DNA from: Candidatus Woesearchaeota archaeon
GTDB taxonomy: Archaea > Nanobdellota > Nanobdellia > Woesearchaeales > GW2011-AR15
NCBI GenBank assembly: GCA_016928835.1
Contig: JAFGJW010000003.1
Coordinates: 52,533 to 116,532, forward strand
DNA: 64,000 bases
Direction: 5' to 3'
The notes under the pieces were generated by a model. It saw nothing but the letters and a program-made list of their open reading frames with translations, did not search any database and was not told the origin of the DNA. This document shows positions 1 through 64,000 of the stretch, piece by piece. The translations under genes and the position numbers were made by a program. The number at the start of each line of letters is the position of its first letter. The stretch's first letter is position 1.

Positions 1-8
1 TAGGACGA

Positions 9-1721
9 ATGACTCATGATATTGGACAAGCAATCCAAAGAAGAAGAAGAGAAGGAACAACAACTAATAGGGAATATCAAGAAGGAGGTATTGCTGGGTT
101 GCTTATATATTTTGCAGAATGGATTAGAAACAAGAAAAGGACTCGGAAAAATCAGAAAAAAATGGCTGAATATCTTCATGAAAAATCTGATGAAACAAAT
201 AAGGAACTGTTAAGAATTCTCGGTATAGCAAGGGTAAACCCTGTAGCTAACCTCTATCAAATTGTAGAAGAGGTAGATGATATTTCAAGCATCCTAGTTG
301 TGATAGGCATGAACTTCAGTGCTCCGTATGACCCCAAATATTATGAAGTAGAGGGGGATGACACTCTTTTCCGTTATCCAATAGGAAGCGGACCGACTCA
401 CACTAGTCTAAGGTACCGCAATCTAATTACACTAGTTGATGCCATTGACCGTGGCACTGTTACACTTTCCGATGAAGGTACTGTGCAGATTCCATTTCTT
501 AGAGTTCTTGATGGCCTTGAGAGTATCATCAATGTGAGCAGCGGGAATACTAAACTGCCAAATATCCGTAGTGGACAGAAAAAACAGCCGCAATGTATCA
601 CATATCATCTTCATGGAACCCAAGGGCATTACTCAAGACTCTTGCTCTCAGATTTACTTACCTTCCTAGTGGCAGATTTTTTTAGTGTTACTGGTGATTT
701 TCCTCAAAAGATTGATGATTATTTTGCCAACCAGATTACCTACACTAGACGGCAAAATTTAATGAGGTACATATCACCTGATGGGCATTCAATCAACGCC
801 ACACGGCTAAGAAGAGCTGTAACACTCTCTTATCTTTTATTGAGATTTAGGCCCTACGAAGAAAAAGGTGCATTTGCACTTGACATGCCTAGACAGTTAT
901 TACAAAACTTACGATATCTCTATAACGGGATCCAGGATAGGGATATGTCCAAAATACCTATAAAGAGAAGGCAAGGACTACGTGAGACAGAAGAGCGACT
1001 ACAGCAGTCTGATGCGGACCTTACATCAGATTATGCTGAACGAACTTTATCTGAATTGTACCGAGAGGCTCAAACTGTCTGGGAACGCTTCCATTTCATG
1101 AGGTGCTCTGGATTAGCGTCAATCTTTTCCCCTATCCGCTCAGATAAGTTTGATTTTTATCTCCTTGGCTCAACACCTGCTTCAAAGGACTACCCCGCAC
1201 ATGAAAAAATGTTGCCTTACAATATCTCTTTTGCAATAGGCGGTGAAGGGGCTTGTATGGTTTTTTCGCTCCCGGGCAAAGATAAGAAGAACCGAAATCA
1301 ACAAAATTCTGCACCGTCTCGAAGACTGTCTATTTTGCATATTGAGGAGGATACAAGCCCAGAAAAGCTGAAGCATTTATGCCAGACATATGGGGGCCTA
1401 TTGCTGGTATATGACCCTGGAAGAGGGGGATACTATGCAGTTTCCCCATTTACCAGAACTGAACACTCAGCTGAACCATTTCCGACAACCCTTAGTGATT
1501 ACTTACCCCTTGATGTGCTTGAAGCATGTTTTGATTTGATTTATCTTTCCCGCATTGACAAAAGTATCGATGGTCCATTATTTATTCATGCTCCAGAATA
1601 TGCTTTTCCACAATGCTTATCAGATGAAATGGAAAAATGGACAGTTGATGGTTTAACGCATACAGACCATTTTGTGAATCAGCTTGGCATATCTGACATG
1701 AAGAGAATATCTTATCCTTAA
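9..1721 (+). CDS. orphan protein, 570 aa, no recognised family
   Basis: Long ORF in the track; converges with the 1729-3483 ORF with a 7-nt gap. Start lies at the window edge, so the true N-terminus is uncertain. Confidence 0.75.
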   Translation: MTHDIGQAIQRRRREGTTTNREYQEGGIAGLLIYFAEWIRNKKRTRKNQKKMAEYLHEKSDETNKELLRILGIARVNPVANLYQIVEEVDDISSILVVIGMNFSAPYDPKYYEVEGDDTLFRYPIGSGPTHTSLRYRNLITLVDAIDRGTVTLSDEGTVQIPFLRVLDGLESIINVSSGNTKLPNIRSGQKKQPQCITYHLHGTQGHYSRLLLSDLLTFLVADFFSVTGDFPQKIDDYFANQITYTRRQNLMRYISPDGHSINATRLRRAVTLSYLLLRFRPYEEKGAFALDMPRQLLQNLRYLYNGIQDRDMSKIPIKRRQGLRETEERLQQSDADLTSDYAERTLSELYREAQTVWERFHFMRCSGLASIFSPIRSDKFDFYLLGSTPASKDYPAHEKMLPYNISFAIGGEGACMVFSLPGKDKKNRNQQNSAPSRRLSILHIEEDTSPEKLKHLCQTYGGLLLVYDPGRGGYYAVSPFTRTEHSAEPFPTTLSDYLPLDVLEACFDLIYLSRIDKSIDGPLFIHAPEYAFPQCLSDEMEKWTVDGLTHTDHFVNQLGISDMKRISYP

Positions 1722-1728
1722 AGAAGAA

Positions 1729-3483
1729 CTAATGAACATGTCTATTAACAAATCTTTGTAGCAAATTTTGAGGATTTCCAGGGGTTGGTTGTATGCCATA
1801 ATTTTGAGGAGTATCTTTTGGTACCCTAATTTCTCTTTGATTGGTCAAGAGCGTCCCAAGTACTAGACCATAAATATCCAAACAATCTGCTTCAGCTAGT
1901 GCGCCCTCTGCACTATTCCTAATAGCATTGCCAAAAGAATATGCAGCGCGTTGGCGCCATTCAGCTAGTACACTTGGTTCAAGTAAAATTTCTTCATTTA
2001 GTCCAATCGAACAAGCACCGAGAGCAGTTAATGTATCTAAACAGTCAGAACAGGTAATTACACCTTGCTCAGCAATATATTTTATGGTTTGGTAAATCTT
2101 TTGAAAAGTGTTTGCTCCAGTATGCATTCCGTAAGGGTGGGGAATTGTATTTAAGGCATCAGACCGCACATTATTACTTCGATCACAACCATCTGGTAAA
2201 TGAAATTTTCCTGACCCACCATTATGTCGAGCAAGCGGCGATAGAGGGAGTGGCAGTTGACCCCGTTCATAAGTCTCTTTGATTTTTAATACTACTTTTG
2301 TAAGCTGTTGCAACAGTACCATTTCTTTTTCCCTGCTCTGACCGTCAATATAAGGTACAGTAGCAGGACTAGTCCTACTCCTGCTTATCTCGATTACAGG
2401 TGGAGGGTCAAAAGGTTGAGGGTATAACCCAGTAAAATATGGGAAAATGTTCGTTTTTCCACCTTCCTTTATTCCAAGTATAGCTGGGAATTGTCCTTGT
2501 ACAACATAGATATCTCCTGGTGTAACATGCCTGGTCATTAGGAAAGCTGTTCCGCTGCTGGTCCTAATTACTTCGATTGGACTTTCGAGCAGTGCCTCAG
2601 ATGGAGTCATCCCTTTGAATTTTGATGGTTTTGACTCGCTTTGTGCTAGCAGTTCCTCATATAGAAATTCCTCATAGGGTGTTAATTCTCTTTCCCTTAG
2701 TTTTTCTACTAAGTTGGAATATACACTATTGTGACTATAACCTTCACCAAATATAAATTCACCGATTGACATCTGCTGGCGGACTGTATTTGGAGTGGGA
2801 CTACTTTTAGTTCCATCAACTGTAAATGTGGAATCATAGATGACTATTCTAAATCTCCAGGGGAGCTTCCGGATATATTCGGCTGCTGTTAATAAATCAT
2901 CTGGATTAATGTCAAATGCTTGAAAACTCCTTGTTCTTTCTTTCGCTGCTGCAGGGCTTGCTGCAGTTTGCTGTCTCTGTATTTTTATTTGTGACAACTT
3001 TTCAGGCAATTGCATTGGACTGCAATACTGAATATTTCCTCTGTATTCACCACTCTCAAATAATACTGTTCTCAGAGGAGAATCCCATAAATCAGGGTTA
3101 GGAGAATCAAGGCATTCTGGGTCCTCAGTTACAAAAATTGCAGGCAAAGAATGGTCTGTTAAGAGAGACTCAAGTCCCTTAGGATTTGATACAATAATAT
3201 TTTCTCTTGATGCCTCTACAGGAACAACAACTACGTCTGGCATTCGCCCTAAGTATCTATCAGTATATCCTGGCATTACTAAACAGATAATGTCACTATA
3301 CTCCCTTGGAACATCTGCAGCCATTAACCCGTAAGTAAATAAATCAAGATTGGAAACAGTCCATCTATCAGTATCTGGGCCATCTAATTGGACAAGGATT
3401 CTAAGATATTTTAAATTCCTATTTAGTGAGATTCTTTCTTCTGTAACGGTTAGTGGTCTTGTGTAGCTAACTTCAAGTGACAT
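1729..3483 (-). CDS. orphan protein, 584 aa, last gene of an AAA+ ATPase operon
   Basis: Long ORF; starts 3 nt after the stop of the upstream AAA+ gene. Confidence 0.8.
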   Translation of the reverse strand: MSLEVSYTRPLTVTEERISLNRNLKYLRILVQLDGPDTDRWTVSNLDLFTYGLMAADVPREYSDIICLVMPGYTDRYLGRMPDVVVVPVEASRENIIVSNPKGLESLLTDHSLPAIFVTEDPECLDSPNPDLWDSPLRTVLFESGEYRGNIQYCSPMQLPEKLSQIKIQRQQTAASPAAAKERTRSFQAFDINPDDLLTAAEYIRKLPWRFRIVIYDSTFTVDGTKSSPTPNTVRQQMSIGEFIFGEGYSHNSVYSNLVEKLRERELTPYEEFLYEELLAQSESKPSKFKGMTPSEALLESPIEVIRTSSGTAFLMTRHVTPGDIYVVQGQFPAILGIKEGGKTNIFPYFTGLYPQPFDPPPVIEISRSRTSPATVPYIDGQSREKEMVLLQQLTKVVLKIKETYERGQLPLPLSPLARHNGGSGKFHLPDGCDRSNNVRSDALNTIPHPYGMHTGANTFQKIYQTIKYIAEQGVITCSDCLDTLTALGACSIGLNEEILLEPSVLAEWRQRAAYSFGNAIRNSAEGALAEADCLDIYGLVLGTLLTNQREIRVPKDTPQNYGIQPTPGNPQNLLQRFVNRHVH

Positions 3484-3486
3484 CTT

Positions 3487-4596
3487 TTACTCCGATAGCC
3501 CCCTGTACTGTTCTATGAATTCAGCTTGGTTTTCAGGTACTAGATATTCATGATTATGCGTGGCAAGAAATCCTTGCCCGACAAGTCTTGTCAAAGTTGT
3601 TCTTACCCCACTTTCATCTAAACTGGTCATGGCTAGAATTTGTGTAACTCTATATGTCTCACCCGGATGGTCTGCAAAAAATCTTAACAATAACTCTTCA
3701 TATATTGCTCTTTGAAGCGGAAAACCCGAGTCTGCTAAAAGTCGTGGTAATTCTTGTGAACTGATTGTGGTATTCCGTATGTTGTGACCAACACAGTACC
3801 CTCCAAAGTGCTCAAAAAATCCCAATAATTGTCTCATATTTGCACCTGCTCGTACTGCGAGATATAATTGTGCAGCTTCTGTAAAGTCAACACCTAATTG
3901 TCTTAACATTTCTGTTTGAGGTACAGTCTCATCATGCAGTTTTAATCTTATTACACTGCTTGCCTCTTCTGGTTTTAAAGCTTTAAGTGTAATAGAGGGG
4001 TTAAATCTCTGCTCTATTAAATCTTTGCTAACCCCTTTTTCACCTCTATTTGTAGCTATTCCTAGTGCAGCGTGGGAGAGTGGTGCTTGATAAATTGTCT
4101 CGTATGTTGTATCAGCTCCTATTAAAACTGGAACACTCAACATATGAGGGTCAAGTGGCTGGCGTAAATCTCCTTGATCTTTTAAAGGTACTAAATCAAA
4201 TTCATCAAATGCCAAAAAAGAGGCCCAAGCCGCCTTAGCTGCAAGAGCCAACCATTGCTCTAGGGTGTGCATATTTCCATATAATATATGGCCTTCTGCA
4301 GGAATTCCGTATTCTCGAGCTGCTCCAGGGATAATAAGAGCAGCTAAATGTAGAAGAGTAGTTTTACTGGTGCCTGGTCCTCCAAAAAAAGCTACCCGAT
4401 TGAATCTCATTGCCTCCATTAGTTCCTGCCTTGCTCTTGGATCTTCTTGTTCTAATATTGCTCTAACAGCATTGGCTATACTTACAATGTAATTTACTGC
4501 TTTTGTTTGTCCAATAATGTCCTCAGGTCTAGTTGCGTAGCCCTTACCATCATGGATTTGAGTTATTCGACACATTCTTTCAAGATCAACTGCCAT
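3487..4596 (-). CDS. AAA+ ATPase (RuvB/MoxR-like) with C-terminal winged-helix-like region
   Basis: Walker A GGPGTSKT, Walker B FLAFDEFD, sensor-like GIATNR, QRFNP arginine-finger-like motif. Track ORF starts at 4674, but the ATG at 4596 (MAVDLERM) has GAGG 5 nt upstream and overlaps the upstream gene by only 11 nt. Confidence 0.8.
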   Translation of the reverse strand: MAVDLERMCRITQIHDGKGYATRPEDIIGQTKAVNYIVSIANAVRAILEQEDPRARQELMEAMRFNRVAFFGGPGTSKTTLLHLAALIIPGAAREYGIPAEGHILYGNMHTLEQWLALAAKAAWASFLAFDEFDLVPLKDQGDLRQPLDPHMLSVPVLIGADTTYETIYQAPLSHAALGIATNRGEKGVSKDLIEQRFNPSITLKALKPEEASSVIRLKLHDETVPQTEMLRQLGVDFTEAAQLYLAVRAGANMRQLLGFFEHFGGYCVGHNIRNTTISSQELPRLLADSGFPLQRAIYEELLLRFFADHPGETYRVTQILAMTSLDESGVRTTLTRLVGQGFLATHNHEYLVPENQAEFIEQYRGLSE

Positions 4597-5212
4597 TTTT
4601 TCCTCTATGTTTTCTTTGTTCAACTTTGTCAAGGAAATATGTGCCGCCAACTGCTCCAGCGAAACATAGCCCATATGCTACCAAGGATTCTCCAACTGAC
4701 TTAAAATGAGGTGCCATTGCCCATAAAGTGAGCATACTTATACCTACACCAATAACGTATGTTCCATACGCACACGCTTTTTCATACCACCTTCTTGCAT
4801 TTTGAAGCATTTTACTTCCAATATATCCTGCTATAAAAGCAGGTAACCCTAAAACAGTACCTTTCCAACCATAGTCTATTGCAGGTCCTAATAGATTGTA
4901 TACTGTGCTTCCTGGTCCTGCAGCAATTTTTAAAATAATCCCTGCTACAGGTGAAGCAAGATATATGCCTATGATGGCTTTCCCTGCCACATCCCATACT
5001 TTGTTTACTTTGTCTGATAAAGATATTGGCTGGTTTTTTGAATGCGAAGAATCTGGTGAGTAAGGTTCAGGTCTAGTATATTGGTCACCAGGTTCTTGTG
5101 GTTTAATATATGTTATTTTAATATTCTTGCTCCCTAAAATACCTGTTATCTCCTCTTCCAGCTGAGGCAATACCCCTCGCTCACCCGGTTCTGCTATTTC
5201 TTCGAGTTCCAT
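4586..5212 (-). CDS. orphan membrane protein, 208 aa
   Basis: Several hydrophobic segments in the C-terminal half; coupled to the downstream AAA+ gene. Confidence 0.7.
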   Translation of the reverse strand: MELEEIAEPGERGVLPQLEEEITGILGSKNIKITYIKPQEPGDQYTRPEPYSPDSSHSKNQPISLSDKVNKVWDVAGKAIIGIYLASPVAGIILKIAAGPGSTVYNLLGPAIDYGWKGTVLGLPAFIAGYIGSKMLQNARRWYEKACAYGTYVIGVGISMLTLWAMAPHFKSVGESLVAYGLCFAGAVGGTYFLDKVEQRKHRGKNGS

Positions 5213-5308
5213 CCAGATAAGAAGTCTACATCTTATTTTTAAATATTTCTATTTTTTTGTTATTTTCAGGTAGTTATTTTGTAGAATAAGGAAAAACATC
5301 AGTATAAC

Positions 5309-6286
5309 TCATCTCCACTTCACATCAACATCATCAGTCCTTTCATATGGCCTGATATCTATATCTTTTGTTCTTACTCCTGCTTTATACATTAAAAGGC
5401 CGAGCCAGCCAATCATTGCAGCATTATCCACTAAAAATTGGTTTTCAGGGATAAAGCATTTTGCATCCCTGTCCTTGCACATTATCTTCGCCATTTCCTG
5501 TAAACGTTTATTGCAGGCAACCCCTCCTCCCAAAAGAAGCTCATTTTTTTCGCAATGGGCCATCGCCCTCTCGCTTACCTCTATGAGCATGGCAAATACA
5601 GTTTCTTGTATAGAATAAGCCAAATCTGTTAATTTATGCTTCCCAGAATTGTACTTCTGCTTTACATTTGTCAATATCCCTCCGAAATTAACATCCATCC
5701 CCTTTACACAATAAGGCAATTCAATATACTCTTTGCCTTTTTTAGCCAATTTTTCAATCTCTGGCCCTCCTGGAAAGCCGATGCCAATAAAACGGGCAAA
5801 ACTGTCTAAAAAATTACCTATCCCCATGTCAAGAGTCTCTCCAAAAATCCTGTATTTGCCGCCGTCATAAGCAATGACTTGTGTATTTGCTCCTGAAACA
5901 TACAATAGTGCAGGGTCTTTGCAACTAGGAAACAACATTCTGCCAATTTCAAGATGAGCTATGCAATGGTTGACACCAATAATTGGAACATTAAGATCAT
6001 CAGCAATTTCTTCTGCAAAATCCCTGCCAACAATTAAAGCAGGAGCTAAACCGGGACCTTGCGAAAAAGAAACCAACTCGATATCATGTAATTTAATATT
6101 AGCCTTTTCCAGTGCCTTTTTCAACACATTATCCTTAATTTTATTATGGTGCTCTGCAACTTTAACAGGGATCATACCGCCTTTTTCAGTCGTGAAGACG
6201 GATTTCTCATTGGAAAGAACTGTTTTATTATCTAGAATAGCTACAGAGAAGGTATGTGCTGTGCTCTCTATTCCTAAAACAATCAT
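5309..6286 (-). CDS. kae1: KEOPS complex subunit Kae1 (tRNA N6-threonylcarbamoyladenosine synthesis)
   Basis: MIVLGIESTAHTFSVAI, HHNKIKDN, GVNHCIAHLEIG, LYVSGANTQV, LLLGGGVACNKRL motifs. Confidence 0.95.
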   Translation of the reverse strand: MIVLGIESTAHTFSVAILDNKTVLSNEKSVFTTEKGGMIPVKVAEHHNKIKDNVLKKALEKANIKLHDIELVSFSQGPGLAPALIVGRDFAEEIADDLNVPIIGVNHCIAHLEIGRMLFPSCKDPALLYVSGANTQVIAYDGGKYRIFGETLDMGIGNFLDSFARFIGIGFPGGPEIEKLAKKGKEYIELPYCVKGMDVNFGGILTNVKQKYNSGKHKLTDLAYSIQETVFAMLIEVSERAMAHCEKNELLLGGGVACNKRLQEMAKIMCKDRDAKCFIPENQFLVDNAAMIGWLGLLMYKAGVRTKDIDIRPYERTDDVDVKWR

Positions 6287-6339
6287 AAGAATAAAGAAAT
6301 GATAAAAATATTATAAATTATTTCTTTTCATATCTTTTA

Positions 6340-7101
6340 CTAACTGCAAACAGGCACACTGCTCTCCTCTATGTTGTCTTCAGTGCATGGAATGAAGCTT
6401 GATGTCGCTTCGTCAAAAACAATAGGGTATATTGAAATGTATTCTATTGTGCCAATGTCTTGCTCAAATTCGAAATTCAGAATCCCTGATTCATATTTAC
6501 CCAGTTTATACTCAGTTTGACTGCTGAATGTGTTACTCTCATTATCGATGGCTGTCGCTCCGAACATGCTTATCTCTTCCAAACCCAGGTTTGTAATACC
6601 TAAGGTAAGTGTGTTTAACGCTGTATTGTAGCACAATGGTTTTGATTCATCAATCCTTATATCCAGCAAAGCTCCTCTGCATACATATCCTTTTGTAGCT
6701 TCCTCGACTCCTTGTTGTTGCTCATTCACAAATTCGCGGCCACGACTTAGGACAATTATGCCTAATATAGTAGAAAAAACAAGCATCAACATCATAAGTG
6801 AACTGATTATAACCCCTGCAATGGCAAATCTTATGCCTCTTTGAGCAGGGTTTTTCTTTAGCTTAACCAGTGCAATAATGCTTAAAATCAGACCTATTAG
6901 GGGCAATATTATTGAAAAAATGAAGGCGACTATGGCTAATACAGACAAACTTTTTTTTGAATCTTTGGCTAGAAACTCGTACGTATCTCTTATGTCCTGC
7001 TTAGCCCAGCCGGAGTTTATTAGCTTGGTATTAATTTCGTCAAAGCTTTTATTGGCTTTGATAGAATTTTGTATATGCTCCTTAAGCTCATCCTTTATCA
7101 T
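6340..7101 (-). CDS. membrane protein with DUF4190-like double TM segment
   Basis: ORF with SLSVLAIVAFIFSIILPLIGLILSIIALVKLKK followed by a second TM segment. Confidence 0.6.
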   Translation of the reverse strand: MIKDELKEHIQNSIKANKSFDEINTKLINSGWAKQDIRDTYEFLAKDSKKSLSVLAIVAFIFSIILPLIGLILSIIALVKLKKNPAQRGIRFAIAGVIISSLMMLMLVFSTILGIIVLSRGREFVNEQQQGVEEATKGYVCRGALLDIRIDESKPLCYNTALNTLTLGITNLGLEEISMFGATAIDNESNTFSSQTEYKLGKYESGILNFEFEQDIGTIEYISIYPIVFDEATSSFIPCTEDNIEESSVPVCS

Positions 7102-7122
7102 AAAATAAAAAAAGAGGAAGCC

Positions 7123-7791
7123 CTATTTATTCTTTTCTTCTTCCTTTTTATGCTCTGCCTTCTTGGGTTCCTTTTTCTCTTCTTTTGTTTCCGTTTTTTC
7201 TTTCTTTTCCGCTGCCTTTTCTTGTTTTGGCTTTTCGGCAGGCTTTGTTTCTTCTTTCTTTTCTTGTTTGTCGTGTTTCTTATCTTCTTTTGGTTCTTCT
7301 TTTTTCTCTGCTTTCTTCTCTTCCTTATGCTCGTGTTCTTTCTTTTCTTCTTTTACTTCTGCCTTCTTCTCTTCCTTTGGCTGTGTTTTTTCAGCAGGCT
7401 TTTCTTCTGCTGCCTCTGCTTTTTCCTCTCCCAATGGTTTTTTACCGTACTTCAACACTTTCAAGCAGACTTGCGTAATATTCTCATGGATAGTATTGCC
7501 GCAGACTGTCTTCCTCTTGCGGACACCAGCCTTAACCTTTTTAAGCCCCACGCCCTTGACAAGCAATATCTTTTTCCTGACAGGCCCGTCTATATCTCTC
7601 CTCATCGGGAAACCGCAGTAATCTGCTCCGCCAGTAATCTCAAACTCATAGCCATGCATATCAAATGAATCTCCTTTTATCTTGTCCCCAATCTTTTTTC
7701 TTAAAAACTCTCCTGCGTTATCTTCCTGCACAACCTTTTGATAACATTTTCCTGTTTTGGGATCTCCTATCACTAATTTAAATTCGACCAT
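7123..7791 (-). CDS. rps6e: 30S ribosomal protein S6e with about 100-aa Lys/Glu-rich C-terminal extension
   Basis: MVEFKLVIGDPKTGKCYQ...GGADYCGFPMRRDIDGPVRKKILL is S6e; the tail is low-complexity KE. Confidence 0.93.
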   Translation of the reverse strand: MVEFKLVIGDPKTGKCYQKVVQEDNAGEFLRKKIGDKIKGDSFDMHGYEFEITGGADYCGFPMRRDIDGPVRKKILLVKGVGLKKVKAGVRKRKTVCGNTIHENITQVCLKVLKYGKKPLGEEKAEAAEEKPAEKTQPKEEKKAEVKEEKKEHEHKEEKKAEKKEEPKEDKKHDKQEKKEETKPAEKPKQEKAAEKKEKTETKEEKKEPKKAEHKKEEEKNK

Positions 7792-7960
7792 CTCTCATTC
7801 ACCTTTAATCTTAGTACTTATAGAAGCGGTTTAATCTCTTTTAAGAGAAACCCGAGGTCTTCCATAAGCCTCAGCAAATGTTGTAAAAAAGCAGTTATTT
7901 AAAAAGTTTGGCTTTTTATTTGTCTTACTTGATAAAATCTTTTTTAAAATTTAATAATTC

Positions 7961-7982
7961 AGAAAGGGGAGCGCCCCTTTCT
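7961..7982. repeat. perfect inverted repeat AGAAAGGGG-AGCG-CCCCTTTCT
   Basis: Direct reading; intergenic, related to 36885-36907. Confidence 0.65.
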
Positions 7983-8103
7983 ATCCCCACAGAAGCAGTT
8001 AGGGGTAGAAGCGGACAGAGTCCCCTTCTGACTCTTTTCGATTTTTAATTATTTGATTTTTTTCACAATATTTATAAACTATTCTTAATTTTTCACAAGG
8101 TGA

Positions 8104-8259
8104 GGGCTCGTGGTCTAGTGACTCCGTTAGGAGCTAGAAGCTATGATATCGCCTCGACAAGCATAAGCGCGAAGCGGCGGAGGTCCCCGGTTCGAGAGAG
8201 AATTCAGAGATTTCTAAATCCCTAGAGCCTCTGGTTCTCAGGAAGTCCGGGCGGGCCCA
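8104..8259 (+). tRNA. tRNA-Val(GAC), three predicted introns: D-loop 8121-8139, anticodon loop 8160-8174, T-loop about 8197-8245
   Basis: Acceptor GGGCTCG/CGGGCCC; spliced product GGGCTCGTGGTCTAGTGGCTATGATATCGCCTCGACACGGCGGAGGTCCCCGGTTCGAGTCCGGGCGGGCCCA (73 nt cloverleaf). D-loop intron shows BHB CTAG-TG^A-CTCC/GGAG-CTAG-AA^G. Confidence 0.85.
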
Positions 8260-8315
8260 TATTTCTTAATTCCGATATATTTATATACAGGTATACTATT
8301 TTATAATACTATTCA

Positions 8316-9065
8316 ATGCTCGCCGCAAACTCGACAAACCATATATTTAATATTCTCTTTGATAGTGATGAGATTACCTGGCAAAGCATAATATTTGACC
8401 TTGTAAGAACAGAGCAGATGGATCCGTGGAATGTTGACATTTCTTTGATTTCAAAAAAGTTTCTTGATAAGGTTAAGAAGTTCAAGGAGATGGATCTAAG
8501 GATATCTGGCAAAGTAATCCTCGCAAGTGCAATTCTCCTCAGAATAAAGTCCAATAAATTGATCGAAGAGGATATTAATGAGCTTGATGCTCTCATTGCC
8601 AGCACTGAGGAAGTCAATGAGCAGGAGTTCTATGATGAATTACTACAATATGAGTCAAATGGTGCGCTCTTAATAGATGATAAGCCAAAGTTGTATCCAA
8701 GAACACCGCAGCCTCGAAAAAGAAAAGTCAGTGTTTTTGATTTGGTCAATGCACTTGAAAAAGCGCTGGAAGTGCAGAACAGGAGGCAGAGGTATGTTAC
8801 AGAGGCCCCTGAAGTTCGTATACCGGAAAAGTCAAGGGATATTTCGCTTGTCATAAAAGATGTCCATAATAGGATAACCACTTTTTTCAAAACGAAAAAG
8901 AGGCTAACATTCCAGTTGTTATTACCTTCACAATCAAAGGAAGACAAAGTCTATACTTTTATTCCTTTGCTTCACCTGGATCATCAGAGATTAGTTGATT
9001 TATTGCAGAAAAAGCATTTAGGTGAGATCGAGATTAAGCTACTGAAAAAAGCCACACTTAGTTAA
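8316..9065 (+). CDS. scpA: segregation and condensation protein A
   Basis: MDPWNVDISLISKKFLDKVKKFKEMDLRISGKVILASAILLRIKSNKL is typical ScpA. Confidence 0.88.
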   Translation: MLAANSTNHIFNILFDSDEITWQSIIFDLVRTEQMDPWNVDISLISKKFLDKVKKFKEMDLRISGKVILASAILLRIKSNKLIEEDINELDALIASTEEVNEQEFYDELLQYESNGALLIDDKPKLYPRTPQPRKRKVSVFDLVNALEKALEVQNRRQRYVTEAPEVRIPEKSRDISLVIKDVHNRITTFFKTKKRLTFQLLLPSQSKEDKVYTFIPLLHLDHQRLVDLLQKKHLGEIEIKLLKKATLS

Positions 9066-9098
9066 ATTAATAAATCATATTTTCTTTCTCAGCATAAT

Positions 9099-9236
9099 GG
9101 GCTTGTGGTCTAGCGGCTAAACTAATTTCCGTAAATGACAACACCCTCACACGGTGTAGGTCCCCGGTTCGAGAGAGAATTCAGAGATTTCTAATTCTCA
9201 AGAGCCTCTGGTTTTCAGGAAGTCCGGGCAGGCCCA
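9099..9236 (+). tRNA. tRNA-Val(CAC), two predicted introns: D-loop 9119-9134, T-loop about 9174-9222
   Basis: Acceptor GGGCTTG/CAGGCCC, anticodon arm ACACC-CTCACAC-GGTGT, T-stem CCCGG/CCGGG; T-loop intron closely similar to that in tRNA-Val(GAC). Confidence 0.87.
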
Positions 9237-9268
9237 TTTAAGAATTCTTAAAAAGAAAAAGAAAAAAA

Positions 9269-9946
9269 TTAAGCTTCAACACATGCTCCATTAACACAAG
9301 TAGTCATATTGGTCCATGTACAATCAAACACATCGTCATACCAATCATTTCCTAAGCAATAGTGCTCTATTAATATTGAGTCATTAACACAATAGTCTGT
9401 GTATTCATACTGTGTCTCATCAAGATAACCTGACACAGTTCCCCGTACATAGATTAGATATCCTCCATCTGTATCACTGCAGGAATTTGGGAGTAGACAA
9501 TAATGATCCACGCATTCTTCCGGTGAAAAGCAATCATTGTTGTCACAGCAATCACCCCAGTAAGCTACTCCACTGCAACATACTTGTCCAACTCCTAGAC
9601 AATCAGCTGCACAATTATCACAGTCCTCTCCTCCTTCGCATATATCATCTCCGCAGTTTGTTTCATCGTCATCTGTCGGGCCAGAGCAACCAGCGTCATT
9701 GTAGTCTACATCATTGTCCCCATCATTATCTGAGCCATCATCACATTCCACTGTTCCGAGTTCGCTATTGTCATTTTTATTTGCACAACCAGGGTCAGCT
9801 GGCCAGTCAATATAGCTGTCGCCATCATTATCAAACCCGTCGCTGCATGCTTTTTTTGCTCTTGGTGCTGCAACAACAATTGCCGCTAATATAAGTGCTG
9901 CAACAACTAATGCGCTAACTAGTGCTATCTTCGCTTTTTTATCCAT
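9269..9946 (-). CDS. secreted Cys/Asp-rich protein with signal peptide and DGxDNDGD calcium-binding-like repeats
   Basis: N-terminal hydrophobic segment; CSDGFDNDGDSYIDWPADPGC, CDDGSDNDGDNDVDYNDAGC. Confidence 0.75.
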   Translation of the reverse strand: MDKKAKIALVSALVVAALILAAIVVAAPRAKKACSDGFDNDGDSYIDWPADPGCANKNDNSELGTVECDDGSDNDGDNDVDYNDAGCSGPTDDDETNCGDDICEGGEDCDNCAADCLGVGQVCCSGVAYWGDCCDNNDCFSPEECVDHYCLLPNSCSDTDGGYLIYVRGTVSGYLDETQYEYTDYCVNDSILIEHYCLGNDWYDDVFDCTWTNMTTCVNGACVEA

Positions 9947-10016
9947 TATACCACCCCATATTCTTCAGTTAAAAATATGTTTATTATAATTTTGTTTTCA
10001 AAATAAGTAACAAAAA

Positions 10017-10568
10017 TTATCTCTTTCCCAGCTTTTTATATGTCAAGTAAATAACCAGAACAAGCTCTGCCAGGATAATTACTGGTTTGGCATACCTCCC
10101 CATGTCACCAAAATATCTTGCTGTGCCTACAAAGATTGTAATGATTCCGCCCAGTAAGAAACCTGAACCAACCCATTCATTCAACGGATTTTTGGTATGC
10201 AGATTCAACCCGACAAATAATGCGACCAGGCCGCTAATTGAAGAGATAATAAACACAACAAAATTATACTTTTCCTGCTCTGTCTCATATCTAAGATAAC
10301 ATGTCTCGCAATATGCATCCACTGGGCAGCCTGCACTGTCATAATGATACGCTATGTTTCCTTCACTGCAGTTATCAATAAGCTCTTGTGATGGAAATAT
10401 TTTGCTGCAATTTTTCTCTTCCCCCATTGGAATGATCTTTGGCATATCCCTTCCGCAATAATCCTCATAATCTGGCCGTGGATAAAGTGCTTCAATAGTG
10501 ACATTAACAAAGATTGTAAATAGAACAGCAATTACAAAGATAACTAATACTCTTCTCGCGTCAGCCAT
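10017..10568 (-). CDS. membrane protein, 183 aa
   Basis: ORF with N-terminal TM and C-terminal TM cluster. Confidence 0.65.
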   Translation of the reverse strand: MADARRVLVIFVIAVLFTIFVNVTIEALYPRPDYEDYCGRDMPKIIPMGEEKNCSKIFPSQELIDNCSEGNIAYHYDSAGCPVDAYCETCYLRYETEQEKYNFVVFIISSISGLVALFVGLNLHTKNPLNEWVGSGFLLGGIITIFVGTARYFGDMGRYAKPVIILAELVLVIYLTYKKLGKR

Positions 10569-10583
10569 AATTCATAACACCTT

Positions 10584-10994
10584 CTATCCTTTTAAAAATT
10601 TTTTGTCAAAAGACTTGCATTTTGAGTCCATGCATTTGATGCCCCACACTTTAGTGAGTGGAAAGCATTCACATGCTTTCGGCCAGACATCATGGATAGT
10701 GCAGGTTGCATAACCCTTTTCAACCTTTAGAAAAGGGCATCGGCCATTAACTTGTTTAATTATCAGAAATTTTCCTTTTCTTTCAACAAAATCTTTCCTT
10801 TTATAACCTTTTTTTTCAATCCTCCGGATATCGCTTTCCCTTAGCTCAACATAAAAAGATTCGCAGCAGAGGCCGCATCTAATGCACGCAAATTTCTTAT
10901 TTCTCAGCAGCAAAGATTTAATCTGCCTCTTATATATAAAGTAGAAAAACAACAATAACACAAAGAGGTAGCATAGCAACTGAACCAAGTTCAT
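10584..10994 (-). CDS. YkgJ-family Cys-cluster protein
   Basis: CIRCGLCCESF...GRCPFL...CTIHDVWPKACECFP pattern. Confidence 0.8.
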   Translation of the reverse strand: MNLVQLLCYLFVLLLFFYFIYKRQIKSLLLRNKKFACIRCGLCCESFYVELRESDIRRIEKKGYKRKDFVERKGKFLIIKQVNGRCPFLKVEKGYATCTIHDVWPKACECFPLTKVWGIKCMDSKCKSFDKKFLKG

Positions 10995-11081
10995 GCATTA
11001 TAGTTTGGCTGCTGTCCTTTAATACTTTTTGATTGGCAAAAACAAAAAATATATATTTGGGTTGTAAAATAATATAATAAT

Positions 11082-11228
11082 ATGCAGGAAAGTATACTGG
11101 TAAAAAATGAGGCATGCCTGTGTTCATCCTGCAAGAAGTCTTCTAGTTGCCCTGACCGGATAGCCAATCAAAAGATGGCTGAAAATGGTTTTAAGATAGA
11201 TATTGTCGAATGTGATGATTATTGTTGA
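11082..11228 (+). CDS. small Cys-rich protein, 48 aa
   Basis: MQESILVKNEACLCSSCKKSSSCPDRIANQKMAENGFKIDIVECDDYC*; below the ORF-track cutoff. Confidence 0.5.
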   Translation: MQESILVKNEACLCSSCKKSSSCPDRIANQKMAENGFKIDIVECDDYC

Positions 11229-12652
11229 GCTAGATATTCCACTGCTTCTAAAGCCATTTTTTGGGATGCTGGAGTCCTTGGGATAATATATCCTTTTTCA
11301 ACCAATTGGCCACGGAATTTATCATAGAGATTATAAGCAGCCATCCTGAATTCAGTATTATTTAATAATTCATATAATGCAAGAACCGAACATTGCATCA
11401 GTATTATATCTGGTTTTGGAGATGCTTTATTACCTGAAACAGTGTAATGTTTTTCTTCTATATAGGGTTGAATATCAGTAAAATCACTGGCAAGTCTCCC
11501 ATTGATCTGGTCTGCCCTGCTATCTAATTGTTGCATAATAAGAGTGTATGCTTGGCGTGCCAATCTGTAGAGTTCATCCAAAGTCTGTTGTGCTGTCCCA
11601 GTGGTTTCTGCACAATCAAGCCTTGGAAGCTGTGCACCAACACTTGATGCCATTTCACTAATACAGAATCTTCTCGAGATAAGTGTTTCTTGTCTTATAA
11701 TAAAATCCAAAGCACCTGTTAAGAAAAACTCTGCTGGGAGCCTGGATTGATAAAAGTTGTTTGTGTATCGCATAATAGGCAATTTGCCTTCTTCTGTTAG
11801 GCTCCTCACATACCCAGCCGCAATTTCCATGGCTTTCTCATGTCTCATTAATTCCCTCTGTCTAGCTGTAACAACTATACCCATTGCAATAGCTATATCA
11901 GTAATTATCCTGCTTCCACTCCTATCAGAATAAATAGTAGCTCCCTCATCATTACTTAAGGCACAATCAGGTAACCTTTGTTCAATAAAATTTGTTAAAG
12001 CATAAACCAATTCCTGACCATCCAATGGAGTACCTGCATATGGTCTGACTTTCATTTGAATAAGATATAGTGGAAAATAACCTCCTGTACCTCGAACATA
12101 ATCCAAAAATATGGAAGAACCGCCTGGAATCACACCTGCTTCTTGTATAATCTCTTTAATTTCAAATATCTCTTCCTGTTCTTCTCCCATTTCAATAAAA
12201 AATTGTTTTATAAAATCAGCTGGCCAGATTTTCCCAGAATAGACAAAACAAGCTTCATAATAAGGCCTAGGATCTCTTTGCTTTATCTCTGCGGCGACTC
12301 GCCTCCATTCTTCTTTTTTTATTGTGCTTGCCCTGCATGCAGATAAAATTACGCGTACCTCATCTTGCCTAGAAAATGGCTCTCCAGATATTGTAGCTTC
12401 TAATCCAGCAGGTTCTCCGGAATCTGTCTCTGCAATCACTCTACGTAACTCAGCACGTCTAAGGGCTTTGCTATTTGGATTTGATAATCCGCAGCAAGTA
12501 GGAGAAAAATGAACTGGAACTGAATATTGCACAGGGTCGGAATCAGGAGAAATTTGTTTAGGCCGTCTATTATGGGAATAGTAACATCTGATTCCTTGTT
12601 CTGTTATTTCCAAACGTTTTAACAACTGTGCTAGACTCATTCCATTGGGCAA
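11219..12652 (-). CDS. orphan protein, 477 aa
   Basis: Long ORF, no recognised family. Confidence 0.75.
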   Translation of the reverse strand: MPNGMSLAQLLKRLEITEQGIRCYYSHNRRPKQISPDSDPVQYSVPVHFSPTCCGLSNPNSKALRRAELRRVIAETDSGEPAGLEATISGEPFSRQDEVRVILSACRASTIKKEEWRRVAAEIKQRDPRPYYEACFVYSGKIWPADFIKQFFIEMGEEQEEIFEIKEIIQEAGVIPGGSSIFLDYVRGTGGYFPLYLIQMKVRPYAGTPLDGQELVYALTNFIEQRLPDCALSNDEGATIYSDRSGSRIITDIAIAMGIVVTARQRELMRHEKAMEIAAGYVRSLTEEGKLPIMRYTNNFYQSRLPAEFFLTGALDFIIRQETLISRRFCISEMASSVGAQLPRLDCAETTGTAQQTLDELYRLARQAYTLIMQQLDSRADQINGRLASDFTDIQPYIEEKHYTVSGNKASPKPDIILMQCSVLALYELLNNTEFRMAAYNLYDKFRGQLVEKGYIIPRTPASQKMALEAVEYLAQQ

Positions 12653-12742
12653 ATCATAATTTATATAAAAACTTAACCTAGATTACAATAAACACAATAG
12701 GATACAATAAATTGCCGCGGCATTATAGAATTGCATATCAAC

Positions 12743-13213
12743 TCAGTTTATATAATCACAAATGCGCTCAGGCACTAACTGCCTCCACTGCTCTCCTCTC
12801 TTGACCCTCCTCCGTATCTCTGTCCCGCTAATCCCTTTTATTCTCTTTTTCAATGTCTTTACTCTAAATCCTTTTTCAAGAAACAGTCTTCCCACATATT
12901 TATTTACACCAGCGTAAACTACATCAAACCTGCCCGCTTTTTTTAACAGATTTGTCATCCACACCTCATCTGATTCATTGTCCTCCAATGTAAGGATCTT
13001 TACTTTTTCAGGATTCAGTCTCTCGTCTTTTAAAGCCAATCTAATCATTTCCTTTCTTGCCCTTGCAGAAAAAGGATTCTTCTCAGTATCTTTTTCCTGC
13101 GCGCTTCCAATGACAATAATGATCTCATTATTTTCACCAAGGATTTTTTTAACATAATCTAAATGCCCAATATGAAACGGCTGGAATCTGCCAACAAGAA
13201 GTGCTGTACTCAT
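12743..13213 (-). CDS. nadM: archaeal nicotinamide-nucleotide adenylyltransferase
   Basis: LLVGRFQPFHIGHLDYVKKIL, IIVIGSAQEKDTEKNPFSARARKEMI, ISGTEIRRRV. Confidence 0.9.
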   Translation of the reverse strand: MSTALLVGRFQPFHIGHLDYVKKILGENNEIIIVIGSAQEKDTEKNPFSARARKEMIRLALKDERLNPEKVKILTLEDNESDEVWMTNLLKKAGRFDVVYAGVNKYVGRLFLEKGFRVKTLKKRIKGISGTEIRRRVKRGEQWRQLVPERICDYIN

Positions 13214-13249
13214 ATGATGATTATAAAGAATAAGAAATATAAACCTTTC

Positions 13250-13735
13250 CTAAACTTCTTTTGGTTCTTCCTCATCGGTCTCTCTTCGTATAACCTTTAC
13301 TGCATCCATCTTTACAGTTATAGGAATAGGGACCGCTGCCTGTAGAAGTTCTACAACAACCTCTTCCTTTGCCTTGTCAATTCTAACTATCTTTGCTTTC
13401 TCTCTCTTAAATGGCCCTGAGATTACTTCAACAATGTCATTTTTCTGTATATTCACTTCTGTCTTAACTTGCTCAAGCATATGCTCAATCTCACTATAGT
13501 CAACCTCTTTTTTTAGAATTCCCCTTGCATAGGGTATATTGAACGCTGCCTGCTCGGCATCTGTTTTTGAAGAAGCCTCAAGGAAAATATAACCGCGCAT
13601 ACCGTGCGGTCTTATCACTGAGTAAACATTCAACCCCTTTTTCTGGGCATTGCTTGTCAAAAAACCCATAACTTGCTCCTCTCTGTTAGCAGTTGTTCTA
13701 AGCGCAAAAATATGTGGACCATTACCTTGTTCCAT
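13250..13735 (-). CDS. spt5: transcription elongation factor Spt5/NusG
   Basis: NGN domain with KOW region VEVISGPFKREKAKIVRID. Confidence 0.9.
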   Translation of the reverse strand: MEQGNGPHIFALRTTANREEQVMGFLTSNAQKKGLNVYSVIRPHGMRGYIFLEASSKTDAEQAAFNIPYARGILKKEVDYSEIEHMLEQVKTEVNIQKNDIVEVISGPFKREKAKIVRIDKAKEEVVVELLQAAVPIPITVKMDAVKVIRRETDEEEPKEV

Positions 13736-13737
13736 AT

Positions 13738-13932
13738 TTATCCTCCCTGACTAAATATCCTGTATACAAGCACGATTATGTAACCAACAAAACCAATTAG
13801 AATCATGCCAAGCGCAGATACCTTAACAATATTCTTAAATTCTTCTCCGGTTGGCTTCTTCGTGACTTTCAATACTCTTTTGCACTCTATGAAAAAAGTT
13901 TTTAATTTCTGCATTCTAATCCACGAACTCAA
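13738..13932 (-). CDS. secE: protein translocase SecE/Sec61-gamma
   Basis: Small single-TM ORF between nusG and ftsZ (conserved order); [38 protein letters not shown]. Confidence 0.88.
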
Positions 13933-15046
13933 TCCCTAATTCGCTCTCTATCTCCTTTTTCTTTTTCTCTGTTATTCTTCTTGCCGGACCAAATATCTGT
14001 GTGCTTTTCACACCGGTAATAATCAGTATTGCTCTTATTACGCCCTCAAGATCTTCTGATATCTGTGCCCCCCATATAACTCTGGCATCCTCATCAAGTC
14101 TTTGTGACACAGTCTCAACAACCTTCCTTGCCTCATCAAGAGTCATATCAGAGCCGCCTGCAACATTAATCAAGGCTCCATTTGCCCCACCAATATCAAC
14201 ATCGAGCAGAGGATTTGAGATTGCCTTTTCCACAGCCTCAATTGCTCTGTTCTCAGTATCAGACTCTCCAACGCCGATTAACGCCACTCCGCCGCCACCC
14301 ATAATTGCACGGACGTCAGCAAAATCAAGATTTACCAAACCTGCTTTTGTCACAAGTTCAGCAATGCCTTTCACAGCATTTGTCAATATCTCATCAGCTA
14401 CCTTAAACGCAGTATGCAATGGCAAGTCAGGTGCTAGTTCAAGCAGTTTATCATTTGGAATCACAATTAATGTATCAACATTCTGCTCAAGCTTTTCCAG
14501 TCCAAGCAGAGCATTTTCATATCTCCTCTGGCCTTCCATTGAGAATGGCATTGTCACTATACCTACAACAAGGGCTCCTATTTTCTTTGCTATCTCAGCA
14601 ATTACTGGCGCGCTTCCTGTACCAGTTCCTCCTCCCAGACCGCAGGTAATAAATACCATATCTGCCCCTTGTAATGATTGTCTGATATCAGATTCCTGCT
14701 CTCTTGCTGCTTCCTCGCCGATCTTAGGAATAGAGCCTGCGCCCAGCCCTTTTGTTAGATCCCTTCCTATTAGTATCTTTTTATCAGCGCTTGTATAAAG
14801 CAGGTCTTGTGCATCTGTGTTAAGCGCAACACATTCAGCGCCTTTCACCCCAACTTCAGTAATTCTTGTTATTGTATTATTTCCAGCTCCTCCTGCTCCA
14901 ACTACTTTTATAGTAGCCTTCTGCTTTGACAGAATTTCTTCTAACTCAGCATCAATTACACTTTCCTTTCTTGATTCAACAAAAAGTCCTTTTGGTGATA
15001 AAGAAGGTCTAGATTTAGGCTTTGAATAATCCTCCAAAATTAACAC
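13916..15046 (-). CDS. ftsZ: cell division protein FtsZ
   Basis: [35 protein letters not shown]. Confidence 0.96.
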
Positions 15047-15091
15047 CTCCCCTCAAAATTTTTATTAACTCTAATGTAGTGGTACTTATAT

Positions 15092-15748
15092 TTAAATATT
15101 TGTTTTTTCCTCTTTTTTGAATTTGATATCCTTAATATCCGGGACTAAAGCAAGTATTTTATTTTTAACTTTATCAGCCAATTCCTTAGGCAGTTCATGT
15201 TTGACAATAGCTTTCTTGTCTGCAATCTTAACATCAGCATCGCCAACATTTAGCTCCAATTTTAGAATTGCCTTTACTTTCTCATCAGTGCTCTCAACTA
15301 ATCTATTGACTTTTACTTCATATTCAATCTCACGTCCTGCAAGAGGGTGGTTAAAATCAACAATGACTCTGCCTCCGCTCACATTTCTTATAGTACCGTT
15401 CAGCCCGTCTATATTAATCTGCAGTCCAGGAAAAGGCTCAATGTTCTGTTTTTTGAATACCTTGATCGGGACAAGTTTCAATAATTTGGCGCTTTTTTTC
15501 CCAAATGCTTTTTCCGGTTTAATCTCTATTTTATAAGTTCCCTTGCCCTTACCAATTAATTCATCCTCCAAGCCCTCTACTAAATATTTCTGGCCAAGGC
15601 ACACAACCACTGGACCATAGGATGCGCTCTCTTGGTGTATGTCATTATCTTTGGCAACCTTCTCGTCTGTAGTGTCAAAGACAGCACTATCTTCCTTAAC
15701 TTTTCCTGTATATTCAAGCTCGACGAAATCTTTTTGTTTTAGTTTCAT
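15092..15748 (-). CDS. FKBP-type peptidyl-prolyl isomerase, SlyD-like
   Basis: LEYTGKVKEDSAVFDTT, VVCLGQKYLVEGLEDELIGKGKGTYKIEIKPEKAFG; start at MKLKQK preferred over the track start at 15772. Confidence 0.88.
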   Translation of the reverse strand: MKLKQKDFVELEYTGKVKEDSAVFDTTDEKVAKDNDIHQESASYGPVVVCLGQKYLVEGLEDELIGKGKGTYKIEIKPEKAFGKKSAKLLKLVPIKVFKKQNIEPFPGLQINIDGLNGTIRNVSGGRVIVDFNHPLAGREIEYEVKVNRLVESTDEKVKAILKLELNVGDADVKIADKKAIVKHELPKELADKVKNKILALVPDIKDIKFKKEEKTNI

Positions 15749-15843
15749 TATCCTGACCTCAAAAAAAGGCAAGAACTTAGTCTCCAGAATAAAAAGAACA
15801 TTTAAAAAAGTTTGGTTTTTAAGAAGAGAAGAAAAAAAAATAA

Positions 15844-16989
15844 TTATTCAGAAATCCAAGGTATCTCACACAAACAAAGTCTCTTCACATACTGATTTGA
15901 AACGCTGCAATCCTGGTACACAGAATCTGCCCTTCTCTTGCACCCAAGACTTGTCCCGTACACCTTTTCATATGGCGCAACAGGCCCTGCCAGGCTTGGA
16001 CAATAGCTGCAAGTTGTGAACTGGCTCAGTACAGTGCATCCATATGCATCGTTCCAGTCAGTTTCCATGCACTGCTTGCCGCCGTTATAGTTGCATACCC
16101 AGTCGCAGCTTTTTCCTGTAAAATTGCTGAGGTACCATCTATATCCTATAGGACCATGCTGTGTTCTATATCCTGAGAGATCAACGTCCTCCAGTAAATA
16201 GAAATATTTTACTGAATCATCAAACTCAATTCCCATGTCTTCATAGCCATAATAATACCCAATTGGTCCACCAGGACCCTGGGCGGGTATCAAACCACCT
16301 AGCTGTGTCCATGGACCATTCTTTGCTGTTGCTCTGTAAAGGTAGAACCCAATATTATCAAACTCTGACGCTGTTTCCCACCACACATAACTATAATGCT
16401 GAGTCTTGTCTTGCACAAGCCTAACCTCTACTCCGAAACCGCTTAATGTCACTGCAGTTGGATCAGTTGTAGTAGTTGTAGATGTGGTTGTGGTGGTGGA
16501 AGTAGGACAAGGCCCATGTGAAATCAGGAAGGGGCGGTCTCCAACTTCATCAGGCAGCTCAACTGTTGCATCAGTGACCAGGCATCCCTCAAGATAGGAC
16601 GTTGTTGCATAATGTGCGTCTCCGCCCATATCACATTTAGATAAAGGTACTTCCTCATCTGGAAATGTTCCATCATAGCATTCCCAGTAGACATGAATCT
16701 CTTTAGGAGGCAGCTCACAATTGCTTCTGCTAAATCTACTTATTCGGCTACATACCCTCTTCACTAAGAAGTGCCATTCCTCTGCATTCTCATCACAATC
16801 ATAATCTAGATTGTCAAGATGTTTTGTATAACATCCAAGAATTGGAAGAATAAACTCTTTTGTCTCTATAGCTGAAACAGTAAATATTTTTGTTTCAGGT
16901 TCCTTGTTGTATGCAACTAACAAAAACCCTGACGCTGTCAGTAACATAAGTGCAAACACACTTAATATTAAAAATATCTGTTTTTTCAT
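15844..16989 (-). CDS. secreted protein with Thr-rich linker and FnIII-like region
   Basis: Signal peptide; STTTTTTSTTTTTDPT linker; WWETASEFDNIGFYLYRA pattern. Confidence 0.7.
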   Translation of the reverse strand: MKKQIFLILSVFALMLLTASGFLLVAYNKEPETKIFTVSAIETKEFILPILGCYTKHLDNLDYDCDENAEEWHFLVKRVCSRISRFSRSNCELPPKEIHVYWECYDGTFPDEEVPLSKCDMGGDAHYATTSYLEGCLVTDATVELPDEVGDRPFLISHGPCPTSTTTTTSTTTTTDPTAVTLSGFGVEVRLVQDKTQHYSYVWWETASEFDNIGFYLYRATAKNGPWTQLGGLIPAQGPGGPIGYYYGYEDMGIEFDDSVKYFYLLEDVDLSGYRTQHGPIGYRWYLSNFTGKSCDWVCNYNGGKQCMETDWNDAYGCTVLSQFTTCSYCPSLAGPVAPYEKVYGTSLGCKRRADSVYQDCSVSNQYVKRLCLCEIPWISE

Positions 16990-17045
16990 ATTACCACCCC
17001 GAAATGTTAACTCAGGGCCAATGAATTTTTTTAGATATATAAATC

Positions 17046-17582
17046 TTATTGAATTTCAAGACACTTAATTATTCTATTTGCTGTCTCTTCAATACTTATA
17101 TTTGTTGTATCTATTACAATATCATAGTTTCCCTTGTTAAGAAAATCAAAATCATAATACCTAACCCATCTTTCCCTATTAGTCTTCTCTCTCTGTTTGA
17201 TCAGTGTCTTTGCTTCACCTAAATTATTGTATTCTTCAATGCCTTTTCTCTTTGCATTATATATCCTTTGTACTTTTGTATTGAAATCACAATCAAGGAA
17301 AACTTTGAATGAGTTTGGGATAAAATGCGCGCCAAGCCATGAATCAATAACAAAGTCATCTTCTCTTTTAGCTAATTGCGCCTGTTTTTCATCAATCTCT
17401 CTGTCTATAGCTGAATCCTTTTTCTCAAGCTCCCCTAGGTCTGCTATGCTTATCCCTTTTTCTTTTGCAATTTCTCTCTGCAAATCACCCATGGAATAGT
17501 GCTTATAGTTAAGCATTTTTGCCAGTAATTTTGCCACAGAGCTTTTTCCAGAGCCAGAGACGCCTGAGATTGTGATGATCAT
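17046..17582 (-). CDS. cmk: cytidylate kinase
   Basis: ITISGVSGSGKSSVAKLLAKMLNYKHYSMGDLQREIA. Confidence 0.9.
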   Translation of the reverse strand: MIITISGVSGSGKSSVAKLLAKMLNYKHYSMGDLQREIAKEKGISIADLGELEKKDSAIDREIDEKQAQLAKREDDFVIDSWLGAHFIPNSFKVFLDCDFNTKVQRIYNAKRKGIEEYNNLGEAKTLIKQREKTNRERWVRYYDFDFLNKGNYDIVIDTTNISIEETANRIIKCLEIQ

Positions 17583-17678
17583 AAACAGAAAAAAGAATCA
17601 TTTGTATAAATAATTTTGCTTAATTAAATCTTCTAACCAAAAACTTTTTATTCTAATATTCTATTAAAAAGTATTATC

Positions 17679-18152
17679 ATGGCAAGAAAGTCAATTGATA
17701 CGCCTTTGGCAGAAATTACCCTAAGGAGATACGAGAAACCATATAATCTATCCAAGAGAGAACTGGTTAGGAAATTATGTTTGAGCCTAGGATTGCTGCA
17801 GCCGGGAGATTCCCGTGATGTTATCGTCGACGTTTTCTACGTTTTATTAGAAGCAGTCAAAGAGAGGAAAGAACTTGCATCTGAGGAGATCCAAAAACAG
17901 GTTATTGATTTTAGGAAGCAAAATAACCTAGATGAGCTGGGAACAGCAGCATCTAATATAAGAAGGCAGTTAAGGAGATTAAGGCAATTATTTTTGGTTG
18001 AGAAAGTCAAAAACAATTATAGGATAACTGAATTCTCCAAGTTGAGTGAAACTTTTGAAAACAAGTTAGAGAGATTTCTTATTCCGAGTGTTATGCAGAG
18101 ACTGAAAGAATACTTAGTTGAGATTGATAACAATTTTACTAAGACTCAATAG
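17679..18152 (+). CDS. hypothetical winged-helix-like protein
   Basis: Helical ORF with ELVRKLCLSLGL and NIRRQLRRLRQLFLVEKVKNNYRITEF. Confidence 0.6.
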   Translation: MARKSIDTPLAEITLRRYEKPYNLSKRELVRKLCLSLGLLQPGDSRDVIVDVFYVLLEAVKERKELASEEIQKQVIDFRKQNNLDELGTAASNIRRQLRRLRQLFLVEKVKNNYRITEFSKLSETFENKLERFLIPSVMQRLKEYLVEIDNNFTKTQ

Positions 18153-18454
18153 CCGATTCTCATATATCTTTTACAATTTTTGCAGTAATAGACAACATTC
18201 TTGCCCGTTGTTCTGACCCTGCAATTAACTCCAGGCTTAAGGTATTTATGGCAATGCTTGCAAAATTTCCTCTTCAGCTCACGGGGCATCCTCACCTTGT
18301 ATTTCATTGCAATCTTTCTGGCCAACTCAACATATCTATCAGATAATTTGGAATTTTCTTTAAATCTAAGGTCTGCCTGCTCAAATAATATATTGATTCT
18401 CTCCCTAGCCATATCTACCTGCTTCTTAGGTTTTTTACTGTGCTTTTGCTTCAT
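18146..18454 (-). CDS. rnp4: RNase P protein component 4 (Rpp21/Rpr2)
   Basis: FCKHCHKYLKPGVNCRVRTTGKNVVYYCKNCKRYMRIGY. Confidence 0.88.
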   Translation of the reverse strand: MKQKHSKKPKKQVDMARERINILFEQADLRFKENSKLSDRYVELARKIAMKYKVRMPRELKRKFCKHCHKYLKPGVNCRVRTTGKNVVYYCKNCKRYMRIGY

Positions 18455-18552
18455 AAATTAGAGGAATGTTTAAAATCTTATAAATATTTACTATGGATAA
18501 AAATAGATTATTTCAAAACCTTTATTAATATCTATATTTTTTATAATCCGGG

Positions 18553-19809
18553 GTGGTTAATATTAGTTTTTTAAGAAGAATATTCTCTGTCCAGCCAGAA
18601 GAAACCAAGATTCCAGCAATAGAACTAGGAGAATGGCTTGATTCTTTTTCAGAAGACAAATTAGGAGCAATAAAAAAAAGGATAAAAGACAATCTTGATT
18701 CTCTTCAGGAATCTCTTCTCAAGGTGAGCCAAGCAGTTAACTCGCTGAGCAATTCTGAGCTAACAAATGAAAACCTTTCTCCGAGAGAACTGCATGTGGT
18801 AAAAGGCAATAAAATGTCGTATGTAAAGAAGGCAGAGCATTTTCTTAGCGCAGTCAATATCCCAAAGCAAGATTATGGCGAGATTGCTTTTTTCTGCAAC
18901 TGGTTTGAGAATGAACTGGAGGATTTCAGCAAGAGTACAATAAAAGGATATTATATACTAAAAAATTACTTTGGCGATGATGCTTATAATGTAGCAACAA
19001 ACATTAAATCAGTTGAAGAAAGAGTCATTAGTTTAAAAGAACTTGTCAACAGCAAGGAGGTCAAGTTGCTCAACCAGTTTTTTGAGAGAATAAAGGAATT
19101 CAACATATCCATTATCAGAGCTAACAAACTTACCAGTGAACTTGCAGAGTGTGAGAAAGAGCTCAAATCCCTTATAGAGAGGATAGAATCAGTTAATAAC
19201 AAGATTAATGTATTAAAAAACAGCAGTGATTTTGAGCTATATAATAAGCTGGAAAATGAAAAGGTATCTATTGAAAAGCAATTAAAAGATATTAAGATTG
19301 ATCTATCCAAAAAATTCCTTGGTATGCAGAGAGCTCTTAAAAAGTTTGAGCATGCATCTGGGGAGAACCTTGTCCGCAAATATCTCTCTGATCCCATAAA
19401 TACTCTTCTAGAAGATACAAGCCTGGCAATTGTCGATGTTCTCCAAAGACTGAAGAAAGAGGTTGATAAAGACAAGATAAGCTTGAAAGAGAAAAACAAG
19501 AAAAAAGTCCAGGAATCAGTTGAAAAACTGGACAAAGACTATTTTGACAGGATAAGTGCGAAGATAAAACAATTACAAGAGCAAAAGAGTCTTCTCAATA
19601 CACAGATTGAAAAACAGACAGTGATGATGAATTATAAAGAACTGCAGTATCAGCTTGAGCACCTTGATAGAAAAAATATTGACACGCAAACAGAGATCCA
19701 GAACATCAACAGTGAGCTCAGCGAGATAAATCTTGCTTTCACCAAAGAGAAACTAGAGAGAGAGCTTTTAGATTTTACTAATAAACACATCATAATAGAA
19801 TATTCTTAG
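18553..19809 (+). CDS. coiled-coil protein, 418 aa
   Basis: ORF with extended heptad-like helical region; GTG start in the track. Confidence 0.65.
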   Translation: MVNISFLRRIFSVQPEETKIPAIELGEWLDSFSEDKLGAIKKRIKDNLDSLQESLLKVSQAVNSLSNSELTNENLSPRELHVVKGNKMSYVKKAEHFLSAVNIPKQDYGEIAFFCNWFENELEDFSKSTIKGYYILKNYFGDDAYNVATNIKSVEERVISLKELVNSKEVKLLNQFFERIKEFNISIIRANKLTSELAECEKELKSLIERIESVNNKINVLKNSSDFELYNKLENEKVSIEKQLKDIKIDLSKKFLGMQRALKKFEHASGENLVRKYLSDPINTLLEDTSLAIVDVLQRLKKEVDKDKISLKEKNKKKVQESVEKLDKDYFDRISAKIKQLQEQKSLLNTQIEKQTVMMNYKELQYQLEHLDRKNIDTQTEIQNINSELSEINLAFTKEKLERELLDFTNKHIIIEYS

Positions 19810-19875
19810 AAATTGTATTCTTAGATATTTTTTATAGTAAACTATATAAATCCTCCAAAATAACCTTTCAGTTTG

Positions 19876-20029
19876 TAGCCCTGTAGTGTAGCGGCCAAAT
19901 CTTTGCTGAGAAGAGGCAGTTCATGCGACCCTCTGGACAGAGTAGATGCCAGCATTTCCTGGCGTCTTCCAAGGAAGACAGGTTGCGACCCAGGTTCGAA
20001 GTTGAACAACGAAACTCCTGGCAGGGCTA
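19876..20029 (+). tRNA. tRNA-Gln(CTG), three predicted introns: D-loop 19898-19918, anticodon 19937-19979, T-loop 20001-20015
   Basis: Acceptor AGCCCTG/CAGGGCT; anticodon arm CGACC-CTCTGG^A-GGTTG; T-loop intron BHB CCAGG-TTCG-AA^G-TTG-AA-CAA-CGAA-AC^T-CCTGG gives TTCGAAT. Confidence 0.87.
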
Positions 20030-20086
20030 TCCTTCTTTACACAATATCAATAGTTTTAAAATATATAGATCATTACTTGAAATAAA

Positions 20087-20659
20087 ATGGCTAGCAGATA
20101 TGAGTGTGAGGTCAGATTCTTTATTAAGGATATTGAAAAGTTCAGAGATAGGATAAAAGAGTTGGGAGGCATTGTGAAATTTCCGTATGAATTCACTGAC
20201 TATTACTATCTACATAGAAATGAAAAATGGAATCCTATATTAAAAAATATAAGGATAAGAGAATGGAGCTATCCAAGAAAACCAACATGTATCTATCTGA
20301 CAAAGAATGAGATAAAAGAGACTAAGGGCATCAAATTTAAAAAATCACTCTATAAAGAGGGGAAATTACCTTTATTCTCAGCAAATATTAAGGAATGCAA
20401 AGAAGTTCTGCATGATCTTGGTTTTTTACCTTGGATTACTGTAATTAAAAAGGAATGCAAACTTTATGAGGTCCCCAAAAAATTCATTACAATTGAAGAA
20501 TATATACCAGAACTTGGATGGACAGGAGAGCTTGAAATTGAAGGAGACAATATTACATCTGCCTCTGAATACATCAGGAAATCTCTTGATTTGTTAAAAA
20601 TAAAAGAATATACTTACAAATCTATTTCAAGCCTGGTAGCTGAGGCTAAGGGACAATAA
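20087..20659 (+). CDS. CYTH-domain protein (CyaB/ThTPase superfamily)
   Basis: SRYECEVRFFIKDIEKFRDRIKELGG, RIREW, TIEEYIPELGWTGELEIEGDN. Confidence 0.7.
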   Translation: MASRYECEVRFFIKDIEKFRDRIKELGGIVKFPYEFTDYYYLHRNEKWNPILKNIRIREWSYPRKPTCIYLTKNEIKETKGIKFKKSLYKEGKLPLFSANIKECKEVLHDLGFLPWITVIKKECKLYEVPKKFITIEEYIPELGWTGELEIEGDNITSASEYIRKSLDLLKIKEYTYKSISSLVAEAKGQ

Positions 20660-20701
20660 TTATTTCTAATAATTCAAAGAGGATATAACTATGATAAAGA
20701 A

Positions 20702-20896
20702 TTAATCTTCTACTTTTATCGCCTGCTCTGGGCACTGTACTTCACATGCTCTGCAACCTATGCATTCATCTGGCTTTTTTACAACAACTTTCTCTCTGCC
20801 GTCAACTTCCTCTACAGCAAAGACTTCCATTGGACAGACCTCAACACAGGTTTTGCATGTTGAACATTTGGAATAGTCAATTATTGGTTTTGGCAT
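20702..20896 (-). CDS. 2[4Fe-4S] ferredoxin
   Basis: CSTCKTCVEVCP...CIGCRACEVQCP. Confidence 0.92.
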   Translation of the reverse strand: MPKPIIDYSKCSTCKTCVEVCPMEVFAVEEVDGREKVVVKKPDECIGCRACEVQCPEQAIKVED

Positions 20897-20902
20897 GAAG
20901 CA

Positions 20903-21676
20903 TCACTTCTTTTTCTTTGATTCTTTCTTAGATTTTTTTGAAGGCGCAGCTTTCTTTTTAACCTTTTTTTTGTGAGGTTCAGGCTTATTATCTGTCTGCT
21001 CCTTTTTCTCGGTAGTCTTTTCAATGTCCTCCGCAGATGCTTCAGCACTTACTGCTTCTTCTGGTTGAATTTTTTGTGTTGCTGCCTGCATTTTTTTTAT
21101 TTTCCTTGTCTCAGGTTTCAGAACTCTTATCTCACAGCTTTTAATCGGATGAAGCTTGCTAAGTTTATCTCGGAGCGTTTTCTGCAGGGCATATTTTATG
21201 ACATTATTAAAGATTTCATCATAATTAGTCTTTCTAAAATAGTTGGTTATCTCTTCCTTAACCCTTCTTCTTATTGCCTGCTCTTTCAATGTAGCCACAT
21301 CTCCTCTAGTTAGTATAAATGGTTTGACCCTCAGCTCTGTATTATCAGCACTTTTGGCTACAAAAGAATCATCAATGCGGGTATTATTGCGTCTTACATA
21401 CCTCTTCACAACTGTCGGCGTAAGCTCATATTGGGTGATTTTGGTATCAAGTTTATTATCCATAACACCTATTATCAAGAATTCAATGTTGATTCCCTGT
21501 GTTTTTATGTCACCAGTCAATTGCATCAGATTAACTGTTGTTGTTCTGCCAATTGCAGACTCTGGCTCATATAAAAGACTCTCCCCAATTATAGTATTAT
21601 TAAATATCTTTGGTGCAACAATCGGGTACCATTTCTTTTTCTTACGTTTCACGGTTTTTACTACACGTTTTGCCAT
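20903..21676 (-). CDS. rps3ae: 30S ribosomal protein S3Ae with Lys-rich tail
   Basis: KKWYPIVAPKIFNNTIIGESL, GRTTTVNLMQLTGD, CEIRVLKPE. Confidence 0.92.
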   Translation of the reverse strand: MAKRVVKTVKRKKKKWYPIVAPKIFNNTIIGESLLYEPESAIGRTTTVNLMQLTGDIKTQGINIEFLIIGVMDNKLDTKITQYELTPTVVKRYVRRNNTRIDDSFVAKSADNTELRVKPFILTRGDVATLKEQAIRRRVKEEITNYFRKTNYDEIFNNVIKYALQKTLRDKLSKLHPIKSCEIRVLKPETRKIKKMQAATQKIQPEEAVSAEASAEDIEKTTEKKEQTDNKPEPHKKKVKKKAAPSKKSKKESKKKK

Positions 21677-21781
21677 GTTTATGATGGATTAATGATATAT
21701 TTATAAAATTTTGTGTTTAGAGACATGCTAGTGAAAAGAAAAAATTTTAATTCCTCGTCTATTCATTAAGTGATAAATTTG

Positions 21782-23680
<1,899 letters not shown>

Positions 23681-23884
23681 TCACCACTATTTATTGATTA
23701 ATTTTTAATGTAAATTTTAACACAAGAAACTGTGTTTTTTTCGTCTATAAATACTAAAGTCCAGGTATATTTAAATCTATCGGAATTATGGAACAAAAAT
23801 CCTAATAAAAAAGAGTCACTTTGTGAAAAATAAAGGATATTTTCAAAAAATTTTAAAAACAACATAGAATTCCTACTCGTTTAT

Positions 23885-24096
23885 GGGGCTATGGTGTAGC
23901 TTGGCCTATCACTCGTGGTTTGGGGCCACGCGACCCCGGTAACCTTTTACAAAAAGCTTAACCAAAAGAAAGGCGGCGTACGCAAACATTGTTTGCTTTG
24001 CCCCCTTGAATTGTAATTGGTTGGGGATTTCAAATGAAAATCTCGGATTTTCACTTCCTCGAAAACTCCATTTTCAAGAAAATCCGGGTAGCCCCA
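23885..24096 (+). tRNA. tRNA-Pro(TGG), two predicted T-arm introns: 23940-24028 (89 nt, T-stem/loop junction) and 24035-24082 (48 nt, T-loop), flanking a 6-nt exon TTCAAA
   Basis: Acceptor GGGGCTA/TAGCCCC, anticodon arm CGTGG-TTTGGGG-CCACG, T-stem CCCGG/CCGGG. Intron 1 BHB: CCCC-GG^T-AACC...GGTT / GGGG-AT^T. Spliced T-arm: CCCGG-TTCAAAT-CCGGG. Confidence 0.82.
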
Positions 24097-24152
24097 TTTT
24101 CTACTCTGAAATGAGAAAATTTTTATATTACAATGCCAATTCTTAGTAGAAC

Positions 24153-25196
24153 ATGTCTTCAAAAAAATCAACCTCTCAATTAGTGGAAGCAGCGAGACAT
24201 ATGAAAAATTTCCCAATAACATATGATAGATTACCTGAGAGAGATTTCTTGGCTTCTTTGTATGTATTGCCTTGGGAAATAAGGAATGGTGCTACACTTG
24301 CTCATCATGCTCTCTTTAATTATTTGATGCTGCAGAGTAGATTTACACCAGAAAGGTTATATGAATTCCTTGATGAGGGGGACCTGGAGAGAGCTGTATC
24401 CTGTGCTGTTCTTGCCACCACAGGTATAGAAACAACTGGTATCAAGGATAAAGTTGAGGGAGTAGTTCTATTGCACCCAGATATATTTGATGTGCTTGCT
24501 TATTTTATGATTCATGGAGGATATTATGATGTGTGGGTTAATCTCCAAGGAGAGCAACAGAATGAATATTTAGATGAATGTGTCAAGGAGTTTGTTAAAG
24601 GACTATGGCCGCTCATAAAAGATGCCCATGGAGGTAATGGTATAATAGAAACAAAGGCTTATGCATGTATAGATCCGGACGATAATGCTAGAGATGGTTA
24701 TGTAATTGTTGTAAACCAAAAGGAACTATGCAACTTATGGTCGCTCCTTGCATCAAACGAACAGTATCAAATTGATACCTCTGGAATAGTGCCTTGGTTA
24801 ACAAGACATGGAATAAAAAGTGAAATGGCAAATGCATGGATTTTGGCTAATGCACATAATGAAAGTGGATACCCTCTTTTTTTCCCACAACATACAGATT
24901 TTGTATTTCTTGATGGAAAAAAGGTATATGAAAATGTAGTTTATATGGAATATTGTACTGAAGCACAAGAAGAATTAACAGAAGAGAAGGAAGAAACAGA
25001 TTATCAACATTTAGAGGCAGGATTACAAAAACTGGCAAAAACAAGATTCTTAGCAAATGCATTAAGCATATTGAAAGGATCAGGAGGAAGTCCTTTATCC
25101 ATGCTATACAGTCAAGAAAGAACTACAGCAGTGAGAAGACAAGCTCTTGCGTATTTAAGGAGCGAGTATACTCCACAACAAACAAAAGGGAATTAA
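24153..25196 (+). CDS. orphan protein, 347 aa
   Basis: Long ORF; its TAA is followed directly by the ATG of the next gene. Confidence 0.75.
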   Translation: MSSKKSTSQLVEAARHMKNFPITYDRLPERDFLASLYVLPWEIRNGATLAHHALFNYLMLQSRFTPERLYEFLDEGDLERAVSCAVLATTGIETTGIKDKVEGVVLLHPDIFDVLAYFMIHGGYYDVWVNLQGEQQNEYLDECVKEFVKGLWPLIKDAHGGNGIIETKAYACIDPDDNARDGYVIVVNQKELCNLWSLLASNEQYQIDTSGIVPWLTRHGIKSEMANAWILANAHNESGYPLFFPQHTDFVFLDGKKVYENVVYMEYCTEAQEELTEEKEETDYQHLEAGLQKLAKTRFLANALSILKGSGGSPLSMLYSQERTTAVRRQALAYLRSEYTPQQTKGN

Positions 25197-27407
25197 ATGA
25201 CAGAGGATAGAACTGGAATAAGAAGAACATTAGGTGGAACACCAAGAGAAGACGTTGTATTCAATCCAGATACAGGGGACTTAGAATATAGGGTTGAGAG
25301 CAGAGCAACAAGTCCAAGTCCTCGTACTGGAGGCACTTACACTCCTGCTCCTGCTGGGCCAAGTGGAAGTAGTGGTGGCGGATATACAAGACGTGGCACT
25401 TCAGGAAGATCTTGGGATGTGGAAATACCTTCTCTTGGTGGCGTATTCTCAGGCATAGGAGATGCTTTACGCGGCTTAGGAGGAATGATTGGAGGAATCT
25501 TTGAGCGTGGTAGAGAACAAATTGAAGGATTGGCACCAGGACCTAGAAGTAAGGATAAGAAAAAAGCACGAGAACCGAGACCAGAACCAGGAGGGAGTAG
25601 GGAGCCTCAAGAAAGACCGTCTAGGCAATATGCTTTAACTGTTATATTAGAAAGTGAACTTCCTGAGATTGAATCTTCAGTTCCCATATCAGGAGCTAAC
25701 ATAATAGCTATGCCTATTAATCCATTACGTAGAATAATTCAATTCACAGATAATGGGGGTGGTGAATATTCCGGACAATTGCGTCTTGGAGCAGGATACA
25801 GACTAAGAATATCACATCCGGCATACAAGCCTCTAACCAAAGGAATCAGAGAAAGGGAGGGAGAGGAGCATGACGAAACACTCAACTTAGAACCTATACT
25901 TGGTAAATTGGAATTAACTGTTAGGGATGAAGCTGGCTACGTATATGACAAACTTGAAATTGAACTTGTAAGGCAAGGAGAAGAAGATATTGTATATAAA
26001 GGAGAAACAGATGAAGATGGAGTTGTTGAATTCGAAGATGTATTAATAGGGGGATACAGTGCAAAAGTTACTAATAAAAAGCTTCCTGATTTACTTGAAG
26101 AAGAGCAAAACCCCTCTGATCCCATTACTGTTTCAAGTGGTGATAACCAAGCTGGATATATACTGCAAGTTAGGAGAATGCAAGCCAGCGGACGTATACT
26201 AGATATTTATGGAAATGCTGTTAGTGGCTTGGAGCTGGTTTTTAAGCAGCAAATTGAAGATGAAGATAAAAAAGGTGGATTAGAAATTGCAGTTACTACC
26301 AATAGGAAAGGTCATTTTTCAGCATCTTTGCCTATTGGTGATTCCTATGAGTTGCTACTGGGTTCAACAGGCATTTATAGTGTTAGCGCTCCAGGCGAAG
26401 ATCCAGAAGCATTATTGGAAAACATTGACCTAGGATATGATGAGGAGAATGAAGAGGAAGAAGAGGAAGAAGAAAACATTGCGTTGGGAGACATTCAGGT
26501 CCATTATAGGGGTAAAATAACAGGAACACTAACCGGACAAGAGCTGCCTGAATTACTGGAAATGATGATACAAAGAGGCAGAGGAAGAGTTAGATTAGGA
26601 TTAAAACCTCATGAAAGAGAAATACCCTTTGAACGAGAATTGCCTCTAGGAATGTACACCTTAGTGTTTGGCTTACCACTTGGATACGAGCCAATTGATG
26701 CGTTTGAAGTTGAGGTTAATGGTCAAGTAGATGTTGGCCAAATTAACTGTCATAAATATACACCAAGGAGTGTTCGTTGTGGTTTACTGCTTGTTCGTGA
26801 AGAGACAACAACAGAAAGCAATGGACAACAGGTAGTAAACACCAGGCTAGTACTACATGGCGCAGATCCTTCAACACAAGAAGCATTAGCTAACACAGGC
26901 AGATATCATGGATACCAGCCCAGCTCTATAGGTCCCCAAGATTATCTCTTATTATTTCTTCAAGGCGCTGATGCACTTCATTTAATTGGATATGCCACAG
27001 GAGACATCTTTGAATGGAAACAAACTAGCACAGACGAAGCACTTTGTGGTGCAATTGAAGAAAGGCAAACTGGAACAGGCCCCGATAGGGTACTAACCCT
27101 TAATACTACATTAATCTATGTTCTTGACTCTGGTGAAGTGGAGAATATACCAGAAGAAGATATACCAACAGCTCTATGGGGTTTAATAGGCCGCAACCCT
27201 CATGAATTAAAACCAGGGTTATACAGACAGGCTTTGCCTAGTAATCATTTAATATATGAAATGAAGAGAGGTAAGCTGTCAGATATCTATTTACCTGCAG
27301 GAGGAGGATACATCAGATTTAAGCCTGCGAACACAGTAGAAGGAACGGTTGAAATTTGTAAAGCAGACAGCTGTTTTCCCAACACAAACATAGCTGGTAT
27401 CTCTTAA
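25197..27407 (+). CDS. orphan multidomain protein, 736 aa, with carboxypeptidase-regulatory/Ig-like beta repeats and Gly/Pro-rich N-terminus
   Basis: Repeated pattern (LELTVRDEAGYVYDKLEIELVR..., SGRILDIYGNAVSGLELVFKQ...) resembling CarboxypepD_reg-like folds; no obvious signal peptide. Confidence 0.7.
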   Translation: MTEDRTGIRRTLGGTPREDVVFNPDTGDLEYRVESRATSPSPRTGGTYTPAPAGPSGSSGGGYTRRGTSGRSWDVEIPSLGGVFSGIGDALRGLGGMIGGIFERGREQIEGLAPGPRSKDKKKAREPRPEPGGSREPQERPSRQYALTVILESELPEIESSVPISGANIIAMPINPLRRIIQFTDNGGGEYSGQLRLGAGYRLRISHPAYKPLTKGIREREGEEHDETLNLEPILGKLELTVRDEAGYVYDKLEIELVRQGEEDIVYKGETDEDGVVEFEDVLIGGYSAKVTNKKLPDLLEEEQNPSDPITVSSGDNQAGYILQVRRMQASGRILDIYGNAVSGLELVFKQQIEDEDKKGGLEIAVTTNRKGHFSASLPIGDSYELLLGSTGIYSVSAPGEDPEALLENIDLGYDEENEEEEEEEENIALGDIQVHYRGKITGTLTGQELPELLEMMIQRGRGRVRLGLKPHEREIPFERELPLGMYTLVFGLPLGYEPIDAFEVEVNGQVDVGQINCHKYTPRSVRCGLLLVREETTTESNGQQVVNTRLVLHGADPSTQEALANTGRYHGYQPSSIGPQDYLLLFLQGADALHLIGYATGDIFEWKQTSTDEALCGAIEERQTGTGPDRVLTLNTTLIYVLDSGEVENIPEEDIPTALWGLIGRNPHELKPGLYRQALPSNHLIYEMKRGKLSDIYLPAGGGYIRFKPANTVEGTVEICKADSCFPNTNIAGIS

Positions 27408-27422
27408 TTATGTAGTGTCAAA

Positions 27423-28199
27423 ATGGATCTAAGTTCGATGAGAGTTGAAATAGCAGACCTTCTGTTGAGTCTTGATAATAGGGAATGTATCTCAAATTTA
27501 TTTACTCAGAATCCAAGTCCAGTACTGGAGTCTCAGGCACAGGGTGAGCCCATTGGAGCTTATATACTTGGTGGCGGCGCGTTATACTTGTTACTCAATG
27601 GAATACTGCATGGAAAAAGATGGAAGCGGCATGCCTTTGTTTTTAATCCAATAACTGCTCTAATCGGTTGGGGAATTGGTTATGCACTTGTTGTTAATAA
27701 TCCTACTGCTCAAGTTGATCCCTCACAAGTCCAACTGTATTTTGCATCGGGATTAGTCATAGCAAAAGAAGTACTCCATCTTATTGTCACAAATCTAGGA
27801 AAAGCAGTGAGGACAACAGCAGGTGCATATACTGCAGTGAGAGAATTTACACCAGTAAGGTCTGTTATCTATGGTGTGCTGGGAGCAGTTGTAGGATATG
27901 CCATAAGCAGGATTAGTGGAGTAGGCCTGCCAGTTGAACTGCCTATTGCTGCGGGCGGCTTAATTGGTTCAATGTTAGCCCAAGGGCTGGATTACTACAG
28001 GGACCATGGTTTAGGTTGGCCGCTCTTATTCAGTGCAATTGGCGCAGGGGCTGGCATAGGCGTATCATATCTACTTGAGGTACCTTTGCTTGGATATACA
28101 GTTATGCTTGGCGTGGGTGTCTCGATACTAAATAGCATATACAGGAGAATTTCACAACATGGTCGGACCTATGATTCTGAAGGTACTCATGGCCATTGA
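27423..28199 (+). CDS. orphan Gly-rich multi-pass membrane protein, 258 aa
   Basis: Multiple Gly-rich TM segments; third gene of the operon. Confidence 0.7.
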   Translation: MDLSSMRVEIADLLLSLDNRECISNLFTQNPSPVLESQAQGEPIGAYILGGGALYLLLNGILHGKRWKRHAFVFNPITALIGWGIGYALVVNNPTAQVDPSQVQLYFASGLVIAKEVLHLIVTNLGKAVRTTAGAYTAVREFTPVRSVIYGVLGAVVGYAISRISGVGLPVELPIAAGGLIGSMLAQGLDYYRDHGLGWPLLFSAIGAGAGIGVSYLLEVPLLGYTVMLGVGVSILNSIYRRISQHGRTYDSEGTHGH

Positions 28200-28244
28200 A
28201 TATCAATAGTTAACTATTTAAATAATTGGGATTTTCTGAAAGGC

Positions 28245-28454
28245 ATGGCATCAAATAAGTCTAAGTCTGTAAAAAGATTCGGTGCAAGATACGGAAGAAC
28301 CACAAGACTGAGATATGGAGAGATTGAGCAATTACAGAGAAAATTGCACAGATGCCCGTACTGCCATAATGTCAAAGTTAAGAGGATCTCTGTTGGAATC
28401 TGGCACTGTAAAAAATGCAATGCCAAGTTCACTGGAAAAGCTTATACTATCTAA
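28245..28454 (+). CDS. rpl37ae: 50S ribosomal protein L37Ae
   Basis: RFGARYGRTTRLRYGEIE, CPYCHNVKVKRISVGIWHCKKC. Confidence 0.93.
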   Translation: MASNKSKSVKRFGARYGRTTRLRYGEIEQLQRKLHRCPYCHNVKVKRISVGIWHCKKCNAKFTGKAYTI

Positions 28455-28455
28455 A

Positions 28456-28593
28456 ATGGTACTATATAAATGCATTAATTGTAACAAGGAGCTTGAGAAT
28501 CAGAGCCTAAGAAGAAGGGTAAGGTGTCCTTATTGTGGCTCAAAACTTTTATTCAAACCAAGAACCTCTCTTACTAAAGTCAAAGCAAGGTAA
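28456..28593 (+). CDS. rpoP: RNA polymerase subunit P (Rpb12)
   Basis: MVLYKCINCNKELENQSLRRRVRCPYCGSKLLFKPR; true start internal to the 28315-28593 track ORF. Confidence 0.9.
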   Translation: MVLYKCINCNKELENQSLRRRVRCPYCGSKLLFKPRTSLTKVKAR

Positions 28594-28663
28594 TCAGTTA
28601 TTTCATTACCCTTAATAATTGATAATACTCTTGATTTTTATAATATAATCTGCCTAAAATAAA

Positions 28664-28996
28664 ATGAAAGACGTTGATCAGGAAACAAAAAATAAAATTG
28701 AACAATTGCAGTTTCTTGAACAAAATATAAACACACTATTAGCACAGAAGCAGCAATTTCAATCACAGCTTCTTGAGGTTGAGTCAGCATTAAATGAACT
28801 GGAAACAACAACAGAAGCTTATAAAATTGTGGGCAATATAATGGTCCTTTCAAAAAAGCCCGATCTAAAAAAAGATCTTGATTCAAAAAAAGAGATACTT
28901 AATCTCAGAATAAAAAATATTGAAAAACAAGAAACCAAGATTAGGGAAAAAGCAACGAATATTCAGCAGGAAGTCATGGCTAAGTTAAAGAAGTGA
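28664..28996 (+). CDS. pfdB: prefoldin subunit beta
   Basis: Coiled-coil ORF in the conserved L37Ae-RpoP-prefoldin cluster. Confidence 0.88.
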   Translation: MKDVDQETKNKIEQLQFLEQNINTLLAQKQQFQSQLLEVESALNELETTTEAYKIVGNIMVLSKKPDLKKDLDSKKEILNLRIKNIEKQETKIREKATNIQQEVMAKLKK

Positions 28997-29001
28997 TATT
29001 A

Positions 29002-29247
29002 ATGCCACAGGAACAGTTGAACAGAATCATAGAGGCACTTGCTCAACTTAAAGAGGATACAACTGTACCAAGAAACGTGAAAAGCAGGATTGATCATATA
29101 ATATCTGTACTCAGCTCAGAGCAGGAGACCTCATTGAAGATAAATAAGGCATTAAATGAACTTGATGAGATATCCAGCGACAATAATCTACAACCGTTTA
29201 CCAGAACCCAGCTTTGGAATATCAGCTCGATGCTGGAAGCTATTTAG
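29002..29247 (+). CDS. UPF0147 family protein
   Basis: ALAQLKEDTTVPRNVKSRIDHIISVL; internal start MPQEQ preferred. Confidence 0.85.
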   Translation: MPQEQLNRIIEALAQLKEDTTVPRNVKSRIDHIISVLSSEQETSLKINKALNELDEISSDNNLQPFTRTQLWNISSMLEAI

Positions 29248-29806
29248 GTTTTATTTCTATTTTCGATTTAACAACTGTAGAGTTTGGAACATAAATCATA
29301 TCATTCTTATCTGTTATGAGCTGCATTTGGATTAATCCAATGTGCACAACTTTCCCTTCAATATTGTCAAGCCTGATTTTGTCATTCTCCTTTATCTTTT
29401 TTTTCCGTAGGATATAAATGCCAGAGACCAGATTAGGAATCAGGTCTTTCACGCTCAGTATGAATGTAATAATAAGAATGGCAAGTATAGCTGCTACAAG
29501 CATGTATAGAACTATATTTTTTAAACCAACCTGATCCAGGGTTGCCAGCAGTGTCAGGGAATATGTAATATATGAAGCCAGACTTCCCAGGATTGTTTCT
29601 ATATCTACCTTAATTCCAGTGGCATTTCTTACAAGTTTATTAGCCTCAATTTCTCTGAGGGATTTTGTGATTACTTTGCCTAGAAACTTCCCAAGAATAA
29701 AGCCCAGCAGCATTATAATAAAAGCTACAACAATCCTGGATGCTGTGTTTGAAAAGAGCCAGTCCAAATACCCTGTTGGTTCGATAATAGCTGTGTTATC
29801 AGCCAT
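29240..29806 (-). CDS. MscS-like mechanosensitive channel family protein
   Basis: TM helices followed by IKENDKIRLDNIEGKVVHIGLIQMQLITDKNDMIYVPNSTVV. Confidence 0.8.
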   Translation of the reverse strand: MADNTAIIEPTGYLDWLFSNTASRIVVAFIIMLLGFILGKFLGKVITKSLREIEANKLVRNATGIKVDIETILGSLASYITYSLTLLATLDQVGLKNIVLYMLVAAILAILIITFILSVKDLIPNLVSGIYILRKKKIKENDKIRLDNIEGKVVHIGLIQMQLITDKNDMIYVPNSTVVKSKIEIKPK

Positions 29807-29940
29807 AGAAACTGTGAGAGCATTAAGGATATATAAATCTTATTAAAGTCTATATCCAAAGATAGAAATTACATATTTATTTTATAGTGATAATCTGCCT
29901 AAGATATTTTTAAATAATTGTAACTATTATTAATATTTGT

Positions 29941-30594
29941 ATGGACAATATCACAGAACTCAAAAGGAGAATATTTGATTCAGAAGAGAGAACCTTTTCT
30001 AATCTTCCATTGGAAGATATTGTCCAAGTAAACGGTGCTGTGAGAAAAGATATCGATACTGGGAACTTTTCTCTTGGAGAGGTCTTAGAATTCCTAGCCC
30101 GAGAGCAAAATGAGACAAAAAATGCATTTTTAGTTCCTGAGCACGAATCAGGTATAGAAATTGAAGACTTGGACAAAGTTGATCTTCTTCTCGAATCGAA
30201 GCTTAAAGAAAAAGACATACCAAGCATCCTGTTATATGAGGTCAAGCAAGGATTATATTACGTGTACTTAAGGAAAAAAGAAGAGGAAAAAGATGAGAAA
30301 GAAGAGAAACCAATAAAGAAAGAAGAAGAAGAAGAAGAAGAAGAGACAAATAAATATTTGTTTGTACCTGCTGACATAATGGTAAGACGCGTGCCTCAAT
30401 ATATCCTTGGCACAGGAATCCTAGGTAGAGCATTCATACATATGAATTATATTGAGGTTCTGGATTCCTTGTTTGGGCCAGAGTACATTGAAGTCTTGAC
30501 GCATGAAATCCTGCACATAAGGTACCCGCAAAAAGGAGAGATAGAGATAAGGCTTATAACAAGGAATTATATTGCCAACCCAATCTATAATTAG
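29941..30594 (+). CDS. hypothetical protein with HExxH motif and acidic KE insert
   Basis: EVLTHEILHIRYPQKGEIEIR near C-terminus. Confidence 0.65.
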   Translation: MDNITELKRRIFDSEERTFSNLPLEDIVQVNGAVRKDIDTGNFSLGEVLEFLAREQNETKNAFLVPEHESGIEIEDLDKVDLLLESKLKEKDIPSILLYEVKQGLYYVYLRKKEEEKDEKEEKPIKKEEEEEEEETNKYLFVPADIMVRRVPQYILGTGILGRAFIHMNYIEVLDSLFGPEYIEVLTHEILHIRYPQKGEIEIRLITRNYIANPIYN

Positions 30595-30629
30595 AAAATC
30601 TTATAAATTCTTATCATAAACTAAATTAT

Positions 30630-30827
30630 ATGGATAGCACAAAGACCAAAGTGAATAGAGTGATTCTGCAACTGGCAAAGGAGTTTGGGAATATTATACC
30701 AGTAGTTGAGATACATCGAATCCTTCCCGAGATTGACACAAAGAAGATTCACAAGGCAATCTCAGATCTTCAGGACGAAGGCCTTGTTAGCAGAATTGAT
30801 AAGCAAACAATACAGGTGAACCTATAA
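30630..30827 (+). CDS. small winged-helix-like protein, 65 aa
   Basis: EIHRILPEIDTKKIHKAISDLQDEGLVSRID. Confidence 0.6.
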   Translation: MDSTKTKVNRVILQLAKEFGNIIPVVEIHRILPEIDTKKIHKAISDLQDEGLVSRIDKQTIQVNL

Positions 30828-32632
30828 TGGCTGAAAAATTAGTTCCTGATACCTCTGTTATTATAGAAGGAGTAGTGTCCAAAAAGATTACTGAACTCGG
30901 CTGTTCAACAATCATTATACATGAAGCACTCCTATCTGAGCTGGAGCATCAAGCGAACGAGGGTAAAGAGATAGGCTGGCTGGGTCTCGCTGAATTAGAG
31001 CGGTTAAAACAAATCTGTTCAGAGAATAATATCCATCTAGAATTTGGTGGACACAAACCAAGCCCTGCTCAAATAAAGCTTGCTACCTATGGAGAAATAG
31101 ATGCAATGATAAGGGATTTAGCTTATGAGGTGGGCGCCACATTGATGACTGCTGATAAAGTCCAGGCTAAGATTGCCAGAACAAAATCAATTGATGTAAT
31201 TGAGGTACCTATCAAGGCAAGTGTTAAGAAACTAAAGCTTGAGAAATTTTTTGATGACAATACTATGAGCATTCACCTAAGGGAAAACATATTTCCGTTT
31301 GCAAAAAAGGGTGCGCCTGGTAAGTGGAATTTTGCTTCCCTTTCTCAGAAAAAATTATCTAGAAAAGAAGTTCAGGAGATTTATAGAGAACTTGTGGAAC
31401 AGATTCCATTAAGAGAGGATGCGTTTATTGAGATTGAAAGAGCTGGCTCAATGATTATACAGTTCGCAAATTACAGGATTGTTGTCACAAAACCGCCTTT
31501 TTCAGATGGCTGGGAGATTACAGCTGTCAGACCTGTCAAGTTACTTGAACTTGAGGAATACAAGCTCTCTGAAAAACTAGGCAAGAGAATAAAAGAACAG
31601 GCAGAGGGAATTTTGATTGCTGGCGCACCAGGGCAGGGAAAAACAACATTTGCCAGGGCACTGGCGATATATTATGCGTCAGAAAACAAGGTCGTCAAAA
31701 CAGTGGAAGCGCCCCGCGACCTAATCCTTCCGGATAATATCACTCAGTTTGCCATCTCACATGGCACACCAGAAGAAGTCCACGATATTTTGCTGCTGAG
31801 CAGGCCAGATTATACAATATTTGATGAGATGAGAAATACTGCTGATTTCAGATTATTTGCTGATCTGAGGCTCAGTGGCGTCGGTATGGTGGGCATTGTT
31901 CATGCCACAACACCAATTGATGCAATCCAGAGATTCATAGGGAGAATAGAACTTGGTGTGATTCCGCAGATAATTGACACAGTTATTTTCATAAAAGCAG
32001 GAGGGATTGCCAAACTATATGAAGTTAAGATGACAGTTAAAGTGCCAGCGGGAATGACTGAGGAAGACCTGGCAAGACCAGTTGTTACTGTAAGCGATTT
32101 TGATACAAATAGGATTGAATACGAGATATATTCTTATGGAGAGGAAACAGTTGTTGTGCCTGTTGAAAAGGTTTCTGCTTTTGGCAAGGAGGAGAGCTCA
32201 GCGCATAAGATTGCTGCCCAAGCACTGGAAGAAAAATTTAAAAAATACTCAAGGAATGCGAAAATCGAGGTAAATGGGGCCAATAGATGCACTGTCTACC
32301 TGCCTGAGAATGAGATAGGATCAATTATTGGGAAACAAGGCAAGAGAATAGAAAAAATAGAGAAAGAACTAGGTATTAGAATTGATGTCAAGGAAATGCC
32401 AAGGACAGAAGAGGCTATTGAATTTGATGTTCAAATAAAAAAGAGATATATCCAACTGATTCCAAAGAATAACATCATCAGCAAAGACGTAGATATTTAT
32501 GTAAACGATGAATATCTTTTAACTGCAAAAGTGGGCAACAAGAATATTATTAAGATTCATAAATTCAATCCTGTTGGGAAGGATTTATTACATGCTATCA
32601 CCACAAAAAAGAATATTGAAGTCAGGGCATGA
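30827..32632 (+). CDS. PIN-PilT ATPase-KH domain protein
   Basis: N-terminal PIN (LVPDTSVIIEGVV), GAPGQGKTTFARAL, C-terminal KH (IGSIIGKQGKRIEKIEKELG). Confidence 0.92.
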   Translation: MAEKLVPDTSVIIEGVVSKKITELGCSTIIIHEALLSELEHQANEGKEIGWLGLAELERLKQICSENNIHLEFGGHKPSPAQIKLATYGEIDAMIRDLAYEVGATLMTADKVQAKIARTKSIDVIEVPIKASVKKLKLEKFFDDNTMSIHLRENIFPFAKKGAPGKWNFASLSQKKLSRKEVQEIYRELVEQIPLREDAFIEIERAGSMIIQFANYRIVVTKPPFSDGWEITAVRPVKLLELEEYKLSEKLGKRIKEQAEGILIAGAPGQGKTTFARALAIYYASENKVVKTVEAPRDLILPDNITQFAISHGTPEEVHDILLLSRPDYTIFDEMRNTADFRLFADLRLSGVGMVGIVHATTPIDAIQRFIGRIELGVIPQIIDTVIFIKAGGIAKLYEVKMTVKVPAGMTEEDLARPVVTVSDFDTNRIEYEIYSYGEETVVVPVEKVSAFGKEESSAHKIAAQALEEKFKKYSRNAKIEVNGANRCTVYLPENEIGSIIGKQGKRIEKIEKELGIRIDVKEMPRTEEAIEFDVQIKKRYIQLIPKNNIISKDVDIYVNDEYLLTAKVGNKNIIKIHKFNPVGKDLLHAITTKKNIEVRA

Positions 32633-33087
32633 AATACTTAACTGTGTATTATTCCAGAACTGGAACCACAAGAGTGATTGGTGAAGCAATAGCTAAGGAG
32701 CTTAATTCTGATATTGATGAAATTATTGATATGAACCAAAGAAAAAGCTTAATTGGTTATTTAAGATGCGGGATGGAAGTGGTGATGAAAAAGCTTCCAA
32801 AAATTAAGGATACTAAAGATGCAAGCAGATATGACCTTGTTGTTATTGGGACCCCTGTCTGGGCTGGAACAATGGCAAGTCCAGCAAGGACCTACATAAA
32901 AAATAACAAATTCAAAAAGGTTGCATTTTTCTGTACTCAAGCCAGTCCCCAACCCCAGAACACATTTAAGGATATGGAGCAGCTAACAAGAAAACCAGTA
33001 GCAGCATTACAACTGACAAGCAAAGAAGTAAAAAGCAATAAGTATAAAGACAAGGTAAAAAGATTTGTTAATGATATCATAAAATAA
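32629..33087 (+). CDS. flavodoxin family protein
   Basis: YYSRTGTTRVIGEAIAKEL, DLVVIGTPVWAGTMASPARTYI. Confidence 0.88.
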   Translation: MKYLTVYYSRTGTTRVIGEAIAKELNSDIDEIIDMNQRKSLIGYLRCGMEVVMKKLPKIKDTKDASRYDLVVIGTPVWAGTMASPARTYIKNNKFKKVAFFCTQASPQPQNTFKDMEQLTRKPVAALQLTSKEVKSNKYKDKVKRFVNDIIK

Positions 33088-33132
33088 AACATTAATTTTT
33101 TAAATAAAACTTTTTTCTCATGTTAGTGAAAG

Positions 33133-33156
33133 ATAAGTTTGCTTCGGCAGACTTAT
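33133..33156 (+). promoter_or_regulatory. 10-bp hairpin with TTCG tetraloop in the S15 leader
   Basis: ATAAGTTTGC-TTCG-GCAGACTTAT (one G.T). Confidence 0.55.
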
Positions 33157-33196
33157 GCTGGAGGATGGCAATTGACTATTTCTCCAAGGTGTTACA

Positions 33197-33652
33197 ATGG
33201 CAAGAATGCATTCACGAAAAAAAGGAAAATCCGGCTCTACGAAGCCAAGTAAAAAGCCTTCTCACAGCTGGGTAAGATATAAGACAAAAGAAGTCGAATT
33301 GCTTGTTGTCAAGCTCGCGAAAGAAGGCAAGACTTCTTCGCAGATTGGCCTTCATCTAAGAGACACATATGGTATACCCGACGTAAAACTAATCACAAAG
33401 AAGAAGATATCTAAGATATTGGACAGCAGAAACCTATCACCAAAAATACCTGAAAACCTAAAATCTCTTGTTAAAAAGGCAATTACCGTAAGAAAACATC
33501 TTGAAAAGAATTCTAAAGACCTTGTCTCAAAACGAGGCCTGCAACTCACTGAATCCAAAATTAGGAGACTTGTCAAGTATTATAAAAAGAATAATAGATT
33601 GCCTGCTGACTGGAAATATGATCCCAAAACAGTCAAGCTGATGTTAGAATAG
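33197..33652 (+). CDS. rps15: 30S ribosomal protein S15
   Basis: [50 protein letters not shown]. Confidence 0.93.
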
Positions 33653-33653
33653 G

Positions 33654-35081
33654 TTGATGATAGTGAAATACCAAAAATTTAGAAATGAGATAGCCAAGGC
33701 AGTCAAGAAATTCAGGGAGCTTGATAAGAACGAGATAATCCGAGTTATCAGCCACCTTGATGCAGACGGCATTTGTGCATGCTCAATTTTAATTCATGCG
33801 CTGAATCTCGAAAACCGCCGATACTCAATTTCTATTATTCCACAGTTAACAGAAAATGTTATCCAAGAGTATGTTAATGAAGAATACAGAATATATTTCT
33901 TCACAGACCTCGGCTCAGGCCAATTGGAACAAATCAGCAAGCATCTCAAGCACAGGACTATTTTTGTTCTTGACCACCACCAATATAATCAAGAATATGA
34001 ACTGCCTGATAATATAATCCATATTAATCCCCATAGCCATGAAATTGATGGTAATAGTGAAATATCAGGGAGCGGTGTTGTATATCTCTTTTCCACAATG
34101 CTGAATCACAAGGTTGAAAACCTGGCCCATATAGCTATTATTGGCGCTATCGGAGATATCCAAGAGAAAGATGGATTCGGAGGCATAAACAAAGAAATTC
34201 TTGATAAAGCGCTTGCGCTCAATAGATTGCGTATGAAGAAAGGTGTCCGATGGTTTGGCGCTGAGACAAAACCGCTGCATAAGCTGCTTGCCTATTCAAC
34301 AGACCCTTACATCCCTGATGTATCTGGTTCGCCTTCGCGCGCAATACAATTTCTAAAAAATCTTGAAATCATGCCTAAGATTGATAACCGGTGGAGATTT
34401 TTTAGGGACTTGACAGAAGATGAAAAACAAAGACTGATATCAGCCATAATTATTAAAAGGAGCAATGAACAAGAGCCTGAGGACATACTTGGCTTCAAAT
34501 ATATTCTTCCAGATGAGCAGGAAGCGAGTCCAACACGGAATGCAAGAGAGTTTTCCACATTGCTAAACGCATGCGGCAGATTGGACAAAGCATCTCTCGG
34601 CATAGGGACATGCCTCAATGATAAAAAAATAAAACAAAAGGCAATAGCCTGTTTGAAAGACTACAAAAGAGAAATCGTCAATGCAATGAGGTGGTACGAA
34701 GACAACCTTAGCTCCAAACACATTATTAAACATGATAAGTTCCAAATAATCAATGCAAGAGATAATATTAGGCCTAGTATTATTGGAACAATTGCCTCTA
34801 TTCTCTCAAACTCTCCTGAATTAGCAGAAGGAACATATATTATGACTATGGCGCAGCAGTATGATGGCTACACAAAAGTATCTTTGCGTGTCTCTGGCAG
34901 TGGAGAAAATGACTTAAGAGTACTTATCAAAGAGATTACAGATAAAGCTGGTGGCGAGGCCGGCGGCCATAAGAATGCTGCAGGAGCAATAATTCCAACA
35001 GATAATGAGCAGGAATTCATAAATACAGCATTAAGAATCCTTAACCAGTACAGCATAGAAGAAGTTATTGCTAATTCTTAA
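33654..35081 (+). CDS. DHH-DHHA1 phosphoesterase/exonuclease (archaeal RecJ/GAN-like)
   Basis: VISHLDADGICACSIL, VLDHHQYN, GEAGGHKNAAGA. Confidence 0.88.
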   Translation: MMIVKYQKFRNEIAKAVKKFRELDKNEIIRVISHLDADGICACSILIHALNLENRRYSISIIPQLTENVIQEYVNEEYRIYFFTDLGSGQLEQISKHLKHRTIFVLDHHQYNQEYELPDNIIHINPHSHEIDGNSEISGSGVVYLFSTMLNHKVENLAHIAIIGAIGDIQEKDGFGGINKEILDKALALNRLRMKKGVRWFGAETKPLHKLLAYSTDPYIPDVSGSPSRAIQFLKNLEIMPKIDNRWRFFRDLTEDEKQRLISAIIIKRSNEQEPEDILGFKYILPDEQEASPTRNAREFSTLLNACGRLDKASLGIGTCLNDKKIKQKAIACLKDYKREIVNAMRWYEDNLSSKHIIKHDKFQIINARDNIRPSIIGTIASILSNSPELAEGTYIMTMAQQYDGYTKVSLRVSGSGENDLRVLIKEITDKAGGEAGGHKNAAGAIIPTDNEQEFINTALRILNQYSIEEVIANS

Positions 35082-35349
35082 GAAGACTTTTAACTTTGTC
35101 TATGTGCTCAGCAACTTCCATTCCCTTCTTAGTCAAACTCAAGAATTTCAATCTGCCGTGTTTCTTGAACTCCACCAAACCGTTTCTCTGCATTTCCTGA
35201 AGAATCTTAACAACATGAGAATAAGTGCAGTCAATCATCTTAGCTAGTGAAGAGGCATACATCTCATTTTTAGCATTTTTTAACTCGACAAGCATCATCG
35301 CCGGCTTTTCCCTAAACAGAACACTGAACATAGATTTCCTCTTCCCCAT
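35071..35349 (-). CDS. winged-helix (MarR/ArsR-like) regulator
   Basis: SLAKMIDCTYSHVVKILQEMQRNGLVEFKKHGRLKFLSLTKKGMEVAEHI. Confidence 0.8.
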   Translation of the reverse strand: MGKRKSMFSVLFREKPAMMLVELKNAKNEMYASSLAKMIDCTYSHVVKILQEMQRNGLVEFKKHGRLKFLSLTKKGMEVAEHIDKVKSLLKN

Positions 35350-35472
35350 TCTATAATATTTTAGTTTTATTTATGATTTATATATTTATTGGTTTATTTA
35401 AAAATGGATATTGTAAAGTATAGTTTTAGGGATATAAATATAGAAAAGAGCAGTCAATATAAAAGTAAAAAA

Positions 35473-36483
35473 TTACCTTGATAGAAAAGAAGGCCGAGGT
35501 ATAAAACTCTCTGCATTATACCCATTCATAGGGATATGGAGTCTATTTTGAGCTGCTTCAGGCAGATTGAGTTCTTCTGGATTAATAAGAGAACCTGAGA
35601 TATCATACACTGCCTGATCTTGCATTCTTGCCAATGTTAATCTTGTTCGTGATTTTTCATCTAAACTAATAATTGCCACTGTATAACTTGCTCTACGATT
35701 TAATTTATTTTTTGTTGTTAACATAGGTGATCTGATCTTAGGTGCACCTGGTAAAAAACCAAAAGGATTTCGTTGTATATCGGGATTAAAAAAATATAAT
35801 ACCAATTGGAATTTATCCGGTTCTGTACAAATGACAGGGGCTGGACCTATTGCCAAAGTATGAACAGGAAAATCTGTTCCATATCTCTTACAAAGTTCTT
35901 CTGCTTGTCCCATTTTTTCTTCATAGGAGACAGGCAATTCTACTGTTCCTGTAAGATCTAAGAAATATAGGCAATTTCCAGAGGGCATTCCCGGTTTGAT
36001 TTTTACATTAATACCCCATGTTTCAGACTCTTCTGTTGGAGAGTAGATTTCAAAAGCTAATGGGAATATACAGTCTATAACTGAAGATATTGCCTGTTGT
36101 CGATTGGATGGCATCTGTAACCAGTAGTACAAATTATCCCTCTCCGGAGATAGTCTTCCATCAGAATCTATGCCAACATTTGCACTTGCACAAGCACGTC
36201 TATAGAAATCTGTCACAATAGCAGATACTTTTTTTCTATCCTCTGGAGACTGTGAATTCCAGCCACATATTTCAGCTATCTCAGAGCATTGTGTAAGTCC
36301 AGCTTCAGCCACTAATTCTTGTTCTAAATCACATTCTAAAAAATTTTTAAGCAATACATAACCTGCTAATTGCCATTTGTAAAGTGCATCTTTTCCTCTA
36401 CACCGTATATATAAGTTATATCTATCTTCTAATTTTCTAAGTAATCTCTCCCTACCCTCAAGCCAATAATTTCCCCCACTAAT
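35473..36483 (-). CDS. orphan protein, about 336-345 aa
   Basis: Long ORF (track start 36510; second Met at MAISGGNYW or upstream Met equally possible); directly downstream of tRNA-Arg. Confidence 0.7.
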   Translation of the reverse strand: MSGGNYWLEGRERLLRKLEDRYNLYIRCRGKDALYKWQLAGYVLLKNFLECDLEQELVAEAGLTQCSEIAEICGWNSQSPEDRKKVSAIVTDFYRRACASANVGIDSDGRLSPERDNLYYWLQMPSNRQQAISSVIDCIFPLAFEIYSPTEESETWGINVKIKPGMPSGNCLYFLDLTGTVELPVSYEEKMGQAEELCKRYGTDFPVHTLAIGPAPVICTEPDKFQLVLYFFNPDIQRNPFGFLPGAPKIRSPMLTTKNKLNRRASYTVAIISLDEKSRTRLTLARMQDQAVYDISGSLINPEELNLPEAAQNRLHIPMNGYNAESFIPRPSFLSR

Positions 36484-36572
36484 TGCCATTACTAACCCTT
36501 CAAGAACCATCTCATGGAGAAATTAAAATGTATATTTAAAGTTTATCACTGTAACTACTTAAACATAGTTTA

Positions 36573-36812
36573 TGCCCCTGCGGGGACTTTCGATAACCTT
36601 AAACCAAACGATTTTTGAATTTTCGAATAAAAGTTCAAAAATCCATTTTTTGGTCAAACTTTTTACCGCTTGTCTGGTAAAAAGGTTGTATTCGAACCCC
36701 GGTCTCAAGATTTTTGTTAGTGCATACTATCTTTAGATAGTATTCGCTCCGGCGCTAACTGACGCTTACGGTTACCGCAATCTTGCATTCTGTCCAGCTA
36801 TACTACAGGGGC
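36573..36812 (-). tRNA. tRNA-Arg(GCG), two predicted introns: anticodon loop 36712-36774 (63 nt) and T-loop 36587-36690 (104 nt)
   Basis: Acceptor GCCCCTG/CAGGGGC, anticodon arm CAAGA-TTGCGG^A-TCTTG, T-stem CGGGG/CCCCG; T-loop intron BHB TTCG-AA^T ... CGAA-AG^T gives TTCGAAT; D-loop GGA consistent with Arg A20. D-stem is imperfect. Confidence 0.78.
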
Positions 36813-36884
36813 ATGATTGACTAAAATAAGATTTATTATAAAAAGGTTTAGAAAATTGTAAGAAAATATTTTTGTAAAAAATTC

Positions 36885-36967
36885 AGAAGGGGGGACACCC
36901 CTCTTCTACACCCCAAACAATATTGGGGGGTTCAAGGGGGCTTTGTCGTGAATTCGAAGAATTCACG
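36885..36967. repeat. composite inverted-repeat element (AGAAGGGGGG-ACA-CCCCTCTTCT, CCCC/GGGG hairpin, CGTGAATTC-GAA-GAATTCACG palindrome)
   Basis: Direct reading; related architecture at 7961-8035 and shared core TTCAAGGGGGC elsewhere. Confidence 0.6.
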
Positions 36968-37072
36968 TATTACGAACATAGTGAGTATACCCCATTGTAA
37001 AATATTAAAAGTCTTTAATTAAATATACTAAAAACAAAAATGTTTAAAACTACCAAACATTTATTCTATCAA

Positions 37073-37417
37073 ATGGAATACAAGCAGGTAATTCTGGTAA
37101 GGGCAGACTTAAAGTTACCCAAGGGGAAAATGTCAGCGCAGTGCTCACATGCATCTGTTGAAGCAGTGCTTCGCTCAGATAAAGAACTTGTAAAGAAGTG
37201 GCGTGCCCAGGGTTCAAAGAAGGTTGTACTCAAAGTAGAGAACCTAGAAGAACTGCACAAATACAACCAAATGGCCAAAGATATTGGATTAACAACAGCA
37301 TTAATAACAGACGCAGGAAAAACAGTAATTGCACCTGGCACAGAAACTGCTGTTGGAATTGGTCCAGACGAAGAAGAGAGAATAGATAAAATAACCGGCA
37401 ATCTGAAAATAATCTAA
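37073..37417 (+). CDS. pth2: peptidyl-tRNA hydrolase Pth2
   Basis: QVILVRADLKLPKGKMSAQCSHASVEA, TALITDAGKTVIAPGTETAVGIGP; internal start MEYKQ. Confidence 0.93.
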   Translation: MEYKQVILVRADLKLPKGKMSAQCSHASVEAVLRSDKELVKKWRAQGSKKVVLKVENLEELHKYNQMAKDIGLTTALITDAGKTVIAPGTETAVGIGPDEEERIDKITGNLKII

Positions 37418-37989
37418 ATCTTCATAACCATAAGTGCATAATCACCGAACCCTAGGAATAAGAATATATTTACTAAGAAATTCAGTGTGGTTTCAAATAT
37501 CATCTCTTGAGGCGATGACTTGAGGAAAAAATCTAAGGATAAGCAAGCTATAAACTTAACTGTAATCAGTATTGCCCCAAATAAAGCAAAATTCGCTGTT
37601 GGAAGCAAGACAAATATCAGGTTCAGAAAAAGAGAAAAAATGATTGAGATTATTGAATCCTTATCCAGTCTCGCAGTTGATATTTTGGCAACTAGGTTTG
37701 AGAACAAGACGAGGAGTATGCCATATCGCAAGCCAAGTGTTCTTGTTAAAAGCAGACTCAGGAAATCATCCTGGCCCAGGTCAATATGGAATGTCAGAAG
37801 ATTAACTCTATAATTAATAACAAAAGAAAGAACGGCAATAAACAGAAATATTAGAAAGTTTGTCTGCCAGACCAATGCAATCATTAGCAACAATATCACT
37901 ATGAAATACATTGAGAATAATACTTTTTTCTTTGGTTGTTTTAGCTGTTTCTGATACCCATTATCTCTCGGAGTCCAATATCTGAGCAT
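37414..37989 (-). CDS. multi-pass membrane protein, 191 aa
   Basis: Hydrophobic ORF. Confidence 0.7.
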   Translation of the reverse strand: MLRYWTPRDNGYQKQLKQPKKKVLFSMYFIVILLLMIALVWQTNFLIFLFIAVLSFVINYRVNLLTFHIDLGQDDFLSLLLTRTLGLRYGILLVLFSNLVAKISTARLDKDSIISIIFSLFLNLIFVLLPTANFALFGAILITVKFIACLSLDFFLKSSPQEMIFETTLNFLVNIFLFLGFGDYALMVMKI

Positions 37990-38027
37990 ATAATATATAT
38001 ATGTATTTTCTTTCTTTTATATTTTTG

Positions 38028-39389
38028 CTAACTTAGGATGTCACTGATTTTATGGACTCCAAGCAGATTTGTAGTCTTTTTTGCTGAATATGCACCAGAA
38101 GAAAATAGAACAAGCTCGTCTTTTTTGACAAGCCCTTTGTTATGTAAGAACCGTGCTGAAGATACTATCTTATCACTCTTAACTGTAGATGAAAAGCACA
38201 CAGGTTCAACTCCAAAATAAAGCTGGAGTCTATTCCTCACCTTTCTATTTTTTGTAACTGCAATAATGCTCTGCCTAAGCCTGAATCTTGAAATCATTCG
38301 TGCAGTATATCCAGACCTGGTAATTGTAACAACCTTTGAAATAGGCAGCAGCCTGCATAATTGAAATATGGTGCTGCTTATTGCTTCTGATACACCTATA
38401 TTGCCCTGTTCTTTAACATTTGATTTCACATTGTTTTCAACATCCAGTGCAATTTTGGACATCTCTGTGACAGAGTTCACAGGATATCTGCCTATAGTAG
38501 TTTCACCAGAAAGCATTATTGTATCAGCTCCGTCAAGAATAGCATTTGCCACATCGCTTGTTTCTGCCCTTGTTGGCAGGGGATTTGTTATCATTGACTC
38601 GAGCATCTGCGTTGCAATAATCACAAGCTTGCTTTGCTGATTGCATCTCTTAACTATGTCCTTCTGAATAATTGGTATCTTTTGTGAAGGTATCTCAACC
38701 CCAAGGTCTCCTCTGGCAACCATGATCCCTTCCACAATAGGCAATAGTGAGTCAAAGTTCTCTATACCCTGAGAATTCTCAATCTTGGCAATAATGCCAA
38801 TATCATTATTTAGTTTTCTTCTAACAAGCTTTACATCTTGTGGAGTCCTTGTAAAAGACAGCGCAATAAAATCAACATCCATTTTATTTGAGAACTTTAT
38901 TACTTCCTCATCCTTTTTTGTCAGGATAGGCAGACCCAAATTCAGGTTTGGCAAGTTAACTCCCTTCCTGTTCTGGAGAAGGCCCGCAGTAAGTGCTTCA
39001 AGCACAAGCGCTTTGTTTCTCTTTTTTACTAATTTCAACTGCAATAGTCCATCATTTATCATGATAAGCATACCTGGTTTTATTTTTTTGTAGAAATCAT
39101 AGTCGAACCAGGCAGTTGATTTATTATTAAATCCTATCTCAATTTTGTCGCCTGTGTTTACAAGCAACTCGCTCTTGCAGTTAATCCTAACCTCAGGACC
39201 ATTGGTATCAATTATAATTGGGATATTGTCTAGTTCCCGTATATTTTTAATAATTTTATTGTATTGGTCAAATGTGCCATGAGAAGTATTTATTCGAATA
39301 CCGTTCATGCCTGCCTTAAGCATCTGCTGCATAGTTTTTTTGCTCATTGAAGCAGGTCCGATTGTGCACAGTATCTTAGTTTTTTTCAT
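38028..39389 (-). CDS. pyk: pyruvate kinase
   Basis: MKKTKILCTIGPASMSKKTM, GIMVARGDLGVEIP, SDVANAILDGADTIMLSGETTIG. Confidence 0.95.
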   Translation of the reverse strand: MKKTKILCTIGPASMSKKTMQQMLKAGMNGIRINTSHGTFDQYNKIIKNIRELDNIPIIIDTNGPEVRINCKSELLVNTGDKIEIGFNNKSTAWFDYDFYKKIKPGMLIMINDGLLQLKLVKKRNKALVLEALTAGLLQNRKGVNLPNLNLGLPILTKKDEEVIKFSNKMDVDFIALSFTRTPQDVKLVRRKLNNDIGIIAKIENSQGIENFDSLLPIVEGIMVARGDLGVEIPSQKIPIIQKDIVKRCNQQSKLVIIATQMLESMITNPLPTRAETSDVANAILDGADTIMLSGETTIGRYPVNSVTEMSKIALDVENNVKSNVKEQGNIGVSEAISSTIFQLCRLLPISKVVTITRSGYTARMISRFRLRQSIIAVTKNRKVRNRLQLYFGVEPVCFSSTVKSDKIVSSARFLHNKGLVKKDELVLFSSGAYSAKKTTNLLGVHKISDILS

Positions 39390-39429
39390 AACAAAAATTA
39401 CATCAAATATACTATATAAAATTTTTGAA

Positions 39430-40665
39430 TTAGATATTACCCCTTGCTCTCTCTGCATTGATGATCTTTTCAATCGCAAGAATCCATGCGCCAGTTCTTA
39501 GATTTGTTTTATATTCATCTGATTTACTATATACCTCGCCGAATGCCTTCCTCATTATCTTCTCAAGTTTATCATGCACTTCTTTTGCTGGCCAGTAATA
39601 ACCATATAGATTCTGCACCCATTCAAAGTAGCTAACAGTTACACCGCCCGCATTCGCCAGTATATCTGGAACAACCATGACACCTTTCTTGTCAAGTATT
39701 TTGTCTGCATCTGGAGTTGTAGGCCCATTAGCAAGCTCAACAATAACTTCAGCTTCTACTTTGTTGGCATTATCCTTTGTTATCTGGTTTTCCAGGGCAG
39801 CGGGAACAAGGACATCACACTCTAATTCAAGAAGCTCTTTATTAGAGATATTCTTTGCTCCTACAAAATCTTTAACAGAGCCTGTTTTTTCTTTGTGTTT
39901 CTCTACTTTTCCGACATCCAGGCCCTTTTCATCCAGAACCCCGCCTTTTGAATCGCTCACCGCCGTTATTTTATAACCCATCTTTGAGACTATCTTCGCC
40001 ATGTAGCTCCCTGCGTTGCCAAATCCCTGTACTACAACACTTGTTTTATTTGGCTTCAAATTTTGTATCCTTGCTGCCTCATCCAATACAAATGCGCCTC
40101 CCTGGGCTGTCGCAGACCCTCTTCCTTGACTGCCGCCTAGCTCAATCGGCTTGCCAGTAATCACACCTGGTGAATGCTCTCCTCTGATTTTTTCATACTC
40201 GTCAAGCATCCACGCCATAATCTGCGGGTTTGTGTAGACATCAGGGGCTGGAACATCTTTTGTGGGGCCGATTATCTCATGTATTGATTTTACATAAGCC
40301 CTTGATAAGCTCTCCAGCTCTCTGTCAGATAACCCCTTTGGATCCACTTCTATTCCGCCTTTAGCGCCACCATAAGGAATACCAACAACAGCGCATTTCA
40401 AGGCCATCCAGAAAGCTAGGCTCTTTACCTCTCCCAAATCAACTTTGGGATGATATCTTATGCCACCTTTGGTCGGGCCGCGGGCATCATTATATTGGAC
40501 ACGATAGCCGTTAAATCTTCTTATTCTGCCATTATCCATCTTAACTGGGAAATTAACTTGCACTATTCTTTTTGGTGATTTCAGCAATTCAACTTCACCT
40601 TCATCTAATTTCATGGTTTTTGCCACATAATCGATGTTTTCCTTTACATTCTCAAATACAGACAT
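39430..40665 (-). CDS. gdhA: glutamate dehydrogenase
   Basis: GPTKGGIRYHP, MALKCAVVGIPYGGAKGGI, VPAPDVYT, VQGFGNAGSY. Confidence 0.95.
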   Translation of the reverse strand: MSVFENVKENIDYVAKTMKLDEGEVELLKSPKRIVQVNFPVKMDNGRIRRFNGYRVQYNDARGPTKGGIRYHPKVDLGEVKSLAFWMALKCAVVGIPYGGAKGGIEVDPKGLSDRELESLSRAYVKSIHEIIGPTKDVPAPDVYTNPQIMAWMLDEYEKIRGEHSPGVITGKPIELGGSQGRGSATAQGGAFVLDEAARIQNLKPNKTSVVVQGFGNAGSYMAKIVSKMGYKITAVSDSKGGVLDEKGLDVGKVEKHKEKTGSVKDFVGAKNISNKELLELECDVLVPAALENQITKDNANKVEAEVIVELANGPTTPDADKILDKKGVMVVPDILANAGGVTVSYFEWVQNLYGYYWPAKEVHDKLEKIMRKAFGEVYSKSDEYKTNLRTGAWILAIEKIINAERARGNI

Positions 40666-40849
40666 TTCATTCACCTGTTATATCCTGTAGTATTTTAATT
40701 ATTTTTTTTTGTCAAATTCTTTTGTTAATTTACAATGGGGCAAGCCCCCTTGAACCCCCTATTAATTTAACTATTTATTACAAGAATTCCTAATCAGATA
40801 TAAAAAGATTTCCAAGCTGTGAGGAAAAGAATAAGGAAAAAGAACAGGC

Positions 40850-42235
40850 TTATCCAAAAACCAATAATTCAGGCCAGAACATCATTATCAAGCCAAATCC
40901 CAGCATAAACAAACCAGAAACTAATTTTAGAATCCTTCCCTGCTTTTCAGTAACCCTGGTTGATTTGAAAGAGTACATGAACACTAGCATTATTACTAAT
41001 AAAGGGAGGATATAAACAACGGAATAATATAATGTCCAGACAATATGCGGGATATTAATTGTCTCGCCAAAAGACCTTATAAGTGAGGTCATATATACTG
41101 CCGGAAGTATTGCAGTGCAGCCTAATTCAACCATATTAACAAAAATTGCCAACAGTATTGTCCCCAATAATGCCAGTAAAAAACCCTTTTTTGTTGTTGA
41201 TTCTCTTAGCATGTTGACAATTTTTCTTGCCTTTTTAGTTATCACAAGCTTTTCATTGTCCGACATTGTCAGAGAAATGCCTTTTCCAAAGAAAAAGAAA
41301 TCCTTGAGGTTAATGATTCCGGCAATTGTTATTACGACTCCTAAAACTAGTAAAATTATAGAACCATATTTTTCAAAAGCCCATGAACCTACAAGGACCA
41401 TAAGCATAATAAACAAGAAATACATCAACGCTGATGTGATAATAAAGGTAAACCCAATAATACCCATGTCCTTCTTGCTTTTTGTGTATGTAAGAAGAGA
41501 AAGCAGAATGATTAGCACAGTGAAGGCGCATGGATTAAAACCATCTGCCAAAGCTATCACTGTAACAAAAAAAGGAAAAGGTAGGCCCTCTGCAAAATTC
41601 TTAATAGAAACTTCTGACTGTGATGAAAAGAAAATGAAGAGGCAGATAATAGTTAGAAGCATAAGCCCTGAAATCCAATATTTTTTCCCGTTTTTGCTCT
41701 CAGTTAATTTTTTTCTCAGGAAAAAATAACTCAGACCATATATTAGGATTAATAAAAAAATCCAGCTGTTCTTATTTTGCTCGACGCCTGGCTGTTCAGG
41801 CTTGCCTTCACAAGATTCGTTTTTTCCGCTCTCATTCTCCTCTGCAAGGGCATTAATCTGCTCAACAATAATATTTTCATAACCAATATATGCCTTATAC
41901 ACTGGATGGAATTCAAGATTCCCGTCTTCAGGGGAAAATCCTACATAAGCCCTATCTCCGATAAATGTCCTTGGCACTGCAAATGTTGTGGTATTATATT
42001 CTTCAGCCAGCTGGGCAAGCAATGCCTGGTTCTCATTTGCCAGCAAATAATGGATATTGACATCCTTAGCAAACTCCTGGCAGGTCTGATTAAATTCATT
42101 TAAGAACTGAATTTCAGCCCTACAATGAGGGCAGGTCTCACTATAAAAAAAATACACATCAACGCTCTTTCCTGCCACAAAAGAGACTAATAATACAAAC
42201 AATAATCCAAAGATAATCGCGCTCCTCTTTTTCAT
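40850..42235 (-). CDS. thioredoxin-like domain fused to CcdA/DsbD-like membrane domain
   Basis: VYFFYSETCPHCRAEIQFL plus multi-TM region with GFNPCAFTVLIILLSLL. Confidence 0.82.
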   Translation of the reverse strand: MKKRSAIIFGLLFVLLVSFVAGKSVDVYFFYSETCPHCRAEIQFLNEFNQTCQEFAKDVNIHYLLANENQALLAQLAEEYNTTTFAVPRTFIGDRAYVGFSPEDGNLEFHPVYKAYIGYENIIVEQINALAEENESGKNESCEGKPEQPGVEQNKNSWIFLLILIYGLSYFFLRKKLTESKNGKKYWISGLMLLTIICLFIFFSSQSEVSIKNFAEGLPFPFFVTVIALADGFNPCAFTVLIILLSLLTYTKSKKDMGIIGFTFIITSALMYFLFIMLMVLVGSWAFEKYGSIILLVLGVVITIAGIINLKDFFFFGKGISLTMSDNEKLVITKKARKIVNMLRESTTKKGFLLALLGTILLAIFVNMVELGCTAILPAVYMTSLIRSFGETINIPHIVWTLYYSVVYILPLLVIMLVFMYSFKSTRVTEKQGRILKLVSGLFMLGFGLIMMFWPELLVFG

Positions 42236-42398
42236 CTTAAATCATCATCTTCTCTTATGCAATGTAGCTGAATTATCTTAACTGGTATTTTTTATAAAAT
42301 CAAAGCCATTATATAAAGATTTTGTCAATTCTTATTAAATGGACAAGAGAGGGAATGAAACAGGAAATTTTATAAATCAGACATAAATCCCAGTACTA

Positions 42399-42575
42399 AT
42401 GGCAGAAACACAATTAGTATGCATCTCATGTAAGAAGAGAGTAACTAATGTACAAGGAACTGCAATATTTACTTGTCCAAACTGCGGCAAATATGAGATA
42501 GTGCGGTGTATTGATTGCAGGAAGACTGTAGCTAAGTACACTTGCCCAAAATGCGAGTTTACAGGGCCGAATTAA
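42399..42575 (+). CDS. small zinc-ribbon protein (DUF1610-like), 58 aa
   Basis: MAETQLVCISCKKRVTNVQGTAIFTCPNCGKYEIVRCIDCRKTVAKYTCPKCEFTGPN*; immediately upstream of EF-1beta; below track cutoff. Confidence 0.85.
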   Translation: MAETQLVCISCKKRVTNVQGTAIFTCPNCGKYEIVRCIDCRKTVAKYTCPKCEFTGPN

Positions 42576-42576
42576 A

Positions 42577-42852
42577 ATGGCACAGATAATCATTACACTG
42601 AAGATAATGCCTTCTTCTCCAGAGGTAAATTTGGAACAGATAAAAACACATGCTACTCAATTAGTGAGTGATTTTGGAGGCGAAGTAGGAAAATCAGAAA
42701 CACAACCATTTGCATTCGGATTGAATGTATTATTCCTCTACTTTGTTATGGATGAGTCAAAGGGCGCAACTGATGAGCTGGAAAAGAAAATTTCTGAGTT
42801 AGAAGGTGTTGAATCAGTGGAAATCAGTGATGTCAGGAGGGCAATTGGATAA
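42577..42852 (+). CDS. ef1b: translation elongation factor 1-beta
   Basis: IITLKIMPSSPEVNLEQI, QPFAFGLNVLFLYFVMDE, ELEGVESVEISDVRRAIG. Confidence 0.92.
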   Translation: MAQIIITLKIMPSSPEVNLEQIKTHATQLVSDFGGEVGKSETQPFAFGLNVLFLYFVMDESKGATDELEKKISELEGVESVEISDVRRAIG

Positions 42853-43945
42853 AGTCCAATTCTTTTGTTCTAACTCCCCAGCCTAAGAAATGTGTTCGAG
42901 CAACTTTGGTATCTCTTACTAATTTTTCAATTTTTGGTATTGGCTTTTTGCTTATTTTTGCCACCTTATGCAGGTCATAAAAACCAACTGCATTTATCTT
43001 GCTTTCTTCCTTGATTAATGATATCAAAGTAACTAATTTATTATCCACTTTGTCACAATTTTTATACATTTTACCTACCAATTCTCTATCCCATAAATCT
43101 CCTAGCCATAGTGGACCTGCATAATCATACTCAGACTTACAGCTTATGCATTTTTTGTGATTAAAAATATTAAATGTAATCCTTCTGTCTAAACATTTGT
43201 CGCAGTATAATATGAAGCCATGATTTTTCAACAGGGCATCTACTTTTTGCCTGCCTTTGATGCATCTTAAAAAAACTCTGTAATAATGGTCTTTTGCATA
43301 AGAGAAGATGGGAATGAGCGCTTTCTCGCACTGGGCTCCGACAGCTTGTATCTTCCTAATTAAAATTCTTATTCCTGTTTCGTGCATAAACTCATTTTTT
43401 AGCGGCTTTGAAGAGTATTTTCTTAAGCAGGCATTTGGAGAACTACCAGCTAGGGCTGCTGTGTCTGTTGCAGTTACTGCAAGTATTCCATCGCGGGCTA
43501 GTCTTAGAATTGAACTATCCAAAAAAGGCACAGGTGTGCCAAATGGATCTGTATCAATATAATCAAAACCTTTGCTTTTCAGCATGAAAAGATTGGCATC
43601 TTCATTATGTACAATGATTTTCTTATTTTTTCCCAGATTATTTATTTCTACATTTTTTTTTATTAAACTAACTGCAGTTTTAGAATTATCATTAAAAGTG
43701 AGATATTTTATTTTATTTTTTTCCAGCTCTAACAAGAATCTAATGCCCCTAACACCTGTTCCAGTCAATGGCAGGGCAATTTGCATATTTCTTTCTTGCA
43801 GGGAGCTAAGTAATAACACAGAGATAGTCCTGTTTAACTCCATCACTGGATTGTAGAAGACAGGCATTTTTCTGGAGATTTTATCGGTTTCTGGTGCAAA
43901 TATCTCAGCTTTGCCTTCTCTAATCTTGTGCATATTATCATCCAT
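42833..43945 (-). CDS. trm1: tRNA (guanine26-N2)-dimethyltransferase Trm1
   Basis: REGKAEIFAP, VFYNPVMELNRTISVLLL, DYIDTDPFGTPVPFLDS, CLRKYSSKPLKNEFMHETGIRILI. Confidence 0.94.
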   Translation of the reverse strand: MDDNMHKIREGKAEIFAPETDKISRKMPVFYNPVMELNRTISVLLLSSLQERNMQIALPLTGTGVRGIRFLLELEKNKIKYLTFNDNSKTAVSLIKKNVEINNLGKNKKIIVHNEDANLFMLKSKGFDYIDTDPFGTPVPFLDSSILRLARDGILAVTATDTAALAGSSPNACLRKYSSKPLKNEFMHETGIRILIRKIQAVGAQCEKALIPIFSYAKDHYYRVFLRCIKGRQKVDALLKNHGFILYCDKCLDRRITFNIFNHKKCISCKSEYDYAGPLWLGDLWDRELVGKMYKNCDKVDNKLVTLISLIKEESKINAVGFYDLHKVAKISKKPIPKIEKLVRDTKVARTHFLGWGVRTKELDFIQLPS

Positions 43946-43970
43946 AGTCTAGAAGAATAAGTGTCTATAA

Positions 43971-44273
43971 TTAAATTTTTTCAATGAGCAGATGAAATAA
44001 CAATACAATCAACAGCACTCCTCCAACAATAATAAACCCCAGTCCTTCTGAGAAACTATACAACTCTGCCAGATATTTTATTGTACCTGTTACCAGGAAC
44101 AAAGTGGATATTACAAGCAAGCTATATATAACTATGTGCCTGACCACACTTCCCTTAATTTTCTGTATCTCTGTATCAGAATGCTCAGCAAGATAATCAA
44201 TAAATCTTTTAAACACATTAAAATAATTAAGAAACTTAGAAAAAAATTTGTCCCTCTTCTTATCCTCTTCCAT
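43971..44273 (-). CDS. membrane protein, 100 aa
   Basis: Two TM segments. Confidence 0.6.
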   Translation of the reverse strand: MEEDKKRDKFFSKFLNYFNVFKRFIDYLAEHSDTEIQKIKGSVVRHIVIYSLLVISTLFLVTGTIKYLAELYSFSEGLGFIIVGGVLLIVLLFHLLIEKI

Positions 44274-44357
44274 GAAATATTTTCAATAATTGAAGTATAT
44301 AAATTTTGTTGTTTATGGCTTATGTTGCAATTCTCAAATGTTTCTATAAATAAATCA

Positions 44358-45557
44358 TTATAATAAAAAATATAGAATAACAGGTAAAATCAAACAACCC
44401 ATGGCATGATTCCTTCCAACTTCTTTCAATGGTGCAATCAGTCCAATGGCACTAGATGTAAGTAACACAATCACACCAATCCAGCCATTCAAGAAAATTG
44501 ACATCAAGAAGATAAAAGCAATAATCGAAACAATAAGCCTCTTGTAATTCACTTTTACAATCAACTTACTAAAAATTTTAGAAAAGGACAGTGTCAAAAA
44601 CACTGAAATTGAGCCTGCTATTAGAAAAACAAATATTAAGAGTAAAAATGAGTTAAAATCAATTTCTAATAACTTAGAGATAACAACTATTGTCCCATCC
44701 TTTGCCTTTCCTAGAGTATAGAAAGTAACAAGTGAAAAAACAACAGACATTGTTCCCATTGCTCCCACCAAAGCCAAATATCCCTTATCCTTAACATCTT
44801 TTACAATTTGATTGGAAATAACTGCGCCCTGAGCAGGTCCAAGCCCTGGAAAAAACTGTATCAAGAAAACAGCCAATGAACTGCCAAAAATTGCCTTAAA
44901 AAGCTCTTTTAAGCCAAGATTAATCTTACTAGTAACTATTTGCTCTGGTATTTTGGTATTTTCAAAATAGCTTATTACCAATCCTGAAACTCCAAACAAC
45001 CCTGATAACATGGGAAACAATGGCTCATTCAAATTTGGTATAGAAAAAACAATCACTCCTAAGGTGCCTGAAACCATAAAAAGCAGGAAGCTCCAGAATC
45101 TCTGTTTTTCTCTAAATATCATGAAAGCCATCAATGCAATCAACAGGTAAACAAGAATTGGTTTGAGTAATGGATATATTTTATTTGCAATTATTATAAA
45201 CAGAGGAATTAAAAGGATAGCTACAACCATTCCAACATATGTTCCCAGGATAGTGATCTTTACAGCCTGATAACCCATACCCTGCAGCAGCATTTTCTGC
45301 CCTGGCAAAACAGATAATGCATTCTCATTCTCTGGAGCGCCAAGATAAACAGAGGGTATGGTATCAAGAAAAGAGTGGGTAACTGATAGAGAGATAATGA
45401 AAACAGCCAGGCTCAAAGGACTAAAATAGGTTAACAATATAGGAGATAGTGCAAGTAAAGTTGTTGCCACAAGGTTAACATGCAAGCCAGGCAGGAGGCC
45501 TGTGATAATACCAATTAATACACCCAAAACTAAAGCTAATATCACCTCCATAAACAT
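44358..45557 (-). CDS. TctA/DUF112-type membrane protein
   Basis: VLGVLIGIITGLLPGLHVN, SHSFLDTIPSVYLGAPE, FFPGLGPAQGAVISNQI. Confidence 0.82.
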   Translation of the reverse strand: MFMEVILALVLGVLIGIITGLLPGLHVNLVATTLLALSPILLTYFSPLSLAVFIISLSVTHSFLDTIPSVYLGAPENENALSVLPGQKMLLQGMGYQAVKITILGTYVGMVVAILLIPLFIIIANKIYPLLKPILVYLLIALMAFMIFREKQRFWSFLLFMVSGTLGVIVFSIPNLNEPLFPMLSGLFGVSGLVISYFENTKIPEQIVTSKINLGLKELFKAIFGSSLAVFLIQFFPGLGPAQGAVISNQIVKDVKDKGYLALVGAMGTMSVVFSLVTFYTLGKAKDGTIVVISKLLEIDFNSFLLLIFVFLIAGSISVFLTLSFSKIFSKLIVKVNYKRLIVSIIAFIFLMSIFLNGWIGVIVLLTSSAIGLIAPLKEVGRNHAMGCLILPVILYFLL

Positions 45558-45678
45558 ATTAATGGTAAATACTAACTAATTAATAAGCTTTGTAGTTCTT
45601 TTGTGGCCCAATTGTGGCCATAAATAATTGATAATATCAGCTGATTTATAGATTTACTGCAAATAGGTGTACTATTCC

Positions 45679-45846
45679 CTATCTCTTGAAGCCAATTTGC
45701 TCTTCATATGATTTCAAAAGTGCAGACTTGGATGCTGCATAAAGACCAAACATATCTGCTTTTTTATCTTCCATAAGCATATATATACTCATAGTTGACA
45801 TCTCTTCAATATCTGATCTTGAATGATCTTGAATTTTTTTTTTCAC
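45679..45846 (-). CDS. microprotein, 55 aa
   Basis: GTG start preceded by GAGGAAAATAAA; MKKKIQDHSRSDIEEMSTMSIYMLMEDKKADMFGLYAASKSALLKSYEEQIGFKR*. Confidence 0.5.
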   Translation of the reverse strand: MKKKIQDHSRSDIEEMSTMSIYMLMEDKKADMFGLYAASKSALLKSYEEQIGFKR

Positions 45847-46062
45847 TTTATTTTCCTCTTAATATTTGATAAATCTTGCTTCTTATGAAGCATTTCTAAT
45901 ATAATAGAGTCTATTTTGTTAGAATACTAATTATATTATAGGTGGTAATATTGCTATCCTTATTAATATATGTATTATCTTAAAGCACCTCATACTTTAA
46001 TCAATTGATATTTCCAGGAATTTAGCTCAATGAGTTGGTCTAAAAACAGCTGTTCAATGTAT

Positions 46063-46176
46063 TCATTGTTGTTGTGCATGGAGTGCACTCTTATAATAAA
46101 TACCTTTAATGATTTCGCGATCAGCAATTCCTGAAAACACACTATTAAATTCTTCATAACTAATTCCATATCTCAT
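46063..46176 (-). CDS. microprotein, 37 aa
   Basis: AAAGGTGATAAAA before ATG; MRYGISYEEFNSVFSGIADREIIKGIYYKSALHAQQQ*. Confidence 0.5.
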   Translation of the reverse strand: MRYGISYEEFNSVFSGIADREIIKGIYYKSALHAQQQ

Positions 46177-46246
46177 TTTTATCACCTTTGACAAAATATA
46201 TTTTTAGTGTATTACCTAGATTATCAAAAATCGCTGCTGTTAAAGA

Positions 46247-46332
46247 GTAGATTGACACGGAAAGCTCTGAGACCACAGTGTGAAAAAACCTGTCTCAGTT
46301 GTATCAAGCACTGGTGTAATCTACCCTTCCGT
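46247..46332. ncRNA. candidate structured RNA with H-type pseudoknot pattern
   Basis: GTAGATT(46247-53)/AATCTAC(46318-24) crossed by ACGGAA(46257-62)/TTCCGT(46327-32); hairpin CTGAGAC(46267-73)/GTCTCAG(46292-98). Confidence 0.35.
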
Positions 46333-46436
46333 AATGTTTGACTGAGAACCTCTTTAATCTGACCCGAGTAGAAAATTCACAAATAGAGGATTCCTCACCT
46401 GATGTTTTTTAATATCTATGAAAATTGTTTTTCTAA

Positions 46437-46805
46437 TTATTCTTTTTTCCATTTTTTAACATGGATTACTAACCTATTTTTCCTTACTAATATAGACATT
46501 GTTTCAGGTTTAATTCTGTGATCGAATTTTATGAATATTGTTTTCTTATTTGATTGTACAATTAAATAGGTTTTTGCAGGTATTATCTTCAGATTCTCAA
46601 TTGAAACCATGCCCAAAGGGATTCTAAAAACATACTCATCGCTATTTTGACTAGTCTCTGCTGAATCGGTTAAGTTATTGTACTCATACTTACCAGGAGC
46701 AGAATAATCTGGATGATCATAATTCCAGGAGTACCCGCTTTTCTGGAAACTGCTCAGATAATTGTCTCTTCTTCCTCTTTCAAATTGTGATGTTCCTCCA
46801 TTCAT
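46437..46805 (-). CDS. hypothetical protein, about 122 aa, Hsp20-like beta pattern possible
   Basis: Internal ATG (MNGGTSQFERG) preceded by AGAGGTAAAAAA; C-terminal strand-rich region. Confidence 0.55.
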   Translation of the reverse strand: MNGGTSQFERGRRDNYLSSFQKSGYSWNYDHPDYSAPGKYEYNNLTDSAETSQNSDEYVFRIPLGMVSIENLKIIPAKTYLIVQSNKKTIFIKFDHRIKPETMSILVRKNRLVIHVKKWKKE

Positions 46806-46998
46806 TTTTTTACCTCTAATTATTCTAATATCAAAAATCAAAACCCCAACTTGAAGCACTGCAACCCAATCCGTTATCCGGTAGGAAATCAGTATACTTC
46901 AGTATTTGTGTTGGAATATTTCCGGCAGTTCAAGTGAAAATCAGTGAATTCTCTGCCGATTAACTAACTGATACTGTCAAAAAGACAGTCGATACCTG

Positions 46999-47091
46999 TT
47001 ATGCGTCCCACTCCTTATAGGACACAATCCTGTACTCTTTATTTTTATCTTTTGTATATGTCATCTTTGTCACCTCCGTATAATTCACCAT
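46999..47091 (-). CDS. microprotein, 21 or 30 aa
   Basis: MVNYTEVTKMTYTKDKNKEYRIVSYKEWDA*; strong GGAGGTGA upstream of both in-frame ATGs. Confidence 0.45.
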   Translation of the reverse strand: MVNYTEVTKMTYTKDKNKEYRIVSYKEWDA

Positions 47092-47255
47092 AATCTTTTA
47101 CTAAGTGTGTTCACCTCCTGACTATGCTATAATCGGATCAAACTTTAGGGGGTTCTTTTCCGAGTTCTGCTCTCACACATAGTCCAGTTTGACTTTTTGA
47201 ATCCTTAATTAATGCGGTAATATTTATTCCCCTCTTCCTACCCTTAGTTTATTTC

Positions 47256-47375
47256 CTATATTTGTGGCTTATGACAATAAGGACAGGTTACTATCAGCCC
47301 ATTTACATCAAAATTATCTTTGATATTTTTTCCGCAAAAAAGGCATTTTATTACAATATCCTTATCTCTTACCAT
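47256..47375 (-). CDS. zinc-ribbon microprotein, 39 aa
   Basis: MVRDKDIVIKCLFCGKNIKDNFDVNGLIVTCPYCHKPQI*. Confidence 0.6.
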   Translation of the reverse strand: MVRDKDIVIKCLFCGKNIKDNFDVNGLIVTCPYCHKPQI

Positions 47376-47609
47376 AATATTATTTATACTTACAAGTATA
47401 TAAGTGTGTTATAGTAAATTAGAATATATTATGCCAAAATGCTTGTAGAATACTTGTCTATTTTCACTTTGAATTCATATGGGATATTTTTAGATCGCTA
47501 AAATTGATTTTCTTTTTGATTAAGAACTTCTATAAATTTATCATCTAATTATTACATTTGTTAGTTAAGGTAATAAATATTGTTAAGATGTCTGAACTTC
47601 TCTAACCAT

Positions 47610-47981
47610 TCATATAATCTTTTTGCATTTTTTGCTTTTACAGGCACATTTCATTTTAATATGAGGTATTGCATCTATCGAATAGTCTGTGGTAATTTCT
47701 TCACCCTTTTTAATGTCCCTTATAGCAATATCACAAAGTTTACCCTCTTTTGTGTTGGGCTCGCAGGAATGGTTCAGATACTTTTCAGGAGACTGGGCAA
47801 AGATGTATTTTCCATTAAAAAACACCAAATATTTCTTATATCTTTTGGGGATTTTTTTAGCTTCCTTTTCAGTTAAAATTATTGAAGTATCCCATTTTAA
47901 AACAATTTCTCCTTTCTTAAGGTCACGATCTGCGAAGACCCCCTTTCCCTGTATTTTTGAGTCCTTGACAATTACAGACAT
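47610..47981 (-). CDS. SET-domain protein (putative lysine methyltransferase)
   Basis: GKGVFADRDLKKGEIV, YLNHSCEPNTKEG, KKGEEITTDYSID, C-terminal CACKSKKCKKII. Confidence 0.88.
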   Translation of the reverse strand: MSVIVKDSKIQGKGVFADRDLKKGEIVLKWDTSIILTEKEAKKIPKRYKKYLVFFNGKYIFAQSPEKYLNHSCEPNTKEGKLCDIAIRDIKKGEEITTDYSIDAIPHIKMKCACKSKKCKKII

Positions 47982-48061
47982 ATTCCAAACACTATTTAAT
48001 CTGCTTAATCAATTTATTGGTTTAGTAGAGATAGAAGTGAATAATATATTTTTTTGAGCAT

Positions 48062-48154
48062 TTAAGACTCTTTTGGAATCTTATAAAGACATTTATCACA
48101 ATATAACCTATCATTAGGTATTTCAGATTTGCATTTTAAACAATAATTTGTCAT
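48062..48154 (-). CDS. two-CxxC microprotein, 30 aa
   Basis: MTNYCLKCKSEIPNDRLYCDKCLYKIPKES*. Confidence 0.5.
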   Translation of the reverse strand: MTNYCLKCKSEIPNDRLYCDKCLYKIPKES

Positions 48155-48176
48155 TTTGGATTTAAAGTATTTATTA

Positions 48177-48269
48177 TTATCTCTCAAATCGATTTTCTTT
48201 TTGCCTAAGGACTTCTATATATTCTCCTTCTTTATTTTTCATATAATATCTTCCTAGATATTCAAACAT
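48177..48269 (-). CDS. microprotein, 30 aa
   Basis: GAGGAATACCAA before ATG; MFEYLGRYYMKNKEGEYIEVLRQKENRFER*; 3' end has a degenerate copy at 47498-47548. Confidence 0.45.
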   Translation of the reverse strand: MFEYLGRYYMKNKEGEYIEVLRQKENRFER

Positions 48270-48374
48270 TTGGTATTCCTCAAAATATACTAATTATATT
48301 TTAACCTATATAAGTATGCTATAGTAAACAACCTCATTTTGTACTAAAACACTTGTAGAATACGCATATGAATC

Positions 48375-48923
48375 CTAAAATAATTTATCAAATGAATAAT
48401 CCTCGTCACTAATGGATTCATACAACAGACTCAAAGGATCAAGTGTTATTATGTTTTCAACAGAAAAATTATATGACCACTTTATCTCCATTTGATCTAT
48501 AAACAATGTCTCTAATTTTTTCAAGAACCTGTCTTTTTGGTGAATGTCTCTAAAACCTAATGTAAGCATATAGGTTATGTCATAGCCAGTAATTCGATAA
48601 GCATGAAATAGGTATGGTATTTTTTTTAGCTGAGATGCAATGTCAGACTCCTTCTTTGTTTTCCAGACCATTGGATTGACTTTAACTCCCAATACCTGAA
48701 TAAGATTAATACCAATTTTTTTGAAGTTGATGTTTGGATAATATCCTTCAATTATCCCTGAATCTTCAAGTTTTCGTCTAATACGGAAAATGCCTTGTTG
48801 AGATAGGTTCATAGATTTTGCCATATCTGTATCTGCTATCCTCCCTTCCTCAATTATCTTCCTAAGAACTTTTTTCTCGTTATTAGTAAGCTTGATTTTT
48901 TTATTGTTTTTTGGTTTTTTCAT
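48375..48923 (-). CDS. Lrp/AsnC-type transcriptional regulator
   Basis: N-terminal HTH (IADTDMAKSMNLSQQGIFRIRRKLEDSGIIEGYYPNINFKKIG) with C-terminal RAM-like domain. Confidence 0.8.
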   Translation of the reverse strand: MKKPKNNKKIKLTNNEKKVLRKIIEEGRIADTDMAKSMNLSQQGIFRIRRKLEDSGIIEGYYPNINFKKIGINLIQVLGVKVNPMVWKTKKESDIASQLKKIPYLFHAYRITGYDITYMLTLGFRDIHQKDRFLKKLETLFIDQMEIKWSYNFSVENIITLDPLSLLYESISDEDYSFDKLF

Positions 48924-49257
48924 GTTTGAAAAAAGATCCAGTTTTATCTCAGTATTATCTTTTTTATTAATAGTAATTCACGTCTCTATTGGAACAGGTA
49001 AGTGTATTAAGGTTATAAATGTTCTTAAATTAAAAATCTCCAAGTCAAAATGAGTGTCAAATACTCAACTAGGTCTATGTAGCCTAGTTATATTCATTAT
49101 TACTTCTTAGTAAGAGCCAGATTACTTTAATAGTAACACTTTGTTTTCTCCAAAAAAGCATATTTTCAGCTTTATCCTGGTTGATGGACTTTTTTTGACA
49201 ACTCTTTGCATGGCTCAGACTACAACCTAATAAAAATCCATAGGGCCCTTTTGTAGT

Positions 49258-49374
49258 CTAATTATGGCCACAACCAATTTTTCCTTTTCTAAGCTCTGGA
49301 TATGTCTGTCCTATGCCTGTAAAAATCCCCGTGAGGACGCCTAAACATAAAACCACCATAAGTTCCCAGAACAT
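49258..49374 (-). pseudogene. remnant of TctA/DUF112-type gene N-terminus
   Basis: MFWELMVVLCLGVLTGIFTG resembles MFMEVILALVLGVLIGIITG of the 45557 gene, then stops after 38 codons. Confidence 0.45.
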
Positions 49375-49506
49375 AATCCTGGAAAATCCTTTAAAACCTT
49401 TAAATCTTTAGTTTCACGGATCGGTGAAAAGTAAATAAGTAGACAATAAGAAACAACTTAACAATAACCAAAATATTATTATATCCAGAAGAACATAATT
49501 AGCTAT

Positions 49507-49917
49507 ATGGATAAAAAATATTTATTTGGAATTGCTGCATTCATTATTTTATTTTTATCTGGATGTGTGGAATTAATGTTTAAAACTGGACATTTTGAAC
49601 AAATGAAATCAGAACCGTCAAACAAATTCATTGGGCTCTGGGTAAATAGGACATCAGACACTGCCAATTTGCCTGTTACTCTATCTTTTCAGGAGGGCGG
49701 CAGAGGATTTTTTGACAGAGCTGAAAAACATGTAGAGTTTCAGTATGAGATATTAGATAATTGGACATTAAAGTATACAGAGTATGGCGAGAGCACTGTT
49801 GAGATGAAATACTGGTTTAAGGATGATGACACTTTTGTTTTGGAAATGCTCGACACCTCAGGAAAAACTAATATCACATGGACAAGAGTCGTTTTTAAGA
49901 CAACCCAGATAGACTAA
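49507..49917 (+). CDS. putative lipoprotein, 136 aa
   Basis: Signal peptide with FLSGC lipobox-like motif. Confidence 0.7.
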   Translation: MDKKYLFGIAAFIILFLSGCVELMFKTGHFEQMKSEPSNKFIGLWVNRTSDTANLPVTLSFQEGGRGFFDRAEKHVEFQYEILDNWTLKYTEYGESTVEMKYWFKDDDTFVLEMLDTSGKTNITWTRVVFKTTQID

Positions 49918-50023
49918 AGAGGGATTTAGTTTTCATTCAGGAAGTATTACTCACCTATTAAATCGAAAAATTTATATAGCAATAAGATGCTTAGAGATAA
50001 ATATTAAAAAAGCTGGTGTTAAA

Positions 50024-50557
50024 ATGCAAAACAAAAAAGCAGTATCCCCCTTGATTGCTACCGTACTTCTTGTCATGATTGTTGTCTCTGTTGGAGCAGC
50101 AGTTATGCTTGTCATAAGAAACCTGTCTGATGAACAGATACAAAAAATCGAGACATCAAGCAGGGAAATCCAATGCGGCACTGAAGTAAAACCAAGAATA
50201 GTAGCATATGGCACGTCATATAAATACTGTTATGATCCTACAACCCGCAATGTTACTGTGATGTTTGAAAACCAGGGCGACACTAAAATAGAGGGCTGGA
50301 GAATTACAGTTATCGGCGATAGTGTGTATGATCGTGAAGACACAGCCTGCCATAACGACACCTATTGCTCGGAACTCAACACGAGCCAAATTAGGACCTT
50401 TCACTGGAATTATGATGATGTTGGGACAGTTGAGTATATAAGAATCCTGCCATTGGTTACTGGTGCCCCCGGCAAAGAGATCGTTACATGCAGAGAGCCT
50501 GCATTGGAATGGGAAGAAGAGGATCTTGCGGGTATACCAAGCTGCCCCATGTCTTGA
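50024..50557 (+). CDS. archaeal type IV pilin-like protein
   Basis: MQNKKAVSPLIATVLLVMIVVSVGAAVMLV class III signal peptide pattern. Confidence 0.85.
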   Translation: MQNKKAVSPLIATVLLVMIVVSVGAAVMLVIRNLSDEQIQKIETSSREIQCGTEVKPRIVAYGTSYKYCYDPTTRNVTVMFENQGDTKIEGWRITVIGDSVYDREDTACHNDTYCSELNTSQIRTFHWNYDDVGTVEYIRILPLVTGAPGKEIVTCREPALEWEEEDLAGIPSCPMS

Positions 50558-50563
50558 AATACA

Positions 50564-50854
50564 ATGATAACCTTCATGCAAGGAACATTATTGATCTCTA
50601 ATATCCTTCTTATTTTATTCTGTCTTATCTATGGGTTCCTTATAATAAAGAAAAAGGTCAAAGAAGATTCACAGGTATGGCTGTCATTTATAACTGCCTG
50701 CGCCCTTTTTTTTATCTCGCAACTGCTGAATATATACCAGGAGTTCTTTGGTACAAACACTGAGATAATCACAGCGATTATCAATATTTTCTTTACTGTT
50801 GTAATACTCTATGCTTTTATTACAAAATACGATTCTCTCAGTATCAAGAAATAG
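50564..50854 (+). CDS. membrane protein, 96 aa
   Basis: Three TM segments; directly downstream of the pilin. Confidence 0.65.
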   Translation: MITFMQGTLLISNILLILFCLIYGFLIIKKKVKEDSQVWLSFITACALFFISQLLNIYQEFFGTNTEIITAIINIFFTVVILYAFITKYDSLSIKK

Positions 50855-51376
50855 TTAAGGTACTCTCCTGAGTTGTTTGACTTGGTAGTCCTCTTCTTTT
50901 CTGACAATCTTGTCTTCTTTAACCTTTACATTGCTGACATCCAGACTCTTGCCGTCAAACATTGCATCTACAAATGTCTTAATCATTGACTGGGTGGTTT
51001 TAAGCGCCTCGTCACTTGTTTTTTTCGGCTCCCATTCAAAATTAATTTTATCTTCTTCTTTTCGCGGGATTACATTAATCAGGAAATGCGCATGCTCCTG
51101 GTTCGCACTCAAACCATTGTTAACAAGTATATTTGTTCCAAGTGCTCCAATAGAATCAAAGATTGCAGTAGATATTGTGTTAGCCAGGGTAAATGAATGC
51201 TCAATTATATCATCTGGAACCTCTTCAAAAATGGGAAAATGCTGCTTAGGTATAACAAGTGTATGGCCTAACACAGCAGGGCTTTCATGCAGTAGCGCTA
51301 TCACTTTCTCATCCTCGTAAACAACAAGGAAATCTTCCTTCTTCTCCATAATCTTGCATATATCGCAGTCTGTCAT
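50855..51376 (-). CDS. HIT family protein
   Basis: CDICKIMEKKEDFLVVYEDEKVIALL, NEHAHFLINVIPRK. Confidence 0.82.
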   Translation of the reverse strand: MTDCDICKIMEKKEDFLVVYEDEKVIALLHESPAVLGHTLVIPKQHFPIFEEVPDDIIEHSFTLANTISTAIFDSIGALGTNILVNNGLSANQEHAHFLINVIPRKEEDKINFEWEPKKTSDEALKTTQSMIKTFVDAMFDGKSLDVSNVKVKEDKIVRKEEDYQVKQLRRVP

Positions 51377-51378
51377 TT

Positions 51379-52119
51379 TTATGTAAAAAGTTTTGAAATC
51401 TTATCGATATCCGGCTGATTCGCTTTGCTATGCTTGTTCTTTTTGTCCTTGTGCCCGGATAATTCCTCAACAACGCTATCCACTTCATCTTCCATGTTTT
51501 GTTCATTTGTCTCTGGTTTAATATCCTCATCTTTTATTTCCTCTACTTTTTCCACTTCCACAATTTTTGGCTCACTTGTTGCTATAGGCTTCTTGACAGC
51601 CGGCTTTTTTCCACCAAACCTTTGAATCAGTTTCTCATGGACAGATACAAGCTCTTCCCTATTGACTTTGTTTTTTGGGATGCTAAACAGCATATCTCCT
51701 CTGTGACGTGGTATAACATGCATCATGAAATGAGGCGCTTTTTGGCCTGCTGCTGCTCCATTTGCAATAAACAATGAAGTGCCCTGCAAGCCCAATGCCT
51801 TAAGCAAAGTGCGCGAAATCTTTTTTGCAGTAACAAATAAATGGCCTAAATCATCTTTTGGAATCTGGGGCATTATTTGATAGTGTTTCTTTGGAAGTAA
51901 AAGGCAGTGTCCCTCGCTTCCTGGATTTATATCTAATATCACCAAGACTTTTTCATCCTCGTATATTTTTTTTGAGGGTATCTCTCCTGCGATAATCTTG
52001 CAGAATATGCAGTTCTGCCTTTGCAGCTCAGCTAGTTGCTCTGGAGAAAGGTTGCTTAAATCCTGTGACATATGCATTTCTAACAAATTCGTGTTTATAA
52101 TAATTTTGATTTTTTTCAA
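51379..52119 (-). CDS. HIT family protein with C-terminal extension
   Basis: CIFCKIIAGEIPSKKIYEDEKVLVILDINPGSEGHCLLLPKKHY, QKAPHFMMHVIPR. Confidence 0.9.
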   Translation of the reverse strand: MKKIKIIINTNLLEMHMSQDLSNLSPEQLAELQRQNCIFCKIIAGEIPSKKIYEDEKVLVILDINPGSEGHCLLLPKKHYQIMPQIPKDDLGHLFVTAKKISRTLLKALGLQGTSLFIANGAAAGQKAPHFMMHVIPRHRGDMLFSIPKNKVNREELVSVHEKLIQRFGGKKPAVKKPIATSEPKIVEVEKVEEIKDEDIKPETNEQNMEDEVDSVVEELSGHKDKKNKHSKANQPDIDKISKLFT

Positions 52120-52222
52120 GAAAGGAAAGTTTTATAAATCTTATCTTACATAATAAATAAAAAAGGTTAATATATAAGAATTAGATATAATAAAATAAAT
52201 AAAAACATTTATTATGTAAGAA

Positions 52223-52732
52223 ATGGACAATATTGCTCTTTTAGAAAAAGAAGATAGAGATCTTATCAAGCATCTCTCTGCATATCTCACCAGAAAATAC
52301 AGACTGCCCAGACCACTATTAATTGAGCTCTTTGCTGATGAAAAAAAATTTGTTCTATCTATTCCTCTTTCTCTATTTAGCAAAAAACTGGGAGTGCTGG
52401 AAACACTAGTCAAATATCTGCGCGAAAATATGAATCTAAAATTTGTTGAGATTGCTCAGCTGCTTGATAGAAGCACTAGCACAGTCTTAACAACATACAG
52501 AAAGGCACTGAAAAAATTTCCTTCTCATTTTATTATTACTAACCTAGACAATATGATACCCCTCTCTATCTTCCGAAACAGAAAATACTCCAACCTTGAG
52601 CTCATTGTCTCATATCTCAAAGAAGAACTGGAGATGTCAAACCAACATATTGCTGAAAAGCTTGAACGTGATAATAGGACTATATGGACAGTCTACAGCC
52701 GCTATAAGAAGAAGAAAAATGAAAAAGAGTGA
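52223..52732 (+). CDS. double helix-turn-helix protein, 169 aa
   Basis: LVKYLRENMNLKFVEIAQLLDRSTSTVLTTYRKA and LIVSYLKEELEMSNQHIAEKLERDNRTIWTVYSRYKKK; overlaps the next ORF by 14 nt. Confidence 0.75.
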   Translation: MDNIALLEKEDRDLIKHLSAYLTRKYRLPRPLLIELFADEKKFVLSIPLSLFSKKLGVLETLVKYLRENMNLKFVEIAQLLDRSTSTVLTTYRKALKKFPSHFIITNLDNMIPLSIFRNRKYSNLELIVSYLKEELEMSNQHIAEKLERDNRTIWTVYSRYKKKKNEKE

Positions 52733-55700
52733 ACAGTATAAGAGAAAAGCTGAAGAGATAATGTCTAGAATAGAGAGACTTAAGAATCAGAAGCAAAGGA
52801 TAATTGACTTTGTAAACTCATGGCAGGATAGACTTGACTCAAAGGAGATAAATAAGTTAGAGTTTAACACACTAATATCCGAAAAACTCAAGCATAGAAG
52901 TCTTGCTGAAACTGTCGAGGAGTACAATTCCTACTTACGAAAATATTATACTTTATTGAGCAGATATGAGCAAAAAATTGATGATTGCTACAGACGGCGT
53001 TATGTTTCGCTCAGTTTAATACTTGCTCTCTTTATAGCAGCAGGTATTTTCATCAGACCAATATTAACTGGAAGAGTGGTTGCACCAGAGCAAAATCTCA
53101 TTGCAGAAACAGTAGATTTATATTTCAATGAGTCTACAAGCTATACACACTTGCTCAAGCATAATCCAACTTCTTTAATGGTCTCTGGTGAAATAATTGG
53201 TCAAGGCAGACTAAGAATATATTTAGACGATAAGGTAGTTCTTGATTCAGACAAACTAGATACAGAACAAGGTCTAATGACTATAACCGGCAGAGCAACT
53301 GAGATTGTTGAAGAGAATGGTACTCTGATAGAAACAACCACCTCAACAAGTACAACAAATACACCTGCCAGTGAGACTACCACACTAAGCAGTTCAACAA
53401 CAACCACAGCAAATGAAACAACTTCTACTGTGTTAGAGAATATTACTACAAGCACTTCTACTATATTTGTTACTACAACTACATTGCGAAATATTGCACC
53501 AACAAGCACAAGTACAACTACTTTGCAAAATTTAACTACTGCAGCTTTGGCAAATGAAACAAGTACAACAACAACTGAGCCTAATATTACTACAACATCA
53601 TCTACCACAACTACAATATTTAATGTAACTACAACTTCAACAACAACCAGTACTGAATCTAATGTTACCACAACTACTCAATTAAACGTGATAACAACTT
53701 CCACGACAACCACAACACTGCCTAAGTTTATAGAGTTTGATAATTATTGTCTAGAAACTTGCTTCTTAGCCAATGTCTCAAAAGAGATTACTTTAACAAT
53801 TGAGATTGAGAATGTAACGCTGCACATAGCTGAATTAACATACTCCTTTGTTGATGAAGAAGATAGCAATATTACTATCTATAATATTTCAAATATTCTT
53901 AAGGAAAATCATACCCAAGTTGAGATCAACAAACCTGCATTATGGAACAAAATTGTTAATACTAGTATTGACAATAAAATTAAATTGACTAGTGAAGCCT
54001 ATGATCTATCATCAAGTTCGGCAGCTAAAATCAAAATAAAAGATAAGGAACTAACTGTTGATGAATATAACTTAGAAAAAGCATATAGCAAATTAGTAAG
54101 AGAATTACATAAACTAGAGAAACCGACTAAAAAAGAAGAGCTGGATATTACCTTAGAAAAGATATCTGAGCTTAATACACAAATCTCTTTAATAGAAAAC
54201 AAAGTACAAAAATTAGAGTTTGAAGAGGACATTACATTAACATTTGAAAGTGCTTCTGAAATCGTTAACATTAGCTATATTACAGACGGGCCAAGCGTTG
54301 AAGAGAAAGAAGTCAGTGAATATAAGAAGATAATAACAGTCAGCTCTCCATTACATTATGAGAATGTCTTAGCTTATACAAATATTACAGAGTCAAGGAG
54401 AGAAAGCATAAATGTCTACTGGTTAAAGGATTCTGGAAAAGAATTGTTTAATGATAGGGTTTTATTTATTGATACTAATGAGAATGGTTTGATTGACAAA
54501 ATAGAATGGACTATACCCCATTTATCCAACCAAAGCTTTGAGATTAGCATTAAAATATTAAATGTTCAGAGCTATCCAATGGTTGGGGGCAACTGGACTG
54601 TTCTATTCAATACAACTGGAGAAGCTAATTTAACTATTATTCCGTATGATGACACAACATATACAGAAGTATGGACTGACAATATCAATACAGAAGATGA
54701 TTTGGAATTATTAAAGATAAGTTGTGATGATACTATCTATTTTGATAAGCTGAGTGATTATTATTTAGATGAGGTGTATTTTGTTTTAGCAGATAATTCC
54801 TTAATTGACATTGATTCTGTAAAAGGCAATTCGTATCCAATAAAGGGGGTCACTATACTCAACTATTCTTGTAATCTGACAGGAGAACATACTGTCTTGG
54901 TTAATACAGAAGGCGATCATCATCTAATGTTTTACTTTGGAGAAGAAAATGCTTCTGCTAATAATTATGCTTACTCGCAAAATGAGACAGCATGGGAAGA
55001 ACAAATTCTTACTGGAAGCAGGTATGAAAGAACAACTACAAGTGATATTGGCTTAGTTGGCTATTGGAGCTTTGAAGAAGGCACAGGAACGACAACCTAT
55101 GATAAAACACAGTATGGAAATGATGGTACAATTTCAGGCGCAGAATGGATTGCTGGAAAAAGAGGTAATGCTCTCAACTTCAATGGAAGCGGGGACTATG
55201 TGAAAGCCCAGAGCGATACTTTCAAAAACCAGATTTTTTCAACTGAAGCTTGGGTCAAAACCACCGACGAAGAAGCAGAAGTTGTGAGTTATACCAACTT
55301 AAGCGGATATTACGGATGGACAGTAAGAACAATCACAGGAGGGCGTGTCAGACTTAGTTTAATCTCATCTACAGGAAGCAGCCTAGGTAGCGTGGAATCA
55401 ACAGTTTCGATAAGTGACGGCAGTTGGCATCATATTGCAACAACGGATAGTGGATCAACTTTACGAATGTATATAGATGGAAAAATTTCAAACATATCTA
55501 ATTCAGCATCTAAGGTATGGAATTCTTCAATGATCTTGTACCACGGAGCCTACCGTCCCGAAAGTGCACTAGAAAAAAGATACATGAACGGCACCATAGA
55601 CGAAGTACGCATTTATAACAGGTCATTGTCAGCATCAGAAATCTGGGACCATTACCAAGAACGTTATGGTATTTATCTTAATAAAACACTAAGGCAAAAG

Positions 55701-58700
55701 CCCCATGCATGTGATGATAATGTACTGGCAATGTTTAGGATGGATGAGAATGCATTTGACTCATGTAGTAATGAAACTACAGCACTTGGAGAAGATGATA
55801 CAGCTATACCTACATTTGAACCTGGTAAAGTGGGCTTGGCAGCCAGCTTTGACGGAACTGATGATTGTATTGGGTTCTTACCAGACAATACAATATTTGA
55901 AGCTGGTTTCACTGTTAGGACAGTTGATTTCTGGTTCAAGGCTAATGAGTTAGATGGTAACCAAACGTTATATGAAGAAGGCGGTTCAACTAATGGAATG
56001 GCAATTAGGTTAAATGATGATGTGCTTCAATGGGCAACGCAAGACGCACAGGATATGTTTGTACTAAATACAACTATAGTTAATACAAACAGATGGTATC
56101 ATGTTATGGCTGTGTTTAATTGCAACAATATGACTCTCTACTTGGACGGAGAAATTAAGAATTTTACTACAACCAATTTTACAGGTTGCGAAATTTCAGC
56201 TCATTCGAATGATGGAGGAATAGGCTATTCTAAAAGTCAAGATGCCTTTGACTATACTGGCTCAGGCAACTATTTCAATGGCTCTATAGATGAGTTTAGG
56301 GTTTCAGATAAAGTAAGGAACATTGATGAGATTTATGAGTTTTATAGACTAGGCTATTATACAAACCCAGAAACAGACGCCACTACAAAAGTATCTTGGA
56401 CTCTCAGATGGAATTCCAGCAGCAAAACAAATTATGAAGCACTAGACGGAGATCTAAACTACACTTACCTGGCTAATGACACTGTTCTGGTTGTTTTCCA
56501 GCCTGGGCCGAGTGAAGGGATTGATACATATACGAATAGCGGAAGTCCAACTACATCATACGCTACCTCTGATGTTCTCTGGTTTGGAGCGGGCACTGGA
56601 AAACCAATTCCGTACTACAGGCCGCTGCTTTTCTTTGACCTAGGCATTATTCCAAAGAATTCAGAGATCATTGATGCAAATTTGACTTTATATATACAAG
56701 ATGCAGATGGCACCGCACCAGGAATGGATTGCTACAGGGCAACATCTTCATGGGAGGAAAGCGTCACATGGAATACCCTGCCAAAATATGATTCAAGCGC
56801 TCCAATTGCCACTTTTGCTGGAGACCAAGAGGAGTACACCTCAGAAACAGTTTCTGTAACAGCAACAATAGCAAAGTGGGTTAATGGAACATACACGAAC
56901 TACGGCTTTTACTGCAAAGGAACAGAAACAGAAAACACAAGAGGCAATTTTACGTCATCTGATTACGCCACTGAATACATGCGACCAAAGCTCACAATAT
57001 TGTACAAGCCTACATCCAAAATATATTTACAAACACGTGTCTCAGATGACAATTTAACATGGGGAGTATGGACAGGAAATTATCCAGTGCCACAGATAAA
57101 TGAGAATATTTCCACATTGGAGGCAGATGGAACATTGCTACTACTGCCCTTTGAAGAATACGACCCAGACATTGAAAGCGATTATTACATGGACTATGAA
57201 GGCTATTATGAAGAGACTCCTGAGCATCCTTACTTAGATGACAGAGACGGCTTAATTGGGTACTGGTCTCTAGATGGCAATGGATGGGACTATTCTAAGT
57301 ACAGTAATGATGCCTCTGTTATTAATGCAAGCTCTACTCCAAATGGAAGAATAGGAGGTGCTTATGAGTTTGATGGTGTAGATGATTTCATAAAAATAGA
57401 TGATAGTGATGATTTTGAGCCAGATGGAGAAAACATAAGCATTGAGCTGTGGTTTAAGTTGAATGAAAAATGGAACAGTTCAGTAACTGACTATGTTCAC
57501 CTTATTTATCATTATTATGCAATAGACCCCATATATACGGGCTACCAATTATTTCTCAACACAAATGGTAATCTTACCTTTCTATATGGTGCTGACGGCG
57601 GCAGCATTATATCAAGCCGCTCTTCTTGGGAGCCAGATGTATGGTATCATATTACAGCAATAATAGATGATTCTGCCAACCAAGAGAGATTATATGTTAA
57701 CGGTGTTTTGGATAATAATGGAACAACAGTAAGCAATATCAACTACGTTACTGCTACGGATCTTTATATTGGTAGTACCGGCTCAACAAACTACTTCAAC
57801 GGCACAATAGATGAAGTTGCTATCTATGACAGTGTTTTATCTGATGTAGAGATTAAAGAGCATGCTTCTCTGGCAAGTATAAAAGAGGGAAAGTTCCAGA
57901 GCGCAGCTTACATTAATTCCACATCATTGGTTTATCCAGTAGGTGTTCCTAATAATGAAAATACATTATTGGTTTGCAGGTTTGATGAAGACACTAATCC
58001 TTATGTGTGTGCACAAGGAGAGTATGGTAACAACAAGAGGAATTATACGTTTATAGATTCAACTAATAATAAGGCTTATGAATGGAATACTACTGGGACT
58101 ACATTCACTACGACAAATGCTATTAATGACGCATACTCAACCCTAACATCAGACGACGGCAGCTACCAGTCTATACAAACAGAAGCATCGACTTACTATC
58201 CATACACTAGATTTGATTTCAAGATTGATGAAAAAGAAGATGATATAAATAACATTACTATCAAATGGATTGGTTTTGGTGACTTAGCAGGTGCTGCTGT
58301 GGGTACAGAGGGATTCACAATTTATGTGTATAATTTTACTGGATGGGAACCAAAGGCATCCTCAACTTCTGCGAGTGAACAAACAGTAACCATTAATCTC
58401 AGCTCCAGTGAACTAAATGAATTTATAAACACCACAGGACACCTGTTGGTTGTTGCACGTGGTCCAAGTTTTGGGGTGTGTGGAGGAAGTACTTGCTACG
58501 CAAACATCTCCACAGATTATATTGCCATCGAAGTAAACACAAAGAATGATACTGTTTCTGGGAAGTATGACCAAGGTGTTAGAATAAACAGCAACCATAC
58601 TCAAACGTTAATATATCCAACCAAAAATAATTTCAATAAAGATGCTGGAACAATTGAATTCTGGGTTAAGACTGATTGGTATTCTAATAGTACCGTTGGA

Positions 58701-61700
58701 CCCCATTATCTCTTTGAAGAAGAATCTTCTTATCAAAAAAATGAGATGTATATCTACTTTACTGGTTTGCCTATGGGAGACCCACTTTACTTCATGATGT
58801 ATGACAGTGCAGGACCAAAGTATATAAGAAATAACATAAATAATTCATGGGCACCAGAGGAATGGCATCATATTGCCGTAGTATGGGATTCACAAAATCC
58901 AGTATCTGGAAGTAATTATCTAGAAATGTATATAGATGGCTCAACATCTGGTAACACCTATGACGAGACAACCTCAAGTATGTCAATAACAGACACAGCA
59001 GACACAATGTACCTTGGCTCAGATGCAAGCGGAGCTAATCAAGCCAATGCAACATTCGATGAATTCGCAATATATGATTACGCAAAAACAAGAGAAGAGA
59101 TAATCCAAGATTACCTTGGGAATATAAATGTGAGCAGAGGCACAATTGAGTTCTGGGTTAAGACTGATAATGACTGTGACCAAATGACAGATCCATACTT
59201 CTATGACTTGGAGGCAAGTGATAACCAAAACGAAATTGAAATATACTGGAGTAGTGGCGATGAAGGCTTGTATTTCAATATTTACAATTCGACTGGGGGG
59301 TTAAAAAGTGTCTTCAATGATCCCTTTATGTGTGTGGCAAATAGATGGCATCATATTGCTGCAGTCTGGGATATTAATGCGGCGGTCTCTGGCAGTAATT
59401 ACATGGAACTCTATATTGATGGCTCTAATACAGGAAACACATACTCTGACACGACTTCACCAATCTCACTAACAGCAACAGCTCCTTTAATATATATTGG
59501 CTCTGATTCTAGCAAGGCAAACAACTGCAACTGCACTATTGACGATTTCAAGATAAGCAACTATGCAAAAACATCTTCACAGATATATCCGCAAGGTTAT
59601 GAGCTTGGAAGTGGAGAATCTGTACTAGGCACTGGAAGATACGCTCAATGGAGGGCTATATTTAATACTAGGGACATTGATCCAACAGGAGTATTAAGTG
59701 GAGTCATACTTGAAGGGACAGAAAATGCACCCACATTCTCAACATATGGTATAACTCCAGATCCGGCTTACACAGGAAGTAATCTTTCTTGCTCAGCACT
59801 CATATTAGATGATTATAATGCTTCTATCAATGTTGAGTACAAATGGTATAATCAAACAGGAGGCTCAGGAGATTTCATACTCGGAGGTAATACTACTATC
59901 TCAAATAATTCAAACACTGTTGTTTCAACACTTGGTTCAGGTAATACTACTCCTGGAGAAATATGGAACTGCACACTAAGAGCTTATGACGGGACTGACT
60001 ACTCTGAATATGTATCTGATGCAATAACAATCTCCTCATCGGCTCTGGCATTAAACACTACAAGGCTATACCCTCTTGAAAATCTTTCAATTAATATCAC
60101 CGGCGCTAATAATAATTGTACAATATACATAAAAAGACCTGACAATCATACTGATTCATTCAACGGAACCGTTATTGATGAGATTTGTTATGCTTCAAGT
60201 ATTCCAAGCTACTTAAACGGGACTTATTACATAAATGGGACAGCAGATGGTTCATATACTACTACATTAAGCTTCAATGTTTCAACAAACTGGACTAACA
60301 TTATAATAAATGATTTCCAGTCCAATGTATCACTAATACAAATCTGGGACAGTTTCAATTTAAGCTTAAATCTCAATGATACTCAGAGCAATACTCTTAC
60401 TGGATTCACATCAAATTCTAGTGATCCAAATTTTAACTATGATATACAAGGACCGAGCGAGTCGTGCGGGATTGATATAAAAAGAGAAATTATAAGGATA
60501 GATGAAAACGGCACTGCTACTGCAAGACTAGTAGTAGAGTTCGACTCTGGGGGGTGGGGAGGTGTCGGATGGGAAGAAGAATTCAAAGCAGGCACAAATG
60601 TTACTATTACAATCCTTGGAAAAGACGGCATCTCCCCAATGAATTCTGCAATTGCCATTACTAATGGCACCATTAATGGGGGAGGTTACATAGCCCATGA
60701 ACTTGTAAACAATTCAGGCATCTATACATTTTATGTAAATGTGACTTCAGAAATATTTGATACTATGAGAGGTGCTTATATTGAATTTATCATCCCGCTG
60801 CCAAACAGCCTGTCTGATGTTGTGGCAAGAATTGATTATATCAGGTTTTACTATGACTCTGGAGGAGAGGACAATATATCTATTGCCGATAAAACAATAG
60901 AGGCAGGCGAAACAGGTGATGTGATTTTCAGCCAAAATAGCGAATTTGCAGGCTTGGGCAGGTTCCCAATATACCTTACACTCAACCCAAATTATCATGG
61001 CACAATATGGTATCCGATAAACAGCAGCCTCAGTATTGAGAACCTGAATGGAGAGCTTAGTGAAACTAATGGATATTACTCTAACATCTGGACATGGGAT
61101 GATTATGTCAACACCAATTTCTCAGTAAGAGCTTATGCAGATAGATGGGGTTATCAATCAGATTTAAGTGATAGTGTAGCAATTAACATAAATAACTCAA
61201 ATTACGATAAAGACCTGTTCATTAATGATTTCCAAGCCAATACTACATACTATTATCCTGGAGAAAGCATTAATTTAAGTTTCTATCTGAATAATAGTGA
61301 CAGTATTGCTCAAGCAGACTACTTGACAAATCTCAGTGATTGGAACCCAGATTATCGTGATGTAATTAAGAATGAGGCAACAGCTCTTGAAATTCGAAGA
61401 GAAATTGATAGTATTGCAGAAGACGGAACAGTAACAGCCAAGGTGATTGTAGAGTTCGATGCAGCAGGACAATTGGGAATAGGTAATGAAGCTGAAATAC
61501 TTGCAGGCACAAATGTAACAATCTCCATATTTGGAAAAGATGGTGTCTCACCTGTAAGCTCAGGGATATCACTAAGTACAGCTGAAACTGATCCTGACTA
61601 TGTGTGGACTAACCTTACAAACAGCTCAGGAACATATACTTTTAAAGCAGCAGTCCTGTCAACAATTTCCTCACAAACCGAGCAAGGTTACTTGATTCTA

Positions 61701-64000
61701 ACAATCCCGCCGCATCTCAGTCTTTCGGACACCATCATAAGAATAGATTACATAAAATATGTTTATGATTACGGATCACCAGATTATATATATATCAATG
61801 ATCAATATGTCCAAGATGAAAATCTAAGCGGTGGAGATTATGGTTTTGTAATTTATGATACAGGCGATTTATTCTCAACCAGTATTGGCAGATTCCCTGT
61901 TTACCTTCCACTTAATCCGAATGAAAACGGTACTGTTTATTTTGCGCTGGATAGCAATTTAGGATTTAACTCGGTATCAAGCCAGATTTATTCGGGCTCA
62001 GGTCATTATTCAAATATATTTATATGGGATGATTATGTTCTTGACAATATATCAAGTTTTGCTTATGCTGATAAGTGGCCTTATAATAAAGCACTCTCTG
62101 GTAAGAGAAATTTCACACTTAATGAAAAAAATCTAACTTTATCAGTAAGCAACATAACAGCAAACACAAGCTATTATTTCCCAAATTCAACTATTGAATT
62201 TAATACTACACTAGTTGATAAAAATAACCTTTCCTTATCAAATTTCAATTGGTCAGACTATGGAATGGATATATACAGCAGAAACAACCAGGAGTCAGCA
62301 TTAGAGATAAGAAGAGAAATTGTAAATATATCAAGTGATGGTAGTATTACTGCCAGGTTAATTGTTGAGCTAGATTCAGCAGAAGACACATCCGCATTCA
62401 ATGATAATCCTTACATCAATTCTGGTACTACTGTCAATCTATCGGTATATGGAAGTGATGGGTTCTCACCATTGCCTGGCGATATCTCAATTATTAATAG
62501 GACTAATGACACCAATGCCCGGACTAGCCACACCTTTGCCAATAATACCGGGATATACTCACTAAGCGTTAGCCTTGACACCAATATCGAAGGAGAGGTC
62601 ATTCAGGTCTATCTTGAATTTTCCATACCACCAAATAGAAGCCTAGCTGATATTGTTTTCAGCGTAAACTCTATTTACTTTAAGTATGACAGCGGTGGAA
62701 CTGATTATATTATTGTTGGTGGCACAACTGTTACAGACCCACAGGGAGGGACAGGAATTGCTGAGTACAATACAGGAGACGAATTTGCCACAAGTAACAA
62801 ATTTCCAATATATCTGCCATTAAGCATGCCCAGTTATGGTACCTTGTTCTTAAAGGCATTTAGTGGGAACAATGGAGAGCCAATAAATGGTAACTTAAGC
62901 GAGAGCTATGGAAATTATACACTGTTACATACTTGGGAGACTGAATCTATTGACGATTTCAACGTGAGTTTCTGTGCAAATAAGTGGCAGTATAATAATG
63001 GAAACCTTACTTGTACAGACAATGCAATTGTATTAATTAGAGCAAAGCCGATTATTGATAATGTAAGTGATGGTTATGACTATCCTAACAAGGTTGAAAT
63101 CGGAGAGAATGTTACCTTTGTTATTAATTACACTCTAGATCCTGAGCCAGATGAGCCTGCAAAATTAATTATATGTAATTCTACTAATATAAACTCCTCT
63201 GGCTGCAGTGACAAAGAATTCTGCCAGAGCAGCTATTCAACAGACAGAAAACAGAACTGCAGCTACGAGGTTGAATGGGGCGTATTTGAGGAGGAAAATG
63301 TGTCCTACTGGGTAAAGATATGCACCGACTCTGGCGCATGCTCCAATCTCAGCAATGAGTACAATTTCACTGTTAACCTAACCTCTGAGACTCCAAGGAT
63401 ATTTTCAAATGAGACAATACCTTCAAAAGTCTATTATACAGGTGCACATGGCACTACCTTTGTAATAGAGGCTAATGTCAGTGACAATAATTTGCTCTCT
63501 GTGAATTTCACTTTAACTAATCCGTCAAATACAAATGTAATAGATAATGTGAATGCATCTTCTTATCACGAAGATCTGTTCAATTCCTCTTCTTACACCA
63601 TTGACGAATATGGACAATGGAATTATACAATCACTGCATGGGATGCTGATGCAAACAGTGAATCTGATTACGGCAACATAAAATTCCTGCAGATTACAGA
63701 AACATTAAGTCCGTCAACTGCCATAACTGGCCAAAGCGTAAATATTTACGGCCATATCAATGACAGTAGTTGGAATGATGTGATAAACACTTCAGTATAT
63801 ATACACCAAGATGGATCTTTGATGAATGTAACAGGTGGTTGGAACTGTGGCTCAAGTTGGTGGGACTGCGATTGGACATATAAAAAACAAATTAATATTA
63901 GCCTTGGAGTAGAATCTAATCTAAATAACACTATTACTCTTGTGAATTTCTCAACAATTGATGAAATTAGCGCTGGCAAGATAAAAACTAACTGTGGTGA
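52719..64000 (+). CDS. giant surface protein, at least 3760 aa, truncated by window end; N-terminal coiled coil, one TM, Thr-rich linker, several LamG/ConA-like domains, DNRLRE-like domain, tandem repeat domains
   Basis: Same frame confirmed at 55113, 57261, 59148, 61383 and 63840; LamG-like patterns (GLVGYWSFEEGTGTTTYDKTQYGNDGTISGAEW..., WHHIAAVWD...LYIDGS). Absent from the ORF track because no stop occurs before the window end. Confidence 0.9.
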   Translation, partial: MKKSEQYKRKAEEIMSRIERLKNQKQRIIDFVNSWQDRLDSKEINKLEFNTLISEKLKHRSLAETVEEYNSYLRKYYTLLSRYEQKIDDCYRRRYVSLSLILALFIAAGIFIRPILTGRVVAPEQNLIAETVDLYFNESTSYTHLLKHNPTSLMVSGEIIGQGRLRIYLDDKVVLDSDKLDTEQGLMTITGRATEIVEENGTLIETTTSTSTTNTPASETTTLSSSTTTTANETTSTVLENITTSTSTIFVTTTTLRNIAPTSTSTTTLQNLTTAALANETSTTTTEPNITTTSSTTTTIFNVTTTSTTTSTESNVTTTTQLNVITTSTTTTTLPKFIEFDNYCLETCFLANVSKEITLTIEIENVTLHIAELTYSFVDEEDSNITIYNISNILKENHTQVEINKPALWNKIVNTSIDNKIKLTSEAYDLSSSSAAKIKIKDKELTVDEYNLEKAYSKLVRELHKLEKPTKKEELDITLEKISELNTQISLIENKVQKLEFEEDITLTFESASEIVNISYITDGPSVEEKEVSEYKKIITVSSPLHYENVLAYTNITESRRESINVYWLKDSGKELFNDRVLFIDTNENGLIDKIEWTIPHLSNQSFEISIKILNVQSYPMVGGNWTVLFNTTGEANLTIIPYDDTTYTEVWTDNINTEDDLELLKISCDDTIYFDKLSDYYLDEVYFVLADNSLIDIDSVKGNSYPIKGVTILNYSCNLTGEHTVLVNTEGDHHLMFYFGEENASANNYAYSQNETAWEEQILTGSRYERTTTSDIGLVGYWSFEEGTGTTTYDKTQYGNDGTISGAEWIAGKRGNALNFNGSGDYVKAQSDTFKNQIFSTEAWVKTTDEEAEVVSYTNLSGYYGWTVRTITGGRVRLSLISSTGSSLGSVESTVSISDGSWHHIATTDSGSTLRMYIDGKISNISNSASKVWNSSMILYHGAYRPESALEKRYMNGTIDEVRIYNRSLSASEIWDHYQERYGIYLNKTLRQKPHACDDNVLAMFRMDENAFDSCSNETTALGEDDTAIPTFEPGKVGLAASFDGTDDCIGFLPDNTIFEAGFTVRTVDFWFKANELDGNQTLYEEGGSTNGMAIRLNDDVLQWATQDAQDMFVLNTTIVNTNRWYHVMAVFNCNNMTLYLDGEIKNFTTTNFTGCEISAHSNDGGIGYSKSQDAFDYTGSGNYFNGSIDEFRVSDKVRNIDEIYEFYRLGYYTNPETDATTKVSWTLRWNSSSKTNYEALDGDLNYTYLANDTVLVVFQPGPSEGIDTYTNSGSPTTSYATSDVLWFGAGTGKPIPYYRPLLFFDLGIIPKNSEIIDANLTLYIQDADGTAPGMDCYRATSSWEESVTWNTLPKYDSSAPIATFAGDQEEYTSETVSVTATIAKWVNGTYTNYGFYCKGTETENTRGNFTSSDYATEYMRPKLTILYKPTSKIYLQTRVSDDNLTWGVWTGNYPVPQINENISTLEADGTLLLLPFEEYDPDIESDYYMDYEGYYEETPEHPYLDDRDGLIGYWSLDGNGWDYSKYSNDASVINASSTPNGRIGGAYEFDGVDDFIKIDDSDDFEPDGENISIELWFKLNEKWNSSVTDYVHLIYHYYAIDPIYTGYQLFLNTNGNLTFLYGADGGSIISSRSSWEPDVWYHITAIIDDSANQERLYVNGVLDNNGTTVSNINYVTATDLYIGSTGSTNYFNGTIDEVAIYDSVLSDVEIKEHASLASIKEGKFQSAAYINSTSLVYPVGVPNNENTLLVCRFDEDTNPYVCAQGEYGNNKRNYTFIDSTNNKAYEWNTTGTTFTTTNAINDAYSTLTSDDGSYQSIQTEASTYYPYTRFDFKIDEKEDDINNITIKWIGFGDLAGAAVGTEGFTIYVYNFTGWEPKASSTSASEQTVTINLSSSELNEFINTTGHLLVVARGPSFGVCGGSTCYANISTDYIAIEVNTKNDTVSGKYDQGVRINSNHTQTLIYPTKNNFNKDAGTIEFWVKTDWYSNSTVGPHYLFEEESSYQKNEMYIYFTGLPMGDPLYFMMYDSAGPKYIRNNINNSWAPEEWHHIAVVWDSQNPVSGSNYLEMYIDGSTSGNTYDETTSSMSITDTADTMYLGSDASGANQANATFDEFAIYDYAKTREEIIQDYLGNINVSRGTIEFWVKTDNDCDQMTDPYFYDLEASDNQNEIEIYWSSGDEGLYFNIYNSTGGLKSVFNDPFMCVANRWHHIAAVWDINAAVSGSNYMELYIDGSNTGNTYSDTTSPISLTATAPLIYIGSDSSKANNCNCTIDDFKISNYAKTSSQIYPQGYELGSGESVLGTGRYAQWRAIFNTRDIDPTGVLSGVILEGTENAPTFSTYGITPDPAYTGSNLSCSALILDDYNASINVEYKWYNQTGGSGDFILGGNTTISNNSNTVVSTLGSGNTTPGEIWNCTLRAYDGTDYSEYVSDAITISSSALALNTTRLYPLENLSINITGANNNCTIYIKRPDNHTDSFNGTVIDEICYASSIPSYLNGTYYINGTADGSYTTTLSFNVSTNWTNIIINDFQSNVSLIQIWDSFNLSLNLNDTQSNTLTGFTSNSSDPNFNYDIQGPSESCGIDIKREIIRIDENGTATARLVVEFDSGGWGGVGWEEEFKAGTNVTITILGKDGISPMNSAIAITNGTINGGGYIAHELVNNSGIYTFYVNVTSEIFDTMRGAYIEFIIPLPNSLSDVVARIDYIRFYYDSGGEDNISIADKTIEAGETGDVIFSQNSEFAGLGRFPIYLTLNPNYHGTIWYPINSSLSIENLNGELSETNGYYSNIWTWDDYVNTNFSVRAYADRWGYQSDLSDSVAININNSNYDKDLFINDFQANTTYYYPGESINLSFYLNNSDSIAQADYLTNLSDWNPDYRDVIKNEATALEIRREIDSIAEDGTVTAKVIVEFDAAGQLGIGNEAEILAGTNVTISIFGKDGVSPVSSGISLSTAETDPDYVWTNLTNSSGTYTFKAAVLSTISSQTEQGYLILTIPPHLSLSDTIIRIDYIKYVYDYGSPDYIYINDQYVQDENLSGGDYGFVIYDTGDLFSTSIGRFPVYLPLNPNENGTVYFALDSNLGFNSVSSQIYSGSGHYSNIFIWDDYVLDNISSFAYADKWPYNKALSGKRNFTLNEKNLTLSVSNITANTSYYFPNSTIEFNTTLVDKNNLSLSNFNWSDYGMDIYSRNNQESALEIRREIVNISSDGSITARLIVELDSAEDTSAFNDNPYINSGTTVNLSVYGSDGFSPLPGDISIINRTNDTNARTSHTFANNTGIYSLSVSLDTNIEGEVIQVYLEFSIPPNRSLADIVFSVNSIYFKYDSGGTDYIIVGGTTVTDPQGGTGIAEYNTGDEFATSNKFPIYLPLSMPSYGTLFLKAFSGNNGEPINGNLSESYGNYTLLHTWETESIDDFNVSFCANKWQYNNGNLTCTDNAIVLIRAKPIIDNVSDGYDYPNKVEIGENVTFVINYTLDPEPDEPAKLIICNSTNINSSGCSDKEFCQSSYSTDRKQNCSYEVEWGVFEEENVSYWVKICTDSGACSNLSNEYNFTVNLTSETPRIFSNETIPSKVYYTGAHGTTFVIEANVSDNNLLSVNFTLTNPSNTNVIDNVNASSYHEDLFNSSSYTIDEYGQWNYTITAWDADANSESDYGNIKFLQITETLSPSTAITGQSVNIYGHINDSSWNDVINTSVYIHQDGSLMNVTGGWNCGSSWWDCDWTYKKQINISLGVESNLNNTITLVNFSTIDEISAGKIKTNCG
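60298..63050 (+). repeat. three tandem about 306-aa protein repeats within the giant ORF
   Basis: Units begin near 60298, 61217 and 62134, each with I(K/R)REI..I..(D/E)(N/D)G(T/S).TA(R/K)(L/V)(I/V)VE(F/L)D...AGTNVTI. Confidence 0.75.

Follow-up and report, generated by a model that had tools for sequence, protein, structure and literature searches.

A giant N-anchored surface protein in a woesearchaeal genome and its candidate display cluster, with remote similarity to bacterial WxL systems

The means by which DPANN archaea attach to their partners have long been in question, and isolated giant proteins make up most of the candidates. The stretch of DNA analysed here (the window, 64,000 nt of woesearchaeal sequence) ends in a gene for such a giant, which raises the questions of how so large a chain might be held at the cell surface, what it might bind and whether it belongs with other genes. 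The gene runs on the plus strand, as do its domains and its upstream neighbour described below, from an ATG at 52719 to 64000, and is open at the contig end, giving at least 3,760 codons. Reading of the window confirmed the one continuous frame claimed by an earlier note on this DNA, with no stop found. The chance of such a stop-free frame at the local base composition is ~10^-122; over the same gene, 242 and 442 stops fall in the other two frames. Its absence from the default list of open reading frames is explained only by the frame running off the contig.

N-terminal anchor module and ectodomain

The first ~640 residues make up an anchor module that no Pfam family matches; it was modelled with AlphaFold2 from an alignment of 20 sequences (mean pLDDT 70). 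In the model, a hairpin runs into the transmembrane (TM) helix (residues 2–111), followed by a small beta domain (126–176), a disordered linker (184–334) and a beta/helical-hairpin/beta unit (337–611). The N-terminal part (aa 1–94, 52719..53000) had been described as a cytoplasmic-looking coiled coil; the model predicts a cytoplasmic helical hairpin (pLDDT 87–97 in the hairpin, about 90–97 over aa 1–94), and a 72-aa profile of it matched 32 proteins, essentially all at the N-terminus ahead of a TM. Hydropathy and the model agree on the single N-terminal TM that had also been proposed (aa 95–111, 53001..53051), which is preceded by RRR and whose basic flanks predict an N-in topology. N-glycosylation sequons number 149, vs 67 expected from composition, with none before residue 112, a distribution to be expected if the N-terminus is cytoplasmic and the ectodomain glycosylated. 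Beyond the membrane lie a conserved extracellular beta domain (aa 126–176, 53094..53246; alignment and model), a Thr/Ser-rich linker (aa 196–337, 53304..53729) of 142 residues (~130 aa first estimated) with 63 Thr and 18 Ser, disordered by composition and a pLDDT <50, and a conserved beta/helical-hairpin/beta module (aa 337–640, 53727..54638) with no Pfam family and no match to a solved fold. A fold search of the N-terminal module against PDB returned nothing significant; efflux adaptors were rejected as fold relatives at a TM-score of only about 0.1.

This anchor module is common to many proteins that differ in their middle parts. Its most conserved portion (alignment A2) was found in 81 of 236 genomes of the phylum, the frames that carry the module reach 10,180 aa, and the named A2 matches are mostly records of Woesearchaeota, Nanoarchaeota, Pacearchaeota and other DPANN archaea, with a few under other names. 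The cytoplasmic hairpin domain can also occur in tandem, with three copies in L160:7301-10761 and two in L187:1198-10248. Within the same genome, a 667-aa protein (L021:9566-11569, contig C18) has the same hairpin domain, and a 5,523-aa frame (G000:C7:87312 region) weakly matches the anchor-module alignment. A complete paralogue of 4,469 aa on contig C19 shares the N-terminal module, 39% identical to that of the giant over the first ~310 aa, and has a LamG domain near its end and a different, Cys-rich middle; its start agrees with the ATG assigned here.

The ectodomain carries five Laminin_G_3 stretches, scoring 66–90 bits vs a Pfam cut-off of 27.6, at aa 822–975 (55182..55643, E 7e-25), aa 1068–1205 (55920..56333, E 5e-18), aa 1552–1713 (57372..57857, E 2e-25), aa 1966–2128 (58614..59102, E 1e-19) and aa 2158–2289 (59190..59585, E 3e-18). 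Several LamG/ConA-like domains had been noticed near these positions, although the one placed at 57.96–59.1 kb really spans 58.61–59.10 kb. Between the second and third lies a CBM96/DNRLRE/disaggregatase-repeat domain (aa 1268–1427, 56520..56999), above the curated cut-offs of both NF033679 (91 bits vs 34, E 8e-26) and PF24517 (62 vs 26, E 8e-17), where a DNRLRE-like domain had been read at 56.5–57.0 kb. Further along, direct alignment delimits three tandem repeats, R1 (304 aa, 60273..61184), R2 (310 aa, 61185..62114) and R3 (311 aa, 62115..63047), with a mutual protein identity of 31–41%; their description as novel holds in that repeats of this type occur in this genome only among 224 genomes of the phylum. 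The frame closes, at 63701..64000, with the first half of what we take to be a Big-like domain, into which the start of a presumably DUF2341-like one is inserted before the contig end cuts the frame; no significant Pfam match to Big or DUF2341 was obtained over these positions, and the same order is seen in a relative (L231).

C-terminal domain, partner protein and double-HTH gene

Seeding a profile with the C18 and C19 ends revealed a ~130-aa domain that lies 2–9 residues from the C-terminus in nearly all large proteins matched, and that is also the main domain of ~205–250-aa proteins with an N-terminal TM. The same genome contains two large proteins and two small ones of this kind, a layout seen in the paralogue and in relatives and not directly in the truncated copy of the window; the complete clusters of relatives also contain a small protein with the same C-terminal domain. 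The domain is modelled as an Ig-like sandwich (pLDDT 91.8). A PDB sequence search with it gave no match, FimG/PapE-type (donor-strand) pilus subunits were rejected as homologues (top PDB E 0.011, TM-score ~0.5, non-significant), and the best viral fold match (E 0.005) was not taken as homology.

The next gene downstream commonly codes for a partner protein of ~400 aa with a C-terminal TM and a basic tail; by non-redundant counts, this is so for 12 of the 14 large proteins with the C-terminal domain and for 10 of the 14 small ones. Ten of 20 partner members matched WxLIP_HBD at E up to 0.1; the partner encoded beside the C19 paralogue reached 29.3 bits vs a cut-off of 28.9, the sole scanned member to exceed it, and among PDB sequences the partner matched EfmWxLIP1 best (172 positions, E 0.008). 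The first WxLIP domain listed by Pfam had no match in the partner. At the level of sequence, these results point to a remote similarity to the WxLIP proteins of Gram-positive bacteria, weak but repeated. Partner matches were obtained in 186 of 224 genomes, ~100 of them with E below 1e-30, and the weaker ones may be other Ig-like proteins. As the conserved C-terminal domain of relatives is paired with a C-terminally anchored partner, the giant is probably held at the surface by both of its ends; the N-terminal (type II) anchoring put forward by the earlier note stands as regards the TM, but is probably not the whole story.

On the other side of the giant, a 169-aa tandem (double) HTH protein is encoded at 52223..52732 (Sigma70_r4_2 E 6e-6; family alignment A1), with its TGA stop overlapping the ATG of the giant by 14 nt. 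Both halves resemble sigma region 4; a search for sigma-70 identity gave region-4-type matches only, the NCBIfam sigma models scoring well short of their cut-offs, and a PDB sequence search gave an E of 0.014 at best. The double HTH stands directly upstream of 30 of 74 anchor-module loci, so that only ~40% have it next door, and within 3 kb of five more. Viewed from the HTH side, in a sample of 34 matches, one per genome and 33 of them assessable, reading of the loci placed an N-anchored or signal-bearing surface protein after the HTH in 30, the exceptions being L192, L201 and L212; an automatic rule returned 25 of 33, vs 37 of 310 control genes (odds ratio 23, Fisher p 1e-14). Some of the followers belong to another family, of ~250 aa, indicating that the HTH marks surface-protein genes in general. 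That family is secreted ('..GTFTTLVL..QNPRWKAYVGN..'), its start is likewise overlapped by a gene of the double-HTH family at G000:C2:164-541 (L005:32-544) and in L096-L099, and in several such loci a signal-peptidase-I-like protein and a ~600-aa protein come next, possibly a second surface operon type. Also in the window, two adjoining HIT-domain genes (50855-52119, minus strand) are divergent from the HTH/giant operon, and a small stand-alone SET-domain protein, here in an archaeal genome, is encoded at 47610-47981 (PF00856, E 1.5e-17).

Proposed display role, its alternatives and known surface systems

On balance, we favour the reading of the giant as an N-anchored surface display or adhesion protein, within a WxL-cluster-like archaeal system of double HTH, giant and WxLIP-like partner. 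The C-terminal domain would dock on the partner, perhaps completing an unfinished beta-sandwich by analogy with what has been proposed for WxL and WxLIP, and the docked chain, held at both ends, would project its LamG and CBM96 domains outwards, where they could bind either extracellular polysaccharide or the glycans on another cell's surface. The double-HTH protein would control transcription of its own operon. The giant's middle may turn over rapidly, reflecting partner recognition, in line with the excess of non-synonymous SNPs reported for N-anchored external proteins of Nanoarchaeota (PMC6142677), and cell–cell or host attachment by the giant is plausible.

The same domains could instead belong to an ordinary modular glycan-binding or polysaccharide-handling protein that captures polymers without attaching to a host, and whose neighbours are generic. 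In favour of this, LamG_3 and CBM96/DNRLRE are carbohydrate-binding types, and the giant gene contains five of the nine LamG matches in the whole genome. However, no catalytic domain was found in the giant, and the anchor, HTH and partner are common to giants with unlike middles, the Cys-rich paralogue among them, which argues that the cluster is about display and not about one substrate. We regard polymer capture as possible but unlikely.

A different role for the regulator was suggested by four loci (L164:8582-13489, L186:441-6089, L187:1198-10248 and L188:1195-6204) in which an N-anchored surface protein continues in frame, at its C-terminus, into a fused double HTH. Together with the overlap of the HTH and giant genes, these fusions would suit a double-HTH protein that serves the surface protein as an arm in the cytosol, a regulator linked to the membrane through which contact is signalled to the DNA. 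Yet the fused HTH is preceded by a hydrophobic stretch of only about 11–16 residues and a Lys/Arg cluster, making a cytosolic location uncertain, and adjacency of the HTH is independent of the cytoplasmic hairpin: it also precedes surface proteins without one, so contact between hairpin and HTH is not required. Such an arm seems improbable. L188 has a separate HTH gene directly upstream, besides its fused HTH. An apparent fusion in G001:C57 was rejected as an artefact of bases read as N, and those in G171, G110 and G102 were set aside, with no HTH match in a frame passing the N-run filter.

Among the closest known systems are the WxL clusters of Lactobacillales and Bacillales, which comprise a small WxL protein, a large protein with a C-terminal WxL and a WxLIP made up of two Ig-like domains plus a TM (DUF916-DUF3324-TM), a strand of which is predicted to complete the WxL sandwich (PMC10599100); csc clusters are counted with them here (PMC1534035). 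The archaeal set is similar in its small protein, hardly more than the shared domain, in the large protein bearing that domain C-terminally, and perhaps in the conserved, putatively Ig-like partner encoded next to them, which has a C-terminal TM and is remotely WxLIP-like in sequence. It differs in that large and small proteins have an N-terminal TM, in giants of thousands of residues and in the overlapping double-HTH gene. None of 25 C-terminal-domain members has two W-x-L motifs, and the domain gave no WxL Pfam match; with the motif tested and absent, we do not file the archaeal set as a WxL cluster. Our literature search found nothing linking WxL with DPANN, or HTH with woesearchaeal surface proteins.

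Also comparable are the SPEARE giants of Nanohaloarchaeota, which are reported to combine an N-terminal Sec signal, beta-propellers, a VirB4/TraG-like ATPase and a coiled coil at the far end, and are proposed to contact hosts (PMC10266531). As here, these are membrane-anchored, single-chain giant surface proteins of a DPANN lineage, but the topology of our giant is reversed, with an N-in TM, and neither Sec signal nor propellers nor a VirB4/TraG-like ATPase domain nor a far-end coiled coil was found in the 3,760 aa seen (Pfam, model), leaving a SPEARE-like secretion conduit, as proposed for the nanohaloarchaeal giants, very improbable. The LamG-operon surface proteins of the nanohaloarchaea SVXNc/BNXNv have up to five LamG domains, with attachment proposed (PMC10266531); our giant has five, whereas no HTH/partner cluster or shared anchor module has been described for theirs. 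Nanoarchaeota also have proteins termed 'hypothetical external' with a single TM close to the N-terminus, which fall in the same topology class and are reported to be rich in non-synonymous SNPs, yet are not described as giants or as members of a conserved cluster (PMC6142677).

The missing end and the meaning of the cluster

The last base of the window is the last base of contig C17 (116,532 nt), in a genome of 1.53 Mb in 20 contigs, so that it is the assembly, not the choice of window, that truncates the gene. No overlap of ≥25 nt was found between this end and any other contig end. The giant carries the sole anchor module of its genome without an end, and the end of contig C18 holds the sole C-terminal-domain fragment without a front. 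In L231, a Big-like first half is followed by a DUF2341-like part, LamG and the second Big-like half, with one frame break between the first half and the DUF2341-like part; this order fits the C17 end, then a gap, then the C18 start. The C18 fragment is likely the continuation of the giant, for a total of ~4,400 aa. Neither this probable C-terminal half on another contig nor the paralogue or the overlapping HTH gene had figured in the earlier note.

Repeat collapse, which that note had raised as a possible flaw, was checked at the DNA level and is not indicated, as the gene contains no near-identical long DNA repeat (best ~72% over 65 nt). That the long frame is an assembly artefact, by frameshift or collapse, is scarcely credible: the gene does stop at a contig end inside a repeated domain type, but its domains are coherent all along the frame, its repeats are strongly diverged in both protein and DNA, and a complete paralogue of similar size exists in the same genome. 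Contigs C4, C7, C8, C10, C11, C17, C18 and C20 all end inside long surface-type frames, so that in assemblies of this kind giant genes are probably cut short and their number underestimated.

A giant LamG protein is not in itself the novelty here; the new element is the cluster, together with its remote link to WxLIP. The double HTH, anchor module, C-terminal domain and WxLIP-like partner form a recognisable set with parts that profile searches can pick out in many genomes, and this set yields testable claims about the interacting pieces, the anchored end and the regulator. The cluster is probably how symbiont-like cells display sticky domains. A wider version, a phylum-wide archaeal display system distantly related to WxL, with giants that are clamped at both ends and controlled by a dedicated double HTH, in some cases carried on the same chain, such that the state of the surface protein may be relayed directly to DNA, is doubtful. 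To our knowledge, peptidoglycan is not expected in such archaea. If the WxLIP link is true, a surface-clamp principle so far known from Gram-positive bacteria alone would have an archaeal counterpart that works without peptidoglycan.
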